Both the position numbers and the translations under genes were made by a program. This document shows, piece after piece, positions 1-60,515 of a DNA stretch of 60,515 nt (its first letter is position 1; the number at the start of each line of letters is the position of its first letter). Location of the stretch: assembly GCA_024650045.1 (NCBI GenBank), contig JANKMU010000011.1:1-60515 (forward strand). The letters run 5' to 3'. Under the pieces are notes generated by a model that was not told the origin of the DNA, ran no database searches, and worked only from the letters and a program-made list of their open reading frames with translations. The DNA comes from Mycoplasmatota bacterium. GTDB lineage: Bacteria; Bacillota_I; Bacilli_A; Acholeplasmatales; Acholeplasmataceae.

Positions 1-53
1 GGCTTTTACTGTTTATCTACTAAAGGTGCTTGACTTTTAATAGTTAGTCACCT

Positions 54-1010
54 CTAGAAGAAATCTTTAAATAAACCGTAAATATATTGTTCGATATCAA
101 ACATCACTAAATCATCTATTTTTTCACCTAAACCAACGTATTTAATCGGCAAATCATATAAATGTCTAATGGCTAATACAATTCCACCTTTTGCTGTTCC
201 ATCAAGTTTGGTTAAAATGATACCTGTGACATCAGTAGCATCTTTAAATACTTCTGCTTGGCGCATTCCATTTTGACCGGTAGTTGCATCTATTATTAGT
301 AGAGTCTCTTGAGGTGCATTCGGTAATGTTTTTTGTATAACTCTTTTCATTTTGGATAATTCAGCCATCAAATTCACTTTGGTTTGAAGTCTACCAGCTG
401 TATCACATAAAACAACATCATATTGATCTTTAATTGCAATCACTAAGGCATCATAAATGACAGAAGATGGATCTGAACCAGCTTCTTTAGTGAATACAAA
501 TGTATCACTTCTTTTACCCCATTCAACCAATTGATTGATTGCTCCAGCTCTAAATGTATCACCTGCAACCATCATGACTTTCTTGCCTTCATCTTTTAAT
601 TGCTTTGCCATTTTACCTATTGTTGTCGTCTTTCCTACGCCGTTAACGCCAACAAATAAATAAACATTCACTTCATGCTCATCATAATTCAAGTCTGTTT
701 GAACAAGTTCACCTTTTAAGTATATTTCAAACATTTTATCAACAATAATTTCAGCTAAATCATTAGGATCACTTATTTTTTTATTTTCAACTTCATCTCT
801 AAGTTGTTCAATGAAATAAATAACTGTGTCTACACCAATATCAGCTTGAATAAAAATGTCTTCTAGTGAATCAAAAAGCTCATCATCTATCTTGTCAGAT
901 GCTGAAAGAATAGCTTTTAGATTTCCGAAATTTTCTTTAGTTTTATGTAGACCTAATTGATATCGTTCATCTTTAGGTTTTCTTGTAAAAAGTTTTTTAA
1001 ATAGACCCAT
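54..1010 (-). CDS. ftsY: Signal recognition particle receptor FtsY
   Basis: SRP-receptor GTPase that docks ribosome-SRP complexes at the membrane and passes them to SecYEG. The 318-aa product starts with a short basic stretch (MGLFKKLFTRKPKDE), then the helical N domain and the G domain: G1 GVNGVGKTTT at 121-130, DTAGR at 203-207 and a TKLDGTAKGG motif near the end. The long acidic A domain of E. coli FtsY is missing, as in many Gram-positives. An in-frame ATG exists at 1109, but AGGAGAG lies 6 nt before 1010 and the 33 extra residues match nothing in the family. Its usual neighbour ffh is not in the window. Confidence 0.96.
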   Translation of the reverse strand: MGLFKKLFTRKPKDERYQLGLHKTKENFGNLKAILSASDKIDDELFDSLEDIFIQADIGVDTVIYFIEQLRDEVENKKISDPNDLAEIIVDKMFEIYLKGELVQTDLNYDEHEVNVYLFVGVNGVGKTTTIGKMAKQLKDEGKKVMMVAGDTFRAGAINQLVEWGKRSDTFVFTKEAGSDPSSVIYDALVIAIKDQYDVVLCDTAGRLQTKVNLMAELSKMKRVIQKTLPNAPQETLLIIDATTGQNGMRQAEVFKDATDVTGIILTKLDGTAKGGIVLAIRHLYDLPIKYVGLGEKIDDLVMFDIEQYIYGLFKDFF

Positions 1011-1034
1011 ATAATTCTCTCCTAATTCTTGCTT

Positions 1035-1045
1035 ATTATACCACA
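1035..1045 (-). promoter_or_regulatory. Extended -10 promoter of ftsY
   Basis: The minus strand reads TGTGGTATAAT, an extended -10 (TGn before TATAAT), 25 nt upstream of the ftsY start. No good -35 is visible. It lies directly after the tpx terminator. The same 11-mer occurs before phoH and the M32 peptidase. Confidence 0.6.
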
Positions 1046-1077
1046 AGAAAAAGAAAACCGAAAGGTTATTCTTTCGG
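1045..1077 (-). terminator. Rho-independent terminator of tpx
   Basis: Perfect 7-bp stem CCGAAAG/CTTTCGG (1058-1064 with 1071-1077), 6-nt loop, followed on the minus strand by a T-rich tract (TTTTCTTTTTC). The stem overlaps the tpx stop codon at 1066-1068. Confidence 0.8.
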
Positions 1078-1566
1078 CAATTTTCTGACAAAACTAAGCA
1101 ATTCATCAAAGTTTATATGCTGACTCATTTCATCAACATATTCTAAATAAATGATTTTTCTTTTTTTGTTTAAAACGAATACACTTCTCGCTTGTAATCT
1201 AACTTCTTTAATGTGTGTTCCGTATTTGTTTGCGAAATCTAAATCTAAGTAATCACTTAATGTGATGACATTTGGTAATCCAGAATTTCCACACCAGCGA
1301 TCTTGTGCTGTTGGTAAATCGTTACTAATCGTTAATACCATAACATCATCACGCTCTGCAAGTTCTTGATTAACTGTCTTAGCTTGTCTATCACATACTG
1401 TTGTGTCCAATGATGGAACAACATTTAATATGATATACGGATCTTTAAAATCTGATAAATGTTTAACTTCATTTTTTGTGTTTAAAGCTTTGAAATCTGG
1501 TGCATGATCACCAACTTTTTTTGTTTCACCAAGCAATGTAATTGGTTTACCTTTAGACGTTTTCAT
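1066..1566 (-). CDS. tpx: Thiol peroxidase Tpx
   Basis: Atypical 2-Cys peroxiredoxin that reduces hydrogen and alkyl peroxides with electrons from thioredoxin; cytoplasmic. The 166 aa are full length for the family. The peroxidatic Cys58 lies in PSLDTTVCDRQ and the resolving Cys92 in DRWCGNSGLP, the spacing expected for Tpx. The start is the ATG at 1566, preceded by AAGGAAGTGATGAG; a longer ORF from 1593 would place the ribosome site inside the gene. Monocistronic: extended -10 TGATATAAT at 1598-1606 and terminator at its end. Confidence 0.95.
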   Translation of the reverse strand: MKTSKGKPITLLGETKKVGDHAPDFKALNTKNEVKHLSDFKDPYIILNVVPSLDTTVCDRQAKTVNQELAERDDVMVLTISNDLPTAQDRWCGNSGLPNVITLSDYLDLDFANKYGTHIKEVRLQARSVFVLNKKRKIIYLEYVDEMSQHINFDELLSFVRKLPKE

Positions 1567-1597
1567 CTCATCACTTCCTTTTTTGTATTTCATGCAT

Positions 1598-1606
1598 ATT
1601 ATATCA
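1598..1606 (-). promoter_or_regulatory. Extended -10 promoter of tpx
   Basis: Minus strand TGATATAAT, a perfect TATAAT with TGn extension, about 30 nt upstream of the tpx start. The -35 region is poor. Confidence 0.5.
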
Positions 1607-1633
1607 TATCAATTTATAAAAGCACATAATAAG

Positions 1634-1661
1634 CAGTCCTTCAGCAATTGCCAAAGGACTG
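1634..1661 (-). terminator. Hairpin after topA, probable weak terminator
   Basis: Inverted repeat CAGTCCTT/AAGGACTG with an 11-12 nt loop between topA and tpx. The sequence that follows on the minus strand (CTTATTATGTGCTTTTA) is not a clean U-tract, so termination may be partial. Confidence 0.4.
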
Positions 1662-1697
1662 AGAAATCAAGGTTTGATTATTTATTTGCATCATTGT

Positions 1698-3482
1698 TTA
1701 ATCTTTTTTTACGTATTTACATTTAGGAAAACCGCTGCATGCAACAAACTCTCCGTATTTGCTTTTGCGTATAACAAGTGGTTTACCACATTTAGGACAT
1801 AGTTCATCTGTTTTTTTAGCTTCGATTTTCTTCATGTCTTTTTGAGCTATTTTGACAAGTGGAATAAAACTGTTATAAAATTTTTCGATCAAATCTCCAC
1901 CATTTTGTTTACCATCTGCAATTTCATCAAGGACAGTTTCCATTTTCGAAGTATAGTCAACATTAATGATTTTCCCGAAGAATATATCTAATTGCTCAAC
2001 GGTTAATCTACCTTGTTCAGTTGGTTCAAATCTTTTTTCTTTAATAGATACATAATCTCTATTTTTCAATGTTTGGATGATTTGAGCATATGTTGATGGT
2101 CTACCGATTCCAAGTGCTTCTAGTTCTTTAATAAGGGTTGCTTCGCTATATCTTGTTTTTGGTGTAGTGACTTTTTCTATAGCAAGAACTTCTTTAGCAT
2201 TTAATTCTTGATTGATGTCAAGTTTAGGTAGATGTTTATCTTTATTTTTTGCATCTGTATACATTTTTTGATAACCAGCAAATGTTTCAACTGATCCTTC
2301 AGTTTGATAAATATGATTGTTAGATTTCAATGTTACTTTTGTAATATCGAACTTAGCTGGGGACATCATACTAGCCACAGAACGTTCGAATATACGTTTA
2401 TATAAACGCATTTCATCACGCGATAAATAACCTTCTAAACTATCTGGAGTACGCGTAAGACTTGTAGGTCTAATCGCTTCATGTGCATCTTGCGAATTCT
2501 CTTTTTTTGTTGTCGAGTATTTACCGATATATGGCTTACCAAAGGTATTTTCGATAAATGATAAAGTTTCACTAATAAACGGTTGAGCAAGTCTTGTTGA
2601 GTCTGTTCTCATATAAGTAATTAGACCAACAATTTCACCTTTAATCTCTTTACCTTCATATAAAGATTGAGCAACCATCATCGTACGTCTAGCACTCATG
2701 CCAAGATTAGAAATTGCATCTTGTTGAAGTGTTGAAGTTATAAAAGGTGGTTTAGGATTTCTCTTTGATTCTCTTGTTTTAATATCTGTAACGGTAAATG
2801 GATTTACAGATTCTTTAACAATTTGATCTGCTTCTTCTTTAGAAATTCTTTTATTACTTGGTATCACATAATCAGCTTTCATATGATGAAATGATGCTTC
2901 TATTTCATAATATGTTTCTGGAATAAATGCTTCTATTTCTTTTTCAAGATCAACAATAAGTTTGAGTGCAACACTTTGCACTCGTCCAGCTGACTTTGAT
3001 TTAATTTTAGATTGTAGTAATTTCGATAATTTGAAACCAATGATGCGATCTAAGATTCTTCTTACTTCTTGTGAGTACACTAAATGCTGATCAATTGGTC
3101 TTGGATGTTCTAAGGCTTCTAATATTGCAGGTTTTGTTATTTCTCTAAAAACAATTCGATTGTTTGCTTTCGGGTCAAGTTCTAACAACTCTGCAAGATG
3201 CCATCCAATAGCTTCTCCCTCTCTATCCTGGTCGGTCGCTATCAAGACATCTCTGCCTTTACTTTTTGATATTAATTCTTTGACGAGTTGTTTTTTTCCT
3301 GGAATTATATTATATCTAGGAGTGAAATTATTTTCCATATCTAGCCCTAATCCATCAACACCAGATGTAGATAAATCTCGAACATGCCCCTTCGAAGATA
3401 AAACAAGCACGTCATTTCCAACGTAGCTGGCAATTGTTTTTGATTTAGATGGTGACTCAACAATAATGAGTTTCTTATTCAT
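1698..3482 (-). CDS. topA: DNA topoisomerase I (type IA)
   Basis: Relaxes negative supercoils by cutting one strand through a 5'-phosphotyrosine. The TOPRIM domain shows Glu9 (VESPSK) and the acidic triad in TDQDREGE (84, 86, 88). The catalytic Tyr290 lies in GLITYMRTDSTR. At 594 aa it is shorter than B. subtilis TopA (about 690 aa): only one C4 zinc ribbon (CPKCGKPL...CSGFPKC) remains at the C terminus where several are usual. A GGAG site lies 8 nt before the ATG. Transcribed from a consensus promoter at 3506-3533; no close partner gene. Confidence 0.97.
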   Translation of the reverse strand: MNKKLIIVESPSKSKTIASYVGNDVLVLSSKGHVRDLSTSGVDGLGLDMENNFTPRYNIIPGKKQLVKELISKSKGRDVLIATDQDREGEAIGWHLAELLELDPKANNRIVFREITKPAILEALEHPRPIDQHLVYSQEVRRILDRIIGFKLSKLLQSKIKSKSAGRVQSVALKLIVDLEKEIEAFIPETYYEIEASFHHMKADYVIPSNKRISKEEADQIVKESVNPFTVTDIKTRESKRNPKPPFITSTLQQDAISNLGMSARRTMMVAQSLYEGKEIKGEIVGLITYMRTDSTRLAQPFISETLSFIENTFGKPYIGKYSTTKKENSQDAHEAIRPTSLTRTPDSLEGYLSRDEMRLYKRIFERSVASMMSPAKFDITKVTLKSNNHIYQTEGSVETFAGYQKMYTDAKNKDKHLPKLDINQELNAKEVLAIEKVTTPKTRYSEATLIKELEALGIGRPSTYAQIIQTLKNRDYVSIKEKRFEPTEQGRLTVEQLDIFFGKIINVDYTSKMETVLDEIADGKQNGGDLIEKFYNSFIPLVKIAQKDMKKIEAKKTDELCPKCGKPLVIRKSKYGEFVACSGFPKCKYVKKD

Positions 3483-3505
3483 GACAACACTCCATTTCCA
3501 TATCT

Positions 3506-3533
3506 ATTATAGTGGGTATATTCTCTTTGTCAA
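3506..3533 (-). promoter_or_regulatory. Sigma-A promoter of topA
   Basis: TTGACA (3528-3533) and TATAAT (3506-3511), both perfect, separated by 16 bp, 24 nt upstream of the topA start. Confidence 0.85.
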
Positions 3534-3625
3534 GTTAAAAGTAAAACTAATTTTTCATATATATTATTTAAATATATATCTTTTTTTACGTCTTATATTA
3601 TAGAAAAAATCACACATTTACTTTT

Positions 3626-3653
3626 AAAAAAGACAGCTTTATCAAAAACTGTC
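3626..3653 (-). terminator. Rho-independent terminator of the ftsK-rnhB operon
   Basis: The stem GACAGTTTT/AAAGCTGTC (9 bp with one G-U pair, 4-nt loop) is followed by six T on the minus strand, 36 nt after the rnhB stop. Confidence 0.85.
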
Positions 3654-3688
3654 CATAATTCTTATAAATCATTTTTATCATCTGTAAA

Positions 3689-4309
3689 CTATATTATGTC
3701 TTTTAACATATTTTTAATTGGTTTAAATGTTTTTCTATGTATCGGTGTTATTCCATAATTTTTAATAGCATCTAAATGTTCCTGGGTTCCATAACCTTTA
3801 TGTTGTTTAAAGTTATACTCTGGAAAGATTTTATCCATTTCTATCATATATGCATCTCTAGTTGTTTTAGCAACAATGGATGCTGCTGCAATAGATACCG
3901 AAAGTGTATCACCTTTTATCATACTTTTTAAAGGGATATCAATTTCCATTGGCATAGCGTCTATTAATAAGAAATCTGGTTTAATTTTAAGTTGATATAT
4001 AGCTGAGAGCATCGCTTGTCTAGCTGCTCTATATATATTGATTCGATCAATCTCATCGACAGATGATATACCAATACCTATTGCTAGTGCATTTTCTTTT
4101 ATTTCTTTTAATGCTAATTGTCTTTGTTTTTCTGATAATTGTTTAGAATCATTTACGTATTGAAGTTGTGCATCTTTTTTCAAGATAACCGCAGCAGCAA
4201 CTACAGGTCCTGCTAAAGGTCCCCTTCCAGCTTCATCCACACCTGCGATATACTTAAATCCTTTTTGATATAGTTCATTTTCATTAAGATACATCTTCAA
4301 GTCTGTCAA
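3689..4309 (-). CDS. rnhB: Ribonuclease HII
   Basis: Removes ribonucleotides misincorporated in DNA and RNA primers. Active-site motif GVDEAGRGPLAG (Asp25, Glu26), VNDSKQLS, the third acidic residue Asp117 in LLIDAMP, and SIVAKTTRDAYM with the fourth Asp. Length 206 aa is typical. The start is taken as TTG at 4309 because a perfect AGGAGG lies 8 nt upstream; the first ATG (4294) would be 23 nt from it. The gene overlaps the end of rbgA by 26 nt, the classical rbgA-rnhB pair of Firmicutes, and closes the operon. Confidence 0.95.
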   Translation of the reverse strand: MTDLKMYLNENELYQKGFKYIAGVDEAGRGPLAGPVVAAAVILKKDAQLQYVNDSKQLSEKQRQLALKEIKENALAIGIGISSVDEIDRINIYRAARQAMLSAIYQLKIKPDFLLIDAMPMEIDIPLKSMIKGDTLSVSIAAASIVAKTTRDAYMIEMDKIFPEYNFKQHKGYGTQEHLDAIKNYGITPIHRKTFKPIKNMLKDII

Positions 4310-5141
4310 AAGATAATCCTCCTAAACTCTTATTTCTTATGTCAGTTAAAACAATTGTATAAACACGGTTATAATCGATCTCTGCATTTTTAATTAAGCA
4401 TCCTCTTAATCTACCTATTGTATCTAGCATCTCAACGAATTCTTGATCACTTTGGATACCATAACGATTTTCTAATCTTTTAGGATAATATTTTTTTAGA
4501 AACATTAATGCGTAATGCACAACATCATCTTCAGGTAAAATTTTATCTTTGATTGCACCTGTGATTGCTAGGTGATACCCAACTTTTTGATCCTCAAATT
4601 TTGGCCATAAAATACCAGGTGTATCCAGTAGTTCAAAATCATCACTTAATTTTATCCATTGTTGCGCTTTTGTAACGCCTGGAATATTACCAGTTTTTGT
4701 TGCACTCGATTTAGAAAGTTGATTGATTAATGTAGATTTCCCAACATTAGGTATCCCAATAATCATGGTTCTTATAGGACGATCTTTTAGACCTTTACTT
4801 CTTCTTTTTTCTATTTTTTCATGTAAAACATGTTGAGCTAACTCATGAATCTTTCCAACATTTTTACCAGTTTGAGCATCTATCTTCAAAGTTGCATGCC
4901 CTTGATCTTGATAATATTTAACCCATTGATTCAATATTGGTTCATCAGCTAAATCCATTTTATTGAATAAAATCAGCATGGGTTTATGTGAAACAATCTT
5001 AAACAGTTCAGGATTTACGCTAGACAAAGGAAGTCTTGCGTCTAGCAAAACCATAACGATATCCATTAATGAAATTTTTTCTTTGATTTCTCGAATGGAC
5101 TTAAACATATGTCCAGGAAACCATTGTATTTGTTTCATCAT
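4284..5141 (-). CDS. rbgA: Ribosome biogenesis GTPase RbgA (YlqF)
   Basis: Circularly permuted GTPase needed for late 50S subunit maturation. The motif order proves the permutation: NKMD (G4) at 60-63 precedes GIPNVGKST (G1) at 129-137, GVT (G2) at 155-157 and DTPG (G3) at 173-176. The N terminus IQWFPGHM is the family signature. Length 285 aa is typical. Starts with ATGATG overlapping the lepB stop, so translation is probably coupled; the ribosome site (GAGTGG) is weak. Which of the two adjacent ATG codons is used cannot be told. Confidence 0.96.
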   Translation of the reverse strand: MMKQIQWFPGHMFKSIREIKEKISLMDIVMVLLDARLPLSSVNPELFKIVSHKPMLILFNKMDLADEPILNQWVKYYQDQGHATLKIDAQTGKNVGKIHELAQHVLHEKIEKRRSKGLKDRPIRTMIIGIPNVGKSTLINQLSKSSATKTGNIPGVTKAQQWIKLSDDFELLDTPGILWPKFEDQKVGYHLAITGAIKDKILPEDDVVHYALMFLKKYYPKRLENRYGIQSDQEFVEMLDTIGRLRGCLIKNAEIDYNRVYTIVLTDIRNKSLGGLSFDRLEDVS

Positions 5142-5977
5142 TCCACTCTACCCACTGGCCAAAGTTTATATATTGCTTTTCCAACAATGTCTTCTTCTAA
5201 AACAGCACCAAAACTTCTACTATCAAAAGAAGCTGGATATGATAAATACCCATTTGCGTTATCGCCAAATGCAAGATATAACCCATCTTTTAAAATGCCT
5301 TGTTCCAAGGACAATTCAATAATTTCTCTTTGATTCTGCAAAACGTAATAAGGTTCATTTTGTGGTGTTAAAATAACTTCACCGTTAATGCTAATCTCAT
5401 ATTGTTCTTTTAGAATATTATAATTTACGAATTCTATTAAGTCTCCAGGAGCAGCTTTTAATCTTTTAACAAAATAGATAACATCATGAATTCTTATTAT
5501 GTTACCATGACGATCTCTTTCTATATACATACTGTTGGGGACCAAATCATAATTTTCTTTTGTCATCTTTAAGATAATGATGTCTTCAACTTCTGGTTCA
5601 TAATTGAAATGATAGATTAAGATGCGTTCACCTTCTTGCAATGTTGGCATCATCGAACTATGCTTAACATCTGATGGCAATACAATAAACATAAAGATAA
5701 TAAAGATTGCCATTAATGAGACACTTAAGAAAGTAAACCAATCTAGTATTTCAAATCTTCTTCTATTGAAGAAATTAACTTTTAAGATTTCTCGTTCATG
5801 TTTTGTTGAGTGAATACTGAGCACAATTGAAAAAATAGATAGCACTGCAGATATAACAAATCCAACCATACCCCATTGTAAAGCAAGTTTTGAGACATCC
5901 AAAGCATAAAAAATGATGGTTAACATCATAAGAATTATCGTGATGATTAAAGTTTTATATGCTTTCTTTAATGTCAT
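5138..5977 (-). CDS. lepB: Signal peptidase I
   Basis: Membrane serine/lysine protease that removes signal peptides from exported proteins. Catalytic Ser108 in SSMMPTL and Lys171 in YFVKRLKAAPGD; box E reads GDNANGYLSYPASFDSR. The 279-aa protein has three predicted N-terminal membrane segments (about 9-25, 35-54, 80-100), more than the single anchor of many Gram-positive SipS-type enzymes; the catalytic part is extracytoplasmic. AAGGATGG precedes the ATG. Lies between ftsK and rbgA in one operon. Confidence 0.94.
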   Translation of the reverse strand: MTLKKAYKTLIITIILMMLTIIFYALDVSKLALQWGMVGFVISAVLSIFSIVLSIHSTKHEREILKVNFFNRRRFEILDWFTFLSVSLMAIFIIFMFIVLPSDVKHSSMMPTLQEGERILIYHFNYEPEVEDIIILKMTKENYDLVPNSMYIERDRHGNIIRIHDVIYFVKRLKAAPGDLIEFVNYNILKEQYEISINGEVILTPQNEPYYVLQNQREIIELSLEQGILKDGLYLAFGDNANGYLSYPASFDSRSFGAVLEEDIVGKAIYKLWPVGRVE

Positions 5978-5995
5978 AAATCCATCCTTTTTTAA

Positions 5996-8077
5996 TTATT
6001 CGTCCTGACCTAATATTTCTTTTAACTCCATTGTAGACACAAGAACTTCTCTAGCTTTAGTTCCTTGATGTCTTGATACAATTTCATATTCTTCAAGCAT
6101 TTCAACTAATTTTTGAGCTCGATTGAATCCAATCGTAAACTCTTTTTGAATATTATTAATTGATGCATTTCCAGTTTGCACAACAAAGTATGCAACACTT
6201 TCAAATAAATCATCTGAAGTCACTTCACGCATATGTGCTTGTTGTTTTAATGCTTCATGTTGGAAAATATATTGTGGTTTATATTGTTCTCTAATAAAAT
6301 CAGTAACTGCATAAATTTCATCATCAGGAATATATGCACCTTGCAAACGATGTGTGCGATCAGATCGTTTTAAGAGCATATCACCTTTACCTAGTAATGC
6401 TTCTGCACCTGCACCATCTAAGATAGTTGTTGAGTCAACAAATGATGCAACCTTAAATGCTATTCTAGCAGGAATATTAGACTTAATAGTCCCTTTAACA
6501 ACATCGGTAGATGGTCTTTGAGTTGCGACTAATAAATGAATACCAGCAGCTCTTGCTTTTTGAGTTAAGCGTTGAATTGATTCTTCAACATCATGTGAAG
6601 CCACAGCCATTAAGTCTGCTAACTCATCAATAACAACTACGATAAAAGGCATTTTTTCTGAATCTACAAGTCCTCGTTTTACATTATCATTGTATGATCT
6701 AATATCACGGCTTCGGCTTTGTGAGAATGTTTGATACCTCTTTTCCATTTCAGAAACAGCCCAATTAAGTGCAGCTGCAGCCATTTTTACATCTGTGATA
6801 ACAGGTGTAATTAGATGTGGCAAATCATTATATGGAGTAAGCTCAACCATTTTGGGGTCAATTAAAATAAGTTTTAAATCTTTAGGTGAATTTTTAAGGA
6901 GTAAACTAACTAATACAGTGTTTACGCAAACACTTTTACCTGAATTGGTTGCTCCTGCGATTAATCCATGAGGCATTGCTTGAATATCAACATAAATATT
7001 TTGTCCATCAATATCAACACCTAATGCTACTTTTAATGGGTGGTCCATATCTTCTAAAAATTCTTTTGTATCAACGACATTACCAAAAGCAACAATTTCA
7101 GTTTTAACGTTTGGAACCTCGATACCAACATAAGGTTTTCCCGGGATTGGAGCTTCAATACGTATTGATTGTGAGGACAAATTCATCATCAAGTTATCTT
7201 GTATACCCGATATACGTTTAACGTTAACACCGGGGTCTAATGAGACTTCATATCGTGTGACTGTCGGTCCTTTTCTACTATCAGTAACTTCTGCTTCAAT
7301 ACCGAATTGTTCAAATGTGGCATTAATAACATCAATTTGGTCGAGCAACCATTGTGGTTTATCGTTTAAGTCACGTTGCTTTTTGCTAAATATTTTGATC
7401 GAAGGATAAATATAAGATTCTTCTCTTGGTTTAAAAATTTCATGTTGAGGCTTTCTAACATCATCTTGCAATACATCATCAAGGTCCTGTTTAGAACCAA
7501 AATCTGACGTTACAATGTCTTTGGGTTCAATTGGTGCTCTTCGTTTATATGTTTCTACAACAGGTTCTTGTTCAACTTTCTTTTCATTCATAACCGGTGG
7601 AACTTGAGCAACTCTTTTTGGTTCTTGATATGCCTTAAAAGGAGACTCTTGTTCTTTTTGAACAGGTTCTCTATAATTTCTGGCAATCGGTTTAATAATT
7701 GTGCGTTCCTTAACTTCTTCTTTTTCCTTCTCATTAGTTGGCACATAATTAGACTCACCAAAATATTCAGTTCTTGTCTTATTACTTACAATATTCGTGA
7801 ACTCATAATATTTGTTGCCATACTTTTCCTTTGCTTCTTCTTCAGATAGCTTTGCTTTGGTTCTAAACGCGTCAAAACGACGAGTTGTATCACCTGTATC
7901 CTTAACAGTAAATGGAACAGTAACAACATCTTTCACGCTTCTTCCAAAAATAGGAGAAACAAATCGATCTGATTTATATTTTTCTTTTCCACGGATACCT
8001 TCTAGTTTAACAAACTGAAAAATAATAAACTTCTCTTTTTCGATGTTCAATTGAGGGTTTTCTTTTTGTTTTCTCAT
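5996..8077 (-). CDS. FtsK/SpoIIIE-family DNA translocase without membrane domain
   Basis: Hexameric ATP-driven DNA pump that clears chromosomes from the division plane. Order: a hydrophilic N-terminal region (1-220, charged, low complexity after 110), the alpha/beta motor with Walker A GATNSGKS at 375-382, a Walker B IDELADLM near 475, and a C-terminal winged-helix gamma domain (about 627-693) that reads orientation sequences. Usual SpoIIIE/FtsK proteins carry four N-terminal membrane helices; none is visible here. Its start overlaps the stop of the upstream membrane-protein gene (ATGA), which may supply the anchor (inference). AAGGTGATG precedes the ATG. Confidence 0.93.
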   Translation of the reverse strand: MRKQKENPQLNIEKEKFIIFQFVKLEGIRGKEKYKSDRFVSPIFGRSVKDVVTVPFTVKDTGDTTRRFDAFRTKAKLSEEEAKEKYGNKYYEFTNIVSNKTRTEYFGESNYVPTNEKEKEEVKERTIIKPIARNYREPVQKEQESPFKAYQEPKRVAQVPPVMNEKKVEQEPVVETYKRRAPIEPKDIVTSDFGSKQDLDDVLQDDVRKPQHEIFKPREESYIYPSIKIFSKKQRDLNDKPQWLLDQIDVINATFEQFGIEAEVTDSRKGPTVTRYEVSLDPGVNVKRISGIQDNLMMNLSSQSIRIEAPIPGKPYVGIEVPNVKTEIVAFGNVVDTKEFLEDMDHPLKVALGVDIDGQNIYVDIQAMPHGLIAGATNSGKSVCVNTVLVSLLLKNSPKDLKLILIDPKMVELTPYNDLPHLITPVITDVKMAAAALNWAVSEMEKRYQTFSQSRSRDIRSYNDNVKRGLVDSEKMPFIVVVIDELADLMAVASHDVEESIQRLTQKARAAGIHLLVATQRPSTDVVKGTIKSNIPARIAFKVASFVDSTTILDGAGAEALLGKGDMLLKRSDRTHRLQGAYIPDDEIYAVTDFIREQYKPQYIFQHEALKQQAHMREVTSDDLFESVAYFVVQTGNASINNIQKEFTIGFNRAQKLVEMLEEYEIVSRHQGTKAREVLVSTMELKEILGQDE

Positions 8078-8847
8078 GATTCATCACCTTCGGTTTCTAG
8101 ATCACTTTTAATATCTTCATAAATTGCATCGACACCAGAATCAAGTGTTTTTTCTTCATCAAATACTTTTTTACTATAAATCTTGTATGTTTCTTCACCT
8201 GTAATGGCAATGAATGCCATACCAATTTTTTGCATGACTTTATTGAAGAAAACTTGCTGTGATATTCTTCTAACCCAATATCCTGGATTAACAACATTCA
8301 CAATTGAAATCGCAGCTTTTGTGACTTTTTGGTATTTTTTAGCTGTTTTAACGACAGGGTTCTTATCTATTTTCGTTTTGACATCATTCATCTCTACAAT
8401 TTTACTTAATGTCCATCCTCTAGTTAATCTTAAGATCTTTCCACTTAAAAACTCTTCAATACGATTTGTTATATAATGATTTAGAAGTAGTGTTTCATCA
8501 ACAGTTAATTCTAGATAAGGATATTTGGATTTCGGATAAAACTTTTTGGATATATCAACTGAGAGTTCTTTTGCAATTTGTCCCAAAAACTTGAAGTACC
8601 CAATAGAATCTCTCATTTCTTTATCTTTAAATTGGTTTTGTGCATCATTGATTAACCATTTGATTTCTTCTTCATCAATATCTTGTTCATCAACACCTCT
8701 TAATTTTAAACCTTTGTTTAAACTTTTTAGGACCGCATATAAATAAAACATAAATAATAACAAAAAGCCAAAGCTTATACCTAAAAGAAAGCTTATCAAA
8801 GTTGAAAAATCAAGACGTATTGGACCTAATGTTAGAAATATATACAC
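8074..8847 (-). CDS. Membrane-anchored protein of unknown function, coupled to ftsK
   Basis: No family recognised. The 257 aa begin with one strongly hydrophobic segment (about 13-43), followed by a soluble, mainly helical, basic region and an acidic C-terminal tail (DIKSDLETEGDES). The start is GTG at 8847 with GGAGG 10 nt upstream; no nearby ATG fits. Its TGA stop overlaps the ATG of the FtsK-like translocase, so both are probably made in equal amounts. Being first in the ftsK-lepB-rbgA-rnhB operon, it might tether the soluble translocase to the membrane; this is inference from context only. Confidence 0.8.
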   Translation of the reverse strand: MYIFLTLGPIRLDFSTLISFLLGISFGFLLLFMFYLYAVLKSLNKGLKLRGVDEQDIDEEEIKWLINDAQNQFKDKEMRDSIGYFKFLGQIAKELSVDISKKFYPKSKYPYLELTVDETLLLNHYITNRIEEFLSGKILRLTRGWTLSKIVEMNDVKTKIDKNPVVKTAKKYQKVTKAAISIVNVVNPGYWVRRISQQVFFNKVMQKIGMAFIAITGEETYKIYSKKVFDEEKTLDSGVDAIYEDIKSDLETEGDES

Positions 8848-8870
8848 AATGCGTTTCCCTCCTATAGATT

Positions 8871-8897
8871 ATTATATCATGTATGATAAATATCATA
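8871..8897 (-). promoter_or_regulatory. Promoter of the ftsK operon with palindrome
   Basis: Minus strand TGATATAAT (extended -10, 8871-8879). Just upstream lies an inverted repeat TATGATA/TATCATA (arms 8882-8888 and 8891-8897), placed between -10 and -35 where a repressor could bind. No regulator can be named. Confidence 0.45.
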
Positions 8898-8922
8898 AAC
8901 ATAGATTACATCAATATATTGA

Positions 8923-8960
8923 CAAAAAATGGATGTAACAATATCAACTGCTACACCCAT
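8923..8960 (-). terminator. Terminator of the pilus assembly operon
   Basis: 9-bp stem ATGGGTGTA/TACATCCAT (one G-U pair) with a 14-nt loop, then six T on the minus strand, 29 nt after the pilO stop. Confidence 0.8.
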
Positions 8961-8988
8961 TGGTTTATGTTATGCTAACTCATTTTTG

Positions 8989-9555
8989 TTATGAGATATC
9001 TACATCATTATAAAATGTATAGATGACGATTTGAACAATAGCATCACTTTCTTCAGTATATTGGACTTGAACTTGATCAATATAATAAATTAAATCCTGC
9101 TCATAAATAAGTTCAATAAAATCTAGTACATTTAATGGACTGTCAATAACAAAAGATATTGAAATTCTAACAAAATGAACTGAACTTGGTAAATCCTCAT
9201 CAAATGGAGAAGTAGCACTAGTGTTGAAAATTATTTGATAATTTTCAACAGCTGATAATCCAGATGTATTTTTCACTGACTCGATTTGATTACTAATACT
9301 TGACTGGCTAAAAGTATTAGGCAAATATTGAATGATTTCACTAATTGAATGATAAGTTACGGGTTCTTCTGACTGTAGTAATTGATCAATTTGATTTTGT
9401 ATTGCTTCTTCTTGATTTTTTAAATCATCAAGACGTTTTTGTTGAATGCTTTGAATCAATAAGTATCCACCAAGAACGACGATAAATACGATAAAGATAA
9501 ATAATAAGGTTCTATTTTGATTTATTTTTTTTCCGAAAACGTCATATTTACGCAT
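8989..9555 (-). CDS. PilO-like pilus alignment protein
   Basis: Probable PilO, the bitopic partner of PilN in the inner-membrane alignment complex of type IV pili. The 188 aa show the expected plan: short cytoplasmic N terminus (1-15), one membrane helix (about 16-34), a coiled coil (about 36-65, LDDLKNQEEAIQNQIDQL), then a small alpha/beta domain with ferredoxin-like strand pattern. Primary sequence similarity in PilO is always low, so the call rests on architecture and position. It overlaps the 3' end of the pilM-pilN fusion by 8 nt; an AGGTGA site is just inside that gene. Confidence 0.72.
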   Translation of the reverse strand: MRKYDVFGKKINQNRTLLFIFIVFIVVLGGYLLIQSIQQKRLDDLKNQEEAIQNQIDQLLQSEEPVTYHSISEIIQYLPNTFSQSSISNQIESVKNTSGLSAVENYQIIFNTSATSPFDEDLPSSVHFVRISISFVIDSPLNVLDFIELIYEQDLIYYIDQVQVQYTEESDAIVQIVIYTFYNDVDIS

Positions 9556-10999
9556 AATTCACTGTCACCTCCATAACAAGAGATTGAGTGAATTTGAAAA
9601 TAGGTTCACTTAACATCCAACGAGATAATTCTGTATTTCCTTCAACAATGCCATATTCCTCATATATTTGTAAGAGATATTCATAAAGTTCATGTTCTGT
9701 TAAAGCAGTAATTGTGATAACAATTTCGTTATCACTTGCATTGGTTTTATAGTTTAACAAATCAATATTTGTTTCCATTTCATTGATTAAATCTAGTACA
9801 TAGGATGATGGTGAATGCTTTTGTTCAACTAAAAAGTCATATGTATTACTATAGTCAATTTGTGTCGTTGTATAGGTTGGATTAGGTGGTGTCTCTTCAA
9901 TTAATAAGTCCAATTGTATTTGAAGATTATTAATTCTATTTTGCTGATATTTAATATCTTCATTCATTGTATGGAATGGAATATAAATCAAAGTAATTGC
10001 AGAAATGATTAAAAAAGCTAAGACAAATAAATAATTTGCATATAAGTTTAATCTATTGAGACGCTTAATATTAAAGTTATATTTGAAAGGTTTTTCTTTT
10101 TGGCTATATAGTACTGAAACATATGGTATAAACGATGCTAAATGAATATTTTTAGAGATCGGATCGTTTATTGCCATATGACACATTTTAGGATTTAAAT
10201 GCCCTAATTGATTAATAATCTTTTCTTGTATGTAATCTAAATCGACATAGTCATTGAAATTAAAAAAGATGGTTTTCTTGATTTCACTCTTTCCTTTTCT
10301 CATATTAAACTTATAGTAATTGTGAATGCGTTCAACAAAATTCTCAACCAGTTGACCGAAGTCTTCGCTATCACCATCTTCAACTTCGACTAAGTTAAAA
10401 ATGGTATTGTGATTCTCAATAATTTGAATACTAAATAATTTATCATATAAGGAAACCGTCATACTCGTTTCGTCTTTTTCATCGTTATTATTAATAAAAT
10501 GCTCATATAAAGGTAAGTTTGATACTTCATATTTAACTTCTCTAGCACCAAGACGTTCAAAAACATCACAATAGTCGTGAAGAAGGTTTTCATCAATAAT
10601 AAAAGCAATAACTCTTATTTCATTTTCATCTTCTTGTCTCACTGAATGTGTGATGACTGATTCTTCAAAAGGTAAATGGATGGTTTTTCCTAGATGACCT
10701 CTGATATACGATTCTATATTTTTTTTCAGAAGCTCATCTTTATTTATTCTAATATCACGAACCAAAACATTTTGATCATGAATAACATGTGTTATTTTTC
10801 TTGGTTTGATTTTATGTGTTTTAAATAAAACTCTCAAGTTTTCTAATAACAACTCTGGGTCTTTAATATATCCACTTTGAATGATATTAGATTCAAGCTT
10901 CATATAACCGTGTTGTGCTTTCTCTAAATCTTTTGCATGTTCAAAAAAACCTATGAAGTCATCTGTAAAAAATATACTCAAATCAATTCGTTTTTTCAT
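9548..10999 (-). CDS. PilM-PilN fusion, type IV pilus assembly
   Basis: A 483-aa protein joining two normally separate pilus proteins. Residues 1-300 resemble the actin-like cytoplasmic PilM (the LLENLRVLFKTHKIKPRKIT block and the following VRDIRI strand are typical). Residues 321-341 form one membrane helix, followed by a coiled coil (345-370) and a PilN-like ferredoxin-fold domain. The PilM phosphate loop, normally DIGSSSIK, is replaced by DLSIFFTDD, so ATP binding is doubtful. Natural PilM binds the short N-terminal tail of PilN, so fusion is mechanistically plausible. Lies between pilD and pilO. The start ATG has only a weak ribosome site. Confidence 0.78.
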   Translation of the reverse strand: MKKRIDLSIFFTDDFIGFFEHAKDLEKAQHGYMKLESNIIQSGYIKDPELLLENLRVLFKTHKIKPRKITHVIHDQNVLVRDIRINKDELLKKNIESYIRGHLGKTIHLPFEESVITHSVRQEDENEIRVIAFIIDENLLHDYCDVFERLGAREVKYEVSNLPLYEHFINNNDEKDETSMTVSLYDKLFSIQIIENHNTIFNLVEVEDGDSEDFGQLVENFVERIHNYYKFNMRKGKSEIKKTIFFNFNDYVDLDYIQEKIINQLGHLNPKMCHMAINDPISKNIHLASFIPYVSVLYSQKEKPFKYNFNIKRLNRLNLYANYLFVLAFLIISAITLIYIPFHTMNEDIKYQQNRINNLQIQLDLLIEETPPNPTYTTTQIDYSNTYDFLVEQKHSPSSYVLDLINEMETNIDLLNYKTNASDNEIVITITALTEHELYEYLLQIYEEYGIVEGNTELSRWMLSEPIFKFTQSLVMEVTVNYA

Positions 11000-11008
11000 A
11001 TTTATTCA

Positions 11009-11761
11009 TCACATCCCTAATAAACTGAAATACCAATTTAAGAAGTCTTGACCGTAAAAATAAACAATCAATGTAGCTATAAAAATGAAAGGTACTAAAG
11101 GTATTCCATTTTGCTTGTTTCTTAATTTAATCATACCATAGATAAATCCAAATAGTGATGCTAGAAATAGTGTTAATATACCCAGTTGGTAGGTAACTAA
11201 AAATCCAACAAAAATATAGATTTTTACATCTCCACCACCTAATGCGTCTTTTTTAGTTATTTTATGAGCAATAAATGCAATCAAAAAAAGTAATGTAAAC
11301 AAAATAACTGCTGACAATAAAAAAGTAAAAAATGACTTTTCAATGATTCGAATCAAAACAAGGGGTATCAATCCGATTATCCATACACGATCAATAACAA
11401 CATTGTATTTTATATCACTGATTGACTCAATCAAAAAAACAGATATCATAATGAGTGTAATCGCTAGTTCTAGAGTGAATCCAAATATAAGAAACGTCAT
11501 CATAAATAATAAGCCACCTAGTATTTCTAAAAGCAAATGACATATTGGAATCTTTGATTGACAATAATGACATCTCGATCGATTCATAAGATAACCTAAG
11601 ATAGGAATAACATCAATCCATCTTAATTGGTGATTGCATGATTCACAATGAGATCTGCCCATGATTGTTTCATGTTTAGGTATTCTGGTTGCTACAACAT
11701 GATAAAAAGAGGTCATTAGTGCACCTATTATAAACATGAATATCGCATAAAAAATAATCAT
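11009..11761 (-). CDS. pilD: Prepilin peptidase/N-methyltransferase (PilD/ComC type)
   Basis: Polytopic aspartic protease that cleaves type III signal peptides of prepilins and methylates the new N terminus. Zinc-type cysteines 39, 42, 64 and 67 (CESC, CHYC) mark the methyltransferase half. The two catalytic aspartates are Asp116 (SISDIKYNVVID) and Asp178 (GGGDVK). About seven to eight membrane helices. Start taken as the ATG at 11761 preceded by AGGTGAT; a GTG at 11770 with GAGG 6 nt upstream is equally possible and adds three residues. Substrates are the four prepilin-like genes in this locus. Confidence 0.93.
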   Translation of the reverse strand: MIIFYAIFMFIIGALMTSFYHVVATRIPKHETIMGRSHCESCNHQLRWIDVIPILGYLMNRSRCHYCQSKIPICHLLLEILGGLLFMMTFLIFGFTLELAITLIMISVFLIESISDIKYNVVIDRVWIIGLIPLVLIRIIEKSFFTFLLSAVILFTLLFLIAFIAHKITKKDALGGGDVKIYIFVGFLVTYQLGILTLFLASLFGFIYGMIKLRNKQNGIPLVPFIFIATLIVYFYGQDFLNWYFSLLGM

Positions 11762-11789
11762 AGTAATCACCTAAATCCTCTATGCAGAT

Positions 11790-11820
11790 TAAAGAAAAGG
11801 GAGGCTCTAGACGAACCTCC
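11790..11820 (-). terminator. Terminator/attenuator directly after the major pilin gene
   Basis: Strong stem GGAGGTTC/GAGCCTCC (8 bp, one G-U pair, 5-nt loop) followed by CTTTTCTTTA on the minus strand, 21 nt after the pilin stop and before pilD. Likely partial, reducing expression of the downstream machinery genes relative to pilin. Confidence 0.8.
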
Positions 11821-11841
11821 TGTATTCTTTTTAAGTGTTTG

Positions 11842-12228
11842 TTATGGAGTTACTAATCCTGTTTCCGTGTCAATTTCAAAACCATTAATAAAGATGGTTT
11901 CGTCGGCAAATGTTGCTGCTCCACTTGCTACAGTAAAATCAATATCAGCAGGTTGATGTGCACCATCTACAGTTAATGAGACAGTGTTTGTACCGAAGTT
12001 CATACCTAAATCAGCTAAATCATATGTTCCATCTGCTGCATCAAGTGAGAAAATTCTTACTGATTCTTCGATTGATGAAAAAGTAGCCTCTGCTGCTCTT
12101 GCTTCTTGTCTTTCAATTAAATTACCAATTGTAGGTACTGCGATAGCAGCAATAATTCCTAAAATGACAATAACAGCAAGTAACTCTATTAACGTTACAC
12201 CTTTTTTATTCTTAAGAATTTTAGTCAT
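11842..12228 (-). CDS. Type IV major prepilin
   Basis: Main pilus subunit candidate. A 10-residue basic leader (MTKILKNKKG) ends at the prepilin peptidase site G/V; the mature protein begins VTLIELLAVIVILGIIAAIA with the conserved Glu5 and a roughly 24-residue hydrophobic helix, then a small soluble domain without cysteines. Precursor 128 aa. A perfect AGGAGG lies 7 nt before the ATG at 12228; the longer ORF from 12276 is therefore rejected. Own strong promoter upstream and terminator downstream imply much higher expression than its operon neighbours. Position 1 is Val rather than the usual Phe. Confidence 0.92.
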   Translation of the reverse strand: MTKILKNKKGVTLIELLAVIVILGIIAAIAVPTIGNLIERQEARAAEATFSSIEESVRIFSLDAADGTYDLADLGMNFGTNTVSLTVDGAHQPADIDFTVASGAATFADETIFINGFEIDTETGLVTP

Positions 12229-12262
12229 ATTTTTTCCTCCTAATAACTCTCTTCTTATATTA

Positions 12263-12290
12263 ATCATATCACTCATTCTAAATATGTCAA
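12263..12290 (-). promoter_or_regulatory. Promoter of the major pilin gene
   Basis: TTGACA (12285-12290), 16-bp spacer, TATGAT (12263-12268) with a TGA extension. It lies in the gap between pilC and the pilin gene, inside the operon. Confidence 0.75.
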
Positions 12291-12324
12291 TATTACTTCA
12301 TTTTAATTAATGAAAATGTAATGT

Positions 12325-13545
12325 TTATATTTGTGATCCTAATGATAACATTGGCATCATTATTGCTAAAATCATGACAGCAACCAATGCATATACAACA
12401 ATGAGCAAAATCGGTTGAATAGAATTTTTTAATTGCTGAACTCTTAAATCAGAAATGCCATTATAATAATTAGATAAGTTCTCCATCAGTGTTGGAATAT
12501 TACCAGTTCTTTCTCCAGTTGATATCATTCTTGCCATAATGGGGTCTATATACTTACTTTCTTCAAATGCCTTTGAAAATGGTTTTCCATCTTCGATATA
12601 TGCTAATGTTTTCGTAATTAACTCTTTATAAACTACATTTGATAATACACCTCTTACCGTTTGAAGTGCTTTAACTGAGTTAACACCTTTTGATAACATC
12701 TGGCTTAGTGAATTAGCAATTAATATTTGATTATTCATTTGTATTAAACTACCGAATATTGGTATTTTCAATTTGAAAACCGAATACGCATAATGAAATC
12801 TTTTTACTTTTTTATTTAAAATGACTATCAACATTACAAATATAAATACACTGCTAAATATCAATAAAGCATTGTTTGCGAAAAATGTTCCTGTATTCAA
12901 AAAGAACTTAGTAATACCTGGTAATTCTGCTCCTTCGAATGATGAAAACAAACCGATAATTCTTGGAAAAACAAAAACTGTCATGCCTATCGATATTAAA
13001 AGTGCAGCTGCTAAATATACTAAAGGCATTCTTAATGCAGATTTAATATCATTCGTAATCTTGGTTTGATTCTCATAATATTCTGCCATTTTTAAAATCA
13101 TATCGCCAAGATTACCAGATAATTCTGCAACTTCTATCATTTGTACTAACAGATTAGGAAATTCTTTTGGTCTTTTTGAAAGTGCTTTTGAAAAAGATAT
13201 ACCGTTATTGATTTGTTGAAACAACTCAAAATACAACTTTCTTTGTGATCTATTTTCTTGTTGAATCGATAATAGTTCTAAAGCTGAGATTAATTTAATT
13301 CCTGCATTTAAAAGTGATCCTAATTGCTTTAAAAAGAAAATAAGTTGTTTGGTACTCATCACCTTACCAATAGTGATTTGATTCAACTTAGTTAATAGAT
13401 TACGGTATTCAATGACATTTTTAATCTCATAGTTTTTTGATTGAAGATATTTAATACAGACATTTCGATTTAATGCTTCAATCCTACCTCGAACCATTTT
13501 TCCTTCTGCATTCATCGCTAAATATTTAAAATTACGAAGTTCCAT
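12325..13545 (-). CDS. pilC: Pilus inner-membrane platform protein PilC (GspF family)
   Basis: Polytopic platform that couples the PilB motor to pilin insertion. The 406 aa contain the two repeated GspF domains (about 65-190 and 265-395), each beginning with a helix bundle such as FLKQLGSLLNAGIKLISALE and MNNQILIANSLSQMLSKGVN, and three membrane helices (about 168-190, 220-245, 375-398). The N-terminal domain (MELRNFKYLAMNAEGKMVRGRIEA) is typical for PilC. GGAG precedes the ATG by 8 nt. Starts 5 nt after the pilB stop. Confidence 0.93.
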   Translation of the reverse strand: MELRNFKYLAMNAEGKMVRGRIEALNRNVCIKYLQSKNYEIKNVIEYRNLLTKLNQITIGKVMSTKQLIFFLKQLGSLLNAGIKLISALELLSIQQENRSQRKLYFELFQQINNGISFSKALSKRPKEFPNLLVQMIEVAELSGNLGDMILKMAEYYENQTKITNDIKSALRMPLVYLAAALLISIGMTVFVFPRIIGLFSSFEGAELPGITKFFLNTGTFFANNALLIFSSVFIFVMLIVILNKKVKRFHYAYSVFKLKIPIFGSLIQMNNQILIANSLSQMLSKGVNSVKALQTVRGVLSNVVYKELITKTLAYIEDGKPFSKAFEESKYIDPIMARMISTGERTGNIPTLMENLSNYYNGISDLRVQQLKNSIQPILLIVVYALVAVMILAIMMPMLSLGSQI

Positions 13546-13550
13546 TCACA

Positions 13551-15209
13551 TCACTCCATCTCATTTGCTACTTTAAGAACTTCTTCAATTGATGTAACAC
13601 CTTCTCTAACCTTTTTCATACCTGATTCTAAAATGCTTCTCATACCTTCTGATTTTGCCTGCTTAGTTAATTCCGAAAGTCCAGCATTTTCAGCAATCAG
13701 TTTTTGCATGTTTTTTGTAATTGGTAAAACTTCGAAAATACCTGTACGACCTGCGTAGCCTTTATAGTTGCAAGATGGACAGCCTTTTGCTCTTTTAACA
13801 GTTTCTATGTCCATGCCGAACTTTTTAAACATAACAATTTCACTTGGTGTAGGTTCGTCATCAAACTTACATTCTGTACACAAACATCTCACTAAACGCT
13901 GTGAAATGATTCCAGATAGTGATGATGCAATTAAAAATGGTTCTATTTCCATGTCTAACAGTCTTGTTACTGTCTTAATGGCGTTATTCGTATGAATCGT
14001 TGATAATACCAAGTGTCCAGTCAAAGATGCTCTAATCGCAATCTCAGCGGTCTCAACGTCTCTAATTTCTCCAACCATAACGATATTAGGATCTTGTCTT
14101 AAAATAGAACGTAGAGCTTGAGCAAATGTTAAATTGACTTCCGGATGAACCTGTACTTGATTAACACCTGCCATTTTGATTTCAACAGGATCTTCTACCG
14201 TTACGATGTTTACATCTGGTTTATTTAACTCTTGAAGACAAGCATAAAGTGTTGTCGTTTTACCAGAACCTGTTGGTCCACTAACTAAAACAATTCCATT
14301 TGGTTGATCAATCATTTGTCTAACTAAACGCTCTTCTTTACTATCAAAACCAATTGCTGGTAATTTACTCATTGCTCCTGATAAATCTAAAATACGCATA
14401 ACAACTTTTTCACCACGTACAGTTGGTAATGTCGATATTCTTAAATCAATATTTTTTTGTTGAATCAGTGTTTGAATGCGTCCATCTTGAGGAACGCGTG
14501 TTTCTGTAATGTCCATTCCAGACATAACTTTAATACGTGAAATCATTTGATTATGTATTTTAATCGGAAATTCCTTGACTATATCTAATACGCCATCAAC
14601 CCGATATCTAATGAGTACCTTGTCATCTAGTGGGTCAATGTGAATATCACTTGCTCTTTGGAATACTGCAGATGTCAATATTTGGTTAACCAATTTAACC
14701 ATTGGAGTTTCTTCATCTAATTCTTCTTTAAACTCTTCTTCTTTGGAAATGCTTTGCTTAGCTCCTAATGCTTCTAATGTTCTAGTAAAACCGTAATATT
14801 TTTCAATTTGAGTTATGATCTCATTTTTAGGTGCAGAAAAAGCTTTTGGCCGGTAACCGGTCAAAACTCTTAATTCTTCATTTACAACAAAATCCAATGG
14901 ATCTGATGTCGCATACATAAGATTTTTTTCTTCTATGCGCAAAGGAATGATATTATGTCTTCTACAAAACTCCTCACTAACCATAGCTAAAACCTGCTCA
15001 TCAATTGTAAAATTAGATAAGGCAACGCGTTGAACACCTGTTGAATCTTCTAATGCCTTTAAAATTTGCATTTCTGTCGCATATTCTAAACGGCTTAATG
15101 TTTCACCTAATAATTCAGTAGGTTCTTTTTTATCTAAAGCATCATTTAATTGTTTTTCAGTTATAACTTTAGCTTCAAGTAAAATATCACCAATACGTCT
15201 TAATGCCAT
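13551..15209 (-). CDS. pilB: Pilus extension ATPase PilB (GspE family)
   Basis: Hexameric cytoplasmic motor for pilus polymerisation. The N-terminal MshEN/GspE-N domain is at 1-145; the ATPase core carries Walker A GPTGSGKT at 311-318, an Asp box (TVEDPVE), a Walker B-type GEIRD at 380-384 and the His box STIHTN. A C4 zinc site (Cys444, Cys447, Cys477, Cys480) marks it as PilB/GspE rather than the retraction ATPase PilT. Start taken as ATG 15209, 5 nt after AGGTGG; a GTG at 15218 overlaps that ribosome site. 552 aa. No PilT-type gene is present here. Confidence 0.95.
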   Translation of the reverse strand: MALRRIGDILLEAKVITEKQLNDALDKKEPTELLGETLSRLEYATEMQILKALEDSTGVQRVALSNFTIDEQVLAMVSEEFCRRHNIIPLRIEEKNLMYATSDPLDFVVNEELRVLTGYRPKAFSAPKNEIITQIEKYYGFTRTLEALGAKQSISKEEEFKEELDEETPMVKLVNQILTSAVFQRASDIHIDPLDDKVLIRYRVDGVLDIVKEFPIKIHNQMISRIKVMSGMDITETRVPQDGRIQTLIQQKNIDLRISTLPTVRGEKVVMRILDLSGAMSKLPAIGFDSKEERLVRQMIDQPNGIVLVSGPTGSGKTTTLYACLQELNKPDVNIVTVEDPVEIKMAGVNQVQVHPEVNLTFAQALRSILRQDPNIVMVGEIRDVETAEIAIRASLTGHLVLSTIHTNNAIKTVTRLLDMEIEPFLIASSLSGIISQRLVRCLCTECKFDDEPTPSEIVMFKKFGMDIETVKRAKGCPSCNYKGYAGRTGIFEVLPITKNMQKLIAENAGLSELTKQAKSEGMRSILESGMKKVREGVTSIEEVLKVANEME

Positions 15210-15210
15210 A

Positions 15211-16407
15211 TTAGCCACCTACCTTTTCTTGAATATTTTGTTCTATAATTTCATGAATAGGGAAATACTGTTCATTATATAAAGTGATTGTTACAGGATC
15301 TGATAAATTGGGTGTTATGGTTCTATAGAAGAAAACAACATAACCATCTACGCCAGTTTGTGTAACAACCTGATAAATGAATTCAGTATCGGTCTCAGTA
15401 ATGATTACCCCTGGTGTAGTTTCATCAATTTCAGGATTATCAATAATAATGGTTTGATATGGAATGATAACTTCAATATCTTGAGACGATTCATATTCAG
15501 TTATATATGGATATCCGATGAGTTTAAATGTAATTGAAGTGTCACTTAGTTTCTCCAATGTAATCGTATATCTGTGATTCAATCCATTGAAAAACGAAAA
15601 ATCATATTGATTTACTTTTAAAATCCTAACGTTACTTCCAATTTCTGCCCAAGTAGGCAGTGTTGGATTTTGTTCAAAAATAAAACCGTTAAAATGTGTT
15701 TCAATCATTAATTTTTGCATTGCGGATGCAATAATACTTAGTTGTGTGTTATTTAATGTTGTGTCACTTAAATAACTCAACATAGAAAATCTTGAGTTTT
15801 CAAAAATTTCAATCTCTTCGACTTCTTCAATTATTTTTGTGACATCTAAACTATCTATAGATGATATATTTGTTTCAGAGATTATGTGAATGCTTGTTGC
15901 TTCATCTAAATAATCAATCAATTGATAAACTTTTCTATTTTTCAATGTTCCCATATCTTCTAAAAGATCATCAATAAACCATTGATATGCGAATTGACTA
16001 ACTATAGATGTTGTGAACATATTTTCTAACTCATTTTTAAGTAATGTGTCATTCGTTGTGGATAATATAAAAAATGCTTGATTATTTTGATCTGGAGTCA
16101 TTTGATTAATGGTCTGGTCAATATCAAAATCAAACCAAGCTAAATCTATGATATATTCATTGTTTTGATATATGATTTTATAATCAGCTGTATTTTTCCA
16201 CTGTTGAACACGTTGAGTTAAGATGTTACCATACTGACTAGGTTCATAATTTCCTAAGTATATAAAACCAACACTGGTTTCCTCTACGTCTTTAGATAAA
16301 TCAAAAATAGACATGATAACAACTGCAAATATAACTGCAATTGAAACAGTTATCAATGAAACCATGAAATATAAGTTGCGTTTAAAAAAGCTTATAAACC
16401 GTTTCAA
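15211..16407 (-). CDS. Single-pass exported protein, possibly VanW/YoaR-like, in pilus operon
   Basis: First gene of the pilus operon, of uncertain function. One N-terminal membrane helix (about 10-33) is followed by a roughly 360-residue extracytoplasmic part. The region after the anchor (SVGFIYLGNYEPSQYG and the following strand-helix pattern) recalls the YoaR/PG-binding-4 domain, and 255-310 (FFNGLNHRYTITLEKLSDTS) resembles the end of a VanW domain; both are weak, so treat as tentative. Start is TTG at 16407 with AGAGGTGG just upstream; a GTG at 16416 lies within that site. Ends 1 nt before pilB. Confidence 0.62.
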   Translation of the reverse strand: MKRFISFFKRNLYFMVSLITVSIAVIFAVVIMSIFDLSKDVEETSVGFIYLGNYEPSQYGNILTQRVQQWKNTADYKIIYQNNEYIIDLAWFDFDIDQTINQMTPDQNNQAFFILSTTNDTLLKNELENMFTTSIVSQFAYQWFIDDLLEDMGTLKNRKVYQLIDYLDEATSIHIISETNISSIDSLDVTKIIEEVEEIEIFENSRFSMLSYLSDTTLNNTQLSIIASAMQKLMIETHFNGFIFEQNPTLPTWAEIGSNVRILKVNQYDFSFFNGLNHRYTITLEKLSDTSITFKLIGYPYITEYESSQDIEVIIPYQTIIIDNPEIDETTPGVIITETDTEFIYQVVTQTGVDGYVVFFYRTITPNLSDPVTITLYNEQYFPIHEIIEQNIQEKVGG

Positions 16408-16430
16408 TACTACCACCTCTACTTAGCCTT

Positions 16431-16439
16431 ATTATAGCA
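16431..16439 (-). promoter_or_regulatory. Extended -10 promoter of the pilus assembly operon
   Basis: Minus strand TGCTATAAT, 23 nt upstream of the TTG start of the first pilus gene. No clear -35. It lies in a roughly 150-nt divergent region shared with the plus-strand minor pilin operon. Confidence 0.5.
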
Positions 16440-16532
16440 AAGATGATGAAATAATTGTGAAATAGTATAATATTTTATAGTTAATTAAGTTATTCTTAAC
16501 AAATTAAACCAAATCTTTATCACTAAATATTA

Positions 16533-16538
16533 TATAAT
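16533..16538 (+). promoter_or_regulatory. Putative -10 of the minor pilin operon
   Basis: Plus strand TATAAT, 20 nt before the chosen start of the first minor pilin; no convincing -35 at 16-18 bp. It overlaps an in-frame ATG at 16537, which argues against that ATG as start. Confidence 0.4.
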
Positions 16539-16557
16539 GAAAGGTGTAGAGGATGTG

Positions 16558-17013
16558 ATGAATCTTATGAAAATACTCAATCACAAAGGATTCTCAATGC
16601 TAGAAGCACTTGCTTCTGTTTTTATCATTTCTCTAGTCCTCACAACAACTATCACAATTATTGCAAATGTACGCAACCAAGTATTAGCATCTGATCGTCA
16701 GATTGCTGCAATTGAGGTTGGGTCACAAATAAGAGATCAAATATATATGGATTATGATTATGATACTTTATCATTATGGATAGGAGACAGTGAAATTATT
16801 GTTGACTATGAAAACTGCAATGATATAGATAATCCAATATCTTGCTCATTATTTCAATATACACTTAACAATTTAACCTATGATGAAAATGTCTTGATCA
16901 TTTTCGAAGCACCAACAGAACAATCTATACAATTTCAAGTCATTCATTTTCGAGTAGAAATTGTTTATCATGATTCCAGAAAAATCCAGTTAGAAGGTAT
17001 TATTTATGGATAA
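16558..17013 (+). CDS. Minor prepilin-like protein 1
   Basis: Type IV pilin-like protein with type III signal: basic leader ending NHKG, then FSMLEALASVFIISL with Phe1 and Glu5, one hydrophobic helix, and a small strand-rich domain with one cysteine pair (ENCNDIDNPISC) that could form a disulfide outside the cell. 151 aa from the ATG at 16558, which has AGAGG 5 nt upstream. First of three prepilin-like genes in a plus-strand operon divergent from the pilus machinery; by order it may match PilV/GspI-type minor pilins, which is inference. Confidence 0.85.
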   Translation: MNLMKILNHKGFSMLEALASVFIISLVLTTTITIIANVRNQVLASDRQIAAIEVGSQIRDQIYMDYDYDTLSLWIGDSEIIVDYENCNDIDNPISCSLFQYTLNNLTYDENVLIIFEAPTEQSIQFQVIHFRVEIVYHDSRKIQLEGIIYG

Positions 17014-17536
17014 GAGAGGATTAGGGTTGCTTGAATTATTAGGTGCAATTATTATATTTGGATTGATGGTTTCAATGTTGTCTGTCCTTATTTCATTTAT
17101 AATCAATGCTAGTGACAAAATTTCAGAAAAAAGTAGAGCAAATACTGAAGGCATGTATTTGATTTCTACGATAGATTCCAAGTTTCGAGATTTTGGAGCT
17201 ACGGATTATCAAATATGTGATGATGGAGTTGATTGTATAATTATTGAAAGTCATTTTCAATATGTATTAAACGAAGATACACAAAGTATTGATTTAGAGA
17301 CATATGATCCTGCTTTGAAATTAGAATTTGAAATCATTGATGGTGGTTTATATATAGATGGAATACAAGTTATGCTGAGAGGTTTCACACTTCATGAAGA
17401 GAGTTCAATTGAAACAACAGTTTTAACAAATACTGTTCGTATAAAGTTTTATTTTGTTTTAGTATCTGATGACTTAAGCACTTATGCATTTACTGTAACA
17501 AAATCATTTGAAATACAAGAAATACCACAAACATAG
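17006..17536 (+). CDS. Minor prepilin-like protein 2
   Basis: Prepilin-like, 176 aa. Very short leader (MDKRG), then LGLLELLGAIIIFGLM with Glu5 of the mature form and a membrane helix, followed by a strand-rich extracellular domain with a single close cysteine pair (CDDGVDC). It overlaps the preceding gene by 8 nt; AAGG lies 9 nt upstream of its ATG. Position and size suggest a PilW/GspJ-type initiation-complex subunit (inference). Confidence 0.83.
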   Translation: MDKRGLGLLELLGAIIIFGLMVSMLSVLISFIINASDKISEKSRANTEGMYLISTIDSKFRDFGATDYQICDDGVDCIIIESHFQYVLNEDTQSIDLETYDPALKLEFEIIDGGLYIDGIQVMLRGFTLHEESSIETTVLTNTVRIKFYFVLVSDDLSTYAFTVTKSFEIQEIPQT

Positions 17537-17549
17537 GAGAATTTAACCA

Positions 17550-18701
17550 ATGAAATTAATCAAGAATAAGAAAGGTATGGGTTTAGCAACTGTATTAGGG
17601 ATTGTTGCATTTGTCTTAGGGACAACTGCGACACTTTTGACCTATGTCTTTTTTCAAGCTCGATTAATTCAAACAAGTATAGAGACTACTGAATCTTATA
17701 TCAATGCTGTACAAAAAGTTGAAACAACATTAAATATCATAGCAAGAGATCAAACGCTTGATGAATCTTATTTAAATGCCCTTGAACTTTATATGGGTGT
17801 ATCTATAGAACCCTATGGTGATAATTTATGGTCAGTTACTTCTTCAATTAATGAAAGAGATTTAGTTACTAGTTATATAACCGGATCGACTTCAGTTGTA
17901 AATACATATGAAACGATTTTTGAAAAAACTGGTGAAGAACCTGATTTTTACTTAAGTCCTTTAATTACACCTACAAGTTTATTAACTGCATATCTTGTCA
18001 ATTATTTTGAAATCAATTTTTTTGAATCAACTATGGATTCATCATTAGTTTCTTTTCAAGAAGTTATTGATTTCATTAAACAATTATCTGATAACAATGA
18101 AGGCTTTGATATTGTTTCAAGAACTACATTAACTAATCAATCCAATCCAACAGTATTATCACATTGGCTTATTGAAGGAGACGTTTCAATCACTGGAGGA
18201 AAAAATTTAACTATTCCTAATGGTTTGCTGTTAATTATCGATGGTAATCTCAATTTAAGTGCAGGAAGTAAACTTTACGGAAATGTCGTTGTTAACGGTA
18301 CTGTTGAATATGGTTCTCAAGGGAAAAAGGTCCAAGGGCTTGAAGGGACCATTTATGCTAATGGTGATGTTGTTTTTTCAAAAAATATGACATTAGGTAC
18401 TTACGAGCGACCCAGTTTTGTATTTTCAGAACAAGATATCATTTTAGATAATAATACAAGCGGTATTGCCTATTTCTTGAGTCAAAATTTTACTGCTCAA
18501 CAAGGTAATATTTATATTACTGGTGGCGTTTATACAGTTTATAATTCAACACTTCAAAATGATGTTGAAGAATATCCAGATTTAGATCAAGAGTTATTTT
18601 ATGAATATGCTATACCAACAACAATATATGTTGAAAGCGACAGTAATGGTGAAATAGGTTCTGGTGGATTTAAATTTACATATCCGAAATTATCATCCTA
18701 A
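17550..18701 (+). CDS. Large prepilin-like protein with beta-helix-like C-terminal domain
   Basis: 383 aa. The N terminus NKKG/MGLATVLGIVAFVLG has a basic leader and hydrophobic helix like a prepilin, but position 5 is Thr, not Glu, as in GspK-type tip subunits. A helical middle (40-200) is followed by a region (about 205-335) of short repeating strands (IEGDVSITGG, IIDGNLNLSAGS, NVVVNGTVEYG, TIYANGDVVF) typical of right-handed beta-helix or polymer-forming (bactofilin-like) domains. It may sit at the pilus tip and contact surfaces. AGGAG precedes the ATG. Last gene of its operon. Confidence 0.75.
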   Translation: MKLIKNKKGMGLATVLGIVAFVLGTTATLLTYVFFQARLIQTSIETTESYINAVQKVETTLNIIARDQTLDESYLNALELYMGVSIEPYGDNLWSVTSSINERDLVTSYITGSTSVVNTYETIFEKTGEEPDFYLSPLITPTSLLTAYLVNYFEINFFESTMDSSLVSFQEVIDFIKQLSDNNEGFDIVSRTTLTNQSNPTVLSHWLIEGDVSITGGKNLTIPNGLLLIIDGNLNLSAGSKLYGNVVVNGTVEYGSQGKKVQGLEGTIYANGDVVFSKNMTLGTYERPSFVFSEQDIILDNNTSGIAYFLSQNFTAQQGNIYITGGVYTVYNSTLQNDVEEYPDLDQELFYEYAIPTTIYVESDSNGEIGSGGFKFTYPKLSS

Positions 18702-18706
18702 ATACG

Positions 18707-18730
18707 AAAAGATATTTTCATATCTTTTTT
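18707..18730 (+). terminator. Terminator of the minor pilin operon
   Basis: A/T-rich 9-bp stem AAAAGATAT/ATATCTTTT with a 4-nt loop (TTTC) and a run of six T within the sequence, beginning 6 nt after the stop codon. Confidence 0.7.
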
Positions 18731-18743
18731 ATTATCTATTCAC

Positions 18744-18771
18744 TTGAATTCATTATAAATTATGAGATAAT
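18744..18771 (+). promoter_or_regulatory. Promoter of the HAD phosphatase gene
   Basis: TTGAAT (18744-18749), 16-bp spacer, GATAAT (18766-18771) with TGA extension, 19 nt upstream of the start. Confidence 0.65.
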
Positions 18772-18789
18772 GTTTAAGAGGTGAAAATC

Positions 18790-19602
18790 ATGAAATATTT
18801 AATCGCATGTGATTTAGATGGTTCACTACTTAACCGTAAAGGTGAAATATCAAAATTATCAAAAGAAGTTTTAACAAAACTTAAAAATCAAGGACACACT
18901 ATTGTTATAGCAACCGGAAGACCATTTAATGGAGCAATCAGTAAATATAGAGAATTAGAACTTGATACTGCTTTAATCACTGATAATGGTGGATCCATTG
19001 AAAACCCAATGGATTCTACTTTTGCTAAACAAAAAACATTTATTCCTAAAGAAATGATGCATAAACTTTTTTCATACAGTAAATCATTTATCGTATCTTC
19101 CTTTTTCAGTGTTGATGAGGTTGTTTATGCTTATCAATATGAAAAGAAACTAGAAGAATATTTTAGTGGGATGCATAGTAGAAATGTTATCGAATCAGAT
19201 TTCACAACTTTAGATATCGAACCTACAGGATTAGTTTTTTTAATTGATGAGAAATTTCAAAAGCAATTTGAAAATTTTATTGATGAGAATTTTGGTCACA
19301 CATTATCTTTTCGTCTATGGGGTGCAGATACTCAATATGCAATCTATGAAGTCTACTTAAAGCATATATCCAAATCTTCAGCACTTAAATATCTTATTGA
19401 TCATTACGAGATAGATCCTCAATATTGGATAGCTTTTGGTGATGGTATTAATGATGTCGAGATGATTAGAGATGCAACTCATGGGGTTGCTATGAAAAAT
19501 GCTGTTGAAGAGGTTCTAAAAGTGGGTAATGATGTTACAGAGTTCACACATGATGAAGATGGTATTGCAAAATACTTAATTAAATTCTTTGATTTAAAAT
19601 AA
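18790..19602 (+). CDS. Cof-type HAD-superfamily hydrolase
   Basis: Predicted cytoplasmic sugar-phosphate or flavin-phosphate phosphatase of the Cof/YwpJ group. HAD motif I CDLDGSLL (Asp8 and Asp10), motif II ATGRP, and motif IV GDGINDVEM; a C2B-type cap lies between motifs II and III. 270 aa, normal for the family. The ATG at 18790 has AGAGGTG 7 nt upstream; a GTG at 18781 overlaps that site and is rejected. Substrate cannot be told from sequence. Monocistronic with own promoter and a shared terminator with tRNA-Arg. Confidence 0.9.
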   Translation: MKYLIACDLDGSLLNRKGEISKLSKEVLTKLKNQGHTIVIATGRPFNGAISKYRELELDTALITDNGGSIENPMDSTFAKQKTFIPKEMMHKLFSYSKSFIVSSFFSVDEVVYAYQYEKKLEEYFSGMHSRNVIESDFTTLDIEPTGLVFLIDEKFQKQFENFIDENFGHTLSFRLWGADTQYAIYEVYLKHISKSSALKYLIDHYEIDPQYWIAFGDGINDVEMIRDATHGVAMKNAVEEVLKVGNDVTEFTHDEDGIAKYLIKFFDLK

Positions 19603-19624
19603 AAAATAAAAATAATAGAAAAAT

Positions 19625-19650
19625 AAAAAACCCCGTTAATCGGGGTTATT
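19625..19650. terminator. Bidirectional terminator between HAD gene and tRNA-Arg
   Basis: Stem AACCCCG/CGGGGTT with a 5-nt loop. On the minus strand it is followed by TTTTTTATTTTT (terminating tRNA-Arg), on the plus strand by TTATTTG (terminating the HAD gene). Confidence 0.85.
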
Positions 19651-19658
19651 TGTTTATG

Positions 19659-19735
<77 letters not shown>

Positions 19736-19743
19736 ACATATAG

Positions 19744-19784
19744 TCGGCATTGACTATTATAACCCAATCAATGCCGAATGTAAA
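19744..19784 (-). promoter_or_regulatory. tRNA-Arg promoter inside a perfect inverted repeat
   Basis: TTTACA (19779-19784), 17-bp spacer, TATAAT (19756-19761). A perfect 10-bp inverted repeat TCGGCATTGA/TCAATGCCGA (19744-19753 and 19768-19777) flanks the -10. The repeat starts 10 nt after the ABC exporter stop and may also serve as a transcript-end hairpin, though no U-tract follows. Confidence 0.65.
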
Positions 19785-19787
19785 GTG

Positions 19788-21668
19788 TTAATTTGTTTCA
19801 AATTGACTATAATATAATTTTGAGTAAAATCCGTTTTGTTCAAGTAGTTCTTCATGCTTACCTTGTTCAATAATATTACCATCATTCATCACGAAAATGA
19901 TGTCAGCATCTTTAATCGTAGATAATCGATGTGCAATAACAAAACTTGTGCGATTTTTCATAAGTGCTTCCATAGCGTGTTGTATTAAAACTTCAGTTCT
20001 TGTATCAACGCTTGAAGTTGCCTCGTCTAAAATAAGCATTGGTCGATCTGCAAGCATTGCTCGACTGATTGTTAATAATTGTCGTTGACCTTGACTAATA
20101 TTACTACCATCTTCTGATAACTGGAACTCATAGCCACCTGATAAAGAATCTATAAAGTGATGTGTTTGTGCGAGATTTGCTGCTTTTTCAACTTCTTCTT
20201 TGGTTTTATCATCAGACCCATAAGTAATGTTTTCATAAATCGAACCTTCAAATAACCACGTATCTTGAAGCACCATTCCAAAGAGTTTGCGAACATCTGC
20301 TCGCTTCATATTTCTAATATCAATTCCATCGATTTCAATCGTTCCTGATTTGATTTCATAGAATCTCATCAAAAGATTAACAATCGTTGTTTTACCTGCA
20401 CCAGTTGGTCCTACAATCGCGACTTTTTGGCCAGGTTTAATTTCTGCATTAAATCCTTTAATGACATCAACATCTTTAATATAGCCAAAATATACATCTT
20501 TAAAAACAACATGTCCTTTAATATGATTTACATCGAGTGAGCTTAATACATCTCTTTCTAAAGACTCTTCTTCTTCATCTAATAAATTAAATATACGTTC
20601 AGATGCTGCTGCAGTAGACTGCAATACATTTGCAATACTTCCTATTTGTTGAATTGGTTGATTAATTTGTCTTGTATATTGAATAAAGGTTTGAATAATA
20701 CCAACTTGAATCGCTATCAATGGATTTGTTGTCAAGACTAGGAAAGCACCAATAACTGCAATTGCGATATAAGCAATATTACCAATAAAAAATTGTACTG
20801 GCCACATAATGCCTGAAATAAATTGAGATTTCACAGCGCTTTTATATAAGTCATGATTGATTTCTTCAAATCTTTCGGCTGATTGCTTCTGGTGATTAAA
20901 CACTTTAACAACCGTATGTCCACTATAAGTTTCTTCTATGTGTCCGTTTAATTCCCCAAATGATTTTGCTTGTGCTCTAAAATAGCCTTGAGATAGTTTA
21001 ACAAATTTTCTAGCTACTAACAAAGCTAAAATGGTTGTTATAAATACAACACCTGTCAAAATATAACTTAATGCAATCATCATTGCAAATATGCCTATAA
21101 TTAATGTAATTGATCTAAAGATTTCAGATATACTTTGTGTAAGTGTCATGTTAATGGTTTCTACATCATTTGTTACACGACCTAAAATATCACCAAACTG
21201 TTGATCATCAAAAAACTTTAGCGGTAACTTGTTTATTTTACTTGATAACTCTTTACGCATAGAATAAGTTAAATTTTGTGTCATACCAATCAACATAAAT
21301 GCTTGAAAATAGTTAAATAGCGATGCTAATAAATATGAACCTGCAATAACTAATGCAATTTCGCCTAAAGATAAGTTGATGTTGCCAATGACATGTATTA
21401 AACCAATAGGTCTTGTTGACTTGAATGCATCAGCAACTTCTGATGTGATTAAACCGAGCAACCATGGTGATAATACTGATAATAGCGCAGCAATAATAGC
21501 CATAACCCCTGCTGTTCCTATTTGCCAACCATAAGGTTTTAAATATTTAGCTAATTTAATCATTGTGCCTTTAAAATCTTGTGGTTTTTCTGTATAACTC
21601 ATACCACGTCTTCCACCCATAACAGGTCTCGATGAGGAGGATTTTTTGTTATCTTTTTTATCTTCCAT
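19788..21668 (-). CDS. ABC exporter half-transporter, canonical-ATPase subunit (pair 1)
   Basis: Type IV (B-family) exporter half: hydrophilic N terminus (1-35), six membrane helices (about 45-340), then NBD. Walker A GPTGAGKTT, Walker B ILDEATSSVD with the catalytic Glu, switch His in VIAHRLST; but the signature is ISQGQ instead of LSGGQ. This is the canonical-Walker, degenerate-signature partner of an asymmetric heterodimer with the gene just upstream (1 nt gap). 626 aa. Probable efflux of drugs or lipophilic compounds, judging from the MarR regulator at the head of the operon; substrate unknown. Confidence 0.92.
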   Translation of the reverse strand: MEDKKDNKKSSSSRPVMGGRRGMSYTEKPQDFKGTMIKLAKYLKPYGWQIGTAGVMAIIAALLSVLSPWLLGLITSEVADAFKSTRPIGLIHVIGNINLSLGEIALVIAGSYLLASLFNYFQAFMLIGMTQNLTYSMRKELSSKINKLPLKFFDDQQFGDILGRVTNDVETINMTLTQSISEIFRSITLIIGIFAMMIALSYILTGVVFITTILALLVARKFVKLSQGYFRAQAKSFGELNGHIEETYSGHTVVKVFNHQKQSAERFEEINHDLYKSAVKSQFISGIMWPVQFFIGNIAYIAIAVIGAFLVLTTNPLIAIQVGIIQTFIQYTRQINQPIQQIGSIANVLQSTAAASERIFNLLDEEEESLERDVLSSLDVNHIKGHVVFKDVYFGYIKDVDVIKGFNAEIKPGQKVAIVGPTGAGKTTIVNLLMRFYEIKSGTIEIDGIDIRNMKRADVRKLFGMVLQDTWLFEGSIYENITYGSDDKTKEEVEKAANLAQTHHFIDSLSGGYEFQLSEDGSNISQGQRQLLTISRAMLADRPMLILDEATSSVDTRTEVLIQHAMEALMKNRTSFVIAHRLSTIKDADIIFVMNDGNIIEQGKHEELLEQNGFYSKLYYSQFETN

Positions 21669-21669
21669 A

Positions 21670-23415
21670 TTACATTTCCTCCTTCGACAATTGTGAAGAA
21701 GCTATTTCTTGATATACAGAACATGATTCTAACAATTCTTGATGTGTTCCTTGACCAACAATTGTACCTTGGTCTAAAACAATAATTTGATCTGCATAAC
21801 GAATGGTATTAATTCTTTGAGCAACGATTAATTTGGTTGCTTTTATTTTTTCATCTAATAATTTTCTAAGTTTTTGATCTGTTCTATAGTCAAGCGCTGA
21901 AAAAGAATCATCAAAAATATAGATTAATGGATTTTTGGCGATTGCTCTTGCAATGCTTAGTCTTTGACGTTGTCCACCAGATACGTTTGTACCACCTTGT
22001 GATACATGATGATCATAACCATCTTCCATTTCTTTGATAAATGAATCTGCTTGTGCAATATGTGCTGCTTCTATCATTACATGATCATCATAATCTTGAT
22101 TACCAAATAAGATATTACCCTTAATACTTCCACCAAATAAAATTCCTTTTTGAGGAACATATCCCATAGTACTATGTAAATCCTCTTGTCTTAGATCTTT
22201 AATATCTATTCCATCAATTTTTATTGTTCCAGAGGTTCTTTCATAAAAACGTGGAATCAGGTTAATTAATGTTGATTTACCTGAACCTGTCGATCCTATA
22301 AATGCTGTTGTTTTTCCTGCTGCAGCTTTGAAACTGATATTTGAAAGAACTGGAGCGTGAGCATCGGGATACTTGAAAGTTACATTATCAAATTCCACTT
22401 CACCTTTTAAGTCAGTTGGCAAAGTTATCGGATTTTCCGGATCATTAATTTCTATTTCCATGTCAAGAACTTCCATAACACGTTTTGCTGAAATAGCTGC
22501 TCTTGGAATCATAATAAAAATCATCGTTAAAAACATGAATGCCATGATAGCACGCATTGCATATTGCATTAAAGCCATCATAGATCCTGGATCAAATCCA
22601 TCAATACCAATGAAAAACCTAGATCCTAAATAGACAATAGCAACGCTGGTTAAACCCATAATTAGACCCATCGTTGGCCACATCATGCTCATAATACGAT
22701 TGACAAATATATTTAGATTTCTTGATTCTTGGCTTGCTTCATCTATTCTTTGTGCTTGAAATTCTTGAGTATTATATGCGCGAACAACGCGTAAACCACT
22801 TAAATTTTCTCTTGTTCGAAGATTTAATTTATCAATTAATTTTTGCATCAATTGAAACCTTGGAAGTGTAATAGAAAATATAATTGATAACATCACAATC
22901 AAACTGATAATTGAAACACTTAAAAGCATTGATAATGTCGGATGTTGTGCTATCGAAAATGCAATAGCCCCAACAGCTAAGAAAGGCGCTAAGATCACCA
23001 TTCTTAAAAGGGTATTAACAATATTTTGGAGTTGCTGAATATCATTAGTTGATCTAGTAATTAAAGAAGATGTTGTAAAATGATCCATCTCACGTAGTGA
23101 AAATTGTTCGATTTTTTTATATACAGCTCTTCTTAAATCCACAGCAAAAGCTGCAGATATTTTAGATTCAGTATATCCACTAATAATTGTGAATATAATG
23201 CTTATAATGGTTGCACCAAGCATCAATAAAGCGTATTCCCAAATTTTACTGATATCAGGATCAACAGTTGCATCTCCTAAACCAATACCTTCATTAACTA
23301 GCCATCCTAAAATCATAGGTAACAACAAATCTAAAAAAGCTCTAAGTGCAACTAGAGCAAATACCAGGAGAACCCCCCATTTATACGGTTTTAAAAACTT
23401 AAGTGCTTTTATCAA
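21670..23415 (-). CDS. ABC exporter half-transporter, degenerate-ATPase subunit (pair 1)
   Basis: 581-aa exporter half with six membrane helices and NBD. Walker A GSTGSGKST and the signature VSGGQ are canonical, but the residue after Walker B is Asp, not Glu (IFDDSFSALD), and the switch His is Gln (IVAQRINT). So its own ATP site is non-catalytic while its signature completes the active site of the partner, as known for BmrC/BmrD- and TM287/288-type heterodimers. Second gene of the marR-ABC-ABC operon. Confidence 0.92.
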   Translation of the reverse strand: MIKALKFLKPYKWGVLLVFALVALRAFLDLLLPMILGWLVNEGIGLGDATVDPDISKIWEYALLMLGATIISIIFTIISGYTESKISAAFAVDLRRAVYKKIEQFSLREMDHFTTSSLITRSTNDIQQLQNIVNTLLRMVILAPFLAVGAIAFSIAQHPTLSMLLSVSIISLIVMLSIIFSITLPRFQLMQKLIDKLNLRTRENLSGLRVVRAYNTQEFQAQRIDEASQESRNLNIFVNRIMSMMWPTMGLIMGLTSVAIVYLGSRFFIGIDGFDPGSMMALMQYAMRAIMAFMFLTMIFIMIPRAAISAKRVMEVLDMEIEINDPENPITLPTDLKGEVEFDNVTFKYPDAHAPVLSNISFKAAAGKTTAFIGSTGSGKSTLINLIPRFYERTSGTIKIDGIDIKDLRQEDLHSTMGYVPQKGILFGGSIKGNILFGNQDYDDHVMIEAAHIAQADSFIKEMEDGYDHHVSQGGTNVSGGQRQRLSIARAIAKNPLIYIFDDSFSALDYRTDQKLRKLLDEKIKATKLIVAQRINTIRYADQIIVLDQGTIVGQGTHQELLESCSVYQEIASSQLSKEEM

Positions 23416-23448
23416 AACGTATCCAGCTTTCTAATGAAAAGGAAAGAC

Positions 23449-23877
23449 TTAAATCTTTCCTAATTGAGCGATTTTATCGAGTATTCTCATCAATTCTTTA
23501 GTGTCGTCTTCACCAAGATGGTCAGCTAAAACCCTTAATGGTTTATAATATTCATCTTGAACTGACTCAACAAACGCTTTACCTTCTTGTGTTAATTTAA
23601 TATAAGTCACACGTAAATCCTTTGCTGATGTTTCTTTTGTTAAATATTTCTTTTCAACTAAATCATTAACTTTGTGTGTGATTGCTGGTAGTGTTACACG
23701 AAGCGTTTTTGCAACATCTGATAATTTAATCTTTTGATTTAAATCACAAAACGCCACACAAAATAGTACCATAATATCTGCATCACTTAATTCAGTATGA
23801 ATTCTTTTATATACACCGCTACGACGAAAAGTTTGTAGTGATCGATCTAATTTTTGTAAAGTTCTATATTCTTTCAA
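23449..23877 (-). CDS. MarR-family transcriptional regulator
   Basis: 142-aa winged-helix regulator: dimerisation helices at both ends, HTH about 50-75 (LSDVAKTLRVTLPAITHKVNDLVEK) and wing with the DxR motif (KDLRVTYIKLTQEGK). The start is TTG at 23877 with GGAGG 8 nt upstream; no ATG is nearby. First gene of an operon with a heterodimeric ABC exporter, so it most likely represses exporter expression until a ligand binds. A palindrome overlapping its own promoter is a candidate operator. Confidence 0.9.
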   Translation of the reverse strand: MKEYRTLQKLDRSLQTFRRSGVYKRIHTELSDADIMVLFCVAFCDLNQKIKLSDVAKTLRVTLPAITHKVNDLVEKKYLTKETSAKDLRVTYIKLTQEGKAFVESVQDEYYKPLRVLADHLGEDDTKELMRILDKIAQLGKI

Positions 23878-23907
23878 TGTAATTTCCTCCTCAATGTTGG
23901 GCTAATG

Positions 23908-23946
23908 TCCACTTTTTATTCTAACGAATTTTTAAGTGGATGTAAA
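23908..23946 (-). promoter_or_regulatory. marR-exporter promoter with palindromic operator candidate
   Basis: TTTACA (23941-23946), 17-bp spacer, TAGAAT (23918-23923). Inverted repeat TCCACTT/AAGTGGA (23908-23914, 23934-23940), with inner arms ATTC/GAAT, encloses the -10, a good position for autorepression by the MarR protein. Confidence 0.65.
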
Positions 23947-23966
23947 GTCATTTAATCCATTAAATG

Positions 23967-24587
23967 TTAGCCTAATTTATATATGTTAAGCAGATTTTCT
24001 AATTCTTCTTTTCTTTTTAAATCAGCTTTGATGATAATTTTTTCTATTTGTTTTATTTTATGTTGATAATATGCTTTTGATTCAGGCTTTGTTTTAAGGA
24101 TAGGACCAAGATATAAATCACTTTCGCTTAATTCCATTTTTCCTCTAATCGCTTTGATAATTACATAATAAAACTTATCAAAAACCAAATACTCATCAAC
24201 TATTTTAAAATGATGCTTCATCAAATATGTTCTTAATATATCAATCTTATCATTGGGTTGTAAAAGATAGGTGGTATCATGTTTTGGGGCATTGTCTAAA
24301 ATATCACAGATTAAATAAGAACCCATACCAGCTATAATTGCTAAATCAAAAGTTTCTTTTACATTCAAAAAACCATCCGTCTTGATTAATGATACCGGAT
24401 AGTTTTTCAAGTTTTTTTCTGCTTGTTTTAAAGGTTTTTCTCGTAAATCGCTAGCAATAGCTTTTTCGATATAACCTTTTTCGAATGCAATTCTTAAAAC
24501 TAACCCATGATCTGTTCCAATATCTAATACATGATGATAATCTTTGGTTAATTCAGCTAAAAACTCTATTCTTTTACTTTTTGCCAT
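23967..24587 (-). CDS. trmK: tRNA (adenine22-N1)-methyltransferase TrmK
   Basis: SAM-dependent enzyme making m1A22 in tRNA. Rossmann motif [10 protein letters not shown] at 20-28, the acidic loop ASDLREKP, motif [12 protein letters not shown], and a C-terminal coiled coil (about 170-200), all typical. 206 aa. Overlaps the end of rpoD by 14 nt; rpoD-trmK is a common Firmicutes pair. Last gene of the long phoH-trmK operon; no U-tailed hairpin is evident after it. Confidence 0.93.
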
Positions 24588-25839
24588 AATAGAATTCGCG
24601 CAGTTTGTTTTGTCTTGATGGACTTCTTAATTTTCTTAATGCTTTTGCTTCAATTTGACGAATACGCTCACGTGTTACACCAAACTCACGACCTACTTCT
24701 TCTAACGTGTGATTCTTTCCATCAAATAAACCATATCTTAGACGTAAAACCTTTTCTTCACGATCTGTTAATGTCTCAAGTACTTCATCTAGTGTTTGTC
24801 TAACCATTTCTTGCAACATGAACTCATGTGGTGTCAATGCATTTGGATCTGATATAAAATCACCTAAAGAAGAGTCTTCTTCTTCACCGACATGCGCTTC
24901 AAGAGAAATAGGTTCTTTAGCAATTCTTTGAATGTTTTGAACTTTTTCTGGAGTAATACCCATTTTTTGAGCAATCTCTTCTAATGATGGTTCGCGGCCT
25001 AAGTCCTGAATTAATTGTCTTTGAATACGAATCATTTTATTAATTGTTTCAACCATATGCACTGGAATACGGATTGTTCTTGCTTGATCGGCAACTGCAC
25101 GAGTTATTGCTTGACGAATCCACCATGTAGCATATGTAGAGAACTTAAATCCTTTTTCATAATCAAATTTATCAACTGCTCTCATCAAACCCATATTACC
25201 TTCTTGAATAAGATCTAAAAACAATAATCCTCTACCTACATATCTTTTAGCAATGGATACAACTAAACGATAATTTGCTTCTACGAGTTTATTTTTAGAA
25301 TATTGAGCTTTTTCAAGTGCTCTTCTTAATTCTTCGATATCTTCTTCTGGTAATTCTAATAGACCTTGCTTGATTTCATCAAGTTGTTCTTTAGCATAGC
25401 GACCATTAGAAACTGCAATCGCGTATCTTTGTTCTTCTTCTTGATTCAATAAAGGAATTTGTCCGATTTCTTTTAAATACATGCGAACAGGGTCATCTAT
25501 TTTAATTGTTGATGCGATTGTATCAATATTAATAAGTTCCTCTTCTTCAACTTCAAGACCACTCAATGACAAGTCATCTGGTTCATCATCTTCAATATCA
25601 AATTCGACTTCATCATCTTCATCTATCTCTAAGACTCCTGCTTGTTCTTCATCTTCATCTTCGACTTCTTCTAGTTCATCTTGAGTAATGATATCAATAT
25701 CTTCATTAAGTAGTGCTCTTTCAATTTCAAAGTAGTCTTCGCTACCAGGATTTGCGAAAGGCAAAACATCTTCTTGACTTAAAAACTTCTCTTTTCCAGC
25801 TTTTTTTATCAATTGTGCAATAATTTTTTCTTGTTTCAA
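24574..25839 (-). CDS. rpoD: Primary sigma factor SigA/RpoD
   Basis: Housekeeping sigma-70. Regions in order: short region 1.1 and a highly acidic linker (50-100), region 1.2 ([15 protein letters not shown]), region 2 with the -10-binding block ([20 protein letters not shown]), region 3, and region 4.2 HTH ([20 protein letters not shown]). 421 aa. The start is TTG at 25839 with a perfect AGGAGG 7 nt upstream, unusual for such a key gene. It sits 11 nt after dnaG in the conserved dnaG-rpoD pair. The many TTGACA/TATAAT and extended -10 sites here match its expected specificity. Confidence 0.97.
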
Positions 25840-25850
25840 AGTGATACCTC

Positions 25851-27593
25851 CTATTTTTTATTCATCAATAAGCGTTTAATCTTATCTCTTTCTTCTACTA
25901 ATGCTGCATTATATTCTTCAAGATTTGCAATCTTATCTTTTAGATATGCATAACGTCTCCACAAACTAGAATCTTTAACTAGGTCAATGTATTTATCAAT
26001 TTCATTTTTTTCTAAAATATCAATTTTATCGACCCAAAACATATCTTTAAATAAAATATTTTCAACATAATCTCGCTGATCTTTATTTAAAGTATCTAGA
26101 AAATCATTAATGTTTAGATCAAGATGATCTGCATAATAGTTTTCGATTCTAATTCTGATTCCTGCAGTTATATGATCTGCAAAATCATTTGGTTTTAATT
26201 TTTTAGATGCATATTCACCGATTTCTTTTGATTTCAACATCGCGAAAATGACTAAACGTTCAGCTCTTTCATTTCGATTCAATATTTTAGGTTTCTCTTG
26301 TTTTGGTATTCTAGGTTCAACAATCGTAGGTAATTTAGGTTTTACTTTAAGTTCTTCGACTGGAACATTAAGCTCTTTAGATAACTTTTGAATGTAAAAC
26401 GCTTGAATGGTACTATCTGAATATTGAATCATTTGGATAACTTGTTTCTTAAATTCTTTCATATCGTTTGCATCTTGTAAGTTTTTATTACGTTTGTAAT
26501 TTTGATATCTAAACGCATATGAATCTTGTGTATACTCTCCAAAAAGCATTTCATACTTTTCTGGTCCGTATGCATTAATAAACTCATCTGGATCCATCTT
26601 TTCTGGAATTGATAAGACTTCAACTTTGAGTCCTTCTTTTTCTAATACTGGAATACCTTGATCTGCTGCTTTTATTCCAGCTTGGTCACCATCGTATGCG
26701 ATGATGATTGATTGTGTTACCGATTTAATCAATTTTGCCTGATCTTTTGTTAATGCAGTTCCCATGGTGGCTACACCATTTTTAACACCAGCAGCATAAG
26801 AACTGATTACATCAAAGAATCCCTCATATAGTATAACTTGTTTTGACATTCTAATCTCACTTAAAGCTTCATAAAAGTGATATAGAAGCAATCCTTTTTT
26901 AAAAATAATCGTTTCTGGACTATTGATATATTTAACTTGATCCTTAGGATTGAGTGTTCTTCCGCTTAAACCTACGACATCACCTTTAGGATTTGTAATT
27001 GGAAAAATAACTCTTTCACTAAACAAATCATAGTATGAACCATCATCTGCTTGCTTCACAACACCTAATTTAATCATATCTGATACAGCATATTTTTTGT
27101 CCTTTAGGACTTGATATAGTGTATCACCATATGATGGTGCATAACCCATTTTAAAATGAAGGATGAGTTCATCAGTCATTTGTCGATTGTATAAATACTT
27201 AAGTGCTTCTTGTCCCTTTTCACTGTTTTTTAAGTTGAATTGATAAAATGAAGCAACTTCATTCATCAATTGATAGTACTGTGCATAAGGATCTTTCTTT
27301 ACTTTTGCTTTTTTAATCGTAATGCCTGCTCTTTCAGCTAATTCATGAGCAGCTTCTTCAAAAGATATATTTTTAATCTTTCGATAGAAATTAATGGGCG
27401 TTCCTCCTTCACCACAAGACATACATTTTGCAATGTTTTTTTCTGGTGATACAGAAAAGCTAGGTGTTTTTTCTTGATGGAATGGACATAAGCCCATGAA
27501 GTTTTTACCACGTTTAGAAAGAGACACAAACTCGCTGACTAAGTCAACGATTGGCGTCTTCTCATTAATCTCAATAATGAGTTTATCATCCAT
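25851..27593 (-). CDS. dnaG: DNA primase DnaG
   Basis: Makes RNA primers for replication. N-terminal CHC2 zinc finger (Cys36, His39, Cys57, Cys60), catalytic TOPRIM domain ([10 protein letters not shown] with the Glu; AYDGDQAG with the acidic pair), and a C-terminal helicase-binding region (from about 430). 580 aa, normal. The ATG at 27593 has AGGAGG 6 nt upstream. In the operon glyS-dnaG-rpoD-trmK. Confidence 0.97.
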
Positions 27594-27610
27594 GGTATCC
27601 CTCCTGTTTT

Positions 27611-28981
27611 CTAAAACTTAACTGCTTGTTCTATATATTCTTTTAGTTCTTTAATTGGTATTCTTACTTGTTCCATTGTATCTCTATTTCTTACTGTAAC
27701 CGTTTCATCTTTTTCTGTATCATGATCGATTGTAATACATAAGTATGTTCCTATTGAATCTTGTCTTCGATATCTTTTACCAATACTTTGAGTTTCATCA
27801 TATGAAACATCAAAATATTTGGCTAACATTTGATAGACTGCAAATGCTTTTTCACCATGACTTTTTTTAATTAAAGGCAAAACTGCTGCTTTATAAGGTG
27901 CAAGTGCTGGATGAATATGAAGCACTTGTCTAATGTCTCCATTATCTAAAGTCTCTTCATCATAAGCGCTTGATAAGAATGCTAACAATAATCGTTCAAC
28001 ACCAACAGATGGTTCAATAACATAAGGTAAATATCTCTCGTTTGTTTCTGGATCTAAATAAGTTAAATCTTCACCTGAATGCGTTTGGTGAGCTTTTAAG
28101 TCGAAGTCTGTACGTGATGCAACGCCCCATAGTTCATCAAAGCCCCATGGGAAACGATATTTAATATCTGTGGTTGCATTTGAATAATGACTTAAAGCTT
28201 CCGGGCTATGGTCATCAAATAATAAATCTTCTTTCTTAAGACCTAAATTGACTAACCAATCCATACAATAAGTTTTCCAATAATTAAACCATTCTAATTC
28301 AGTGCCTGGCTTCACAAAATATTCAAATTCCATTTGTTCAAACTCTCGTGTTCTAAAAATGAAGTTACCTGGTGTAATTTCATTTCTAAACGCTTTACCA
28401 ACTTGGCAAACACCAAATGGTATTTTTTTTCTAGTAGATCTTTGGATATTTTTAAATTGGATAAATATACCTTGAGCTGTCTCTGGTCGTAAATAAATTT
28501 GATTTGCTTGTTCTAATATAACACCTTGATAGGTTTGAAACATCATATTGAATTTTCTAATTGGTAAATAGTCCGACTTTCCACAATTTGGACAAGGGAC
28601 TTTGTGTTCAATTAAATATTGATACATGGTTTCTGTGTCCCATCCATCCGCATTTAATGTATGGTCATGTCCTTCAATGAGCTGATCGGCTCTAAAGCGT
28701 TGATTACAGCTTTTACATTCTGTTAATGGATCACTAAAACCACCAACATGTCCACTAGCTTTCCAAACTTCACTGTTAAGAAGAATCGAACTATCTAATA
28801 ATACATTATTTGGTGTTTCTCTTTGAAACTTTAATGTCCATGCATCTTTTATATTTTTCTTCAATAAACTTCCTAATGGACCATAATCCCAAGTATTAGC
28901 TAAACCTCCATAGAGTTCGCTTCCTTGAAATATAAATCCTGTTGATTTTGCGTATTGTACAATTTGATCTAATGTAACCAT
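27611..28981 (-). CDS. glyS: Glycyl-tRNA synthetase, single-chain type
   Basis: Class II synthetase charging tRNA-Gly, the alpha-2 form found in Mollicutes, archaea and eukaryotes rather than the GlyQ/GlyS heterotetramer. Motif 1/2 blocks (GPLGSLLKKNIKDAW; FRNEITPGNFIFRTREFEQM), RPETAQGIF, motif 3 (EPSVGVERLLLAFL), and a C-terminal anticodon-binding domain. Two CxxC pairs (CKSCNQ, CPNCGK) form an inserted zinc module. 456 aa. AAGGATG precedes the ATG. No T-box leader: only 20 nt separate it from recO. Confidence 0.96.
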   Translation of the reverse strand: MVTLDQIVQYAKSTGFIFQGSELYGGLANTWDYGPLGSLLKKNIKDAWTLKFQRETPNNVLLDSSILLNSEVWKASGHVGGFSDPLTECKSCNQRFRADQLIEGHDHTLNADGWDTETMYQYLIEHKVPCPNCGKSDYLPIRKFNMMFQTYQGVILEQANQIYLRPETAQGIFIQFKNIQRSTRKKIPFGVCQVGKAFRNEITPGNFIFRTREFEQMEFEYFVKPGTELEWFNYWKTYCMDWLVNLGLKKEDLLFDDHSPEALSHYSNATTDIKYRFPWGFDELWGVASRTDFDLKAHQTHSGEDLTYLDPETNERYLPYVIEPSVGVERLLLAFLSSAYDEETLDNGDIRQVLHIHPALAPYKAAVLPLIKKSHGEKAFAVYQMLAKYFDVSYDETQSIGKRYRRQDSIGTYLCITIDHDTEKDETVTVRNRDTMEQVRIPIKELKEYIEQAVKF

Positions 28982-29001
28982 ATGAACACATCCTTTAACG
29001 T

Positions 29002-29655
29002 CTATTGTAGGTTTTTTAATGTCGTTTGTAAATGAAACTGGTAATATTTTAAAATAAATTCTTTTATTTTAGTTAAAATTTCTGATTCATGCTCTTCTAA
29101 TTCATGATATGGCTTGTAATAAAGTTTTAAAAGCACAATTGATTCTTTAAGATCTAAATCAATTATATCTGTTTCTCCATGATAAACCAAGCCACCTTTA
29201 TCTATATTAAAACCCAAAACTTTTCTACCATCAGCATTAAGATTGAGTTCATAACCTAAAGGTTTTAATATTTTCAGAGCAAAACTATATGATGATGCAA
29301 CCATATCTTTACCTTTTAAGGCTAGCATCATTTCTTGAAATATTTGTTGGTGATTATAGTTATCAACAATGAGTTGATCTATAATCTCCAAAATAAGTGC
29401 AGCACTTTTTGTTTGTGTATAGTCTTCCTTTATCTTCGAATAATCGTTAAGAATCTTTGATTCTGCTAAAGTTATAAAAGGTTTATTTTGATCCTTAAAC
29501 TCTATATGTGTAAGATATTGTGCAAGAATTCTTGATGATTGATTGATTTTTTGTGAACCCTGAGCAAGTAACGTTTTTTTGCCATTTGGCGTATACACAA
29601 ATAGAAGTCTTGCACTTTCAAGGTAAGGTTGTACCTTATAAATAAGACCTTCCAT
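29002..29655 (-). CDS. recO: DNA repair protein RecO
   Basis: Helps RecA load on SSB-coated DNA in gap repair. N-terminal OB fold (EGLIYKVQPYLESARLLFVYTPNGKK, 1-75) followed by a helical domain. At 217 aa it is shorter than B. subtilis RecO (about 255 aa) and has lost the zinc-finger cysteines. Its ATG overlaps the era stop (TAATG). The era-recO-glyS order is conserved in Firmicutes, which supports an otherwise divergent sequence. Confidence 0.88.
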   Translation of the reverse strand: MEGLIYKVQPYLESARLLFVYTPNGKKTLLAQGSQKINQSSRILAQYLTHIEFKDQNKPFITLAESKILNDYSKIKEDYTQTKSAALILEIIDQLIVDNYNHQQIFQEMMLALKGKDMVASSYSFALKILKPLGYELNLNADGRKVLGFNIDKGGLVYHGETDIIDLDLKESIVLLKLYYKPYHELEEHESEILTKIKEFILKYYQFHLQTTLKNLQ

Positions 29656-30551
29656 TATACATCTTCTCCATAGCCAAAAGCTTTTAGATCGTTTGGACGA
29701 TTTCTCCAGTCTTTTTTAATCTTTACCCAAAGGGTTAAATGAATTTTTGTGTTTAATAAATGATTAATCTCTTTTCTTGCTTCAGTACCGATTTTTTTAA
29801 TTTTATCTCCAGCTTTGCCAATTAATATTTGTTTTTGCGTTGCCCGCTCAACAATAATTAATGCTGAAACATCAACTGTATTCAACTCAACATTTTCCTC
29901 TAAAGACTCGATAACAACTGCGACAGCATGTGGAACTTCTTGTTCGGTATGATATAAAATCTTTTCTCTGATAAGTTCTGACATCAGTTTTTGTTCGCTT
30001 TGGTCGCTTTTCATTTCTTTTGGGAAAAACAATGGACCTTCTTCGAGATAAGGGACTAAAGTTTCTTCTAGTCTATCTAAAAATGTTTTATCCTTCGCAG
30101 ATATTGGTATAACACCTTCAAAGTCATAAGACCCTAGATAAGATAAGATTAACTCATCAATTCCAGATTTACCTTTGAGTTCATCTATTTTATTAATTAC
30201 AAGAAAAACAGGGATCTTCAAATATTTAAAATGATTGATAATATGTTCTTCAGCAGCACCTTTAATCGTATCTACAACGAATAAAACAATATCAACATCT
30301 TGAATACTAGACACTGCAACTTTGTCTATGGTTTTGTTCAGTAAATCTTTTCCTTTGTGCATGCCTGGTGTATCAACAAAAACCATTTGATAATTTTCTT
30401 TGGTTAGTACACCTAATATTCGATTTCTTGTTGTTTGGGGTTTTGGACTCATGATCGCAATCTTTTCGCCAATAATTGCATTAAGCAATGTAGATTTTCC
30501 TACATTAGGTCTACCAACGATTGCAATGAATCCAGACTTATGATTACTCAT
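29655..30551 (-). CDS. era: GTPase Era
   Basis: Ribosome-assembly GTPase binding the 3' end of 16S rRNA. G1 GRPNVGKS at 13-20, effector PKPQTTR, DTPG at 60-63, NKID, SAKD; a C-terminal KH domain (IGKAGDKIKKIGTEAR) binds RNA. 298 aa from the ATG at 30551, which overlaps the cdd stop; the longer frame from 30617 lies inside cdd and is rejected. The ribosome site is weak (GGACG), so translation is probably coupled to cdd. Confidence 0.96.
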   Translation of the reverse strand: MSNHKSGFIAIVGRPNVGKSTLLNAIIGEKIAIMSPKPQTTRNRILGVLTKENYQMVFVDTPGMHKGKDLLNKTIDKVAVSSIQDVDIVLFVVDTIKGAAEEHIINHFKYLKIPVFLVINKIDELKGKSGIDELILSYLGSYDFEGVIPISAKDKTFLDRLEETLVPYLEEGPLFFPKEMKSDQSEQKLMSELIREKILYHTEQEVPHAVAVVIESLEENVELNTVDVSALIIVERATQKQILIGKAGDKIKKIGTEARKEINHLLNTKIHLTLWVKIKKDWRNRPNDLKAFGYGEDV

Positions 30552-30942
30552 TAGGCTTTTCGTCCAATACAAATGCATAAGGAAGCAAACCATCTGTCGT
30601 AGTTTCCATGGTTTCACCTTTTGTATTTGCTAAAATAATTTTTGCATCTTTAGGCAACAACTCATGCATAACTTGTCTACAAGCCCCACAAGGTGATACA
30701 GGTCCATGGTCATTAGCAACAATTGTTATTGAAACGATATCTTCTTTTTTATATCCTTGGCTGTACAAAGAAAATAATGCACTTCTTTCTGCACAGTTAG
30801 ATAAACCAAATGATGCATTTTCTATATTTGCTCCGTGAATGTAGGTGCCATCTTTTAATAAGATAGCTGCGCCAACTTTGAAATTTGAGTATGGGGTATA
30901 TGCACGATTTCTTGCAATCAATGCTTGTTCTAAACTTTTCAT
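30544..30942 (-). CDS. cdd: Cytidine deaminase
   Basis: Pyrimidine salvage: deaminates cytidine and deoxycytidine to uridine forms. Zinc site: Cys50 and catalytic Glu52 (NCAERSAL), Cys85 and Cys88 (PCGACRQ). 132 aa, the compact homotetrameric form. AAAGGAG precedes the ATG. Starts 1 nt after ybeY and overlaps era by 8 nt. Confidence 0.97.
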   Translation of the reverse strand: MKSLEQALIARNRAYTPYSNFKVGAAILLKDGTYIHGANIENASFGLSNCAERSALFSLYSQGYKKEDIVSITIVANDHGPVSPCGACRQVMHELLPKDAKIILANTKGETMETTTDGLLPYAFVLDEKPNE

Positions 30943-30943
30943 G

Positions 30944-31360
30944 TTAGCTCCTTTCTAAATTTGCTTTTTTCAATATTTTTTCTTGTTCTTCTTTCATGAT
31001 TTCTTCTTCAGCTTTCGTGTAATGGTCATATCCTTTCAAATGTAGATAACCATGAACTGCTAAAAATCCAATCTCTCTTTCAAATGAGTGCTCAAATTCT
31101 TTTGCTTGGATGCTTGCTTGTTCTAAAGAGATAAAAATATCTCCTAAAGATTTATCATCTTTGTCATCATTTATAAAACTTAAAACATCCGTTGGACGAT
31201 CAATATTACGATATTTTTTATTTAATTCTTGAATTTCTATTTGAGTAACAAAAATAATTTGAATGTTATTCTTTTCTTTGACTGGCTTAAATATTTTTCT
31301 TAACAATACCTCTACTTCATTAATATCCTCATGAGTTTGATTATGTATCTCAATTTTCAT
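30944..31360 (-). CDS. ybeY: Endoribonuclease YbeY, rRNA maturation factor
   Basis: Zinc-dependent RNase involved in 16S rRNA 3'-end maturation and ribosome quality control. Metal ligands His103, His107 and His113 in HGYLHLKGYDH; the conserved RPTDVLSF block at 55-62. 138 aa from the ATG at 31360, with AAAGG 10 nt upstream; upstream in-frame starts lie within the ribosome site or phoH. Overlaps the phoH end by 11 nt. Confidence 0.95.
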   Translation of the reverse strand: MKIEIHNQTHEDINEVEVLLRKIFKPVKEKNNIQIIFVTQIEIQELNKKYRNIDRPTDVLSFINDDKDDKSLGDIFISLEQASIQAKEFEHSFEREIGFLAVHGYLHLKGYDHYTKAEEEIMKEEQEKILKKANLERS

Positions 31361-32306
31361 TGGTCTCATACCTTTCAAGAATACGTTGAACTAATGGGTG
31401 TCTAACAACGTCAATTTTATCAAATTGGATAATTTGGATATCATCCATACCAGATAGTATTTTTAAAACTTGATTTAAACCTGATGCTGATGAACCTTTT
31501 GGTAAGTCTGTTTGTGATGGATCACCAGTAATCACCATTTTTGATGCGAATCCTAAGCGTGTCAAAAACATCTTCATTTGAACTTTTGTTGTGTTTTGAG
31601 CTTCATCCAAAATAACAAAAGCATTTTCTAAAGTTCTACCTCTCATATATGCTAGCGGAGCAATCTCAATAACACCTTTTTCGAGAAGGCTCATCGTGGT
31701 TTGCATACCAAGCATTTCGTATAATGCATCATATAGAGGAACCAAATAAGGATCAACTTTTTCTTTTAAATCGCCAGGTAAAAATCCTAAATTTTCACCT
31801 GCTTCAACAACAGGTCTTGTTAAGATTAACTTTTTAACTTTATTATTTTTTAGATCAGCAACTGCTTGAGCAACAGCTAAATATGTTTTACCTGTTCCTG
31901 CAGGACCTACACCTAATACTAAATCATAATTAGAAATAGCATCTACATAAGTTCTTTGATTAAATGTTTTTGGATAAATTGATCTTCCGTGATCATTAAC
32001 CAAAATCTTTTTGCGATTCCGATACAACTCAAAAACATTCTCAAGTTCATTCTTTTCACCTAATTTGATAATATACATAACATCTCTTTCAGTTAATTGA
32101 ACCTGATGTTCAGCTAATTCTATTAAGACAGCAAAAATAGCTTCCAACAACGGTATCATGTCTTTTTTAGCGTCCGTAATTATTTCAGACCCCATTAGAG
32201 AAACATTAACACCTAAATATTGTTTGAAAACCAATAGATTACGATCTTGTATGCCTACTAATCTTGCGATTGCTTCGGCATGATGAATTTGTTGATTTAA
32301 TTTCAT
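31350..32306 (-). CDS. phoH: PhoH-family ATPase
   Basis: PhoH-like P-loop protein, thought to act in RNA metabolism with YbeY. Walker A GPAGTGKT, Walker B VILDEAQN, sensor motif VITGDPSQTDLP. 318 aa, normal. GGAG lies 9 nt before the ATG. First gene of the nine-gene operon phoH-ybeY-cdd-era-recO-glyS-dnaG-rpoD-trmK, transcribed from an extended -10. Confidence 0.94.
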   Translation of the reverse strand: MKLNQQIHHAEAIARLVGIQDRNLLVFKQYLGVNVSLMGSEIITDAKKDMIPLLEAIFAVLIELAEHQVQLTERDVMYIIKLGEKNELENVFELYRNRKKILVNDHGRSIYPKTFNQRTYVDAISNYDLVLGVGPAGTGKTYLAVAQAVADLKNNKVKKLILTRPVVEAGENLGFLPGDLKEKVDPYLVPLYDALYEMLGMQTTMSLLEKGVIEIAPLAYMRGRTLENAFVILDEAQNTTKVQMKMFLTRLGFASKMVITGDPSQTDLPKGSSASGLNQVLKILSGMDDIQIIQFDKIDVVRHPLVQRILERYETNEN

Positions 32307-32331
32307 TAAATCCGCTCCTTACCGTGATATT

Positions 32332-32342
32332 ATTATACCACA
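32332..32342 (-). promoter_or_regulatory. Extended -10 promoter of the phoH operon
   Basis: Minus strand TGTGGTATAAT, 25 nt upstream of phoH and immediately after the rpsU terminators. Identical to the element before ftsY; the -35 is not evident. Confidence 0.6.
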
Positions 32343-32345
32343 GCC

Positions 32346-32374
32346 AAAAAAATAAAAAAGCACTACAGTACTTT
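32346..32374 (-). terminator. Second terminator after rpsU
   Basis: 7-bp stem AAAGTAC/GTGCTTT (one G-U pair) with a TGTA loop, then TTTATTTTTTT on the minus strand. Acts as backup to the hairpin at 32391-32413. Confidence 0.65.
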
Positions 32375-32390
32375 TTTTTGATGATTCATA

Positions 32391-32413
32391 TAAAAACGCA
32401 CCAAAAGGTGCGT
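32391..32413 (-). terminator. Terminator of rpsU
   Basis: Perfect 7-bp stem ACGCACC/GGTGCGT with a TTTT loop followed by TTTTATA on the minus strand, 13 nt after the rpsU stop. Confidence 0.88.
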
Positions 32414-32426
32414 ATTTAGTTACACG

Positions 32427-32600
32427 TTATTTTTTCTTATTGCGTGCTGCGCGTTGTGCATCTTTACGTGCAACACTTGGTTTCACATAAAATTCACGTT
32501 TGCGTGCTTCTTGGAGGTTTCCTGACTTAGAAACATCACGTTTAAAGCGACGTAAAGCATCTTCAATTGATTCTTTCTCGCGAACGACTGTTTTAGGCAT
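32427..32600 (-). CDS. rpsU: Ribosomal protein S21
   Basis: Small basic 30S protein, 57 aa, beginning [20 protein letters not shown], the standard S21 sequence, with an Arg/Lys-rich C terminus (ARNKKK). The start ATG at 32600 has AGGAGGG 7 nt upstream, so the 13-residue N-terminal extension of the longer frame is not used. Own consensus promoter and double terminator, as expected for a highly expressed gene. Precedes phoH, as in other Firmicutes. Confidence 0.97.
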
Positions 32601-32641
32601 TGTCTGCCCTCCTCTCACGCTTAGATTGATTAGCCTCATTC

Positions 32642-32670
32642 ATTATATATGATTTTATTTAATTTGTCAA
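32642..32670 (-). promoter_or_regulatory. Consensus promoter of rpsU
   Basis: Perfect TTGACA (32665-32670), 17-bp spacer, perfect TATAAT (32642-32647). Confidence 0.9.
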
Positions 32671-32676
32671 AAATAT

Positions 32677-33372
32677 TCATGAATTTTTTACTGATAGATA
32701 ACTTAACATATATAAGCTAGCAATTTCTGTTGGTAAAATATTTAGTCCTAAAGAAACAGAGATAGCCTTTTGTGTGAGTAGAAATTCTCTTTCTTGATCA
32801 GTAATACCGCCTTCTGGACCAATAATAACAGCAATTCTAAGTTTTGATATATCATCTGGAACAACATTTTTTAGTGTCGTTGTTCTATGATTTTCATCTG
32901 CTAATAAAATCAAATCATAGACTGAAAAATCTATATCTTTAAGTGCATTAATCATTAGAACTGATGGCACATCAAAACGATGTGCAAGTTCTGATGCTTC
33001 TTTAGCAATGATATGTAATCTTGATAATTTCTTATCACTATTTTCTATTTTTGCAATACTTCTGTTCATCGGAGTAAATACAATATTTGAAACGCCATAA
33101 ACAGTAGCATATTTAACTACAGTTTCTGTTTTTGGATGCTTCGGTAATCCTTGAATTAAAGTGACATCCATAGTATTAGGTTTTTCTAATGTTTTTAGTA
33201 TTTTATAGTTGACGTCTTGTTGATTCACCTCAAGAGATGCTAAAAAACAAGACCCTTGATGACAAACAATAATTTCATCACCTGTTTTCATTCGCATAAC
33301 TCGAATAATATGATGTGCATCTTGGCCAGTAATTTTATGATTTAATTCATCTAAAAAATAGCGTTGTGGCAT
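32677..33372 (-). CDS. rsmE: 16S rRNA m3U1498 methyltransferase RsmE
   Basis: SPOUT-class enzyme modifying U1498 of 16S rRNA. PUA-like N domain (1-70) with HHIIRVMRMKTGD, then the knotted SAM domain: IGPEGGITDQE is canonical. The final motif, usually LGxRILRxETA, reads LGLNILPTEIA, so the conserved Arg is replaced by Pro. 231 aa. AAGGTGATAAG precedes the ATG. The deviation may lower activity or be lineage-specific. Confidence 0.92.
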   Translation of the reverse strand: MPQRYFLDELNHKITGQDAHHIIRVMRMKTGDEIIVCHQGSCFLASLEVNQQDVNYKILKTLEKPNTMDVTLIQGLPKHPKTETVVKYATVYGVSNIVFTPMNRSIAKIENSDKKLSRLHIIAKEASELAHRFDVPSVLMINALKDIDFSVYDLILLADENHRTTTLKNVVPDDISKLRIAVIIGPEGGITDQEREFLLTQKAISVSLGLNILPTEIASLYMLSYLSVKNS

Positions 33373-33392
33373 CTTATCACCTTATTGATGAA

Positions 33393-33418
33393 AAAAGTGC
33401 TTCCTAGGAAACACTTTT
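33393..33418 (-). terminator. Terminator of secG
   Basis: Long stem (AAAAGTGTTTC paired with GGAAGCACTTTT, one G-U) ending in TTTTTTC on the minus strand, between secG and rsmE. Confidence 0.85.
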
Positions 33419-33446
33419 AGCTGATTTTTTGTGATATTTAGAATTA

Positions 33447-33671
33447 TTAATGTAAGTTGTTTGATAAAACAACAAGCACAAATAATAAGACAGCAAGAAC
33501 AGCTGAAGATCTAACTAAAAATAATTCTAATCCTCTAGTCTTTCTGTTTTTAAATAATTCAGATTTTTCACCACTAAAAGCATCTTTAATATTATCTTGT
33601 GAGTGTTGTAACAACACCGTAATAACAAGTAAGATGGCTACAATAATTGTTAAATAGTCTACCCAGATCAT
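33447..33671 (-). CDS. secG: Protein translocase subunit SecG
   Basis: Small subunit of the SecYEG channel. 74 aa, two membrane helices (about 5-23 and 53-72) joined by a polar loop with the SecG-typical LLQHSQD and AFSGE...LF elements. The ATG at 33671 has AGGAGG 6 nt upstream; the longer frame from 33692 is not used. Monocistronic with consensus promoter and terminator. Confidence 0.92.
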   Translation of the reverse strand: MIWVDYLTIIVAILLVITVLLQHSQDNIKDAFSGEKSELFKNRKTRGLELFLVRSSAVLAVLLFVLVVLSNNLH

Positions 33672-33695
33672 ATATTTCCTCCTAAAACTCAATTA

Positions 33696-33724
33696 ATGAT
33701 ATCAAATTTTCATTTTTTTGTCAA
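33696..33724 (-). promoter_or_regulatory. Promoter of secG
   Basis: Perfect TTGACA (33719-33724), 17-bp spacer, TATCAT (33696-33701) with TGA extension. Confidence 0.8.
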
Positions 33725-33747
33725 TTATATATTCATATAATACTTGA

Positions 33748-34413
33748 TTAATCATTAATCTCAATTTTTATAATTTTACCATCTTCCAAATATAAGATAC
33801 GATTGGCAATATCTTTAGCATCTTCATAGTCGTGAGTCGCAAATATGCAAGACATATTTTGTTGATTCATTATCCGTTTTAAATCTTGTCGAATCTGTTT
33901 TCTCAAATCTTTATCAAGGTTACTAAAAGGCTCATCTAAAAGAAGCATTTTAGGGTTCGGAGCGAGTGCTCTAGCTAAAGCAACCCTTTGTTGTTGACCT
34001 CCTGATAATTCATGAGGATACTTCGTATATTTCTCATTTAAACTAATTAATTCAAGCATTTCTAATGAAATCTTTTCTTTTTCTTCTTTTGTTTTTTTCA
34101 TCAAGCCATATTGAATGTTTTGTAGGATATTTAAATGTGGAAAAAGTGCATAGTCTTGGAAGACCATCCCGATTTTTCTTTTATTAGGTTCAACAAAATG
34201 ATGATTCGAAACCAAAATTTCTCCATCGATTTTGATTTCACCATTTTTAGGTACTTCTAAACCTGATAACACTCTTAAAAGAGTACTTTTTCCAGATCCA
34301 CTTTTGCCTAATATAGCAACAATCTCTCCTTGTTCTATGCCAGTAGTACAATTGCATAAAACCAAATTGTTTTTATCATATTCAAAATCTATTTTATTAA
34401 TATCAATATACAT
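33748..34413 (-). CDS. fbpC: Ferric iron ABC importer ATPase (FbpC-like)
   Basis: ATP-binding subunit of a Fe3+-type importer. Walker A GKSGSGKST at 36-44, Q loop MVFQDYALFPHL, signature LSGGQQQR, Walker B LLLDEPFSNLD, switch His in ATHDYEDA. At 221 aa it lacks the C-terminal regulatory TOBE domain of longer FbpC/PotA proteins. Overlaps the permease gene by 11 nt. Metal assignment rests on the neighbouring binding protein and the FbpB-type permease. Confidence 0.87.
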   Translation of the reverse strand: MYIDINKIDFEYDKNNLVLCNCTTGIEQGEIVAILGKSGSGKSTLLRVLSGLEVPKNGEIKIDGEILVSNHHFVEPNKRKIGMVFQDYALFPHLNILQNIQYGLMKKTKEEKEKISLEMLELISLNEKYTKYPHELSGGQQQRVALARALAPNPKMLLLDEPFSNLDKDLRKQIRQDLKRIMNQQNMSCIFATHDYEDAKDIANRILYLEDGKIIKIEIND

Positions 34414-36049
34414 TATTGAACAATCCCTTCTTATAATGTGTCAATACATAAATTAACACACCTGCTATCGTTATAAGTATTAAAGATGCCAAACTTGATT
34501 CCTGAATCATTTCATCTTTTGCGTAGATGTAAACCATTGTTGATAAGGAATCATAGTTTGCAGGTCTTAAAATTAAAGTTAATGGCAATTCTTTGATAAT
34601 ATCTACAAAAGCAAGTATAAATGCTCCAATTAAACCTGGTAATATAAGCGGTATATCAACACGGATAAGTGCATCTAGTCGACTTGAACCAAGTGTATAT
34701 GCAGATTCAGTAAATTTAGTGCCAATTTTTTCATATTGGCTATCAATACTATTGAATCCTATGGACAAGAACCTTAATACATAAGCAAAAATGAGTGTGA
34801 ATATGCTTAGTGTAATCACAAGCGTTGGTCCATGAGGAATGATTACTGAATAAATGGGTGCTAACAATCTATCGATATCTACAAAAAACACATGGACTGC
34901 TACTGCAATAACAGCACCTGGTATCGCATATCCTAAATTTGCCAACTTAACCCAAGATTTACTAACTTTACTTCGAGCTTTCATTCGACTAAAGTTCACC
35001 ATGAATAATGATATGATGACAATAAATATAGCAGTAACTACCGAGTTAACTACTGTATTCATGGTTGCTATAAGTAATCTCATATTAAATGCTTTTTGGA
35101 ATGTTAGGAATAAATACCAAATCAATTGTAAAAATGGAATAATAAATCCAATCGATAAAATAAACCATAAAAATGAAGCTACCCCAAAATGTTTCCATCC
35201 ATGAATTTTACGTCTAATAATCAGTTTTGTTTTAACATGCATATGATATTGTCTTCTGCCTCTTAAGATACGTTCAATGATAATAACGGCAAAGACAAGA
35301 ATCATTAAGTATGCAGATAATCTAATTGCACTATTAATATCGCCTAATGAAAACCAAGCATTAAATATAGCAAAGCTAAACACTCTAACGTTAAAGTATT
35401 GAACAACACCATAATCATTTAAAGTTTCTAAAATAACGAGTAAGGATCCAGCCACTAGTGCTGGTCTTACAAGTGGAATAGTTACAGAAAATAACCTTTT
35501 CCATTTGTTCGCACCAAGCAAAGTTGCACTTTCAATATATGATGAACTTTGTCTTGACAACGCACTCAATGTAAGTATATATATATAAGGATATAGTGTA
35601 AATGCGAAAATCAATGCTGCACCAATCATATTCATTATATTGATTTGTCCGGGTATGCCTAATACATTCATTAATCTTGAAATTGTACCCGTATAACTTA
35701 CCATGTCTGCATAAACATACGCTGCAATATACGATGGTACAGCTAATGGTATCACAAGAATCCAACTTAAAAACTTACGTCCTTTAAAATCATATCTAGC
35801 TACAAAATAAGCAGAAGAAAATCCTATAATTAAGGATAATGATGACACAATTACAATTAAAACCACAGAATTGATAATATATTCTCTTAATAAGTGAGTT
35901 CTAATATGTTCCCAAGTCGAACTTGATGGGCCAAAAAACTCAAAAAGAATATTGACAATAGGCAGTAATATTAAAACGCCAATGACAATACTCATGATGG
36001 TAAAAATATTCAAATGGCGTTTTATCTTAGTGCTTATGATATAACACAC
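34403..36049 (-). CDS. fbpB: Ferric iron ABC importer permease (FbpB-like)
   Basis: Two fused permease halves, 548 aa with about twelve membrane helices, as in FbpB/ThiP. Each half contains an EAA-type coupling loop (ESATLLGANKWKRLFSVTIP around 180 and ESAYTLGSSRLDALIRVDIP around 455). The start is uncertain: GTG at 36049 is very close to AAAGG, and no in-frame ATG precedes the first helix. Operon order is binding protein, permease, ATPase. Confidence 0.88.
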   Translation of the reverse strand: MCYIISTKIKRHLNIFTIMSIVIGVLILLPIVNILFEFFGPSSSTWEHIRTHLLREYIINSVVLIVIVSSLSLIIGFSSAYFVARYDFKGRKFLSWILVIPLAVPSYIAAYVYADMVSYTGTISRLMNVLGIPGQINIMNMIGAALIFAFTLYPYIYILTLSALSRQSSSYIESATLLGANKWKRLFSVTIPLVRPALVAGSLLVILETLNDYGVVQYFNVRVFSFAIFNAWFSLGDINSAIRLSAYLMILVFAVIIIERILRGRRQYHMHVKTKLIIRRKIHGWKHFGVASFLWFILSIGFIIPFLQLIWYLFLTFQKAFNMRLLIATMNTVVNSVVTAIFIVIISLFMVNFSRMKARSKVSKSWVKLANLGYAIPGAVIAVAVHVFFVDIDRLLAPIYSVIIPHGPTLVITLSIFTLIFAYVLRFLSIGFNSIDSQYEKIGTKFTESAYTLGSSRLDALIRVDIPLILPGLIGAFILAFVDIIKELPLTLILRPANYDSLSTMVYIYAKDEMIQESSLASLILITIAGVLIYVLTHYKKGLFNNVY

Positions 36050-36065
36050 ATCCTTTAAATTCTAG

Positions 36066-37100
36066 CTATTTCCAACCTTCTTCATTCATAATGATTGTTG
36101 CTAGTGCACTATGTTCACCGAGTTTATTCAGTGGTATATCTTGAGATATAAAACTCCCCCAAGACTTTAATAAATCATGTGGTTCTACAGTAGGATTAAT
36201 CGGGTACTCATAATTTGCATCAGCGTATGACCTTTGAGCTTCTTCACTTGTTAAAAACTCTATTAATTCAATAGCTTCATCAATATTTTTAGAGTGTTTA
36301 GCGACACCTGCTCCGCTGACATTAATATGTGTTCCAGTGGTGTCTTGATTTGGGAAAAATATTCTAACTGTCTCTCCGACCTCAACTTCATATGGATCAC
36401 TTGAGTTAAGCATTCTTCCTATATAATAAGTATTCATAATAGCTATATCAGCTTCACCGGATACAACTGCTTTTGCTTGGTCTCTATCATTGCCTTGTGG
36501 GTCTCTTGCAAAATTTTGAACAAGACCAGCAGCCCAAGCTCTCGCTTGTTGTTCTCCCATGATTTCAATCATTGATGACATTAGACTTTGATTATAAATG
36601 TTTGTTGAAGTTCTTGTTACAATTCGACCTTCCCATTTTGAATCCGTTAAGTCCTCATATGTTGATAGTTCACTAGCATTTACACGATCTGGATGATAAA
36701 CCAAAACTCTAGCTCTCATTGTTAAACCATACCAATAATGATTAGTATCTTTATATTTACTAGGAACTTGTTCTTCTAGTACATCAGAGGTTACTGGCTG
36801 AAGTAAATCCATCTCTTTAGCACGATGTAATCTACCTGCATCTGCAATTATTAAAACATCAGCAGGTGAGTCTTGACCTTCATTACTCATTCTAGTAATG
36901 AGTTGGTCTGCACCATCACTGACGAGGTTAACACCTATTCCTGTTAATTCTGTGAATCGATCATATAACAATTGATCGGTATCATAATGTCTTTCGGTAT
37001 ATACTGTAATAACTTTATCTTCTCCAACACTGCCAAATTGACAAGCGGTTAGTATAATTGTCATCAAAAACATAACAAATGTTAATATCATTTTCCTCAT
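36066..37100 (-). CDS. fbpA: Ferric iron-binding lipoprotein (FbpA/FutA-like)
   Basis: Extracytoplasmic solute-binding protein, 344 aa. Lipoprotein signal: MRKMILTFVMFLM helix and lipobox LTAC with the lipidated Cys at 20. Periplasmic-binding fold of the iron(III) group: ITVYTERHYDTDQLLYDRF start, the hinge TRTSTNIYNQSL, and the conserved iron-ligand region IMNTYYIGRM. First gene of the fbpABC operon. Transcribed from a TTGACT/TAAAAT promoter overlapped by an operator-like inverted repeat, fitting iron control. Confidence 0.9.
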   Translation of the reverse strand: MRKMILTFVMFLMTIILTACQFGSVGEDKVITVYTERHYDTDQLLYDRFTELTGIGVNLVSDGADQLITRMSNEGQDSPADVLIIADAGRLHRAKEMDLLQPVTSDVLEEQVPSKYKDTNHYWYGLTMRARVLVYHPDRVNASELSTYEDLTDSKWEGRIVTRTSTNIYNQSLMSSMIEIMGEQQARAWAAGLVQNFARDPQGNDRDQAKAVVSGEADIAIMNTYYIGRMLNSSDPYEVEVGETVRIFFPNQDTTGTHINVSGAGVAKHSKNIDEAIELIEFLTSEEAQRSYADANYEYPINPTVEPHDLLKSWGSFISQDIPLNKLGEHSALATIIMNEEGWK

Positions 37101-37120
37101 ATACTATCTCCTTAAAATTT

Positions 37121-37166
37121 AATGATTAACATGATTCATTTTATGTTTTATATCATTCAAAGTCAA
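37121..37166 (-). promoter_or_regulatory. fbpABC promoter with operator-like repeat
   Basis: TTGACT (37161-37166), 17-bp spacer, TAAAAT (37138-37143). An imperfect 20-bp inverted repeat with arms AATGA/TCATT (37121-37140) overlaps the -10 and the start site, the usual place for an iron-dependent repressor. It does not match the ZIP operator at 47739. Confidence 0.6.
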
Positions 37167-37212
37167 AAGATATGATTAAGATTATAAACAGTCGAGTGTT
37201 TTATAATAAATA

Positions 37213-37242
37213 AGAAAAAAACAGCTGTTTAATCAGCTGTTT
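37213..37242 (-). terminator. Terminator of the cysK-cysE operon
   Basis: Perfect 9-bp stem AAACAGCTG/CAGCTGTTT with a 6-nt loop, followed by TTTTC on the minus strand; the stem overlaps the cysE stop codon. Confidence 0.82.
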
Positions 37243-37742
37243 CTATGTGCGGGAATTCCCTTTAATTTGCTAAAAGGTGGGGCATCTTTAACAACAACAG
37301 CATTGGCTGCAACTATACTATGATCTCCTATTTTGATAGGACCTACAATCGTTGCATTTGCATAAACAATCACATTATTTCCAAGCTTTGGATGTCGGTC
37401 TACTTTGTCAAAAGTATTTGCACCTAGTGTAACACCATGATATAAAACACAATTGTCTCCAATAACTGCAGTCTCTCCAACGACAACACCCATACCATGG
37501 TCAATGAAAACTCCATGTCCTATTTTGGCTGCTGGATGAATATCAATACCTGTTTTTTTTCTTGTTTTGTATGACATCCATCTAGCAAGATTTTTGAATC
37601 CTTTATTATATAGTTTGTGTGCGAATCTATGTCTCCTTAAAGCAATAACACCTGGATATGCTAGAAATATCATTAAGCAACACGGTGCAGCAGGATCATA
37701 TTTTTTTGCAGCTCTTACATCTTCTTGTGTACATTTAAACAT
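37233..37742 (-). CDS. cysE: Serine O-acetyltransferase
   Basis: Makes O-acetylserine for cysteine synthesis; partner of CysK. Left-handed beta-helix hexapeptide repeats with the active-site blocks [28 protein letters not shown] and YHGVTLG, then HPKLGNNV. 169 aa: the long helical N-terminal domain of E. coli CysE (273 aa) is mostly missing, as in EpsC-type enzymes. The ATG at 37742 overlaps the cysK stop by 8 nt and has no ribosome site of its own, so translation is probably coupled. A GTG at 37778 lies within cysK and is less likely. Confidence 0.92.
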
Positions 37743-38670
37743 TATATTCGTATAATGCTGTAGATAAATACCTTTCACCTGTATCAGGTAAAACTACAAC
37801 AATCCTCTTCCCTTTGTTTTCTTTTCTTTTTGCGACAATTGTAGCTGCATATAATGCTGCCCCTGATGAAACTCCCATAAAGACACCTTCTGTTTTCGCT
37901 AGTGTTCTTGTTGTTTCAATTGCTTGATCATTTGTAATTTGAATAATTTCATCGATGATTTCACGATTTAGTATCGCTGGAACAAATCCTGCTCCAATAC
38001 CTTGTATTTTATGAGGACCCGGTTCTCCACCAGATAAAACTGGTGAATCCGTTGGTTCTACTGCAATGATTTGAATATTTTTTAACTCTTTTTTTAAAAC
38101 TTCACCTACACCGGTGATGGTACCACCTGTACCGACTCCAGCAATAAATATGTCAACTTGACGGTCTGTATCATTTAGGATTTCAATGGCTGTTGTTCTT
38201 CTATGTATTTCTGGATTGGCAAGGTTTTCAAATTGCATTGGAATAATATATTTATCGCCTTGAGATTTGATTTCATTAGCTTTTGCAATTGCACCTTTCA
38301 TCCCTTTAGTTCCATCTGTTAAAATAACTTCTGCACCTAAGCCACGAACAATTTGAACACGTTCTTTTGTAACTGTATCCGGCATTGTAAGAATTAATTT
38401 ATAATTTTTTGCTGCACATATAAATGCTAAACCAATGCCTGTATTACCACTAGTTGGTTCAACAAATACTGTGTTATCATCAACGATTCCAAGTTTTTCT
38501 ATTGATTCAATTAGCGCAAATGCCAAACGGTCTTTGACGCTGCTTAATGGATTGAAGTTTTCTAATTTTACAACGATTTCTGCTTGACTGTCGATTAATT
38601 TCTCGTATCGATTAAGTCTAAGTAATGGTGTATTGCCAATGAGTTCTGTGTAGTTGTTTGCTATTTTCAT
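37735..38670 (-). CDS. cysK: Cysteine synthase A (O-acetylserine sulfhydrylase)
   Basis: PLP enzyme joining O-acetylserine and sulfide to cysteine. PLP lysine Lys46 in PLSSVKDR, the substrate loop TSGNTG at 73-78, phosphate-binding loop GTGGTITG, and SSGAA near 265. 311 aa. AAGGAG precedes the ATG. Forms a two-gene operon with cysE; a TATAAT at 38694-38699 is the likely -10. Confidence 0.95.
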
Positions 38671-38748
38671 AATTATCTCTCCTTACCTTCTTTATTATAC
38701 TTTTTTTCAATAAGTAATGCTTGTAAAACGAAAAAGATAACGCATACA

Positions 38749-38757
38749 TGTTATAAT
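38749..38757 (+). promoter_or_regulatory. Extended -10 promoter of the MBL-fold hydrolase gene
   Basis: Plus strand TGTTATAAT, 16 nt before the chosen start; the -35 is weak. Divergent from cysK. Confidence 0.55.
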
Positions 38758-38773
38758 ATCAAAGGTGATGCAT

Positions 38774-39373
38774 ATGAAAATAGAAAAAATATCATTAGGA
38801 AATTTAAGAAGTAACTGCTATATTGTTTCTGAAGATGGAAATGCTTTGGTTATAGATCCTGGATATGAAAGTCAAGAAGTCATTGATTATATTAAAACAA
38901 ATGATTTGAAAGTTGAAACGATTTATATAACCCATTGTCATTTTGATCATATTGGTGGTGTTAAGCAATTAAAAGAAATTTTTAATCCAATAGTTTATGC
39001 ACCTAGAAAAGACAGTGTTTGGATTGATGATCCAAAGTATAATCAACTTGGTTATAAAACACCAATAGATGTATGGGTTGATGAAGGTGATGAAATAAGT
39101 TTTTCAAAGAAAACATTTATTGTCTATGAAACACCAGGTCATTCACCTGGAGGTACGGTTTTGTATAATGATAAACTATTATTTTCTGGGGATACACTTT
39201 TTTATCAAAGTATCGGTAGAACTGATATACCTTTATCAGATTCAAAAACTCTTTACCAAAGTGTAAAGAAAATATATGATTTATTTGATGATGATGTCGT
39301 TGTCTATCCGGGGCATGGAAAACCTACAACCATCTATCATGAGAAAAATAATAATCCATTTATTAGGAAATAA
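38774..39373 (+). CDS. Metallo-beta-lactamase-fold hydrolase (glyoxalase II-like)
   Basis: 199-aa MBL-fold protein of the YqgX/YcbL group, probably a thioester (hydroxyacylglutathione-like) hydrolase. Metal motif THCHFDHIGG, further ligands in ETPGHSPGG, FSGDTLF and the final PGHGKPT. Start is the ATG at 38774 with AAAGGTG 6 nt upstream; a GTG at 38765 lies in that site. Monocistronic between divergent cysK and convergent rlmCD; shares a bidirectional terminator with the latter. Confidence 0.9.
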   Translation: MKIEKISLGNLRSNCYIVSEDGNALVIDPGYESQEVIDYIKTNDLKVETIYITHCHFDHIGGVKQLKEIFNPIVYAPRKDSVWIDDPKYNQLGYKTPIDVWVDEGDEISFSKKTFIVYETPGHSPGGTVLYNDKLLFSGDTLFYQSIGRTDIPLSDSKTLYQSVKKIYDLFDDDVVVYPGHGKPTTIYHEKNNNPFIRK

Positions 39374-39402
39374 AAAACCGCAAATGCGGTTTTATTTTTT
39401 TT
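39374..39402. terminator. Bidirectional terminator of MBL hydrolase and rlmCD
   Basis: Stem AAAACCGC/GCGGTTTT with an AAAT loop right after the MBL stop codon; T-tracts on both sides (TTATTTTTTTT on plus, TTTA on minus). It includes the last codons of the methyltransferase gene. Confidence 0.85.
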
Positions 39403-40672
39403 CAAGTATTACAAGAGTTTCTATTTCCGATGTCTGATAAAACATCTTGATTGGAATGACTTCTTTTAATTCATATGCAACTTGAAGTGCTGATATATTT
39501 TTGGCGAGTGTTTTGACATCACAAGATAAATAAAAGATTTTTTTAAATGATTTTTCTGAAACTTGCTCAATAAATTTTTCATTCAAACCTTGTCTCGGTG
39601 GATCAACGACTAAATAGTCAGCATCCAATAAATGGATTACCTTTTCTGCTAAGTCATCAATAATATCTATATGATTTATACGATGTGACTCAAGTATATT
39701 TTTTGCCATCGAAATACTTTCTCGATTAGATTCTATCATTGTTATTTTTCTAACCTTATCCTGTAAGTAAAAACCGATGCTTCCTATTCCGCTATATGCA
39801 TCAACTAATGATGAATTAGGCTCTATATTGTCTTTAATTACTTGATATGCTTTTTGTATTACAGGAAGATTAACTTGAAAAAACGAGCGATCATTAATTT
39901 GAACTTCGATTCCGTTAAGTGTTTCCGTTATGCGATTTAAACCAAATAAAGTCTTTGATTTTTCTCCAAAAATAACTTTAGGATGACTTTTGACATTAAC
40001 GGTAACTCCAACAACTTTTGGAATTGTCATTAATTTTGAGACGATATTATTTCTGCCCATAAATTTTTCTTGTGTTGCTATCAAAGTAATGAGAATTTCT
40101 TGTTTACTATTTGTTCTAAAGGCGATATGTTTAAGTTTATTTGAGTCAACTTTAATCTGATTTTTATTAATAAAGTTTAGAACCTCATTTGTCTTTTGAT
40201 CGGATAAAATAAATTGGTCAACAGCAATTAATTCATTACTATTATCTTTATATAAACCTAATGTTAAATATGGTTGATTCATAACATGAAAAACACTTTT
40301 ATTTCTGTAATGTGTGGTTTGATTTGTTGTAATGATATTTTGAATTGGAAAATCTATTTGTGCTATTTTTTTAATTGTTTCGTAAGTTGTTTTGATTTGC
40401 CACTCATCTTGTTTCTTTTGCGAAAGATGGATTAGATCATAACTTCCTAATTCTAATTCTTCATGCTCAACTCGATCAGGACTTTTTGTTATTAATCTTT
40501 TAATTTTACCTTCTGCAAAACTTTTTTTAAGTTTAGTAATCTCTATTTCTGCAACTTCACCATCAATAAGTTTAGGTACAAAAATAACATAGCCCTCATG
40601 TTTAACAACACCTTGACCTTGATAATCTAAATCAACAGCCATACCTTCAATAATACTACCAACAGTTAACAT
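39392..40672 (-). CDS. rlmCD: 23S rRNA/tRNA m5U methyltransferase (RlmCD/RumA family)
   Basis: SAM-dependent uracil-C5 RNA methyltransferase. N-terminal TRAM domain (1-60, GQGVVKHEGYVIFVP), substrate motif FFQVN, SAM motif DAYSGIGSIGFYL, VVDPPRQGL, and catalytic Cys in YLSCDVKTLAKN. The Fe-S cysteines of E. coli RlmD are absent. 426 aa from the ATG at 40672 with AGGAGG 6 nt upstream inside the end of the serine dehydratase gene; the longer frame is not used. The exact target uridine cannot be told. Confidence 0.9.
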   Translation of the reverse strand: MLTVGSIIEGMAVDLDYQGQGVVKHEGYVIFVPKLIDGEVAEIEITKLKKSFAEGKIKRLITKSPDRVEHEELELGSYDLIHLSQKKQDEWQIKTTYETIKKIAQIDFPIQNIITTNQTTHYRNKSVFHVMNQPYLTLGLYKDNSNELIAVDQFILSDQKTNEVLNFINKNQIKVDSNKLKHIAFRTNSKQEILITLIATQEKFMGRNNIVSKLMTIPKVVGVTVNVKSHPKVIFGEKSKTLFGLNRITETLNGIEVQINDRSFFQVNLPVIQKAYQVIKDNIEPNSSLVDAYSGIGSIGFYLQDKVRKITMIESNRESISMAKNILESHRINHIDIIDDLAEKVIHLLDADYLVVDPPRQGLNEKFIEQVSEKSFKKIFYLSCDVKTLAKNISALQVAYELKEVIPIKMFYQTSEIETLVILEKK

Positions 40673-41870
40673 CTTCTTCCTCCTTAAAGTAAAACGCAAG
40701 TCCACCTTGAGAGGTTTCTTTGTAGGATGTATGCATATCCAAGCCAGTTTGATACATGGCTTGAATCACCATATCTAATGATATTTTTCTTGAATCAGTC
40801 AAGAAAAATGCTAATCCACAAGCATCGATTGCGCGAAGTGCAGCAACCGCATTTCTTTCTATGCACGGAATTTGTACATATCCGTTTACTGGGTCACATG
40901 TTAAACCTAAATGGTGTTCAATTGCGATTTCAGCAGCATATTCAACTTGATCCATGGATAGATTAAACAATGTTGCATGAGCTGCAGCAGCCATCGCACA
41001 AGCACTTCCTATTTCAGCTTGACAACCTGCAACTGCACCACTAATCGATGCATTATGTTTAATAAGATTTCCTATTAATCCGGCAACAGCAAGACCTCTA
41101 ATAATTCTTTCTTGAGTTACTACTTGATGTTTTTCATGCATATAATATAAAACAGCTGGTAAAACACCACAAGCTCCGCACGTTGGTGCAGTGACGATCA
41201 CTCCACCACTTGCATTTTCTTCGCTAACCGCGAATGCGTAACTACTAACAAGTCTATTTTCAGTTATTTCTGGTACTTCTTTTTCTTGATCACGACTGTA
41301 CAAAAATGGTGCTTTTCTTTTCAGTTTTAATGGACCTGGTAAAACACCTTTTGTTGAAATACCGTTCATAATCGATATCTTCATGGCTTCCCATATTTCA
41401 ACTAAAAAATCGTGAAAACCATCATCTTCCATTTCAAACACATAATCAGCTAATGACATTTTTTTAGTTCTACAATAGTTTTTTATTTCTCTAAATGTTT
41501 GATGCTTATAAACAGTTTTTTCTATTTCGCCTTCTCCAGAAAATAGAATCCGTCCGCCACCAACACTCTGAACTTCTTTTTCAACAACTAGAGTATCGTT
41601 CTCATAGCCTTTAATGATTAATGTGTTTGGATGTTTTGTTAAATCAATTGACGTCAAAAAAGCCACATGACATGGTGCAAGTGACTCTTTGATTGCTTCT
41701 TCGGTTAAGTGCCCTTTTCCTGTTAAAGCTAGAGAATTATAGAGTGTAATTTCAAATCTATCAAGATTTGTAAATTGTTCTTTGATGATTTTGGCTGCCT
41801 TAGCAGGACCCATCGTATGAGAACTTGATGGGCCATATCCGATTTGATACAGTGATCGAATTGAGAGCAT
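40656..41870 (-). CDS. sdaA: L-serine dehydratase, single-chain Fe-S type
   Basis: Deaminates L-serine to pyruvate and ammonia. Single-chain form with beta and alpha domains fused: N-terminal GYGPSSSHTMGP, then cysteine motifs for the [4Fe-4S] cluster in TCGACGVLP, GSACAMAAA and LTCDPVNGYVQIPC. 404 aa. GGAAAGTGA precedes the ATG. Lies 17 nt after the M32 carboxypeptidase gene and overlaps rlmCD, so the three probably form one transcript; together with cysE it makes serine a branch point between pyruvate and cysteine. Confidence 0.94.
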   Translation of the reverse strand: MLSIRSLYQIGYGPSSSHTMGPAKAAKIIKEQFTNLDRFEITLYNSLALTGKGHLTEEAIKESLAPCHVAFLTSIDLTKHPNTLIIKGYENDTLVVEKEVQSVGGGRILFSGEGEIEKTVYKHQTFREIKNYCRTKKMSLADYVFEMEDDGFHDFLVEIWEAMKISIMNGISTKGVLPGPLKLKRKAPFLYSRDQEKEVPEITENRLVSSYAFAVSEENASGGVIVTAPTCGACGVLPAVLYYMHEKHQVVTQERIIRGLAVAGLIGNLIKHNASISGAVAGCQAEIGSACAMAAAAHATLFNLSMDQVEYAAEIAIEHHLGLTCDPVNGYVQIPCIERNAVAALRAIDACGLAFFLTDSRKISLDMVIQAMYQTGLDMHTSYKETSQGGLAFYFKEEEDVNCW

Positions 41871-41887
41871 TTACTTCACTTTCCTTT

Positions 41888-43384
41888 TTATACGTTGCTA
41901 AACTTTTCCTTTAAGTATTCTACATAGTAGTTAGGATTAAAGTCTTCTTTCGTGCAAATTTGTAAAATTTCTTTTGGTGTTTTTGACTGTCCATATTGAT
42001 GAACATGTTTTTTTAACCATTCATTGATTGCTTTAATATTGTTGTTTTCAATTTCTTTTTCGATATTGATTTCTTTATTCATTGCTTGATACATTTGTGC
42101 TGCGTAAGCTGAACCTAGAGCATAAGTAGGGAAATATCCAATCATACCACCAGACCAATGAATATCTTGTAAAACACCTTCTTTATCTGTTGTTGGTCGT
42201 TTACCAACATATTTAGACATTAATGATTTCCACTTATTAGGTAAATCTTTAACTTTAAGTTTGCCGTTAATAAGTTGTTTTTCGAGTTCATATCTTACCA
42301 TAACATGTAATGAATAAGTTAATTCATCAGCTTCTATACGAATTAATGAACGTTTAGCTTGATTAATAAAACTATGGAATTCCTCAACAGAGATATCTTT
42401 TAATTGTCTAGGGAATAGTTCAACTAATTTTGGATAATGTGTTTTCCAAAATGCCATTGAACGAGCAATCATGTTCTCATACATTCTTGATTGAGATTCA
42501 TGAATACCTAAACTGGTTCCCCCGTGAAGATTCGTATCATCATATTTAGGATCATTTTGAAGTTCATAAATTGCATGACCCATTTCGTGAATCGTAGAAA
42601 AAATTGAAGATGTGAAGTTGTCTTCGTGATAATGTGTCGTTATTCTAGTATCTCTTGTGCTTACTCCAGACGTAAATGGATGTGCACTTTCTTTTAATAC
42701 GCCACGCTTTAAATCATAGTTAAATACGTTTATCAAGTATTCAGAAAATTCTTTTTGCTTTTCTTTTGGATAAACAGCTTTAGTTAATCTACGACTGAAT
42801 TTCTGTCTATTGTTTTTGGTAACTTCTAAAACAAATGGTACTAATTCTTCTTTAAGTGTGTTAAAAAATAAATCATATTCCTTAACTCCAAAACCTTCTT
42901 CGTACATATCGAGTAAGATATCGTATCCTTTCAATTCTGGGGTTTCCAAATATTTTACAAACTTACGGTTGAAATCAACGATTTTTTCAAGCGTTGGTTC
43001 AAACATTGAAAAATCATTATTTTCTTTAGCTTTAGCCCATATTTGAGATCCTTGTGAAACCAATACTTGATAAGCAATAAACTCATCTTTTGGTACTTTT
43101 TTAACGATTCTTAAATCTTTAAAAGCATTCTTGATTTCCACTTTAAAATCTTGATCATCAATTTGATCTAGATTTTCATACATTTTTTCAATGGCTTCCA
43201 TAAACTTGGGATCCGATTGAAGCTTATATGATTCTTCAGCTAATACTTGAAATTGTTTAGTGCGATATTGAACTGCTAATTCTGGTGCTTCAGTCTCTTG
43301 GTCCCACCCCATTAACCAACCAAAATAACGATAAGCTTTTAATTTTCTTCTCGTCTCTTTGTAAAGCGTAATATAGTTTTCCAT
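41888..43384 (-). CDS. M32-family metallocarboxypeptidase (carboxypeptidase Taq type)
   Basis: Cytosolic zinc carboxypeptidase, 498 aa. The zinc motif HEMGH is in SSIFSTIHEMGHAIYE, with the third ligand Glu in GIHESQSRMYEN and the family marker TTHYHEDNF; a late GGMIGYFPTYALGSAYAAQ block is also typical. Likely degrades peptides from the medium or protein turnover together with PepT. AAGGATGG precedes the ATG. Transcribed from an extended -10 (43417-43427). Confidence 0.95.
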   Translation of the reverse strand: MENYITLYKETRRKLKAYRYFGWLMGWDQETEAPELAVQYRTKQFQVLAEESYKLQSDPKFMEAIEKMYENLDQIDDQDFKVEIKNAFKDLRIVKKVPKDEFIAYQVLVSQGSQIWAKAKENNDFSMFEPTLEKIVDFNRKFVKYLETPELKGYDILLDMYEEGFGVKEYDLFFNTLKEELVPFVLEVTKNNRQKFSRRLTKAVYPKEKQKEFSEYLINVFNYDLKRGVLKESAHPFTSGVSTRDTRITTHYHEDNFTSSIFSTIHEMGHAIYELQNDPKYDDTNLHGGTSLGIHESQSRMYENMIARSMAFWKTHYPKLVELFPRQLKDISVEEFHSFINQAKRSLIRIEADELTYSLHVMVRYELEKQLINGKLKVKDLPNKWKSLMSKYVGKRPTTDKEGVLQDIHWSGGMIGYFPTYALGSAYAAQMYQAMNKEINIEKEIENNNIKAINEWLKKHVHQYGQSKTPKEILQICTKEDFNPNYYVEYLKEKFSNV

Positions 43385-43416
43385 TCTTTACCATCCTTCT
43401 ATTCGACTTTTCTATT

Positions 43417-43427
43417 ATTATACCACA
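43417..43427 (-). promoter_or_regulatory. Extended -10 promoter of the M32 peptidase operon
   Basis: Minus strand TGTGGTATAAT, third copy of this 11-mer in the window, just after the mgtE terminator. Confidence 0.58.
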
Positions 43428-43457
43428 AAAAAAGGACTTCTCTTAAGAGAAATCCTT
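43427..43457 (-). terminator. Terminator of the mgtE operon
   Basis: 11-bp stem AAGGATTTCTC/GAGAAGTCCTT (one G-U pair, TTAA loop), followed by seven T on the minus strand. Confidence 0.9.
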
Positions 43458-43466
43458 AAATTTTAC

Positions 43467-44807
43467 TTATAAAAATGCAATAGTTGCTACCCCGAAATAG
43501 ATGACCAATGCAACTATATCATTGATGGTAGTCATGATGGGTCCAGATGCTGTTGAGGGGTCTATTCCTTTTTTATTTAAAATCAGAGGTACAAAGACAC
43601 CCATCAATGCAGAAATAAACATTGAACTAAAAACTGCGATAAATACTACATAGCCAATTTCAACAGGTCTTTGAGCATCTTGAGTTGGTAGTATAGATAA
43701 AAAGGTGTATGCAAAAATAAACGAAGCAATACCCAATAATAGACTATTAATAAATCCAATGATTACTTCTTTTACTACATGTTTTTTAGGTATTGATTTT
43801 TCATCAAACTCTTTCAAATGAAGTCCTAAAATGGTTACTGCTAATGATTGAGTTCCAATATTCCCAGCCATTGCCAAAATAAGCGGTTGGAATAAAACTA
43901 ATGCAGTAACTTCCGCGATGGTTGCTTCAAATATTGATATGAAACTTGCTATAAACAAATTTAATATCACTGCAATCATCAACCAAGGAAGACGTTGCTT
44001 AGATCTTCTTAATGCTGAAAAATTTGAATCATGGTCTTGGAGTAAAGCCATTTTTTGATAGTCATCTTCTGTATTTTCAATGATTTCATCGAAAATATCA
44101 TCTGCTGTTACAATACCCATAATATGATCTTCATCATCTAATACAGGAATAGAATTCTTATCATAATCTACCACTGTTTGGATTGCTTTTTCAATAGAAT
44201 CATTTTCTCTTACAAAATGAAAATCATCCTTAATAATATGATTAAGTGAAGTTCCGCTTCTTGCCATGATTAGATCTTTTAATGCAATTGTTCCAACAAT
44301 TTTCTTTTCTTCATCAACGACAAATAAAGTATCAATATAATCTTGCTCTCTAGACGTTGTAACGACATGATTAGTAGCCTCTTTGATAGTTTGGTTTTTA
44401 TCAACAACTATAAAATCTGTTGACATAATAGAGGCAGCAACATCTTCGTCGTATTTCAGTAACAAACTAACTGTTTTTGCTTTTACTGCTGGTAACAGCT
44501 TAATCATCTGTGATTGCTGTTCAAGTTCAAGATCTTCTATAAACTCCTTCAAGTCATCACTTTCAAGGTTTCTTAAAAGTGATTTCTTTTTAGGTGTTTC
44601 TAAAAAATCTATAAGGTCAAGTTGATTTTCATAATCAAGTTCAACGAAAATATCAGTTAATTTTTCTAATCCAACCAACGCAAGTAATCTTCTCTTTTCA
44701 TCTTTATCTAGATTGGGATATAAAACAGCTAAATCATAAGCAAATACAGATTTTAAAGCTTTTTTTAAACTTGTATCACTATGTTTAAAATTGATTTTTT
44801 TTCTCAT
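43467..44807 (-). CDS. mgtE: Magnesium transporter MgtE, second copy
   Basis: Mg2+ channel of the MgtE family, 446 aa: helical N domain (1-125), two CBS domains (about 130-250) that sense Mg2+, a plug helix, and five membrane helices. Pore residues are kept: NIGTQ loop and the Asp in TTINDIVALVIYFG. It lacks deletions and looks functional. Lies 1 nt after another full mgtE; AGGAGG lies 9 nt before the ATG, inside the end of that gene. The two proteins are clear but divergent paralogs. Confidence 0.95.
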   Translation of the reverse strand: MRKKINFKHSDTSLKKALKSVFAYDLAVLYPNLDKDEKRRLLALVGLEKLTDIFVELDYENQLDLIDFLETPKKKSLLRNLESDDLKEFIEDLELEQQSQMIKLLPAVKAKTVSLLLKYDEDVAASIMSTDFIVVDKNQTIKEATNHVVTTSREQDYIDTLFVVDEEKKIVGTIALKDLIMARSGTSLNHIIKDDFHFVRENDSIEKAIQTVVDYDKNSIPVLDDEDHIMGIVTADDIFDEIIENTEDDYQKMALLQDHDSNFSALRRSKQRLPWLMIAVILNLFIASFISIFEATIAEVTALVLFQPLILAMAGNIGTQSLAVTILGLHLKEFDEKSIPKKHVVKEVIIGFINSLLLGIASFIFAYTFLSILPTQDAQRPVEIGYVVFIAVFSSMFISALMGVFVPLILNKKGIDPSTASGPIMTTINDIVALVIYFGVATIAFL

Positions 44808-44808
44808 A

Positions 44809-46131
44809 TCATAGACCTCCTAACATGATGGTTGCAAGTCCAAAATAAATGAATAACGCTGCAACATCAATCAATGTAGTAATAAAAGGCCCAGAAGCAA
44901 TTGCTGGATCGACTTTGAATATTTTAAGTGTCAATGGGATAATAATTGCGATAATAGGTGCTGTTAGTACTGTTAACCAAAGTGATATACCAACAACAAA
45001 AGATACAAGTAATGGTTCGCTCGTTAACGATGTATTTAATTTTGCAAAAACAAAAGTCACACTAAACGCGATTAACCCAATCACTAATCCATTGATGATA
45101 CCTGTAATGATTTCTCTATAACTATTTTTCAGCATACCTTTTTCATTTGTAGAAATCATTTTGAGTGTTACTGCTAAAGTCTGTGTAGCAACATTACCAG
45201 CAGAACCCAGGATTAAAGGTTGAAATATAATCAATATAGCAACTGTTGCTAAAATGTGCTCAAATGCAGAAGTCACTAAAGAAATTGGGATTAAGAAGCA
45301 TAATAATGCCAACAACCAAGGAAGTCTAAGGAATGCTGTTCTAATTGCACCGCTATCAACCTCAGTTTCTGGAAGTCCTGCAAGTCTTTCAAAATCTTCT
45401 TGAGCTTCTTCTTGGTAAATATCGAGTGCATCATCTAAAGTAATCATTCCAAGCAAGACATGGTCTTCATTTAATACAGGCATTTCATATATAGCATAGT
45501 TTCGAATTGATTGAACCGTTTGTGTTATCGAATCATTTGCATAGGCAAAAGGATAATCTTCCATGATATCAGATATCAGTAGAGGTGGTTTTGATTTTAA
45601 CAATTTTTTAAGTGGCACGACGCCTAAATAATGATGTTCATTATCAGTAACAAATATCGTATTAATTGATTCGACATCAACCGCTTCTTGAATAACTTTT
45701 TTGGTTGCTTTTTTAACATCCATATCTGGTAGGACAACAACTACTAGATTGGTCATCGCAGAGCCGGTTTCATCTTCTTCAAAATGAATCAATTGAACAA
45801 CATCAGAAGCTTCACCTAAAATCTCAAGTAAGTCATCTTGATGTTTATCTTCAAGCTCTTGAATAATATCAACTGCATCATCAGGTTCCATTAATTCAAC
45901 AAGTTGCTTTTGCTTTTTAAGATTGAAATCTGTAAAAATTTCTGCAGCTTCTTCTGCATCTAGATACGAAACAAGATCAGCTAATTTCTCATCTGATAAT
46001 GATCGGTACAATCTTAATCTCTCTTCATTATCTAAATCTAGAAAAAGTTCAGAAAGGTCGTGTGCATGAATATCTTCAAGATATTGTCTTAAGACTTGAT
46101 CGTTTGCATTTTGCAGCATTTCTTTCAACAT
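44809..46131 (-). CDS. mgtE: Magnesium transporter MgtE, first copy
   Basis: 440-aa MgtE with the same plan as its downstream paralog: N domain (1-125), CBS pair (about 130-250), five membrane helices, GNVATQ loop and pore Asp in TTLIDVAALFIYFG. AAGGGGTG precedes the ATG. First of the two-gene operon. MgtE is a homodimer in known cases; two co-translated copies could form a heterodimer or serve different affinities (inference). No M-box riboswitch: only about 85 nt lie upstream. Confidence 0.95.
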   Translation of the reverse strand: MLKEMLQNANDQVLRQYLEDIHAHDLSELFLDLDNEERLRLYRSLSDEKLADLVSYLDAEEAAEIFTDFNLKKQKQLVELMEPDDAVDIIQELEDKHQDDLLEILGEASDVVQLIHFEEDETGSAMTNLVVVVLPDMDVKKATKKVIQEAVDVESINTIFVTDNEHHYLGVVPLKKLLKSKPPLLISDIMEDYPFAYANDSITQTVQSIRNYAIYEMPVLNEDHVLLGMITLDDALDIYQEEAQEDFERLAGLPETEVDSGAIRTAFLRLPWLLALLCFLIPISLVTSAFEHILATVAILIIFQPLILGSAGNVATQTLAVTLKMISTNEKGMLKNSYREIITGIINGLVIGLIAFSVTFVFAKLNTSLTSEPLLVSFVVGISLWLTVLTAPIIAIIIPLTLKIFKVDPAIASGPFITTLIDVAALFIYFGLATIMLGGL

Positions 46132-46184
46132 AAAAACACCCCTTTCTTAGTTATATTGTATCATGATGTATTATTTAAATATTA

Positions 46185-46216
46185 TAAAGAAAAACACCAA
46201 AATAAATATGGTGTTT
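46185..46216 (-). terminator. Terminator of the ZIP-dtxR operon
   Basis: 7-bp stem AAACACC/GGTGTTT with an 11-nt loop and a TTCTTT tail on the minus strand, 1 nt after the stop of the regulator gene. Confidence 0.7.
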
Positions 46217-46217
46217 A

Positions 46218-46874
46218 TTATCTAACCTTTTTACCGAAAATCATTTTCGCAATTTTTGAGCTTATAATCTTAGTTGTATTCTCATCCTTGATTTTGATAA
46301 TCCCACTGAATTGATCCTTATCAATAATTTGAAATTGATCATGTAATTTTATGTTTTGTTGGTTCAAATGAATAAGTAACTCTTTAAAGTCAAGAACTCT
46401 TGTTATTTCAAAAACATCACCAATAATCATATCATCAATTGCATCACCATTCGTTGGTTCCATATTACCTTCAAAATCAGGAATCGGATTTCCATGTTGA
46501 CAAAACTTAGGTTTACCAAGATACTCATAAAGTCTCAATAATACTTGATCGCTAGTAGCATGTTCTAGTTTCTCAGCATCCTCATGAACACTTTCCCATG
46601 GAAAATCTAATTTTGTTGTAAGAAACACTTCCCAAATTCGATGAGATCTAACCATACGTATTGCTACTTTTTTCCCTTTAGAGGTAAGGGATATTCCTTT
46701 ATATGGAATAAAAGCAACTAAGTTTTTCGCTTCAAGCTTTTTCACCATCTCGTTAACACTTTGGTCACTAAATCCTAATCGTTCTGATAACTCATTTGAT
46801 TTAATTAAGGACTGTCGTTTTTCAACTGTCAATTCATAGATTGTTTTAATATAATCTTCTTCTGCTCTATTCAC
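46218..46874 (-). CDS. DtxR/MntR-family metal-dependent regulator
   Basis: 218-aa iron- or manganese-dependent repressor. N-terminal winged HTH (1-65, EDYIKTIYELT and LSERLGFSDQSVNEMVKKLE), dimerisation domain with metal ligands (VRSHRIWEVFL, ESVHEDAEKLEH, CQHGNPIP), and a C-terminal FeoA/SH3-like domain (about 145-210) as in DtxR/IdeR rather than short MntR. Second gene after a ZIP transporter, 17 nt apart; it probably represses this operon through the palindrome at 47739-47754. Which metal is sensed cannot be decided from sequence. Confidence 0.9.
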   Translation of the reverse strand: MNRAEEDYIKTIYELTVEKRQSLIKSNELSERLGFSDQSVNEMVKKLEAKNLVAFIPYKGISLTSKGKKVAIRMVRSHRIWEVFLTTKLDFPWESVHEDAEKLEHATSDQVLLRLYEYLGKPKFCQHGNPIPDFEGNMEPTNGDAIDDMIIGDVFEITRVLDFKELLIHLNQQNIKLHDQFQIIDKDQFSGIIKIKDENTTKIISSKIAKMIFGKKVR

Positions 46875-46891
46875 TAAAAATCACCTCTTAT

Positions 46892-47716
46892 TTAACCTAA
46901 TGCTACATCTAACATCATCATGATGATAAACCCAACCATAACACCTAAAACTGCATAATGTGCTCCTTTAGGAGTTACTTTTTGTTGTGCTTCGGGAATT
47001 AATTCTTCAACAACTACATAAATCATAGCTCCTGCAGCAAATGCTAACGCATATGGAAGAATTGCACTGACATATAAAACTAATAATGCTCCTAAGACTC
47101 CAGCTACAGGTTCAACAAAACCAGAAGCTTGGCCATAGAAAAACGCTTTTCTTCTACTCATACCTTCTTGTCTAAGTGGAATAGATACAGCAGCACCTTC
47201 TGGAAAATTTTGTATACCTATACCAATAGCAAGTCCAATTGCAGATAGAGTTGCTGCCAAGACACTACCTGTTGTGTATTGAACTGCACCAAATGCGACT
47301 CCTACAGCCAAACCTTCAGGTATATTATGTAATGTGATAGAAAACACCAACAAGATATTTCTTTTTAATTTCGTTGGAAAGCCTTCTTTATCATGATTAA
47401 AACCAAAATGAACGTGAGGAATTGTTTTATCAGCAATATATAAAAATATTCCACCAAGTGCAAACCCAATCGCCACAACCAACCATGAAATAGTACCTTG
47501 ATTATCAGCCATTTCAATTGCTGGAGCTAAAAGAGACCAAAAGCTTGCAGCAATCATCACTCCAGATGCAAATCCCAACATAAGGTTAAACATATCTCTT
47601 TTTATTGATTTAAAAAAGAAAACAAATGATGCACCTAAAGCAGTCATACCCCAAGTGAATAGTGTACCTATTAATGCCTGTATCCAAACCTCTTGTTCCA
47701 TAAACCATGTCAGCAT
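46892..47716 (-). CDS. ZIP-family divalent metal transporter (GufA/ZupT-like)
   Basis: Imports zinc, iron or manganese. 274 aa, eight membrane helices; the metal-site helices carry HNIPEGLAVG and QNFPEGAAVS, and a third conserved block VVEELIPEAQ. A short His-containing loop (HVHFGFNHDKE) lies between helices 3 and 4. The ATG at 47716 has AAAGGTG 6 nt upstream; a GTG at 47725 lies within that site. Heads the ZIP-regulator operon with a strong promoter and operator. Confidence 0.92.
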   Translation of the reverse strand: MLTWFMEQEVWIQALIGTLFTWGMTALGASFVFFFKSIKRDMFNLMLGFASGVMIAASFWSLLAPAIEMADNQGTISWLVVAIGFALGGIFLYIADKTIPHVHFGFNHDKEGFPTKLKRNILLVFSITLHNIPEGLAVGVAFGAVQYTTGSVLAATLSAIGLAIGIGIQNFPEGAAVSIPLRQEGMSRRKAFFYGQASGFVEPVAGVLGALLVLYVSAILPYALAFAAGAMIYVVVEELIPEAQQKVTPKGAHYAVLGVMVGFIIMMMLDVALG

Positions 47717-47738
47717 CGCAATCACCTTTTCTCGTAAA

Positions 47739-47754
47739 TTAAGGATATCCTTAA
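47739..47754. promoter_or_regulatory. Palindromic operator of the ZIP-dtxR operon
   Basis: Perfect 16-bp palindrome TTAAGGATATCCTTAA, 23 nt upstream of the ZIP start and about 10 nt downstream of the -10. Its general form (TTAxG...CxTAA) resembles operators of DtxR/IdeR/MntR/SirR proteins, and such a regulator is the next gene. Confidence 0.75.
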
Positions 47755-47764
47755 AACTACATTA

Positions 47765-47793
47765 AATATAGCATTATTATTAACTGATGTCAA
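47765..47793 (-). promoter_or_regulatory. Promoter of the ZIP-dtxR operon
   Basis: Perfect TTGACA (47788-47793), 17-bp spacer, TATATT (47765-47770) with TGC extension. The start site would fall just before the palindromic operator. Confidence 0.85.
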
Positions 47794-47840
47794 TAGCAAG
47801 TTAAGATAATAATTTTTATATATAATACTTCAATTCAATG

Positions 47841-47873
47841 AAAAAGAAAAAGGATTGATATGTCAATCCTTTT
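47841..47873 (-). terminator. Terminator of ABC exporter pair 2
   Basis: Perfect 11-bp stem AAAAGGATTGA/TCAATCCTTTT with a 4-nt loop and TCTTTTTC tail on the minus strand, 9 nt after the stop. Confidence 0.9.
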
Positions 47874-47881
47874 ACGTATAT

Positions 47882-49669
47882 CTACGATGTTTCTTGTTCA
47901 TCGTATTGAAGTTTATATAAGTTGTAATATAAACCTTTTTGCTTTAATAACTCTTGATGACTACCCTCTTCTTTTATCTCGCCTTTTTGCATCACAATGA
48001 TCTTATCACTATGTTGAATGGTTGATAATCTATGCGCGACGATAAGCATTGTAGAGATATTCATCATTTTTTCTAATGATTCTTGAATCAACTCTTCAGT
48101 TTCGCTATCAATATTTGCAGTTGCTTCATCTAATATCATTAAGCTTGGTTTATACACCAAAGCTCTAGCAAAAGATATTAATTGTCTTTGTCCACTCGAA
48201 AAGTTGTTTCCACGTTCTAATACAACGTGCTCATATCCATCTGGTAATCTATCAATAAAAGTATTTGCTCCAACATATTCTGAAGCAGATATTACTTCAT
48301 CTTTTGTAATGTTATCATCTCTTAAAGTAATATTTTCTTGAATTGTTCCACTGAACAAGAAGACATCTTGTAACATTTGACCAATATGCTTTCTAAGTGA
48401 TGAACGTTTGATTTTTCTAATATCAACGCCATCAATCAGAATTTGTCCTTTTTGAATTTCATAGTTTCTAACGATTAAAGATAAAATGGTTGTTTTTCCT
48501 GAACCGGTTGCTCCAACAAACGCTACAGTATCACCTGGATTTACTTTGAAACTGACGTTTCTTAAAACCCACTCATCAGGAATATATTGGAACCACACAT
48601 CCTTAAATTCTATAGATCCAGTAAATGATTCAATTTCAACAGCATCAGGTTCATCAACGATATCTGGCTTTGTATCCAATACATCAAAAATCTTTTCTGC
48701 ACTTGCAAATGCGTTTTGCAATGAGTTAAACTGTTCAGCAAGCTGTTGAATTGGTTGAAAGAAATCTCCAACATACATAAAATAACTAAATAAGAATCCC
48801 GCTGTAATCACAGTAGCTAAAACTTCTTGATAACCTACCCAAAGTATAATGACCGATCCAACCATCGATAAAGCATAAACAATAGGGCGGTAAATCCCAA
48901 AGACCATTATTTCTTGAAGATAGCTCTTCTTTAATTTTGTGCTTCTTTCGTTAAACTCTTTAATTTTTTTGTCTTCTTGATTAAAAATTTGTGTTACTTT
49001 AATACCTGACAAATTCTCCGATAGAAATGCATTAACTTCTGATACATTTGCTCTTACTCTACGATAAGAAGCTCTTGAGAACTTTCTAAACAAATAAGTT
49101 GCAAGTAGTAAAAATGGCATAACGATCAGAAGAATTAAAGTCATTTTGACACTGATAATAAATAATACAATCAAAATACCTATAACACTTAAGAAATTTC
49201 TTACTAGATTTAATGCAACATTGGTATACATTTCGCTAATCGCATTAGTATCATTGGTAACTCTTGTTACCAGTTTTCCAACAGGAACTTGATTGATTTG
49301 ACCGATTGATAAATTCTCAATGTGGTTGAAGACTTGATCTCTCAAGTTCACTACTGTTTTTTGACCAACTTTTTGCAACATGACACTTTGAATATATTGA
49401 ACCGTATTCCCGACTGCAAGACCAATAATAAAAACTATATTAATTGTAATAATATAGATAATCTTTTCATCTTTCAATAAAATGTCACTTGCAACAGTGT
49501 CAACAGTTAATCCGATCAATAACGGTGGAATCAGTTGGACACTTAAACCAATCACAAGTAGAATAAATATAATGATAAACTCTTTTTTAAATGGTCTCAT
49601 ATAAGATATTAAACGTCTTAATACCTCTTTATCACTTCGTTCACGAGTATTATCCTTGAAGTCCTTCAT
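47882..49669 (-). CDS. ABC exporter half-transporter, canonical-ATPase subunit (pair 2)
   Basis: 595-aa exporter half: six membrane helices (about 30-320) and NBD. Walker A GATGSGKTT, Walker B ILDEATANID with catalytic Glu, switch His (VAHRLST), but a degenerate signature FSSGQ. It pairs with the upstream gene whose Walker B lacks Glu, the same asymmetry as in pair 1. The ATG at 49669 has AGGAGG 8 nt upstream; a GTG at 49678 is less likely. Overlaps its partner by 20 nt. No regulator gene is adjacent; substrate unknown. Confidence 0.92.
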   Translation of the reverse strand: MKDFKDNTRERSDKEVLRRLISYMRPFKKEFIIIFILLVIGLSVQLIPPLLIGLTVDTVASDILLKDEKIIYIITINIVFIIGLAVGNTVQYIQSVMLQKVGQKTVVNLRDQVFNHIENLSIGQINQVPVGKLVTRVTNDTNAISEMYTNVALNLVRNFLSVIGILIVLFIISVKMTLILLIVMPFLLLATYLFRKFSRASYRRVRANVSEVNAFLSENLSGIKVTQIFNQEDKKIKEFNERSTKLKKSYLQEIMVFGIYRPIVYALSMVGSVIILWVGYQEVLATVITAGFLFSYFMYVGDFFQPIQQLAEQFNSLQNAFASAEKIFDVLDTKPDIVDEPDAVEIESFTGSIEFKDVWFQYIPDEWVLRNVSFKVNPGDTVAFVGATGSGKTTILSLIVRNYEIQKGQILIDGVDIRKIKRSSLRKHIGQMLQDVFLFSGTIQENITLRDDNITKDEVISASEYVGANTFIDRLPDGYEHVVLERGNNFSSGQRQLISFARALVYKPSLMILDEATANIDSETEELIQESLEKMMNISTMLIVAHRLSTIQHSDKIIVMQKGEIKEEGSHQELLKQKGLYYNLYKLQYDEQETS

Positions 49670-51428
49670 TGACTGCACCTCCTTGAACTAAGTTTTCTAG
49701 TGTTTGACGTTTAACCATATCTTGATATAGTGGAGATGTTTTCATAAGCTGTGCATGGTTTCCAATAGCAACTACCTCTCCTTGATCAAACAATATAATT
49801 TTATCCATTTTTTTAACCGTTGATATACGATGAGCAATAAAAATGGTTGTTTTTCCTTTTCTAATTCGATGTAAATTTTTGATGATTGCTTCTTCAGTTT
49901 TTGTATCAACTGCAGATACTGAATCATCTAGTACTAATATCTCAGGGTTTTTTGCTAATGCTCTAGCAATACTAATCCTTTGTTTTTGACCACCTGATAC
50001 TGTTACACCGCGTTCTCCTAGAACTGTGTTAAATTTTTCTTTGAACTCCATGATGTTTTCATAAACATCTGCTAATTTAGCTGATTCTATGACATCTTCT
50101 TCTTTTGGATATTCCATAGAGAATCCAATATTATCAGTAATTGTTTCTGAAAATAAGAAGTTATCTTGCGGAACATATCCAATCGTATTTCTTACAGATT
50201 TTACTGAAAGCCTCATAATGTCATGGCCATCAATAAAAATTTGATTGTGTTCTAGATTATATATCTTAAGTAATAAGTCCACCAAACTACTCTTACCACT
50301 ACCAGTACGACCTAATACACCAACCATTTCACCTGCATTGATTTCAAAACTTACATTTTTTAAAACAGGAGAATCCCCGTCTGGGTATTGAAATGTTAAA
50401 TCTTTGACTTGTATGCTACCTTTTAAATTATCTATGTATTCAACATCTTCATGATCTCTAACATCTATCTCATGATCTAAAAATTTAGCTATTCTTTGTG
50501 CACTACCTTGGGCTTGACTATTTATTTGAATAAACTGAGATAATGCCATTGTTGGCCATATTAAAGCAAAGAAGTAACTTAAATACTCAGTAAGTTGTCC
50601 TGCAGTCATGCCTGTAGCATCACGATTGATAACTAATAAACTACCAAAGATAACAATAAAGAGAATGACGATGTTTAGTGCAACGCCAACTGCAATATTA
50701 ATAATAATTATGTATTTGATAAATTTAATATGTTTATCGTATAAATCTAAGTTTTTTCTACTAAAAAACATAGCTTCTTTCATTTCTCGAACGAATGCTT
50801 TAATAACTGTTATTCCCGAGAAATTTTCTTGAGTGAAGTCGGAAAGTTTCTCAAATGACTCTTGTCTTTCCTTAAATCTTGCTGAGATAGTTCTTCTAAT
50901 AAAAACTAATAAAATAGTTAAAATTACCATTGGAACTGCTGCGTAAAAGGTCAATCTTGGATTTAATCTTGCCATACGATATACAGCAAAAATACCAAGT
51001 GTTAGCCCGTCAATCAACATGAGTATTCCAGGTCCATAAGACATTCTTACGGCTTCTAGATCGTTGATAAAGTGTGCCATCAACCCTCCAACTTTTTCTT
51101 GGTTATAAAAACTTTGTGAGAGTTTGGTCGCATGACCAAACATTGTATTTCTTAATTGATATTCAATTCTTCTTGAAGCCCCGAATATCGTATATCTCCA
51201 TATAAATCTTCCTACTGTAATGATTCCTGCTAATACTGCTATTCTTATAATCGCCGCTTCTACTGCGGTAATATCAGGATTGGATGAATTGAGTGTATCA
51301 ATGATTCCCCCAACTAAACGTGGTATATCGAGTTGAAACCAGTCAACAACGATGAGTACACCAGCCCCTAATAAAAAGAAAAGCGAGTACTTAAGGTAAT
51401 ACTTGCGAAAATGCTTTCCTAGTAACAT
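49650..51428 (-). CDS. ABC exporter half-transporter, degenerate-ATPase subunit (pair 2)
   Basis: 592 aa, six membrane helices and NBD. Walker A GRTGSGKSS, canonical signature VSGGQ, but Asp replaces the catalytic Glu (VLDDSVSAVD); unlike the matching subunit of pair 1, the switch His is kept (IAHRIST). So one of the two ATP sites of the heterodimer is non-hydrolytic. AAGGAG precedes the ATG. First gene of the pair. Confidence 0.92.
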   Translation of the reverse strand: MLLGKHFRKYYLKYSLFFLLGAGVLIVVDWFQLDIPRLVGGIIDTLNSSNPDITAVEAAIIRIAVLAGIITVGRFIWRYTIFGASRRIEYQLRNTMFGHATKLSQSFYNQEKVGGLMAHFINDLEAVRMSYGPGILMLIDGLTLGIFAVYRMARLNPRLTFYAAVPMVILTILLVFIRRTISARFKERQESFEKLSDFTQENFSGITVIKAFVREMKEAMFFSRKNLDLYDKHIKFIKYIIIINIAVGVALNIVILFIVIFGSLLVINRDATGMTAGQLTEYLSYFFALIWPTMALSQFIQINSQAQGSAQRIAKFLDHEIDVRDHEDVEYIDNLKGSIQVKDLTFQYPDGDSPVLKNVSFEINAGEMVGVLGRTGSGKSSLVDLLLKIYNLEHNQIFIDGHDIMRLSVKSVRNTIGYVPQDNFLFSETITDNIGFSMEYPKEEDVIESAKLADVYENIMEFKEKFNTVLGERGVTVSGGQKQRISIARALAKNPEILVLDDSVSAVDTKTEEAIIKNLHRIRKGKTTIFIAHRISTVKKMDKIILFDQGEVVAIGNHAQLMKTSPLYQDMVKRQTLENLVQGGAVNEGLQG

Positions 51429-51486
51429 ATTTTTCTCCTTACGTGATGCAATTATACATTATGTTGTATATGCTCTATAACATAAC

Positions 51487-51513
51487 AATAGGGACGTTAT
51501 TTAACGCCCTATT
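51487..51513 (-). terminator. Hairpin between SHOCT-like gene and ABC pair 2
   Basis: Stem AATAGGG/CCCTATT continued by CGTTA/TAACG with one bulge. No U-tract follows on either strand, so it may end transcription only weakly or protect the transcript end. Confidence 0.4.
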
Positions 51514-51537
51514 GATAACTTATTTAATTAAATCTGT

Positions 51538-51921
51538 CTATTCAACAATGATTCGAACTGTGTCGCCATCAGCAGATTCTACATTAACAAGTTCACCAAC
51601 TACACCTGCATTGATCATTTCTAATAATGAGTCAATATCGATATCAGATTGTTGTAAGTTGACATTGAATTTTCCAGTCTTAAGTAATTTAGCAAACTCA
51701 ATTGGAATTTGGATTTTTACAACGTCACCATCTTTAGAATCAACAAAGATACGAAGCATTCTAAATGGAGGTTTTTTAACATTAACAAGTTGTTCTGCAA
51801 ATCTAACTTCAGGTTTTTCCATAGCTGATAGTAAGTTTTCTGCTTCATCTGCTTTGATAATTCCTTTTGCTAGTAAATCTAGTATCTTCATTCTTCCTAC
51901 TTTTAATTGATCTTTTGACAT
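51538..51921 (-). CDS. SHOCT-like/YvlB-type small protein
   Basis: 127-aa soluble protein of unknown function, similar in plan to the N-terminal part of B. subtilis YvlB. Residues about 8-35 form a SHOCT-like helical hairpin (KILDLLAKGIIKADEAENLLSA is the core, with the pattern ILxxLxxGxIxxxEAxxLL). Then two strand-helix units (RMLRIFVDSKDGDVVKI..., VGELVNVESADGDTVRIIV). The ATG at 51921 follows AGGTG by 6 nt. Third gene of the DUF2089 operon and a distant paralog of its first gene. Confidence 0.82.
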   Translation of the reverse strand: MSKDQLKVGRMKILDLLAKGIIKADEAENLLSAMEKPEVRFAEQLVNVKKPPFRMLRIFVDSKDGDVVKIQIPIEFAKLLKTGKFNVNLQQSDIDIDSLLEMINAGVVGELVNVESADGDTVRIIVE

Positions 51922-51949
51922 ATCGTTCACCTATCTTTCTATATATTTC

Positions 51950-52360
51950 CTATTTTTTCTTGAGAAGACCTAATGCGTCAGCAACAGATAATTCTCCTTT
52001 TTCAATTTTTTCTAGAATACTTGCTTTAGATACTTTGGGTTCATCTTTTTCAACATCATCATCAACTGCTTCTGGTGTATAACCTAAAGCAATAATTACA
52101 TCATCTAGCATTTTTTTAACTGTTGGATAACTTATGTTAAGCTCTTTTTCAATTGCCTTGATGTTTCCTCTATTTTTTATGAATATTTCAATAAAATACA
52201 ATTTTTCTGTTTCCATGTAATTGAATTTTGATAATGTGAACGATCCTTCTATGGATGTATCACAATGATCACAATGTAGTTTTGCTACTCTTAAATCACT
52301 TTTGCAAATTGGACACATTGATATGACCGGATTAACATTGACTTTATTACTTTCTTTCAT
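51950..52360 (-). CDS. DUF2089-family zinc-ribbon/HTH protein
   Basis: 136 aa. N-terminal zinc ribbon CPIC...CDHC (16-36), the conserved IEGSFTLSKFNYMETEKLYF and IFIKNRGNIKAIEKELNIS blocks of DUF2089, an HTH-like helix pair (about 64-85, ISYPTVKKMLDDVI), and a C-terminal SHOCT-like hairpin (ILEKIEKGELSVADALGLL). Proteins of this type are presumed transcription regulators; function is unproven. AAAGGAG precedes the ATG. Its hairpin matches those in the genes on both sides. Confidence 0.88.
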   Translation of the reverse strand: MKESNKVNVNPVISMCPICKSDLRVAKLHCDHCDTSIEGSFTLSKFNYMETEKLYFIEIFIKNRGNIKAIEKELNISYPTVKKMLDDVIIALGYTPEAVDDDVEKDEPKVSKASILEKIEKGELSVADALGLLKKK

Positions 52361-52373
52361 AATTTCATCTCCT

Positions 52374-52733
52374 TTATATTGTTTTAATCAATATTCTTTC
52401 TTTTGTTTTTGTGTTTATGTTAATTCTTACACCTCTCATCGATATTAAATCTATGAGTTCACTAGGTGACATTGGAAATTGTTCACTTATATGCTCTTGA
52501 CCTTTAAATCGTTTTAACAAAATCCATTTAATTAAAAATATGGGTAGGGGCAATAATAGAATTGTGCCTAGTAGAATGTTTGCTGCTTTTTCATCTGGCA
52601 CCCTCACTTTTATTTTTACAAAACCAGCTCTTTTTGGCTTTCTTTCTTTGTATGGTTTGTATAAAAGTCGATATGCTTTCTTTTTATTTATTTCTTTATC
52701 TTGCAATTTAGTTAGCACTTCATATTTCGTCAT
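52374..52733 (-). CDS. Small membrane protein with SHOCT-like N terminus
   Basis: 119 aa, family not recognised. N-terminal hairpin (YEVLTKLQDKEINKKKAYRLLY), a strand (GFVKIKVRVP), a hydrophobic segment (about 53-72, LLGTILLLPLPIFLIKWILL) and a C-terminal helix-strand unit (ELIDLISMRGVRININTK). The same order of elements occurs in the third gene of the operon, with the membrane segment replacing a soluble helix. Start at 52733 with GGCGGTGG upstream; the longer frame reads through the promoter and is rejected. First gene of the operon. Confidence 0.78.
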   Translation of the reverse strand: MTKYEVLTKLQDKEINKKKAYRLLYKPYKERKPKRAGFVKIKVRVPDEKAANILLGTILLLPLPIFLIKWILLKRFKGQEHISEQFPMSPSELIDLISMRGVRININTKTKERILIKTI

Positions 52734-52773
52734 TTTACCACCGCCTTTATTAATATTTTTAATTTGTACTTTA

Positions 52774-52802
52774 ATTATATTGATTTTTGTTTCATTTGTC
52801 AA
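52774..52802 (-). promoter_or_regulatory. Consensus promoter of the DUF2089/SHOCT operon
   Basis: Perfect TTGACA (52797-52802), 17-bp spacer, perfect TATAAT (52774-52779), 40 nt upstream of the first gene. One of the strongest promoters in the window. Confidence 0.9.
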
Positions 52803-52885
52803 CACTTTTATGCTAAAATCTTTAAAATAATTAATTTTTGTCTTGATTTTATCAATTTTTCCTGTTTTTTTAGGACTTTTTGCGT

Positions 52886-52891
52886 TATAAT
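52886..52891 (+). promoter_or_regulatory. Putative -10 of pepT
   Basis: Plus strand TATAAT, 28 nt before the pepT start; no good -35 at the usual distance. Confidence 0.4.
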
Positions 52892-52919
52892 ATGACATAA
52901 AGAAGGAAGGTATATCAAA

Positions 52920-54131
52920 ATGGACAGATTAATTGAACGCTTTTTACGTTATGTGAAAGTAGATACACAATCAGATCATGAGTCAAATACAACACCCTCT
53001 ACTGAAAAACAGAAAAATTTAAGCAAAATATTAGTACAGGAATTGAAGGCATTAGGTCTGAATGCATTTTTAGATGATCTAGGTTATGTTTATACGAAAA
53101 TTGAAAAGAATATAGAAAGCGCGCCTGCGATAGGGTTTGTTGCTCATGTGGATACTTCTCCAGATGCACCAGGTAAAGATGTAAACCCAAGAATTATTGA
53201 AAAATACGATGGTTCAACAATTCAATTAAATGATAAGTTATCAATGGATCCGAGTCATTATCCTAGTTTAAGTAGAGTTATCGGTGATGATATTATCGTA
53301 ACTGATGGAAACACTTTGTTAGGTGCTGATGATAAATGTGGTGTTGCTGAAATCATGGAACTCGCTGAGTATTTCGTTGCCAATCCAGATGTGAAACATG
53401 GAGACATTTATATTTGCTTTACACCTGATGAAGAAATCGGACAAGGTGCAGATCATTTTGATTACGATTATTTTAAAGCAGATTTCGCTTATACTGCTGA
53501 TGGTGATGAAGTCGGCATTATTGAGTATGAGAATTTCAACGCTGCTACTGCTGTTGTTAAATTCACAGGAAAAAGCATACATCCAGGTTCAGCAAAGAAT
53601 CAAATGATTAATGCGTTGCATCTTGGTATGGAATTCCATGGGTTATTACCACAGTTTTTGAATCCTGCTTATACTGAAAATTATGAGGGATTTAATCATT
53701 TAACTGGTATGAAGGGCGAAGTGGAACAAGCTACTTCTAATTATATTATTAGAAACCATGATATGGAAAAATTCAAAGTTCAGAAAAATGAGTTTGAAAA
53801 AATAACTAAATATATGAATGAAAAATATAGTTATCAAGCAGTTGAGTTATCGGTAAAAGATAGTTATTATAACATGTATGAGGTTATTAAAGATCATATG
53901 CATATTGTCGAGTTAGCAAAACAAGCAGTTCAAAATATCGGATTAACTCCTTCTACAAAACCAATTAGGGGTGGAACGGATGGAGCTAGATTGACTTACG
54001 AAGGATTATTGTGCCCTAATATCGGTACTGGTGGATATCAATTCCATGGTCGTATGGAATTTTGTTCGATTCAACAAATGAAAAAAGCAGTTCAAATTTT
54101 AATTGAAATCGTGAAACTGAGTGTTAAGTAA
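52920..54131 (+). CDS. pepT: Peptidase T (tripeptide aminopeptidase)
   Basis: M20B zinc peptidase releasing N-terminal residues from tripeptides in the cytoplasm. Metal and catalytic motifs: VAHVDTSPDAPG (His and Asp), LLGADDKCGVAE (bridging Asp), TPDEEIGQGADHFD (catalytic Glu pair), GGTDGARLTYEG. The dimerisation domain lies about 210-320. 403 aa, full length. AGGAAGG precedes the ATG. Monocistronic, divergent from the DUF2089 operon. Confidence 0.96.
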   Translation: MDRLIERFLRYVKVDTQSDHESNTTPSTEKQKNLSKILVQELKALGLNAFLDDLGYVYTKIEKNIESAPAIGFVAHVDTSPDAPGKDVNPRIIEKYDGSTIQLNDKLSMDPSHYPSLSRVIGDDIIVTDGNTLLGADDKCGVAEIMELAEYFVANPDVKHGDIYICFTPDEEIGQGADHFDYDYFKADFAYTADGDEVGIIEYENFNAATAVVKFTGKSIHPGSAKNQMINALHLGMEFHGLLPQFLNPAYTENYEGFNHLTGMKGEVEQATSNYIIRNHDMEKFKVQKNEFEKITKYMNEKYSYQAVELSVKDSYYNMYEVIKDHMHIVELAKQAVQNIGLTPSTKPIRGGTDGARLTYEGLLCPNIGTGGYQFHGRMEFCSIQQMKKAVQILIEIVKLSVK

Positions 54132-54132
54132 C

Positions 54133-54158
54133 AAAAAAGGGAAAATTTTCCCTTTTTT
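54133..54158. terminator. Bidirectional terminator of pepT
   Basis: Self-complementary AAAAAAGGG...CCCTTTTTT stem (13 bp if fully extended), starting 1 nt after the pepT stop; T-tracts on both strands also serve the convergent 91-aa gene. Confidence 0.85.
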
Positions 54159-54169
54159 TATTTGTTTCT

Positions 54170-54445
54170 TTAACTATAATATAGACTTATAAGTGGAATG
54201 ATAACAACCCCTAAATATAATGATACCTTAACATAGGTTGTAAATTCCGAAAATGACTTGTTGAACAACTTTTTAGTAAACAAAATACTGAAATAATCCA
54301 TTGTTAATAAGACAAGTGAGATAAAACTAAATAATATTTTAGTTTGCATATCTCCGGTGAAATTAGGATTCGTATATGAAATGTAGTTAATACCTATATA
54401 TAGTAGAATCCCAAAAGTAAGATAACTATACTTTAAGATTGCCAT
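54170..54445 (-). CDS. Small three-helix membrane protein
   Basis: 91-aa hypothetical protein, not recognised. Three hydrophobic segments (about 6-22, 36-57, 70-89) with short polar loops. It overlaps the end of the Sel1-repeat gene by 13 nt and is therefore probably co-translated with it; the overlap and the convergent terminator support a real gene, though no homology is evident. Confidence 0.6.
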   Translation of the reverse strand: MAILKYSYLTFGILLYIGINYISYTNPNFTGDMQTKILFSFISLVLLTMDYFSILFTKKLFNKSFSEFTTYVKVSLYLGVVIIPLISLYYS

Positions 54446-55698
54446 GTGCTTTTCTGCAATTTCTCATAATTATTGATTGATAACATGAGTTTAACTGCAA
54501 CCTCCAAACCTTGGTCTGCAGCTTTTTGCCACAACTCTTTAGCTTTTTTCTCGTCTTTCTCGACAATCGCACCTTCAAAATAAATCATCCCTAAATTATA
54601 TTGGGCAATTGCTAACTTAGCTTTAGCAGCTTTTTCATACCAATAAAATGATTTTTCCATGTTCTGTTCAACACCATCACCTTTTTGATACATGACAGCT
54701 AAGTTGTATTGAGCATGTGCATGATCCATTTGAGCAGCTTGCTCTAATAGTTTTGCTATATTTTTATAATCTTTACTTTCCTGTTTAATCAAAATCATTG
54801 CTAAATGATATAAAGCATTTTTGTCTTTTTTTAACGCAGCCTTCTCAAACCAATGAATCGCTTGTTCGATGTTTACTGGTACACCTTTACCATTTTGGTA
54901 ATAAAGTCCGACATAATATTCTGATTCTGTATGGTTCTGTTTAGCAGCAACCATAAACCATTCAAATGCTTTCAATGGATGTTTAGGTTCTTTTTCATGG
55001 TAGTACATTGCTAAAGTATATGCAGCAAGTCCATATTGCTGGTTTGCAGCCTTTTCAAGATAGAATACAGCATTGCTCCATCTTTCTTCTTCAATGGCCC
55101 ATATGCCTAACGCATACTGTGCATAGGGATGATCTTGCTTAGCAGCAAGTTCATAATAATGCTTTGCTTTATCTTTTTGATTTTCGTTGTCATGATTAAG
55201 TGTTTCGTATATCATACCTAACATATACTGTGAATCACTATATCCTAAATCTGCAGCTTTTATAAACCACTCGATTGCTGAGAATATATAACGCTGTACA
55301 CTAAACCCATAATAAAAATAAGTCCCTAAAATATGCATACTTACTGGATCATGATTTTGAGCTTCGCTGAGCAGCACTTGATAATTTTGTTTAAAATAAT
55401 CTTTTGCGGTGTCTTCATCTTTTTCAACACCAGTTCCTGTATGATACATCAAACCTAGTGCATACCCACATTTATAACTACCTAGTTCTTCACCTTTTTT
55501 ATAATGTTCGATTGCTTTTGATTGATCTAGAGATATACCGTCTCCAAGTCCATAAAAGCGACCTAAAAAATAATGGGCATCTGCATGCCCTAAAACGGCT
55601 GCTTGATTGAAATGTTCAATTGCTGCCATAATATTTTTCTTTGGTGTATTTAATAAATAATTTGATAACCCTGCTTGATAATGGGTGTTTGCATTCAT
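54433..55698 (-). CDS. Sel1-repeat (TPR-like) protein
   Basis: 421 aa made almost wholly of about eleven Sel1-like repeats of roughly 36 residues (pattern AxYxLGxxYxxGxGVxxDxxKAxxWYxKAA; e.g. AQYNLAVMYQKGDGVEQN). Such solenoids mediate protein-protein contacts. No signal peptide, so cytoplasmic. The ATG at 55698 has GGAG 8 nt upstream; the longer frame from 55767 is less likely. Encoded after an SGNH hydrolase and before a small membrane protein; partner unknown. Confidence 0.92.
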   Translation of the reverse strand: MNANTHYQAGLSNYLLNTPKKNIMAAIEHFNQAAVLGHADAHYFLGRFYGLGDGISLDQSKAIEHYKKGEELGSYKCGYALGLMYHTGTGVEKDEDTAKDYFKQNYQVLLSEAQNHDPVSMHILGTYFYYGFSVQRYIFSAIEWFIKAADLGYSDSQYMLGMIYETLNHDNENQKDKAKHYYELAAKQDHPYAQYALGIWAIEEERWSNAVFYLEKAANQQYGLAAYTLAMYYHEKEPKHPLKAFEWFMVAAKQNHTESEYYVGLYYQNGKGVPVNIEQAIHWFEKAALKKDKNALYHLAMILIKQESKDYKNIAKLLEQAAQMDHAHAQYNLAVMYQKGDGVEQNMEKSFYWYEKAAKAKLAIAQYNLGMIYFEGAIVEKDEKKAKELWQKAADQGLEVAVKLMLSINNYEKLQKSTWQS

Positions 55699-55778
55699 AT
55701 AATCAACTCCAACATAATCATAACATAAATGAATCTTTTTTACCGTTAATATGACACCTTCATTCACATGTTGAAAAA

Positions 55779-56399
55779 CTAGTCAATAAGATGTTTGATA
55801 GCGTCATAATAAATCTGATATCCTTGAGTATTCAAGTGAATACCATCTGTTGTTAAATCTGGTGATAACTGATCTTTATTTCCTAAAAGAAGATTATAGA
55901 TATCAATGAATTCTTTGCCGTCAATTCTTTTTCTTAATTGATTATTAATATTAATGTGTTGGTCATTGGTTCGTCCTTCAACATAATTCATGTTTGTTAA
56001 TTCGTGATCTTTTAACATTGGTGTTAGACTTACAATATAGACTTTATTATTTGTTTCTTTTTCTATCTTGTTTTTAATTTCTATAATATTTTTAATGGTT
56101 TGATCAATAGATAAATCAGTTAAGACTAAATCGTTGGATCCTATGCTTAGTATAACTTTTGTTGGATTTAGTCGAATTGTTTCAGTTAAGCGATTTAACA
56201 CGCCTATAGTTGTATCACCGGGAATACCATGATTAATGACTTTATTTTCTATATTAAACTTTTCTACTGGAAAATAAGCTACAATTGAGTCCCCTAAAAA
56301 GACGACTTTTTGGGTCTCATTTTGTTTTCTAAATTTTTCGACTTTCTTTTCATAGTCAGCCTTGATAATAGCTTTGATTTCTTCTCGTTTTTGACTCAT
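55779..56399 (-). CDS. SGNH/GDSL-family hydrolase
   Basis: 206-aa esterase or acylhydrolase of the SGNH fold. Catalytic Ser38 in FLGDSIV (block I), Gly in GIPGDTT (block II), Asn in SIGSNDL (block III), Asp and His in DGIHLN (block V). No signal peptide or lipobox, so cytoplasmic. AGAGG lies 7 nt before the ATG. Located 12 nt after uvrB in the same direction. Substrate unknown; lipid or acetyl-sugar esters are possible. Confidence 0.9.
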   Translation of the reverse strand: MSQKREEIKAIIKADYEKKVEKFRKQNETQKVVFLGDSIVAYFPVEKFNIENKVINHGIPGDTTIGVLNRLTETIRLNPTKVILSIGSNDLVLTDLSIDQTIKNIIEIKNKIEKETNNKVYIVSLTPMLKDHELTNMNYVEGRTNDQHININNQLRKRIDGKEFIDIYNLLLGNKDQLSPDLTTDGIHLNTQGYQIYYDAIKHLID

Positions 56400-56411
56400 A
56401 TGACAACCTCT

Positions 56412-58376
56412 TTAATTCTCAGTTTTCAGTTCGAATAATAAATCTCGGTATTCTGCAGCTTTTTCAAAGTCAAGATTTTTAGCAGCATCCTTCATTTGTG
56501 ATTCAAGCTTCTTAATCATCTTGTCTTTATCTTTCTTCGTTAATTTCTCGTAATCTTTTTCTTCTTCCAACAGTTCTTCTTTAAGACTTATTTTATCCCT
56601 AATATCTTTTTGAATTGATACTGGAACGACATTGTATTTTTCGTTAAATGCTAATTGAATAGATCTTCTACGATTGGTTTCATTAATTGCATACTCCATT
56701 GCAGCACTCATTTTATCGGCATACATGATGACACGACCATTTTGATTTCTAGCTGCACGACCTATGGTTTGGACTAAACTTCTTTCACTACGCAGGAATC
56801 CTTGTTTATCTGCATCTAAAATCGCAACCAAAGATACTTCAGGTAAATCCAATCCTTCTCTTAATAAGTTAATACCAATTAAACAATCATATTTACCAAT
56901 TCTAAGGTCTCTTAAAATCGTTATTCTTTCTAGTGATTTTATTTCACTATGAAGATATGTAACTTTTAGTCCTAATTGCTTAAAATAAGCTGATAAATCT
57001 TCACTCATTCTAATGGTAAGTGTTGTAACTAATACACGTTCATTATTTGCAATTCTTCTTTTGATTTCAAAATATAGATCATCCATTTGGCCATCAGTTG
57101 GTCTAACTTCAATGACAGGATCAAGCAAATAAGTAGGACGAATAATTTGCTCAATAATCGGAATTCCTTTTTCTAGTTCATATGGACCAGGTGTTGCCGA
57201 TAGATAGATAACATTTTTAAGTTTGTTTTCAAACTCATCAAATTGTAATGGTCTGTTATCAAGTGCACTTGGTAATCTAAAACCATGTTCAACAAGTGTT
57301 GTTTTTCTTGAGCGATCTCCAAAATACATACCTCTAACTTGAGGAATGGTAACATGTGATTCATCTACAATCATTAAAAAGTCATCACCAAAAAAGTCCA
57401 TAAGTGTAGCTGGAGTTTCTCCTGCTTCTCTTAGCGCTAAATGTCTTGAGTAGTTTTCGATGCCACTGCATATTCCGATTTCCTCTAGCATTTCCATATC
57501 GTATTTAGTTCTTTGCTCAATGCGTTGAGCTTCTAACAACATATTGTTATCTTTAAAATATGCAAGTTGTTCTTGCAATTCATTTTTAATACGACGAATA
57601 GATTCTTTTAGTTTTTCTTTGTTTGTCATAAAGTGTGTTGCAGGAAATATGGTTACATAATTAATCGCTTCGATCGCTTGACCAGTTAAAACATCAAATC
57701 GTTTGATTTCTTCAACTTCATCACCAAAAAATGAAATACGAATACCATTTGCTCTTTCGTATGCTGGAATGACTTCAATAGAATCGCCTCGAACTCTAAA
57801 AGTTCCTCTATGAAAATCGATATCATTTCTTTGATAAGTAAGTTCAACTAACTTATTAATTAATCGATCTCGCCCATAGTCGTCTCCTATGCGAACAGCA
57901 ATCATTGAATTTTTATAATCTTCAGGATCACCAATACCGTATATACAAGAAACGGATGCCACAACAATAACATCTTCACTATCAAGTAAAGATGCAGTTG
58001 CGCTATGTCTCATTTCATCTATCTCATCATTGATTGATGAATCTTTTTCAATATAGGTATCTGTTGAAACAACATACGCTTCTGGTTGAAAGTAATCATA
58101 ATAAGAAATAAAATACTCAACTCGATTATTGGGAAAAAAAGCCTTAAGTTCGCCATAAAGCTGACCTGCTAAGGTCTTGTTTGGGGCGAGTATTAAGGTT
58201 TTCTTTTGTGTTTTCTCAATGATGTTGGCAATCGTATATGTTTTACCAGTTCCGGTTGCTCCTAAAAGAATTTGCTCTTTTATACCATTTTGAATGTTTT
58301 CATTTAGTTTATCAATTGCTTTTATTTGATCACCTTTCGGCGTAAACGGAGCTTTAAGATCAAACAATAGATTCAC
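56412..58376 (-). CDS. uvrB: Excinuclease ABC subunit B
   Basis: Damage-verifying helicase-like subunit of nucleotide excision repair. Walker A GATGTGKT at 39-46, beta-hairpin [11 protein letters not shown] near 93, helicase motifs (VDESH, IGRAARN), and a C-terminal UVR domain ([22 protein letters not shown]) that binds UvrC. 654 aa, normal. Start uncertain: GTG 58376 is close to AAGGA, TTG 58367 has better spacing. uvrA and uvrC are not in the window. Confidence 0.96.
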
Positions 58377-58380
58377 ATCC

Positions 58381-60084
58381 TTATATGTCTTTATCTACTT
58401 CATGTGATTTTGGTACTGCGATACTTTGTGGAATATACATTGGCTCAATAACCGAACTAGCGATGTTTAACAAATGGTCGCCAATTCTTTCTAGATTAGC
58501 AAGAATATCAGCATAATTTGCTGCAATAACGAATGTTACATCGCCATTTTTTAATCGTTCAATATATCTATATCTAAATTTTTCTTCCAAATCATCAACC
58601 ACATCTTCTAACTCAACGACATGTTGAGCAATTTCTACATTATTTGATTCAAAACAATTTAAAGTGTGATTCAACATATCCTCGAGAACTTGATACAATT
58701 CAGCTAAATCTCTTCCACCCTCTTCTGAGAGTAATTGTGATTCTTGATATCTTTCAACAAAGAATTCCACGATATTTGTTAAGTGATCACCAATTCTTTC
58801 AAAATCTCTAATGGTGTCTAAATCTCTAGATAATTTACCTGAATCTTTTGAGTCTAATCCAGTTTGAGAAATCTTAATTAGGTAGTCATGTAATTTTTGA
58901 TCATAGGTGTCAATCATCATCTCATGAGTGTATGCTTCTTGAACAAGCTTAGAGTTTTCTTTAAAACTATACTCTCTAGTGATTTCAAAATAATCTTTAA
59001 CAATAGAACCCATGTATAAAATTGCTTTTTTAACAAATTCAAGGGCTAATGATGGGGATTCATGAATAAGTTTCTCATCAAACATTTCCTCAGGAATTTG
59101 TTTTTCAAACTTATCTTTGACAAAAAATTTCGAGAGAAAAATCATCTGTTTGATAAAGAAGAATAAAATGAAAGTCATCACAGCATTTTGAAATAAATGG
59201 GCAAACGCAATGGTTAGCATTGAATAAGGTTGCAAGTATCTTGTTTCAAACCATAAAACAAGCGCTTCGTAAGGTAATAAGAAGATTAAGAAAACAACAG
59301 CACTAACAACATTAAATAAGATATGAACAAATGCAGCGCGTTTACTTTCAGTATTTCCTCCTAATGAAGCTAAAAATGCAGTGACTGTAGTCCCGATATT
59401 TGCACCTAATAAAATAGGAACAACACCGGTTAAAGCAATCGAATCAATACCTTCAGCATTCAATGCGTATAGACGTTGGAGAATACCAATAGATGCTGAT
59501 GACGATTGAACAATTGTTGTGAATACAGTTCCAAAGACTGTTCCTAAAAACCAATTATTTGAAAATGCAAGAAACATATTCTCTGCAGTTTGAGTTGCTG
59601 CTAATGGCTTTAGTCCCATTGACATTGTGTTTAAACCCACAAAAATCATCCCAAGTCCCGCAAGAATCCCACCGATATGATGAACTCTTCTTTGTTTAAT
59701 GAACGTCATAACAACGCCCACAAACAACATAGCTAGTCCATAATCAGCAACAGGTAACCCAATAATAAATGCAGTAACCGTAGTCCCTATATTAGCACCC
59801 ATAATAATACCAACACTTTGAGGTAAGGTTAATAGTCCTGCACGTAATAAACCAATCATTAATGCAGTCGTTCCCGAAGATGTCTGCATTAAAATAGTTA
59901 ATATAATACCAACAAATATCCCCTTAAGTGGAGTATTTGTTGATTTTTCGATAATCATTTTGAGTTTGTTTCCAGCGGCTGCTTTTAAAGAATCACTCAT
60001 CAGATTAATTCCAAATATAAAGAGTGCTAATCCACCTAAAACAAATAGTATCTCATCACCAAGCATAAATGCTGCTACAGTCAT
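58381..60084 (-). CDS. Na+/phosphate symporter with PhoU-like domain (NptA/PNaS family)
   Basis: 567-aa phosphate cotransporter of the Na/Pi-II-related family. Two inverted membrane repeats (about 10-320) each carry the QSS-type motif: [12 protein letters not shown] and [10 protein letters not shown], with [10 protein letters not shown] loops. A cytoplasmic PhoU-like helical bundle follows (about 340-550, [12 protein letters not shown] and [11 protein letters not shown]). AAAGGAG precedes the ATG. An upstream terminator hairpin and small ORF suggest a regulated leader. Confidence 0.93.
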
Positions 60085-60147
60085 AAACTTCTCCTTTAAT
60101 TATGTCATATGTTTTTTACGACTATTTATTCTATCTATTGACTCATG

Positions 60148-60171
60148 AAAAAAGCATCAATAAGATGATGC
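60148..60171 (-). terminator. Terminator hairpin in the symporter leader
   Basis: 6-bp stem GCATCA/TGATGC with a 6-nt loop and six T on the minus strand, 64 nt upstream of the symporter start. Confidence 0.7.
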
Positions 60172-60187
60172 CAATCATGTTGTTTTA

Positions 60188-60250
60188 TCACTTTATCTTA
60201 GTAGTTAGTAAGTTCAATTTATTTGATTCATAGTTTGCTATCATCATCAT
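60188..60250 (-). CDS. Possible 20-codon leader peptide
   Basis: ATG ATG ATG ATA GCA ... AAG TGA, encoding MMMIANYESNKLNLLTTKIK. AAAGGA lies 10 nt upstream. It ends 17 nt before the terminator hairpin at 60171, a typical place for translation-dependent attenuation. No codon run (for example repeated His or Trp) reveals a sensed amino acid, and chance occurrence is possible. Confidence 0.3.
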   Translation of the reverse strand: MMMIANYESNKLNLLTTKIK

Positions 60251-60316
60251 TATTTGAATTTCCTTTGTTACTAAATTTGCATTTTTCTATGCAACATAAC
60301 GATTATTCCCTATTGT

Positions 60317-60356
60317 ATTATATCATAGATATAGCATCATGATACAAGTTTGTAAA
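60317..60356 (-). promoter_or_regulatory. Overlapping promoters of the symporter leader
   Basis: TTTACA (60351-60356), 17 bp, TATATC (60328-60333) with TGC extension; and a second extended -10 TGATATAAT (60317-60325). Confidence 0.55.
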
Positions 60357-60412
60357 TTGAAAGCGTTTCTATGTTAAAAAATCGTAAACTAAAAATAAAA
60401 AGGGATGTGATC

Positions 60413-60515
60413 TGAACTGAACCCCAAAAAGTAGACATTAAAAAAAAGGTGTCTACTTTATTTTGTTTTCTACGACGAGTATTGTAAAATTCTAGCCAAT
60501 CTATGACATTTTGAA
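60413..60515 (-). mobile_element. End of an IS3-type insertion sequence with transposase C terminus
   Basis: The boundary TGAACTGAACCCC followed by AAAAAGTAGACA resembles terminal inverted repeats of IS3/IS150-group elements. The inner part has a perfect 10-bp inverted repeat AAAGTAGACA/TGTCTACTTT (60428-60437, 60450-60459). Reading the minus strand from 60513 gives QNVIDWLEFYNTRRR, like the last part of an IS3 OrfB integrase domain, but the usual LGxxSPxxY tail does not follow and the frame runs on through the repeat. The element continues beyond the window. Confidence 0.6.

Follow-up and report, generated by a model that had tools for sequence, protein, structure and literature searches.

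A conserved PilM-PilN fusion without a nucleotide site in a type IV pilus operon of wall-less mollicutes

Results

Gene content of the pilus locus

The window, a 60,515-nucleotide stretch of DNA from a Mycoplasmatota bacterium, carries a pilus operon in which a gene for a 401-aa protein is followed by pilB, pilC, a prepilin gene, pilD, a single gene joining pilM to pilN (pilMN) and pilO, an order conserved among the long fused-gene loci (Table 1). The type IVa pilus set of PilB, PilC, prepilin, PilD, PilM, PilN and PilO is together at this locus, with PilO named by position because its product gave no family match above cut-off; the end of pilMN and the pilO-like gene share 8 bases. Neither a secretin gene nor a PilP gene was found within the pilus cluster. 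The 401-aa gene is conserved at its place in those fused-gene loci that reach so far, and a weak homologue of its product (26% identity) is encoded beside pilB in family f2. The minor-pilin-like genes adjoin the operon in most loci; N_methyl matches are weak for the first two, and all three products have a pilin-like start. The longest of them (17550-18701) continues into a long C-terminal part, is conserved by the operon and is possibly a tip pilin or adhesin.

Table 1. Features of the pilus locus and of the fused pilMN gene (positions in the window)
Feature	Position	Strand	Basis
pilO-like gene, 188 aa	8989..9555	-	position, hydrophobic N-terminal segment, conserved in operon
pilMN, fused PilM-PilN gene	9548..10999	-	483 aa plus stop
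PilN-like extracellular half, residues 343-483, with a coiled-coil helix followed by a ferredoxin-like domain	9551..9973	-	AlphaFold, hhalign
single membrane helix, residues 320-342	9974..10042	-	hydropathy; AlphaFold helix 316-369
junction: short linker and retained PilN docking peptide KYNFNIKR, residues 302-316	10052..10096	-	alignment with split PilN start
PilM-like actin-fold cytoplasmic half, residues 1-301	10097..10999	-	AlphaFold, structure match, hhalign
degenerate adenosine motif TIFFNFNDYV, residues 243-252	10244..10273	-	LGGLSHL in motif-bearing PilM
degenerate phosphate-2 region MTVSLYDKLFSIQII, residues 180-194	10418..10462	-	VDIGAQS in motif-bearing PilM
degenerate phosphate-1 loop LSIFFTDDFIGF, residues 7-18	10946..10981	-	alignment with motif-bearing and split PilM, hhalign
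pilD prepilin peptidase	11009..11770	-	Pfam A24_N_bact 2.7e-27, Peptidase_A24 2.1e-13
major prepilin	11842..12276	-	Pfam N_methyl 5e-8; start KKGVTLIELLAVIVILGII
pilC platform protein	12325..13545	-	Pfam T2SSF 4.6e-50
pilB extension ATPase, MshEN-type domains	13551..15218	-	Pfam T2SSE 8e-140, MshEN 4e-18
401-aa protein with a membrane anchor, at the head of the operon	15211..16416	-	no Pfam/NCBIfam family; place conserved
three divergent minor-pilin-like genes (158, 176, 383 aa)	16537..18701	+	N_methyl, pilin-like starts

The pilB product scores 609 bits on the NCBIfam PilB model, below the cut-off of 675.65, while its cyclic-di-GMP domain (NF053729) scores 45.2 bits, over the cut-off of 38. 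With this MshEN c-di-GMP-type domain and 15 GGDEF-domain matches in the source genome, second-messenger control is plausible.

The source genome, that of a member of the Acholeplasmataceae (1.89 Mb, 99.94% complete), has the wall-less Peloplasma aerotolerans as its nearest named relative, with a PilMN protein 76% identical to that of the window. The penicillin-binding transpeptidase family PF00905 was not found in this genome or in 19 of 20 relatives, nor in the tested genomes of f16, f24 and further members of f1. Peloplasma has been described as non-motile, with pili unmentioned (PMC11122141), and a 2011 survey of Gram-positive genomes recorded type IV pilus genes in none of the five mollicutes sampled (PMC3244431). 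Our search of the open literature, with most subscription papers outside its scope, turned up no publication about pili in Acholeplasma or Izemoplasma relatives.

A single chain with PilM-like and PilN-like halves

The pilMN open reading frame has an ATG start, a stop codon at 9548-9550 and no internal stop. The earlier note had described this intact frame correctly but left its strand unstated; it lies on the minus strand, and the plus-strand reading of the same interval is riddled with stops. The product aligns over its full length with orthologues at 32-76% identity, and these come from independent assemblies that include two closed chromosomes (CP017948.1 and CP076020.1), so pilMN is neither a frameshift nor an assembly fusion. 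Compared with the nearest relative, synonymous change far exceeds non-synonymous change (dN 0.130, dS 1.41, dN/dS ~0.09).

Both halves were recognized as remote family members by fold and profile comparison, since the protein falls below PilM cut-offs and its C half has no Pfam match. In the AlphaFold model, built on a 17-row alignment and of middling confidence (pLDDT 82, pTM 0.60), residues 4-312 match PilM. The best solved match of the N half is PilM 5eou (Z 21.9, rmsd 3.7, 300 residues aligned, 12% identity), followed by PilM 2ych (Z 20.4), FtsA (19.4) and cyto-EpsL (14.6), and hhalign relates the N half to motif-bearing PilM with a probability of 98%. We refer to this half as PilM-like because its scores lie below the curated cut-offs of Pfam PilM_2 (PF11104, 16 of 27 bits) and NCBIfam pilM (TIGR01175, 22 of 133 bits). 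Searching the PDB by sequence, with PilMN as query, returned chance matches only.

Residues 342-483, modelled separately and again with middling confidence (pLDDT 83, pTM 0.51), adopt a predicted ferredoxin-like fold that matches the periplasmic domains of GspL proteins (XcpY 5n7l, Z 10.8; PulL 8a9w, Z 9.6; EpsL, Z 9.2) as well as PilO 2rjz (Z 9.4). This half gives 99.5% in hhalign against split PilN and no match to Pfam PilN (PF05137), a family matched by PilN from a motif-bearing cluster of the Bacilli. The earlier note had proposed that PilM is fused to PilN, with an actin-like fold in the N half, one membrane helix at 321-341 and a PilN-like C half. Structure prediction recovered both folds, so that neither of the absences named in the note as refuting its reading was seen; hydropathy gives a single strong hydrophobic helix peaking at residues 324-342, and the fold matches and profile comparison of both halves bear out the overall reading.

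The junction between the halves retains the docking peptide of PilN. Among the aligned fused proteins F309 is nearly invariant and R313 invariant, and the F-x-h-x-R pattern lines up with the N terminus of split PilN, which reads xDLLPxxKR in f16. The chain in 5eou consists of PilM with PilN(1-12), and its match reaches model residue 312 (chain residue 366), whereas for other P. aeruginosa PilM entries the match ends at model residues 300-301 (chain 353-354). This difference is consistent with a binding mode in which the junction peptide would lie in the PilM groove.

Loss of the nucleotide site

All three PilM nucleotide motifs (DxGxxxxK, the second DxG and GG) are lost in PilMN. Alignment with motif-bearing Bacilli PilM shows the first phosphate loop changed from SFDFGNEFIK to SIFFTDDFIG, in which the motif columns D, G and K have become F10, T12 and G17, the second phosphate motif from DIGAQS to SLYDKL, and the adenosine motif from LGGLSHL to FFNFNDY. 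The replacement of the phosphate loop by DLSIFFTDD, reported in the earlier note, is thereby confirmed as residues 6-14; in the alignment of this region, motif-bearing Bacilli PilM reads VSFDFGNEFIK and PilMN reads LSIFFTDDFIG. In addition, ~35 residues beside the pocket are missing between the second motif and the next long helix, and in the model strand 198-206 runs straight into helix 211-233. From the alignment, the model and general knowledge of the fold, we take the missing stretch to be subdomain 2B of the actin fold, which closes the nucleotide pocket. With three motifs and this part of the pocket gone, the N half likely does not bind ATP and would be an ATP-free structural protein, as judged from sequence and a predicted structure.

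Experimental work on Thermus PilM shows that such a protein can function. Counting along 2ych in its alignment to a motif-bearing relative places the first-motif lysine at chain position 26, and its column is occupied by G17 in PilMN. In Thermus PilM, K26 is needed for ATP binding, yet the K26A protein can bind the motor and, together with PilN, stimulate it (PMC6325625), so that PilM without ATP can work.

Distribution and order of events

Our survey of fused and split relatives, the kind of survey that the earlier note had proposed, covered the class Bacilli and found the fusion in 23 proteins of two families. Split pilM and pilN are neighbouring genes in families f2, f16, f12 and f7 as well as in two Izemoplasma-like genomes, and some of these pairs share one frame with only the pilM stop in between. 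In a tree of fused and split proteins, all 23 fused rows fall on one side of a branch with support 97/90, and the grouping holds when the junction columns are removed; this supports one fusion event, as far as can be read from an unrooted sequence tree with some long branches. The split pilM genes of f2, f16, f7 and the two Izemoplasma-like genomes have already lost the nucleotide motif, and in f12 the D and G are lost and the K is mostly kept. Motif loss as a consequence of fusion is ruled out by these motif-less split genes, and decay of the ATP site would have preceded fusion, a direction which assumes that the split, motif-bearing state is older.

Two features of the survey concern genome quality. 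Indistinguishable pilMN copies occur in MAGs of the HGW-Tenericutes-2 and -1 families (G003:C32, locus L022, and G187:C16, locus L064), probably through cross-contamination, and the tree took in only one of them. In G004:C116 (L017, L027) pilMN is in pieces on opposite strands, owing to inversion or misassembly.

Motor ATPases

PilT was not found over cut-off in the source genome or in 60 relatives. Among further genomes of the class Bacilli, PilT is present in one of 25 (G093) with PilM of the motif-less lineage, a status for which the loop was read directly in 23, and in all three with motif-bearing PilM; this link between the PilM motif and PilT is an association over few independent events.

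Discussion

We have described a real and conserved PilM-PilN fusion that lacks a nucleotide site, and we give a probability of roughly 0.8 to its being a motor-docking stator in the basal part of a machine that assembles a type IVa-like pilus. Published work has PilM docking the motor (PMC6325625, PMC11656802), and PilMNO is required in monoderms generally (PMC6916266). The N half, as an actin-fold cytoplasmic domain that has lost its nucleotide site, would form a fixed docking collar for PilB as the sole motor, and the old N-terminal peptide of PilN, placed right after the PilM domain, would bind the same PilM groove within one chain. This chain would cross the membrane once and pair with PilO outside through its ferredoxin-like domain, while PilB, acting through PilC, would polymerize pilins processed by PilD; fusion would set PilM and PilN at 1:1. 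We infer PilB docking by the N half, from the operon and from homology, together with the intramolecular peptide binding, the absence of ATP binding and the pairing with PilO.

The earlier note had suggested a structural, ATP-independent alignment protein. Sequence and predicted structure give good support to a loss of ATP binding, but the alignment role is doubtful. As the cluster is without secretin and PilP and the genome is without the wall-making transpeptidase, there would be nothing across the envelope to align, and such a role fits poorly with a cell that has neither outer membrane nor wall. A motor-docking stator fits better.

PilM and PilN of type IVa pili (Pseudomonas 5EOU, Thermus 2YCH) resemble the mollicute protein in the actin fold, the PilN docking peptide, the one membrane helix, the ferredoxin-like domain and the adjoining pilB, pilC, pilD and pilO. 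PilMN differs from them in being one chain, in its lost nucleotide site and in being without PilP, PilQ and PilT. PilM-PilN fusions as such are already known, both in Clostridioides difficile and in GspL/PulL. According to the passage of PMC6916266 that cites Melville and Craig 2013, PilM and PilN are fused in C. difficile, a monoderm whose type IV pilus by this description likewise has the two as a single protein; unlike the wall-less mollicute host, C. difficile is walled. GspL, PulL and EpsL also combine a PilM-like cytoplasmic and a PilN-like periplasmic domain in one chain, and their solved periplasmic domains are the closest to the C half of PilMN. Unlike these proteins, PilMN has an N half nearer to PilM than to cyto-EpsL, and it belongs to a cell with no outer membrane and a cluster with no secretin. 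The existence of split relatives suggests that the mollicute fusion arose separately from that of GspL. The presence of a PilM-PilN fusion in wall-less mollicutes is new, as is the order of events that the sequences suggest, with site decay first and fusion later. Wall-less mollicutes are now seen to carry type IV pilus operons that are complete and encode a motor bearing a c-di-GMP-type domain.

The resemblance to GspL raises the alternative that the machine makes a short DNA-uptake or secretion pseudopilus rather than a surface pilus, with the protein working as GspL does. PilT is lacking over cut-off in the genome and its 60 relatives, a state shared with Com pili and type II secretion; the source genome encodes ComEC, the C half has its nearest structural matches in GspL, and PulL is likewise a fusion of PilM and PilN (PMC10191384). 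We nevertheless consider a pseudopilus rather unlikely, given the ranking of the N half nearer to PilM than to cyto-EpsL and the score of PilB, which is higher against the PilB model (609 bits) than against GspE (568 bits), both below cut-off; moreover, 33 of 37 relatives without PilB also have ComEC, which does not track the pilus operon.

An improbable alternative holds that the pocket of the N half has been re-built and still takes up a nucleotide or some other ligand, in which case ATP may still regulate this half. The actin-like fold is retained, and a conserved F-x-T/S-D motif, with D13 in more than 90% of the aligned fused proteins, stands in place of the phosphate loop and places this loop under constraint; against this, three motifs and the stretch walling the pocket are gone, including the lysine position essential for ATP in Thermus PilM. 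The idea that an error of sequencing or assembly produced the fusion has virtually no chance of being correct, for although pilM and pilN of the split relatives L055 and L074 abut in one frame, one stop codon short of fusion, the 23 fused proteins in two families, their independent assemblies and the unbroken window copy all speak against it, and the closed chromosomes had already led us to reject it.

Returning to the stator reading, type II secretion offers a parallel, as PulL/GspL is a PilM-PilN fusion in a system that has lost PilT (PMC10191384); the parallel between the PilT-less type II systems and the mollicute PilMN lineage is new. A tentative and on balance doubtful proposal is that the ATP site of PilM serves the exchange of PilB and PilT, so that after loss of PilT the site would decay and PilM-PilN fusion would become possible, independently in GspL and in the mollicute lineage. 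The Bacilli provide a natural series in which the motif is intact, then the D and G are lost with the K mostly kept, then all is lost, with PilM-PilN fusion only later, in genomes nearly all without PilT; this series renders a motor-exchange role for PilM-bound ATP testable.

Some related clusters differ from that of the window. A second short ATPase in f12 was considered as a candidate PilT and rejected, since the one copy examined, from G109, is ComGA (310 bits against a cut-off of 300). Other Acholeplasmatales (G029, G042) carry a different pilus-like cluster with pilB, pilC and pilD and no PilMN match. In these clusters, proteins of 254 and 381 aa encoded between the pilin genes (L060:3042-3806 and L061:11341-12486) might be remote PilM-like parts.

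Follow-up and report, generated by a model that had tools for sequence, protein, structure and literature searches.

The locus and its genes

What might three small adjacent genes do together when the products of all three appear to carry a SHOCT-like helical hairpin? The question was raised by positions 1 to 60,515 of contig JANKMU010000011.1 (the window, 60,515 nucleotides in full) of a Mycoplasmatota bacterium, the genome of which (G000) comprises 1.89 Mb in 41 contigs. Translation of the open reading frames of the window confirmed the three genes, all on the minus strand and transcribed in the order C-B-A. They and the genes 3' of them are:

52374-52733, minus strand: gene C, 119 aa (translation, AlphaFold2, family alignment A3, charge and hydrophobicity)
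51950-52360, minus strand: gene B, 136-aa DUF2089 protein (Pfam, family alignment A2)
51538-51921, minus strand: gene A, 127 aa, acidic soluble protein (Pfam, family alignment A1, low-confidence AlphaFold2 model)
49650-51428, minus strand: ABC exporter half, 592 aa, first gene 3' of A (Pfam ABC_membrane and ABC_tran; order in relatives)
47882-49678, minus strand: second ABC exporter half, 598 aa, overlapping the first (Pfam)

The frame of gene C is open 5' up to 184 codons; the ATG at 52733, which follows the promoter and a GGCGGTGG-type ribosome site, was taken as its start. The nearest named record for protein A (94% identity) is from Peloplasma aerotolerans M4Ah. The exporter half at 49650-51428 is a conserved neighbour of A in the family, and a weak terminator-like hairpin (51509-51492) lies within the spacer between the two genes. 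A peptidase-T-like gene, identified by eye from the sequence, is divergent from the operon (window 52733-52920), a position kept in the family and, by eye, in family f5.

A hairpin common to the three proteins

Alignments of relatives were built for A (A1, 36 members), B (A2, 35 members) and C (A3, 26 members), and profile-profile scores were compared with those of 100 column-shuffled profiles per pair. The SHOCT-like model PF22746 scored 27.6 bits with A, above its cut-off of 27, and 15.2 bits, below the cut-off, with the tail of B; at E<=0.01 it matched 36/36 members of A and 23/35 members of B. C had no Pfam match at all, PF22746 included, and no Pfam family was common to the 26 C members, the relationship of its hairpin being seen through profile comparison only. 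When the hairpins alone were compared, A-B scored 40.2, B-C 28.2 and A-C 19.8, each exceeding 100/100 shuffles (best shuffles 15.8, 13.9 and 12.0, respectively), and hhalign gave E values of 1e-6 for A-B and 1.8e-4 for B-C, both over the hairpin, and 1.1e-6 for A-C over 107 columns. Mismatched pairs, i.e. the A domain against the hairpin of C or B, failed the control, as 51 and 2 of the 100 shuffles reached their scores. The proposal that the three linked proteins have one hairpin in common, made by a sequence-only reading of the locus, is thus borne out by significant similarity in every pair.

That reading also took A and C for paralogues. Outside the hairpin A and C scored 26.2, against 19.6 for the best of 100 shuffles, and each has an invariant proline at about the same place (P73 in A, P62 in C). 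Since the two match beyond the hairpin as well, and better than shuffled profiles, the sequence comparison indicates that A and C are paralogues over more than the hairpin. According to the available part of PMC3581485, the classical SHOCT domain is likewise a short helical hairpin attached to unrelated domains; the hairpins described here differ in being of the divergent PF22746 type, N-terminal in A and C and C-terminal in B.

Proteins A and C

Protein A consists of the hairpin (aa 10-37) followed by a strand-strand-helix-strand-strand domain, and C of the hairpin (aa 3-24), a strand, a hydrophobic helix-LPLP-helix segment (aa 49-75), a helix and two strands. The AlphaFold2 model from the C family (mean pLDDT 89.5) has a helix at 49-58, a break at LPLP and a helix at 65-75, followed by the last helix and two strands; AlphaFold2 takes no account of membranes. 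The model of A was poor (pLDDT 63.7). Neither C nor A was clearly matched by any structure in Foldseek and VIA-align searches: the best Z was 2.5 for C, and for A it was 5.7 across the hairpin and 4.3 across the domain, which may reflect no more than a common arrangement. These results have no bearing on whether the folds are novel. PADLOC had no family for either protein. The two differ in net charge (K+R minus D+E), with medians of -6 for A (n = 36) and +13 for C (n = 26).

A 19-residue window with hydropathy above 1.6 was found in 26/26 members of C and in 0/36 members of A. In every C member the hydrophobic core is uninterrupted over 12-20 residues and contains a central proline motif (PxP) with an invariant proline, while the 15-residue flanks are both net basic in 24/26 members, one side being net zero in the other two. 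C is predicted to be seated at the inner (cytoplasmic) face of the membrane, and the model suggests that its segment may dip into the membrane instead of crossing it. Both ends are most likely cytoplasmic, judging from homology, since the part after the segment is related to A and to the XRE-linked domain described below. C could instead span the membrane once, like an ordinary membrane protein, and sense the outside, its last 40 residues being extracellular, as an unbroken hydrophobic stretch of this length in every member would allow; however, the part in question is homologous to the C-terminal half of the soluble A and XRE-A proteins, the flanks are basic on both sides, and the model breaks the helix at the invariant proline, so we consider this improbable. 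That the membrane sensor of the earlier reading crosses the membrane is accordingly doubtful, given a segment with a central PxP, basic sides and a predicted helix-break-helix.

Protein B

B, which had been read as a zinc/HTH regulator, contains a zinc ribbon (aa 16-46), an HTH (aa 50-95) and a SHOCT-like tail (aa 115-135). Its matches to Pfam DUF2089-HTH (E 8.9e-22) and Zn_ribbon_DUF2089 (E 7.8e-15) confirm this partner, as HTH and zinc ribbon (PF09862/PF22747) exceed their curated cut-offs (77 against 33.4 bits and 55.1 against 27.6 bits). PADLOC returned a single weak match for B, and sequence searches of solved structures yielded no usable match to A or B. One might suppose that B is a zinc sensor in which zinc loading of the ribbon sets DNA binding, and the CxxC...CxxC ribbon is indeed present in 31/35 members. 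In the four others (L030, L031, L034 and L026, from two families), however, the ribbon cysteines are partly or wholly gone and the operon is kept, and the candidate targets described below are not zinc genes. Because of this loss the zinc of B seems, from the alignment, to be structural or dispensable, and we set the sensor reading aside as one deserving hardly any credence.

Gene order in other genomes

Two sets of genomes were surveyed, 61 relatives and 295 genomes of the phylum. Several families of the class have the genes in the same C-B-A order. By coordinates, C adjoins B in 25 of the 26 relatives having C; the exception (G034, C5:27217-27497, L110) has a broken remnant of C and A and no DUF2089 match in the genome. 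Across the phylum, 43 DUF2089 genes over the cut-off were found in 41/295 genomes, and 30 of the 43 are followed by an A gene on the same strand, at a distance of at most 1.5 kb. B is adjoined by 20/21 C matches and 32/37 hairpin-bearing A matches, and by 0/19 matches that contain only the A domain. The linkage expected by the sequence-only reading therefore holds elsewhere (C beside B in 20/21 cases, A downstream of B in 30/43), and neither outcome that it had named beforehand as speaking against the module, hairpins without significant profile similarity or genes unlinked in other genomes, occurred.

The DUF2089 genes without A fall into two neighbourhood groups, one with a HAAS-Toastrack partner and the other with a short form of DUF2089 and a small membrane protein. 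DUF4097 was found in 5/5 of the HAAS-Toastrack partners scanned with Pfam, from five genomes, the remaining partners being judged by eye.

Some irregular arrangements were also seen. Small extra ORFs of 46-73 aa lie between B and A in several relatives (extra B-A ORFs at L007:1244-1465, L004:820-990, L012:1911-2114, L015:1917-2120 and L078:3658-3963), A genes are tandemly duplicated at L140:5138-5929, and one locus (L229, G225) has a C-like gene and two A genes in a genome without a DUF2089 match.

An XRE-linked form of the A/C pair

In most of the domain-only A matches the A domain follows an XRE-type HTH; Pfam found HTH_3 in 3/3 of those scanned, and PADLOC matches to the XRE fusion were confined to the HTH part. 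In 20/23 of these XRE-A loci a frame of 72-82 aa lies directly downstream, and its products scored 43.2 with the A domain (best of 60 shuffles 16.2) and 28.9 with the C domain (best of 60 shuffles 18.2). Median net charges were -7 for the fusions (n = 22) and +8.5 for the small partners (n = 20), parallel to those of A and C. Neither the fusions nor their small basic C-like partners have hairpins. At L216:2079-2569 the XRE HTH and the A domain are in two overlapping frames, likely a frameshift or a split gene.

Since XRE-A and its partner match A and C in both homology and charge, the recurrent unit would be an acidic/basic pair of one domain that is joined to an HTH either by fusion or, we infer, by hairpins. 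The hairpin itself, being absent from the XRE-linked relatives of the pair, looks like a connector and not the core. The XRE fusions suggest a second, hairpin-free way to build the same switch.

The promoter and a candidate operator array

Upstream of gene C, on the minus strand, are the following features (offsets from the -35 box):

52774-52802, minus strand: sigma-70-type promoter TTGACA-17-TATAAT, 12/12 matches, 17-bp spacer
52843-52855, minus strand: candidate operator TTGATAAAATCAA, offset -53
52822-52834, minus strand: candidate operator TTAATTATTTTAA, offset -32, 21 bp from the TTGATAAAATCAA site
52771-52783, minus strand: degenerate candidate site with one mismatch over the -10 box, offset +19
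52750-52762, minus strand: candidate operator TTAAAAATATTAA just past the expected transcription start, offset +40

The promoter (52802..52774) is a perfect consensus, as had been noticed from the sequence alone, and a 12/12 promoter is found at about the same position in 24/26 relatives. The candidate sites, which that earlier reading did not mention, have the form TTRA-N5-TYAA, of which 63 were counted in the 26 C upstream regions against 6.1 ± 2.8 in shuffles. In a scan of spacings from 0 to 14, N5 (63) and N8 (38) were strongly enriched and N4 slightly (14), so that the half-sites alternate by 9 and 12 bp with a period of 21 bp. The offsets from the -35 box cluster in the relatives at -74, -53, -32, +19, +40 and +61, and the site over the -10 box, degenerate here, is exact in some of them. 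An exact 21-bp pair occurs in 11 of the 26 C upstream regions; most of the 15 without a pair have single sites at the same positions. Covariation between half-sites was looked for and not found (82/21/19/4).

In a wider survey, covering 700 bp upstream of long DUF2089 genes, a pair at 21 ± 1 bp was found for 22/35 of these genes and for 2/255 other genes of the same loci (Fisher P = 6e-22, computed ignoring relatedness and hence overstated, as the relatives are not independent). The pair was present in 14 of 25 loci with an A partner (C-B-A or B-A; 11 without) and in 8 of 10 with a HAAS-type partner (2 without), in 1/7 loci of short-form DUF2089, and upstream of 0/9 XRE-A genes. In the HAAS-type upstream regions the last site overlaps, by eye, a -35-like TTGAC/TTGAT in 6 of the 9 inspected.

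These patterns suggest that the tandem TTRA-N5-TYAA array with its 21-bp period is probably the operator of DUF2089, although it could be read by another regulator or consist in part of A/T-rich upstream elements. As the peptidase-T-like gene is divergent and its place is conserved, the array may act on that gene too. A rival view is that the arrays are unrelated to DUF2089 and serve strong promoters simply as curvature or upstream (UP) elements. They are indeed A/T-rich and helically phased, the promoters are perfect, and the N5 spacers are A/T even in the inspected loci of 49-57% GC. Against this, loci of 49, 51 and 57% GC also contain pairs, sites are located downstream of the -10 box as well, at least two exact in-phase sites accompany only 2 of the own genome's 41 perfect promoters, and the promoter-plus-site pattern is absent from the 254 phylum genomes without DUF2089 over the cut-off. 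We regard this explanation as very improbable.

Other genes preceded by the promoter and array

The two promoters with at least two exact in-phase sites, among the 41 scanned in the own genome, are those of the C-B-A operon and of an ABC exporter pair on contig C40. The third case, a promoter on C11, combines one exact in-phase site with three that each contain one mismatch; the gene behind it encodes a putative lipoprotein of 149 aa. For the relatives, the two-site pattern alone was rejected as a target finder, being unspecific in A/T-rich genomes (48/61 relatives match, many of the matches coding-like), and the pattern of a promoter plus a downstream site was used for this reason. It occurred 35 times in 22 of the 61 relatives; the reversed-pattern control gave 0 matches in 61/61 relatives and 2 in the 295 phylum genomes. 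Among 30 pattern loci, 15 precede C, 10, in 10 genomes, members of a family of 139-153 aa, 2 a 69-aa frame and 1 a ribosomal-protein-like frame, and 2 precede nothing readable. The 139-153-aa family (alignment A6) has no Pfam match; 8 of the 10 pattern-preceded members have a lipobox-like Cys, and the profile found the family in 12/61 relatives, each of which also has DUF2089. In the phylum, the pattern was detected in 8/295 genomes, all 8 among the 41 with DUF2089 over the cut-off (chance 7e-8 assuming independent genomes, which they are not). These 8 include G040 and G172, whose matches on C5 (before an S12-like ORF, by eye) and C1, respectively, look like chance and are not counted as targets.

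Several observations concern individual loci. The lipoprotein family (L343:1644-2090 and relatives) has extra copies, several with stop codons. No readable gene follows the motif matches of G010 and G028 within the locus (L321, L334). In G012 and G017 the array precedes the 69-aa ORF (L268:4088-4297 and L269:4016-4279, the frame of L269 being 87 aa), which lies, by eye, between Rnf-like and malic-enzyme-like genes; the G012 copy belongs to no known family of Pfam.

With a lipoprotein and ABC exporters under the same promoter-plus-array, the envelope role proposed by the earlier reading gains support that is independent of the look of the three proteins themselves.

A proposed switch

The genes, their homologies and order, the arrays, the promoter and the charge difference were established by computation, and from them we infer how B might read the arrays and repress, how hairpins might dock, how A and C might pair and how the membrane might signal. 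We think it somewhat probable that C, B and A together form an autoregulated (autorepressed) membrane-state switch. B would be its DNA-binding part, occupying each TTRA-N5-TYAA dyad, probably as a dimer; since neighbouring dyads are 21 bp, i.e. two helical turns, apart, several dimers would be arranged next to one another along the same face of the DNA. B would most likely repress the promoter, because the latter needs no activator and the sites, apart from those ahead of the -35 box, cover the -10 box and the beginning of the transcript. With its broken hydrophobic helix and basic surface, C would be anchored in the cytoplasmic face of the membrane; A, the acidic soluble paralogue, would pair with C, and the hairpins on all three would dock B to the A/C pair. 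The docking step is weakened by one reported test, in the available part of PMC3581485, in which the classical SHOCT domain did not self-oligomerise. A disturbance of the membrane would change the A/C pairing and B would leave the arrays, so that the operon, the surface lipoprotein and ABC exporters would be made, possibly including the exporter gene at 49650-51428.

The exporters also suit another explanation, in which B is an autoregulated repressor responding to a small molecule or an antimicrobial peptide that the neighbouring ABC transporter exports, and A and C do not sense the membrane state but have accessory roles in immunity or as chaperones. By a motif rule, an ABC exporter lies 3' of A in 25/39 loci, and in five further loci the ABC start residues are the same and the gene is cut by the locus end; the own genome has the second exporter pair with promoter and array; and leaderless bacteriocin clusters encode short DUF2089 proteins, which were likened to aureocin immunity proteins (available parts of PMC7332713 and PMC10707071). 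Yet in other families of the class (L131-L138) the three genes have no ABC neighbour, the exporter operon is one of three candidate targets in the own genome, and the lipoprotein is the commoner second target in relatives. We consider this explanation unlikely.

Relation to known systems

According to the available text of a survey of PSP systems (PMC11237479), DUF2089 proteins combine zinc ribbon, HTH and SHOCT-like parts and occur in membrane-stress neighbourhoods with Toastrack, and a role from membrane to transcription was predicted for them. The envelope-signalling idea of the sequence-only reading is therefore supported here but is not new, its general form for DUF2089 having been published. 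That text describes no operator, target genes or A/C domain, and the parts consulted of the literature searched held no DNA site, operator or target for DUF2089; as far as that literature goes, novelty lies in the Toastrack-free C-B-A arrangement and its A/C pair, in the XRE-linked form, and in the 21-bp array together with the targets. The four-gene DUF2089-Toastrack context of the survey shares with the present locus the three-part DUF2089 protein, the small operon and a membrane-linked partner, but here there is no Toastrack, HAAS, LiaI-LiaF-TM or PspC gene and the paralogous A/C pair is present instead. Pfam detected no DUF4097 (Toastrack) in A, B or C, and PspA, PspC and LiaI-LiaF-TM are not among their matches; the neighbours are the ABC exporters and, by eye, the peptidase-T-like gene. 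The C-B-A module is thus a Toastrack-free variant of the DUF2089 context. The HAAS-PadR and lia/psp-type PspA-free systems, as described in the same available text, likewise combine a membrane-associated domain with an HTH regulator, partly without a kinase, but use other DNA-binding and partner domains, whereas the linkage here would be by hairpins or fusion. The short DUF2089 proteins of leaderless bacteriocin clusters (DdC and BawC; available parts of PMC7332713 and PMC10707071) also have the DUF2089 HTH beside a small membrane protein, but are about 90-100 aa, have a different partner and lack A and C.

More generally, DUF2089 proteins may be repressors that bind arrays by recognising a tandem TTRA-N5-TYAA code of 21-bp period and are coupled to the membrane by an unnamed pair of acidic soluble and basic dipping domains, the HTH being joined to it through hairpins (DUF2089) or by fusion (XRE). 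We offer this tentatively, as plausible but a little short of probable. If true, many small operons of Bacilli that lack annotation would be explained by a single code and a single paired domain. The regulator family DUF2089 is widespread and can now be tested with a short DNA probe from the promoter, and the sites at which the switch probably acts on the DNA can be read from many related genomes. According to the accessible abstract, Peloplasma aerotolerans, a near relative of the host, is cell-wall-less; by analogy the host is probably wall-less too, in which case it would have no envelope other than the membrane, and a switch reporting the state of that membrane would be central.

The array extends to other DUF2089 contexts of the phylum. 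In five HAAS-Toastrack loci (L144, L145, L168, L170 and L182) no C was found and the downstream partner is a HAAS+DUF4097 protein instead of A, but a long DUF2089 gene is likewise accompanied by the same 21-bp array.
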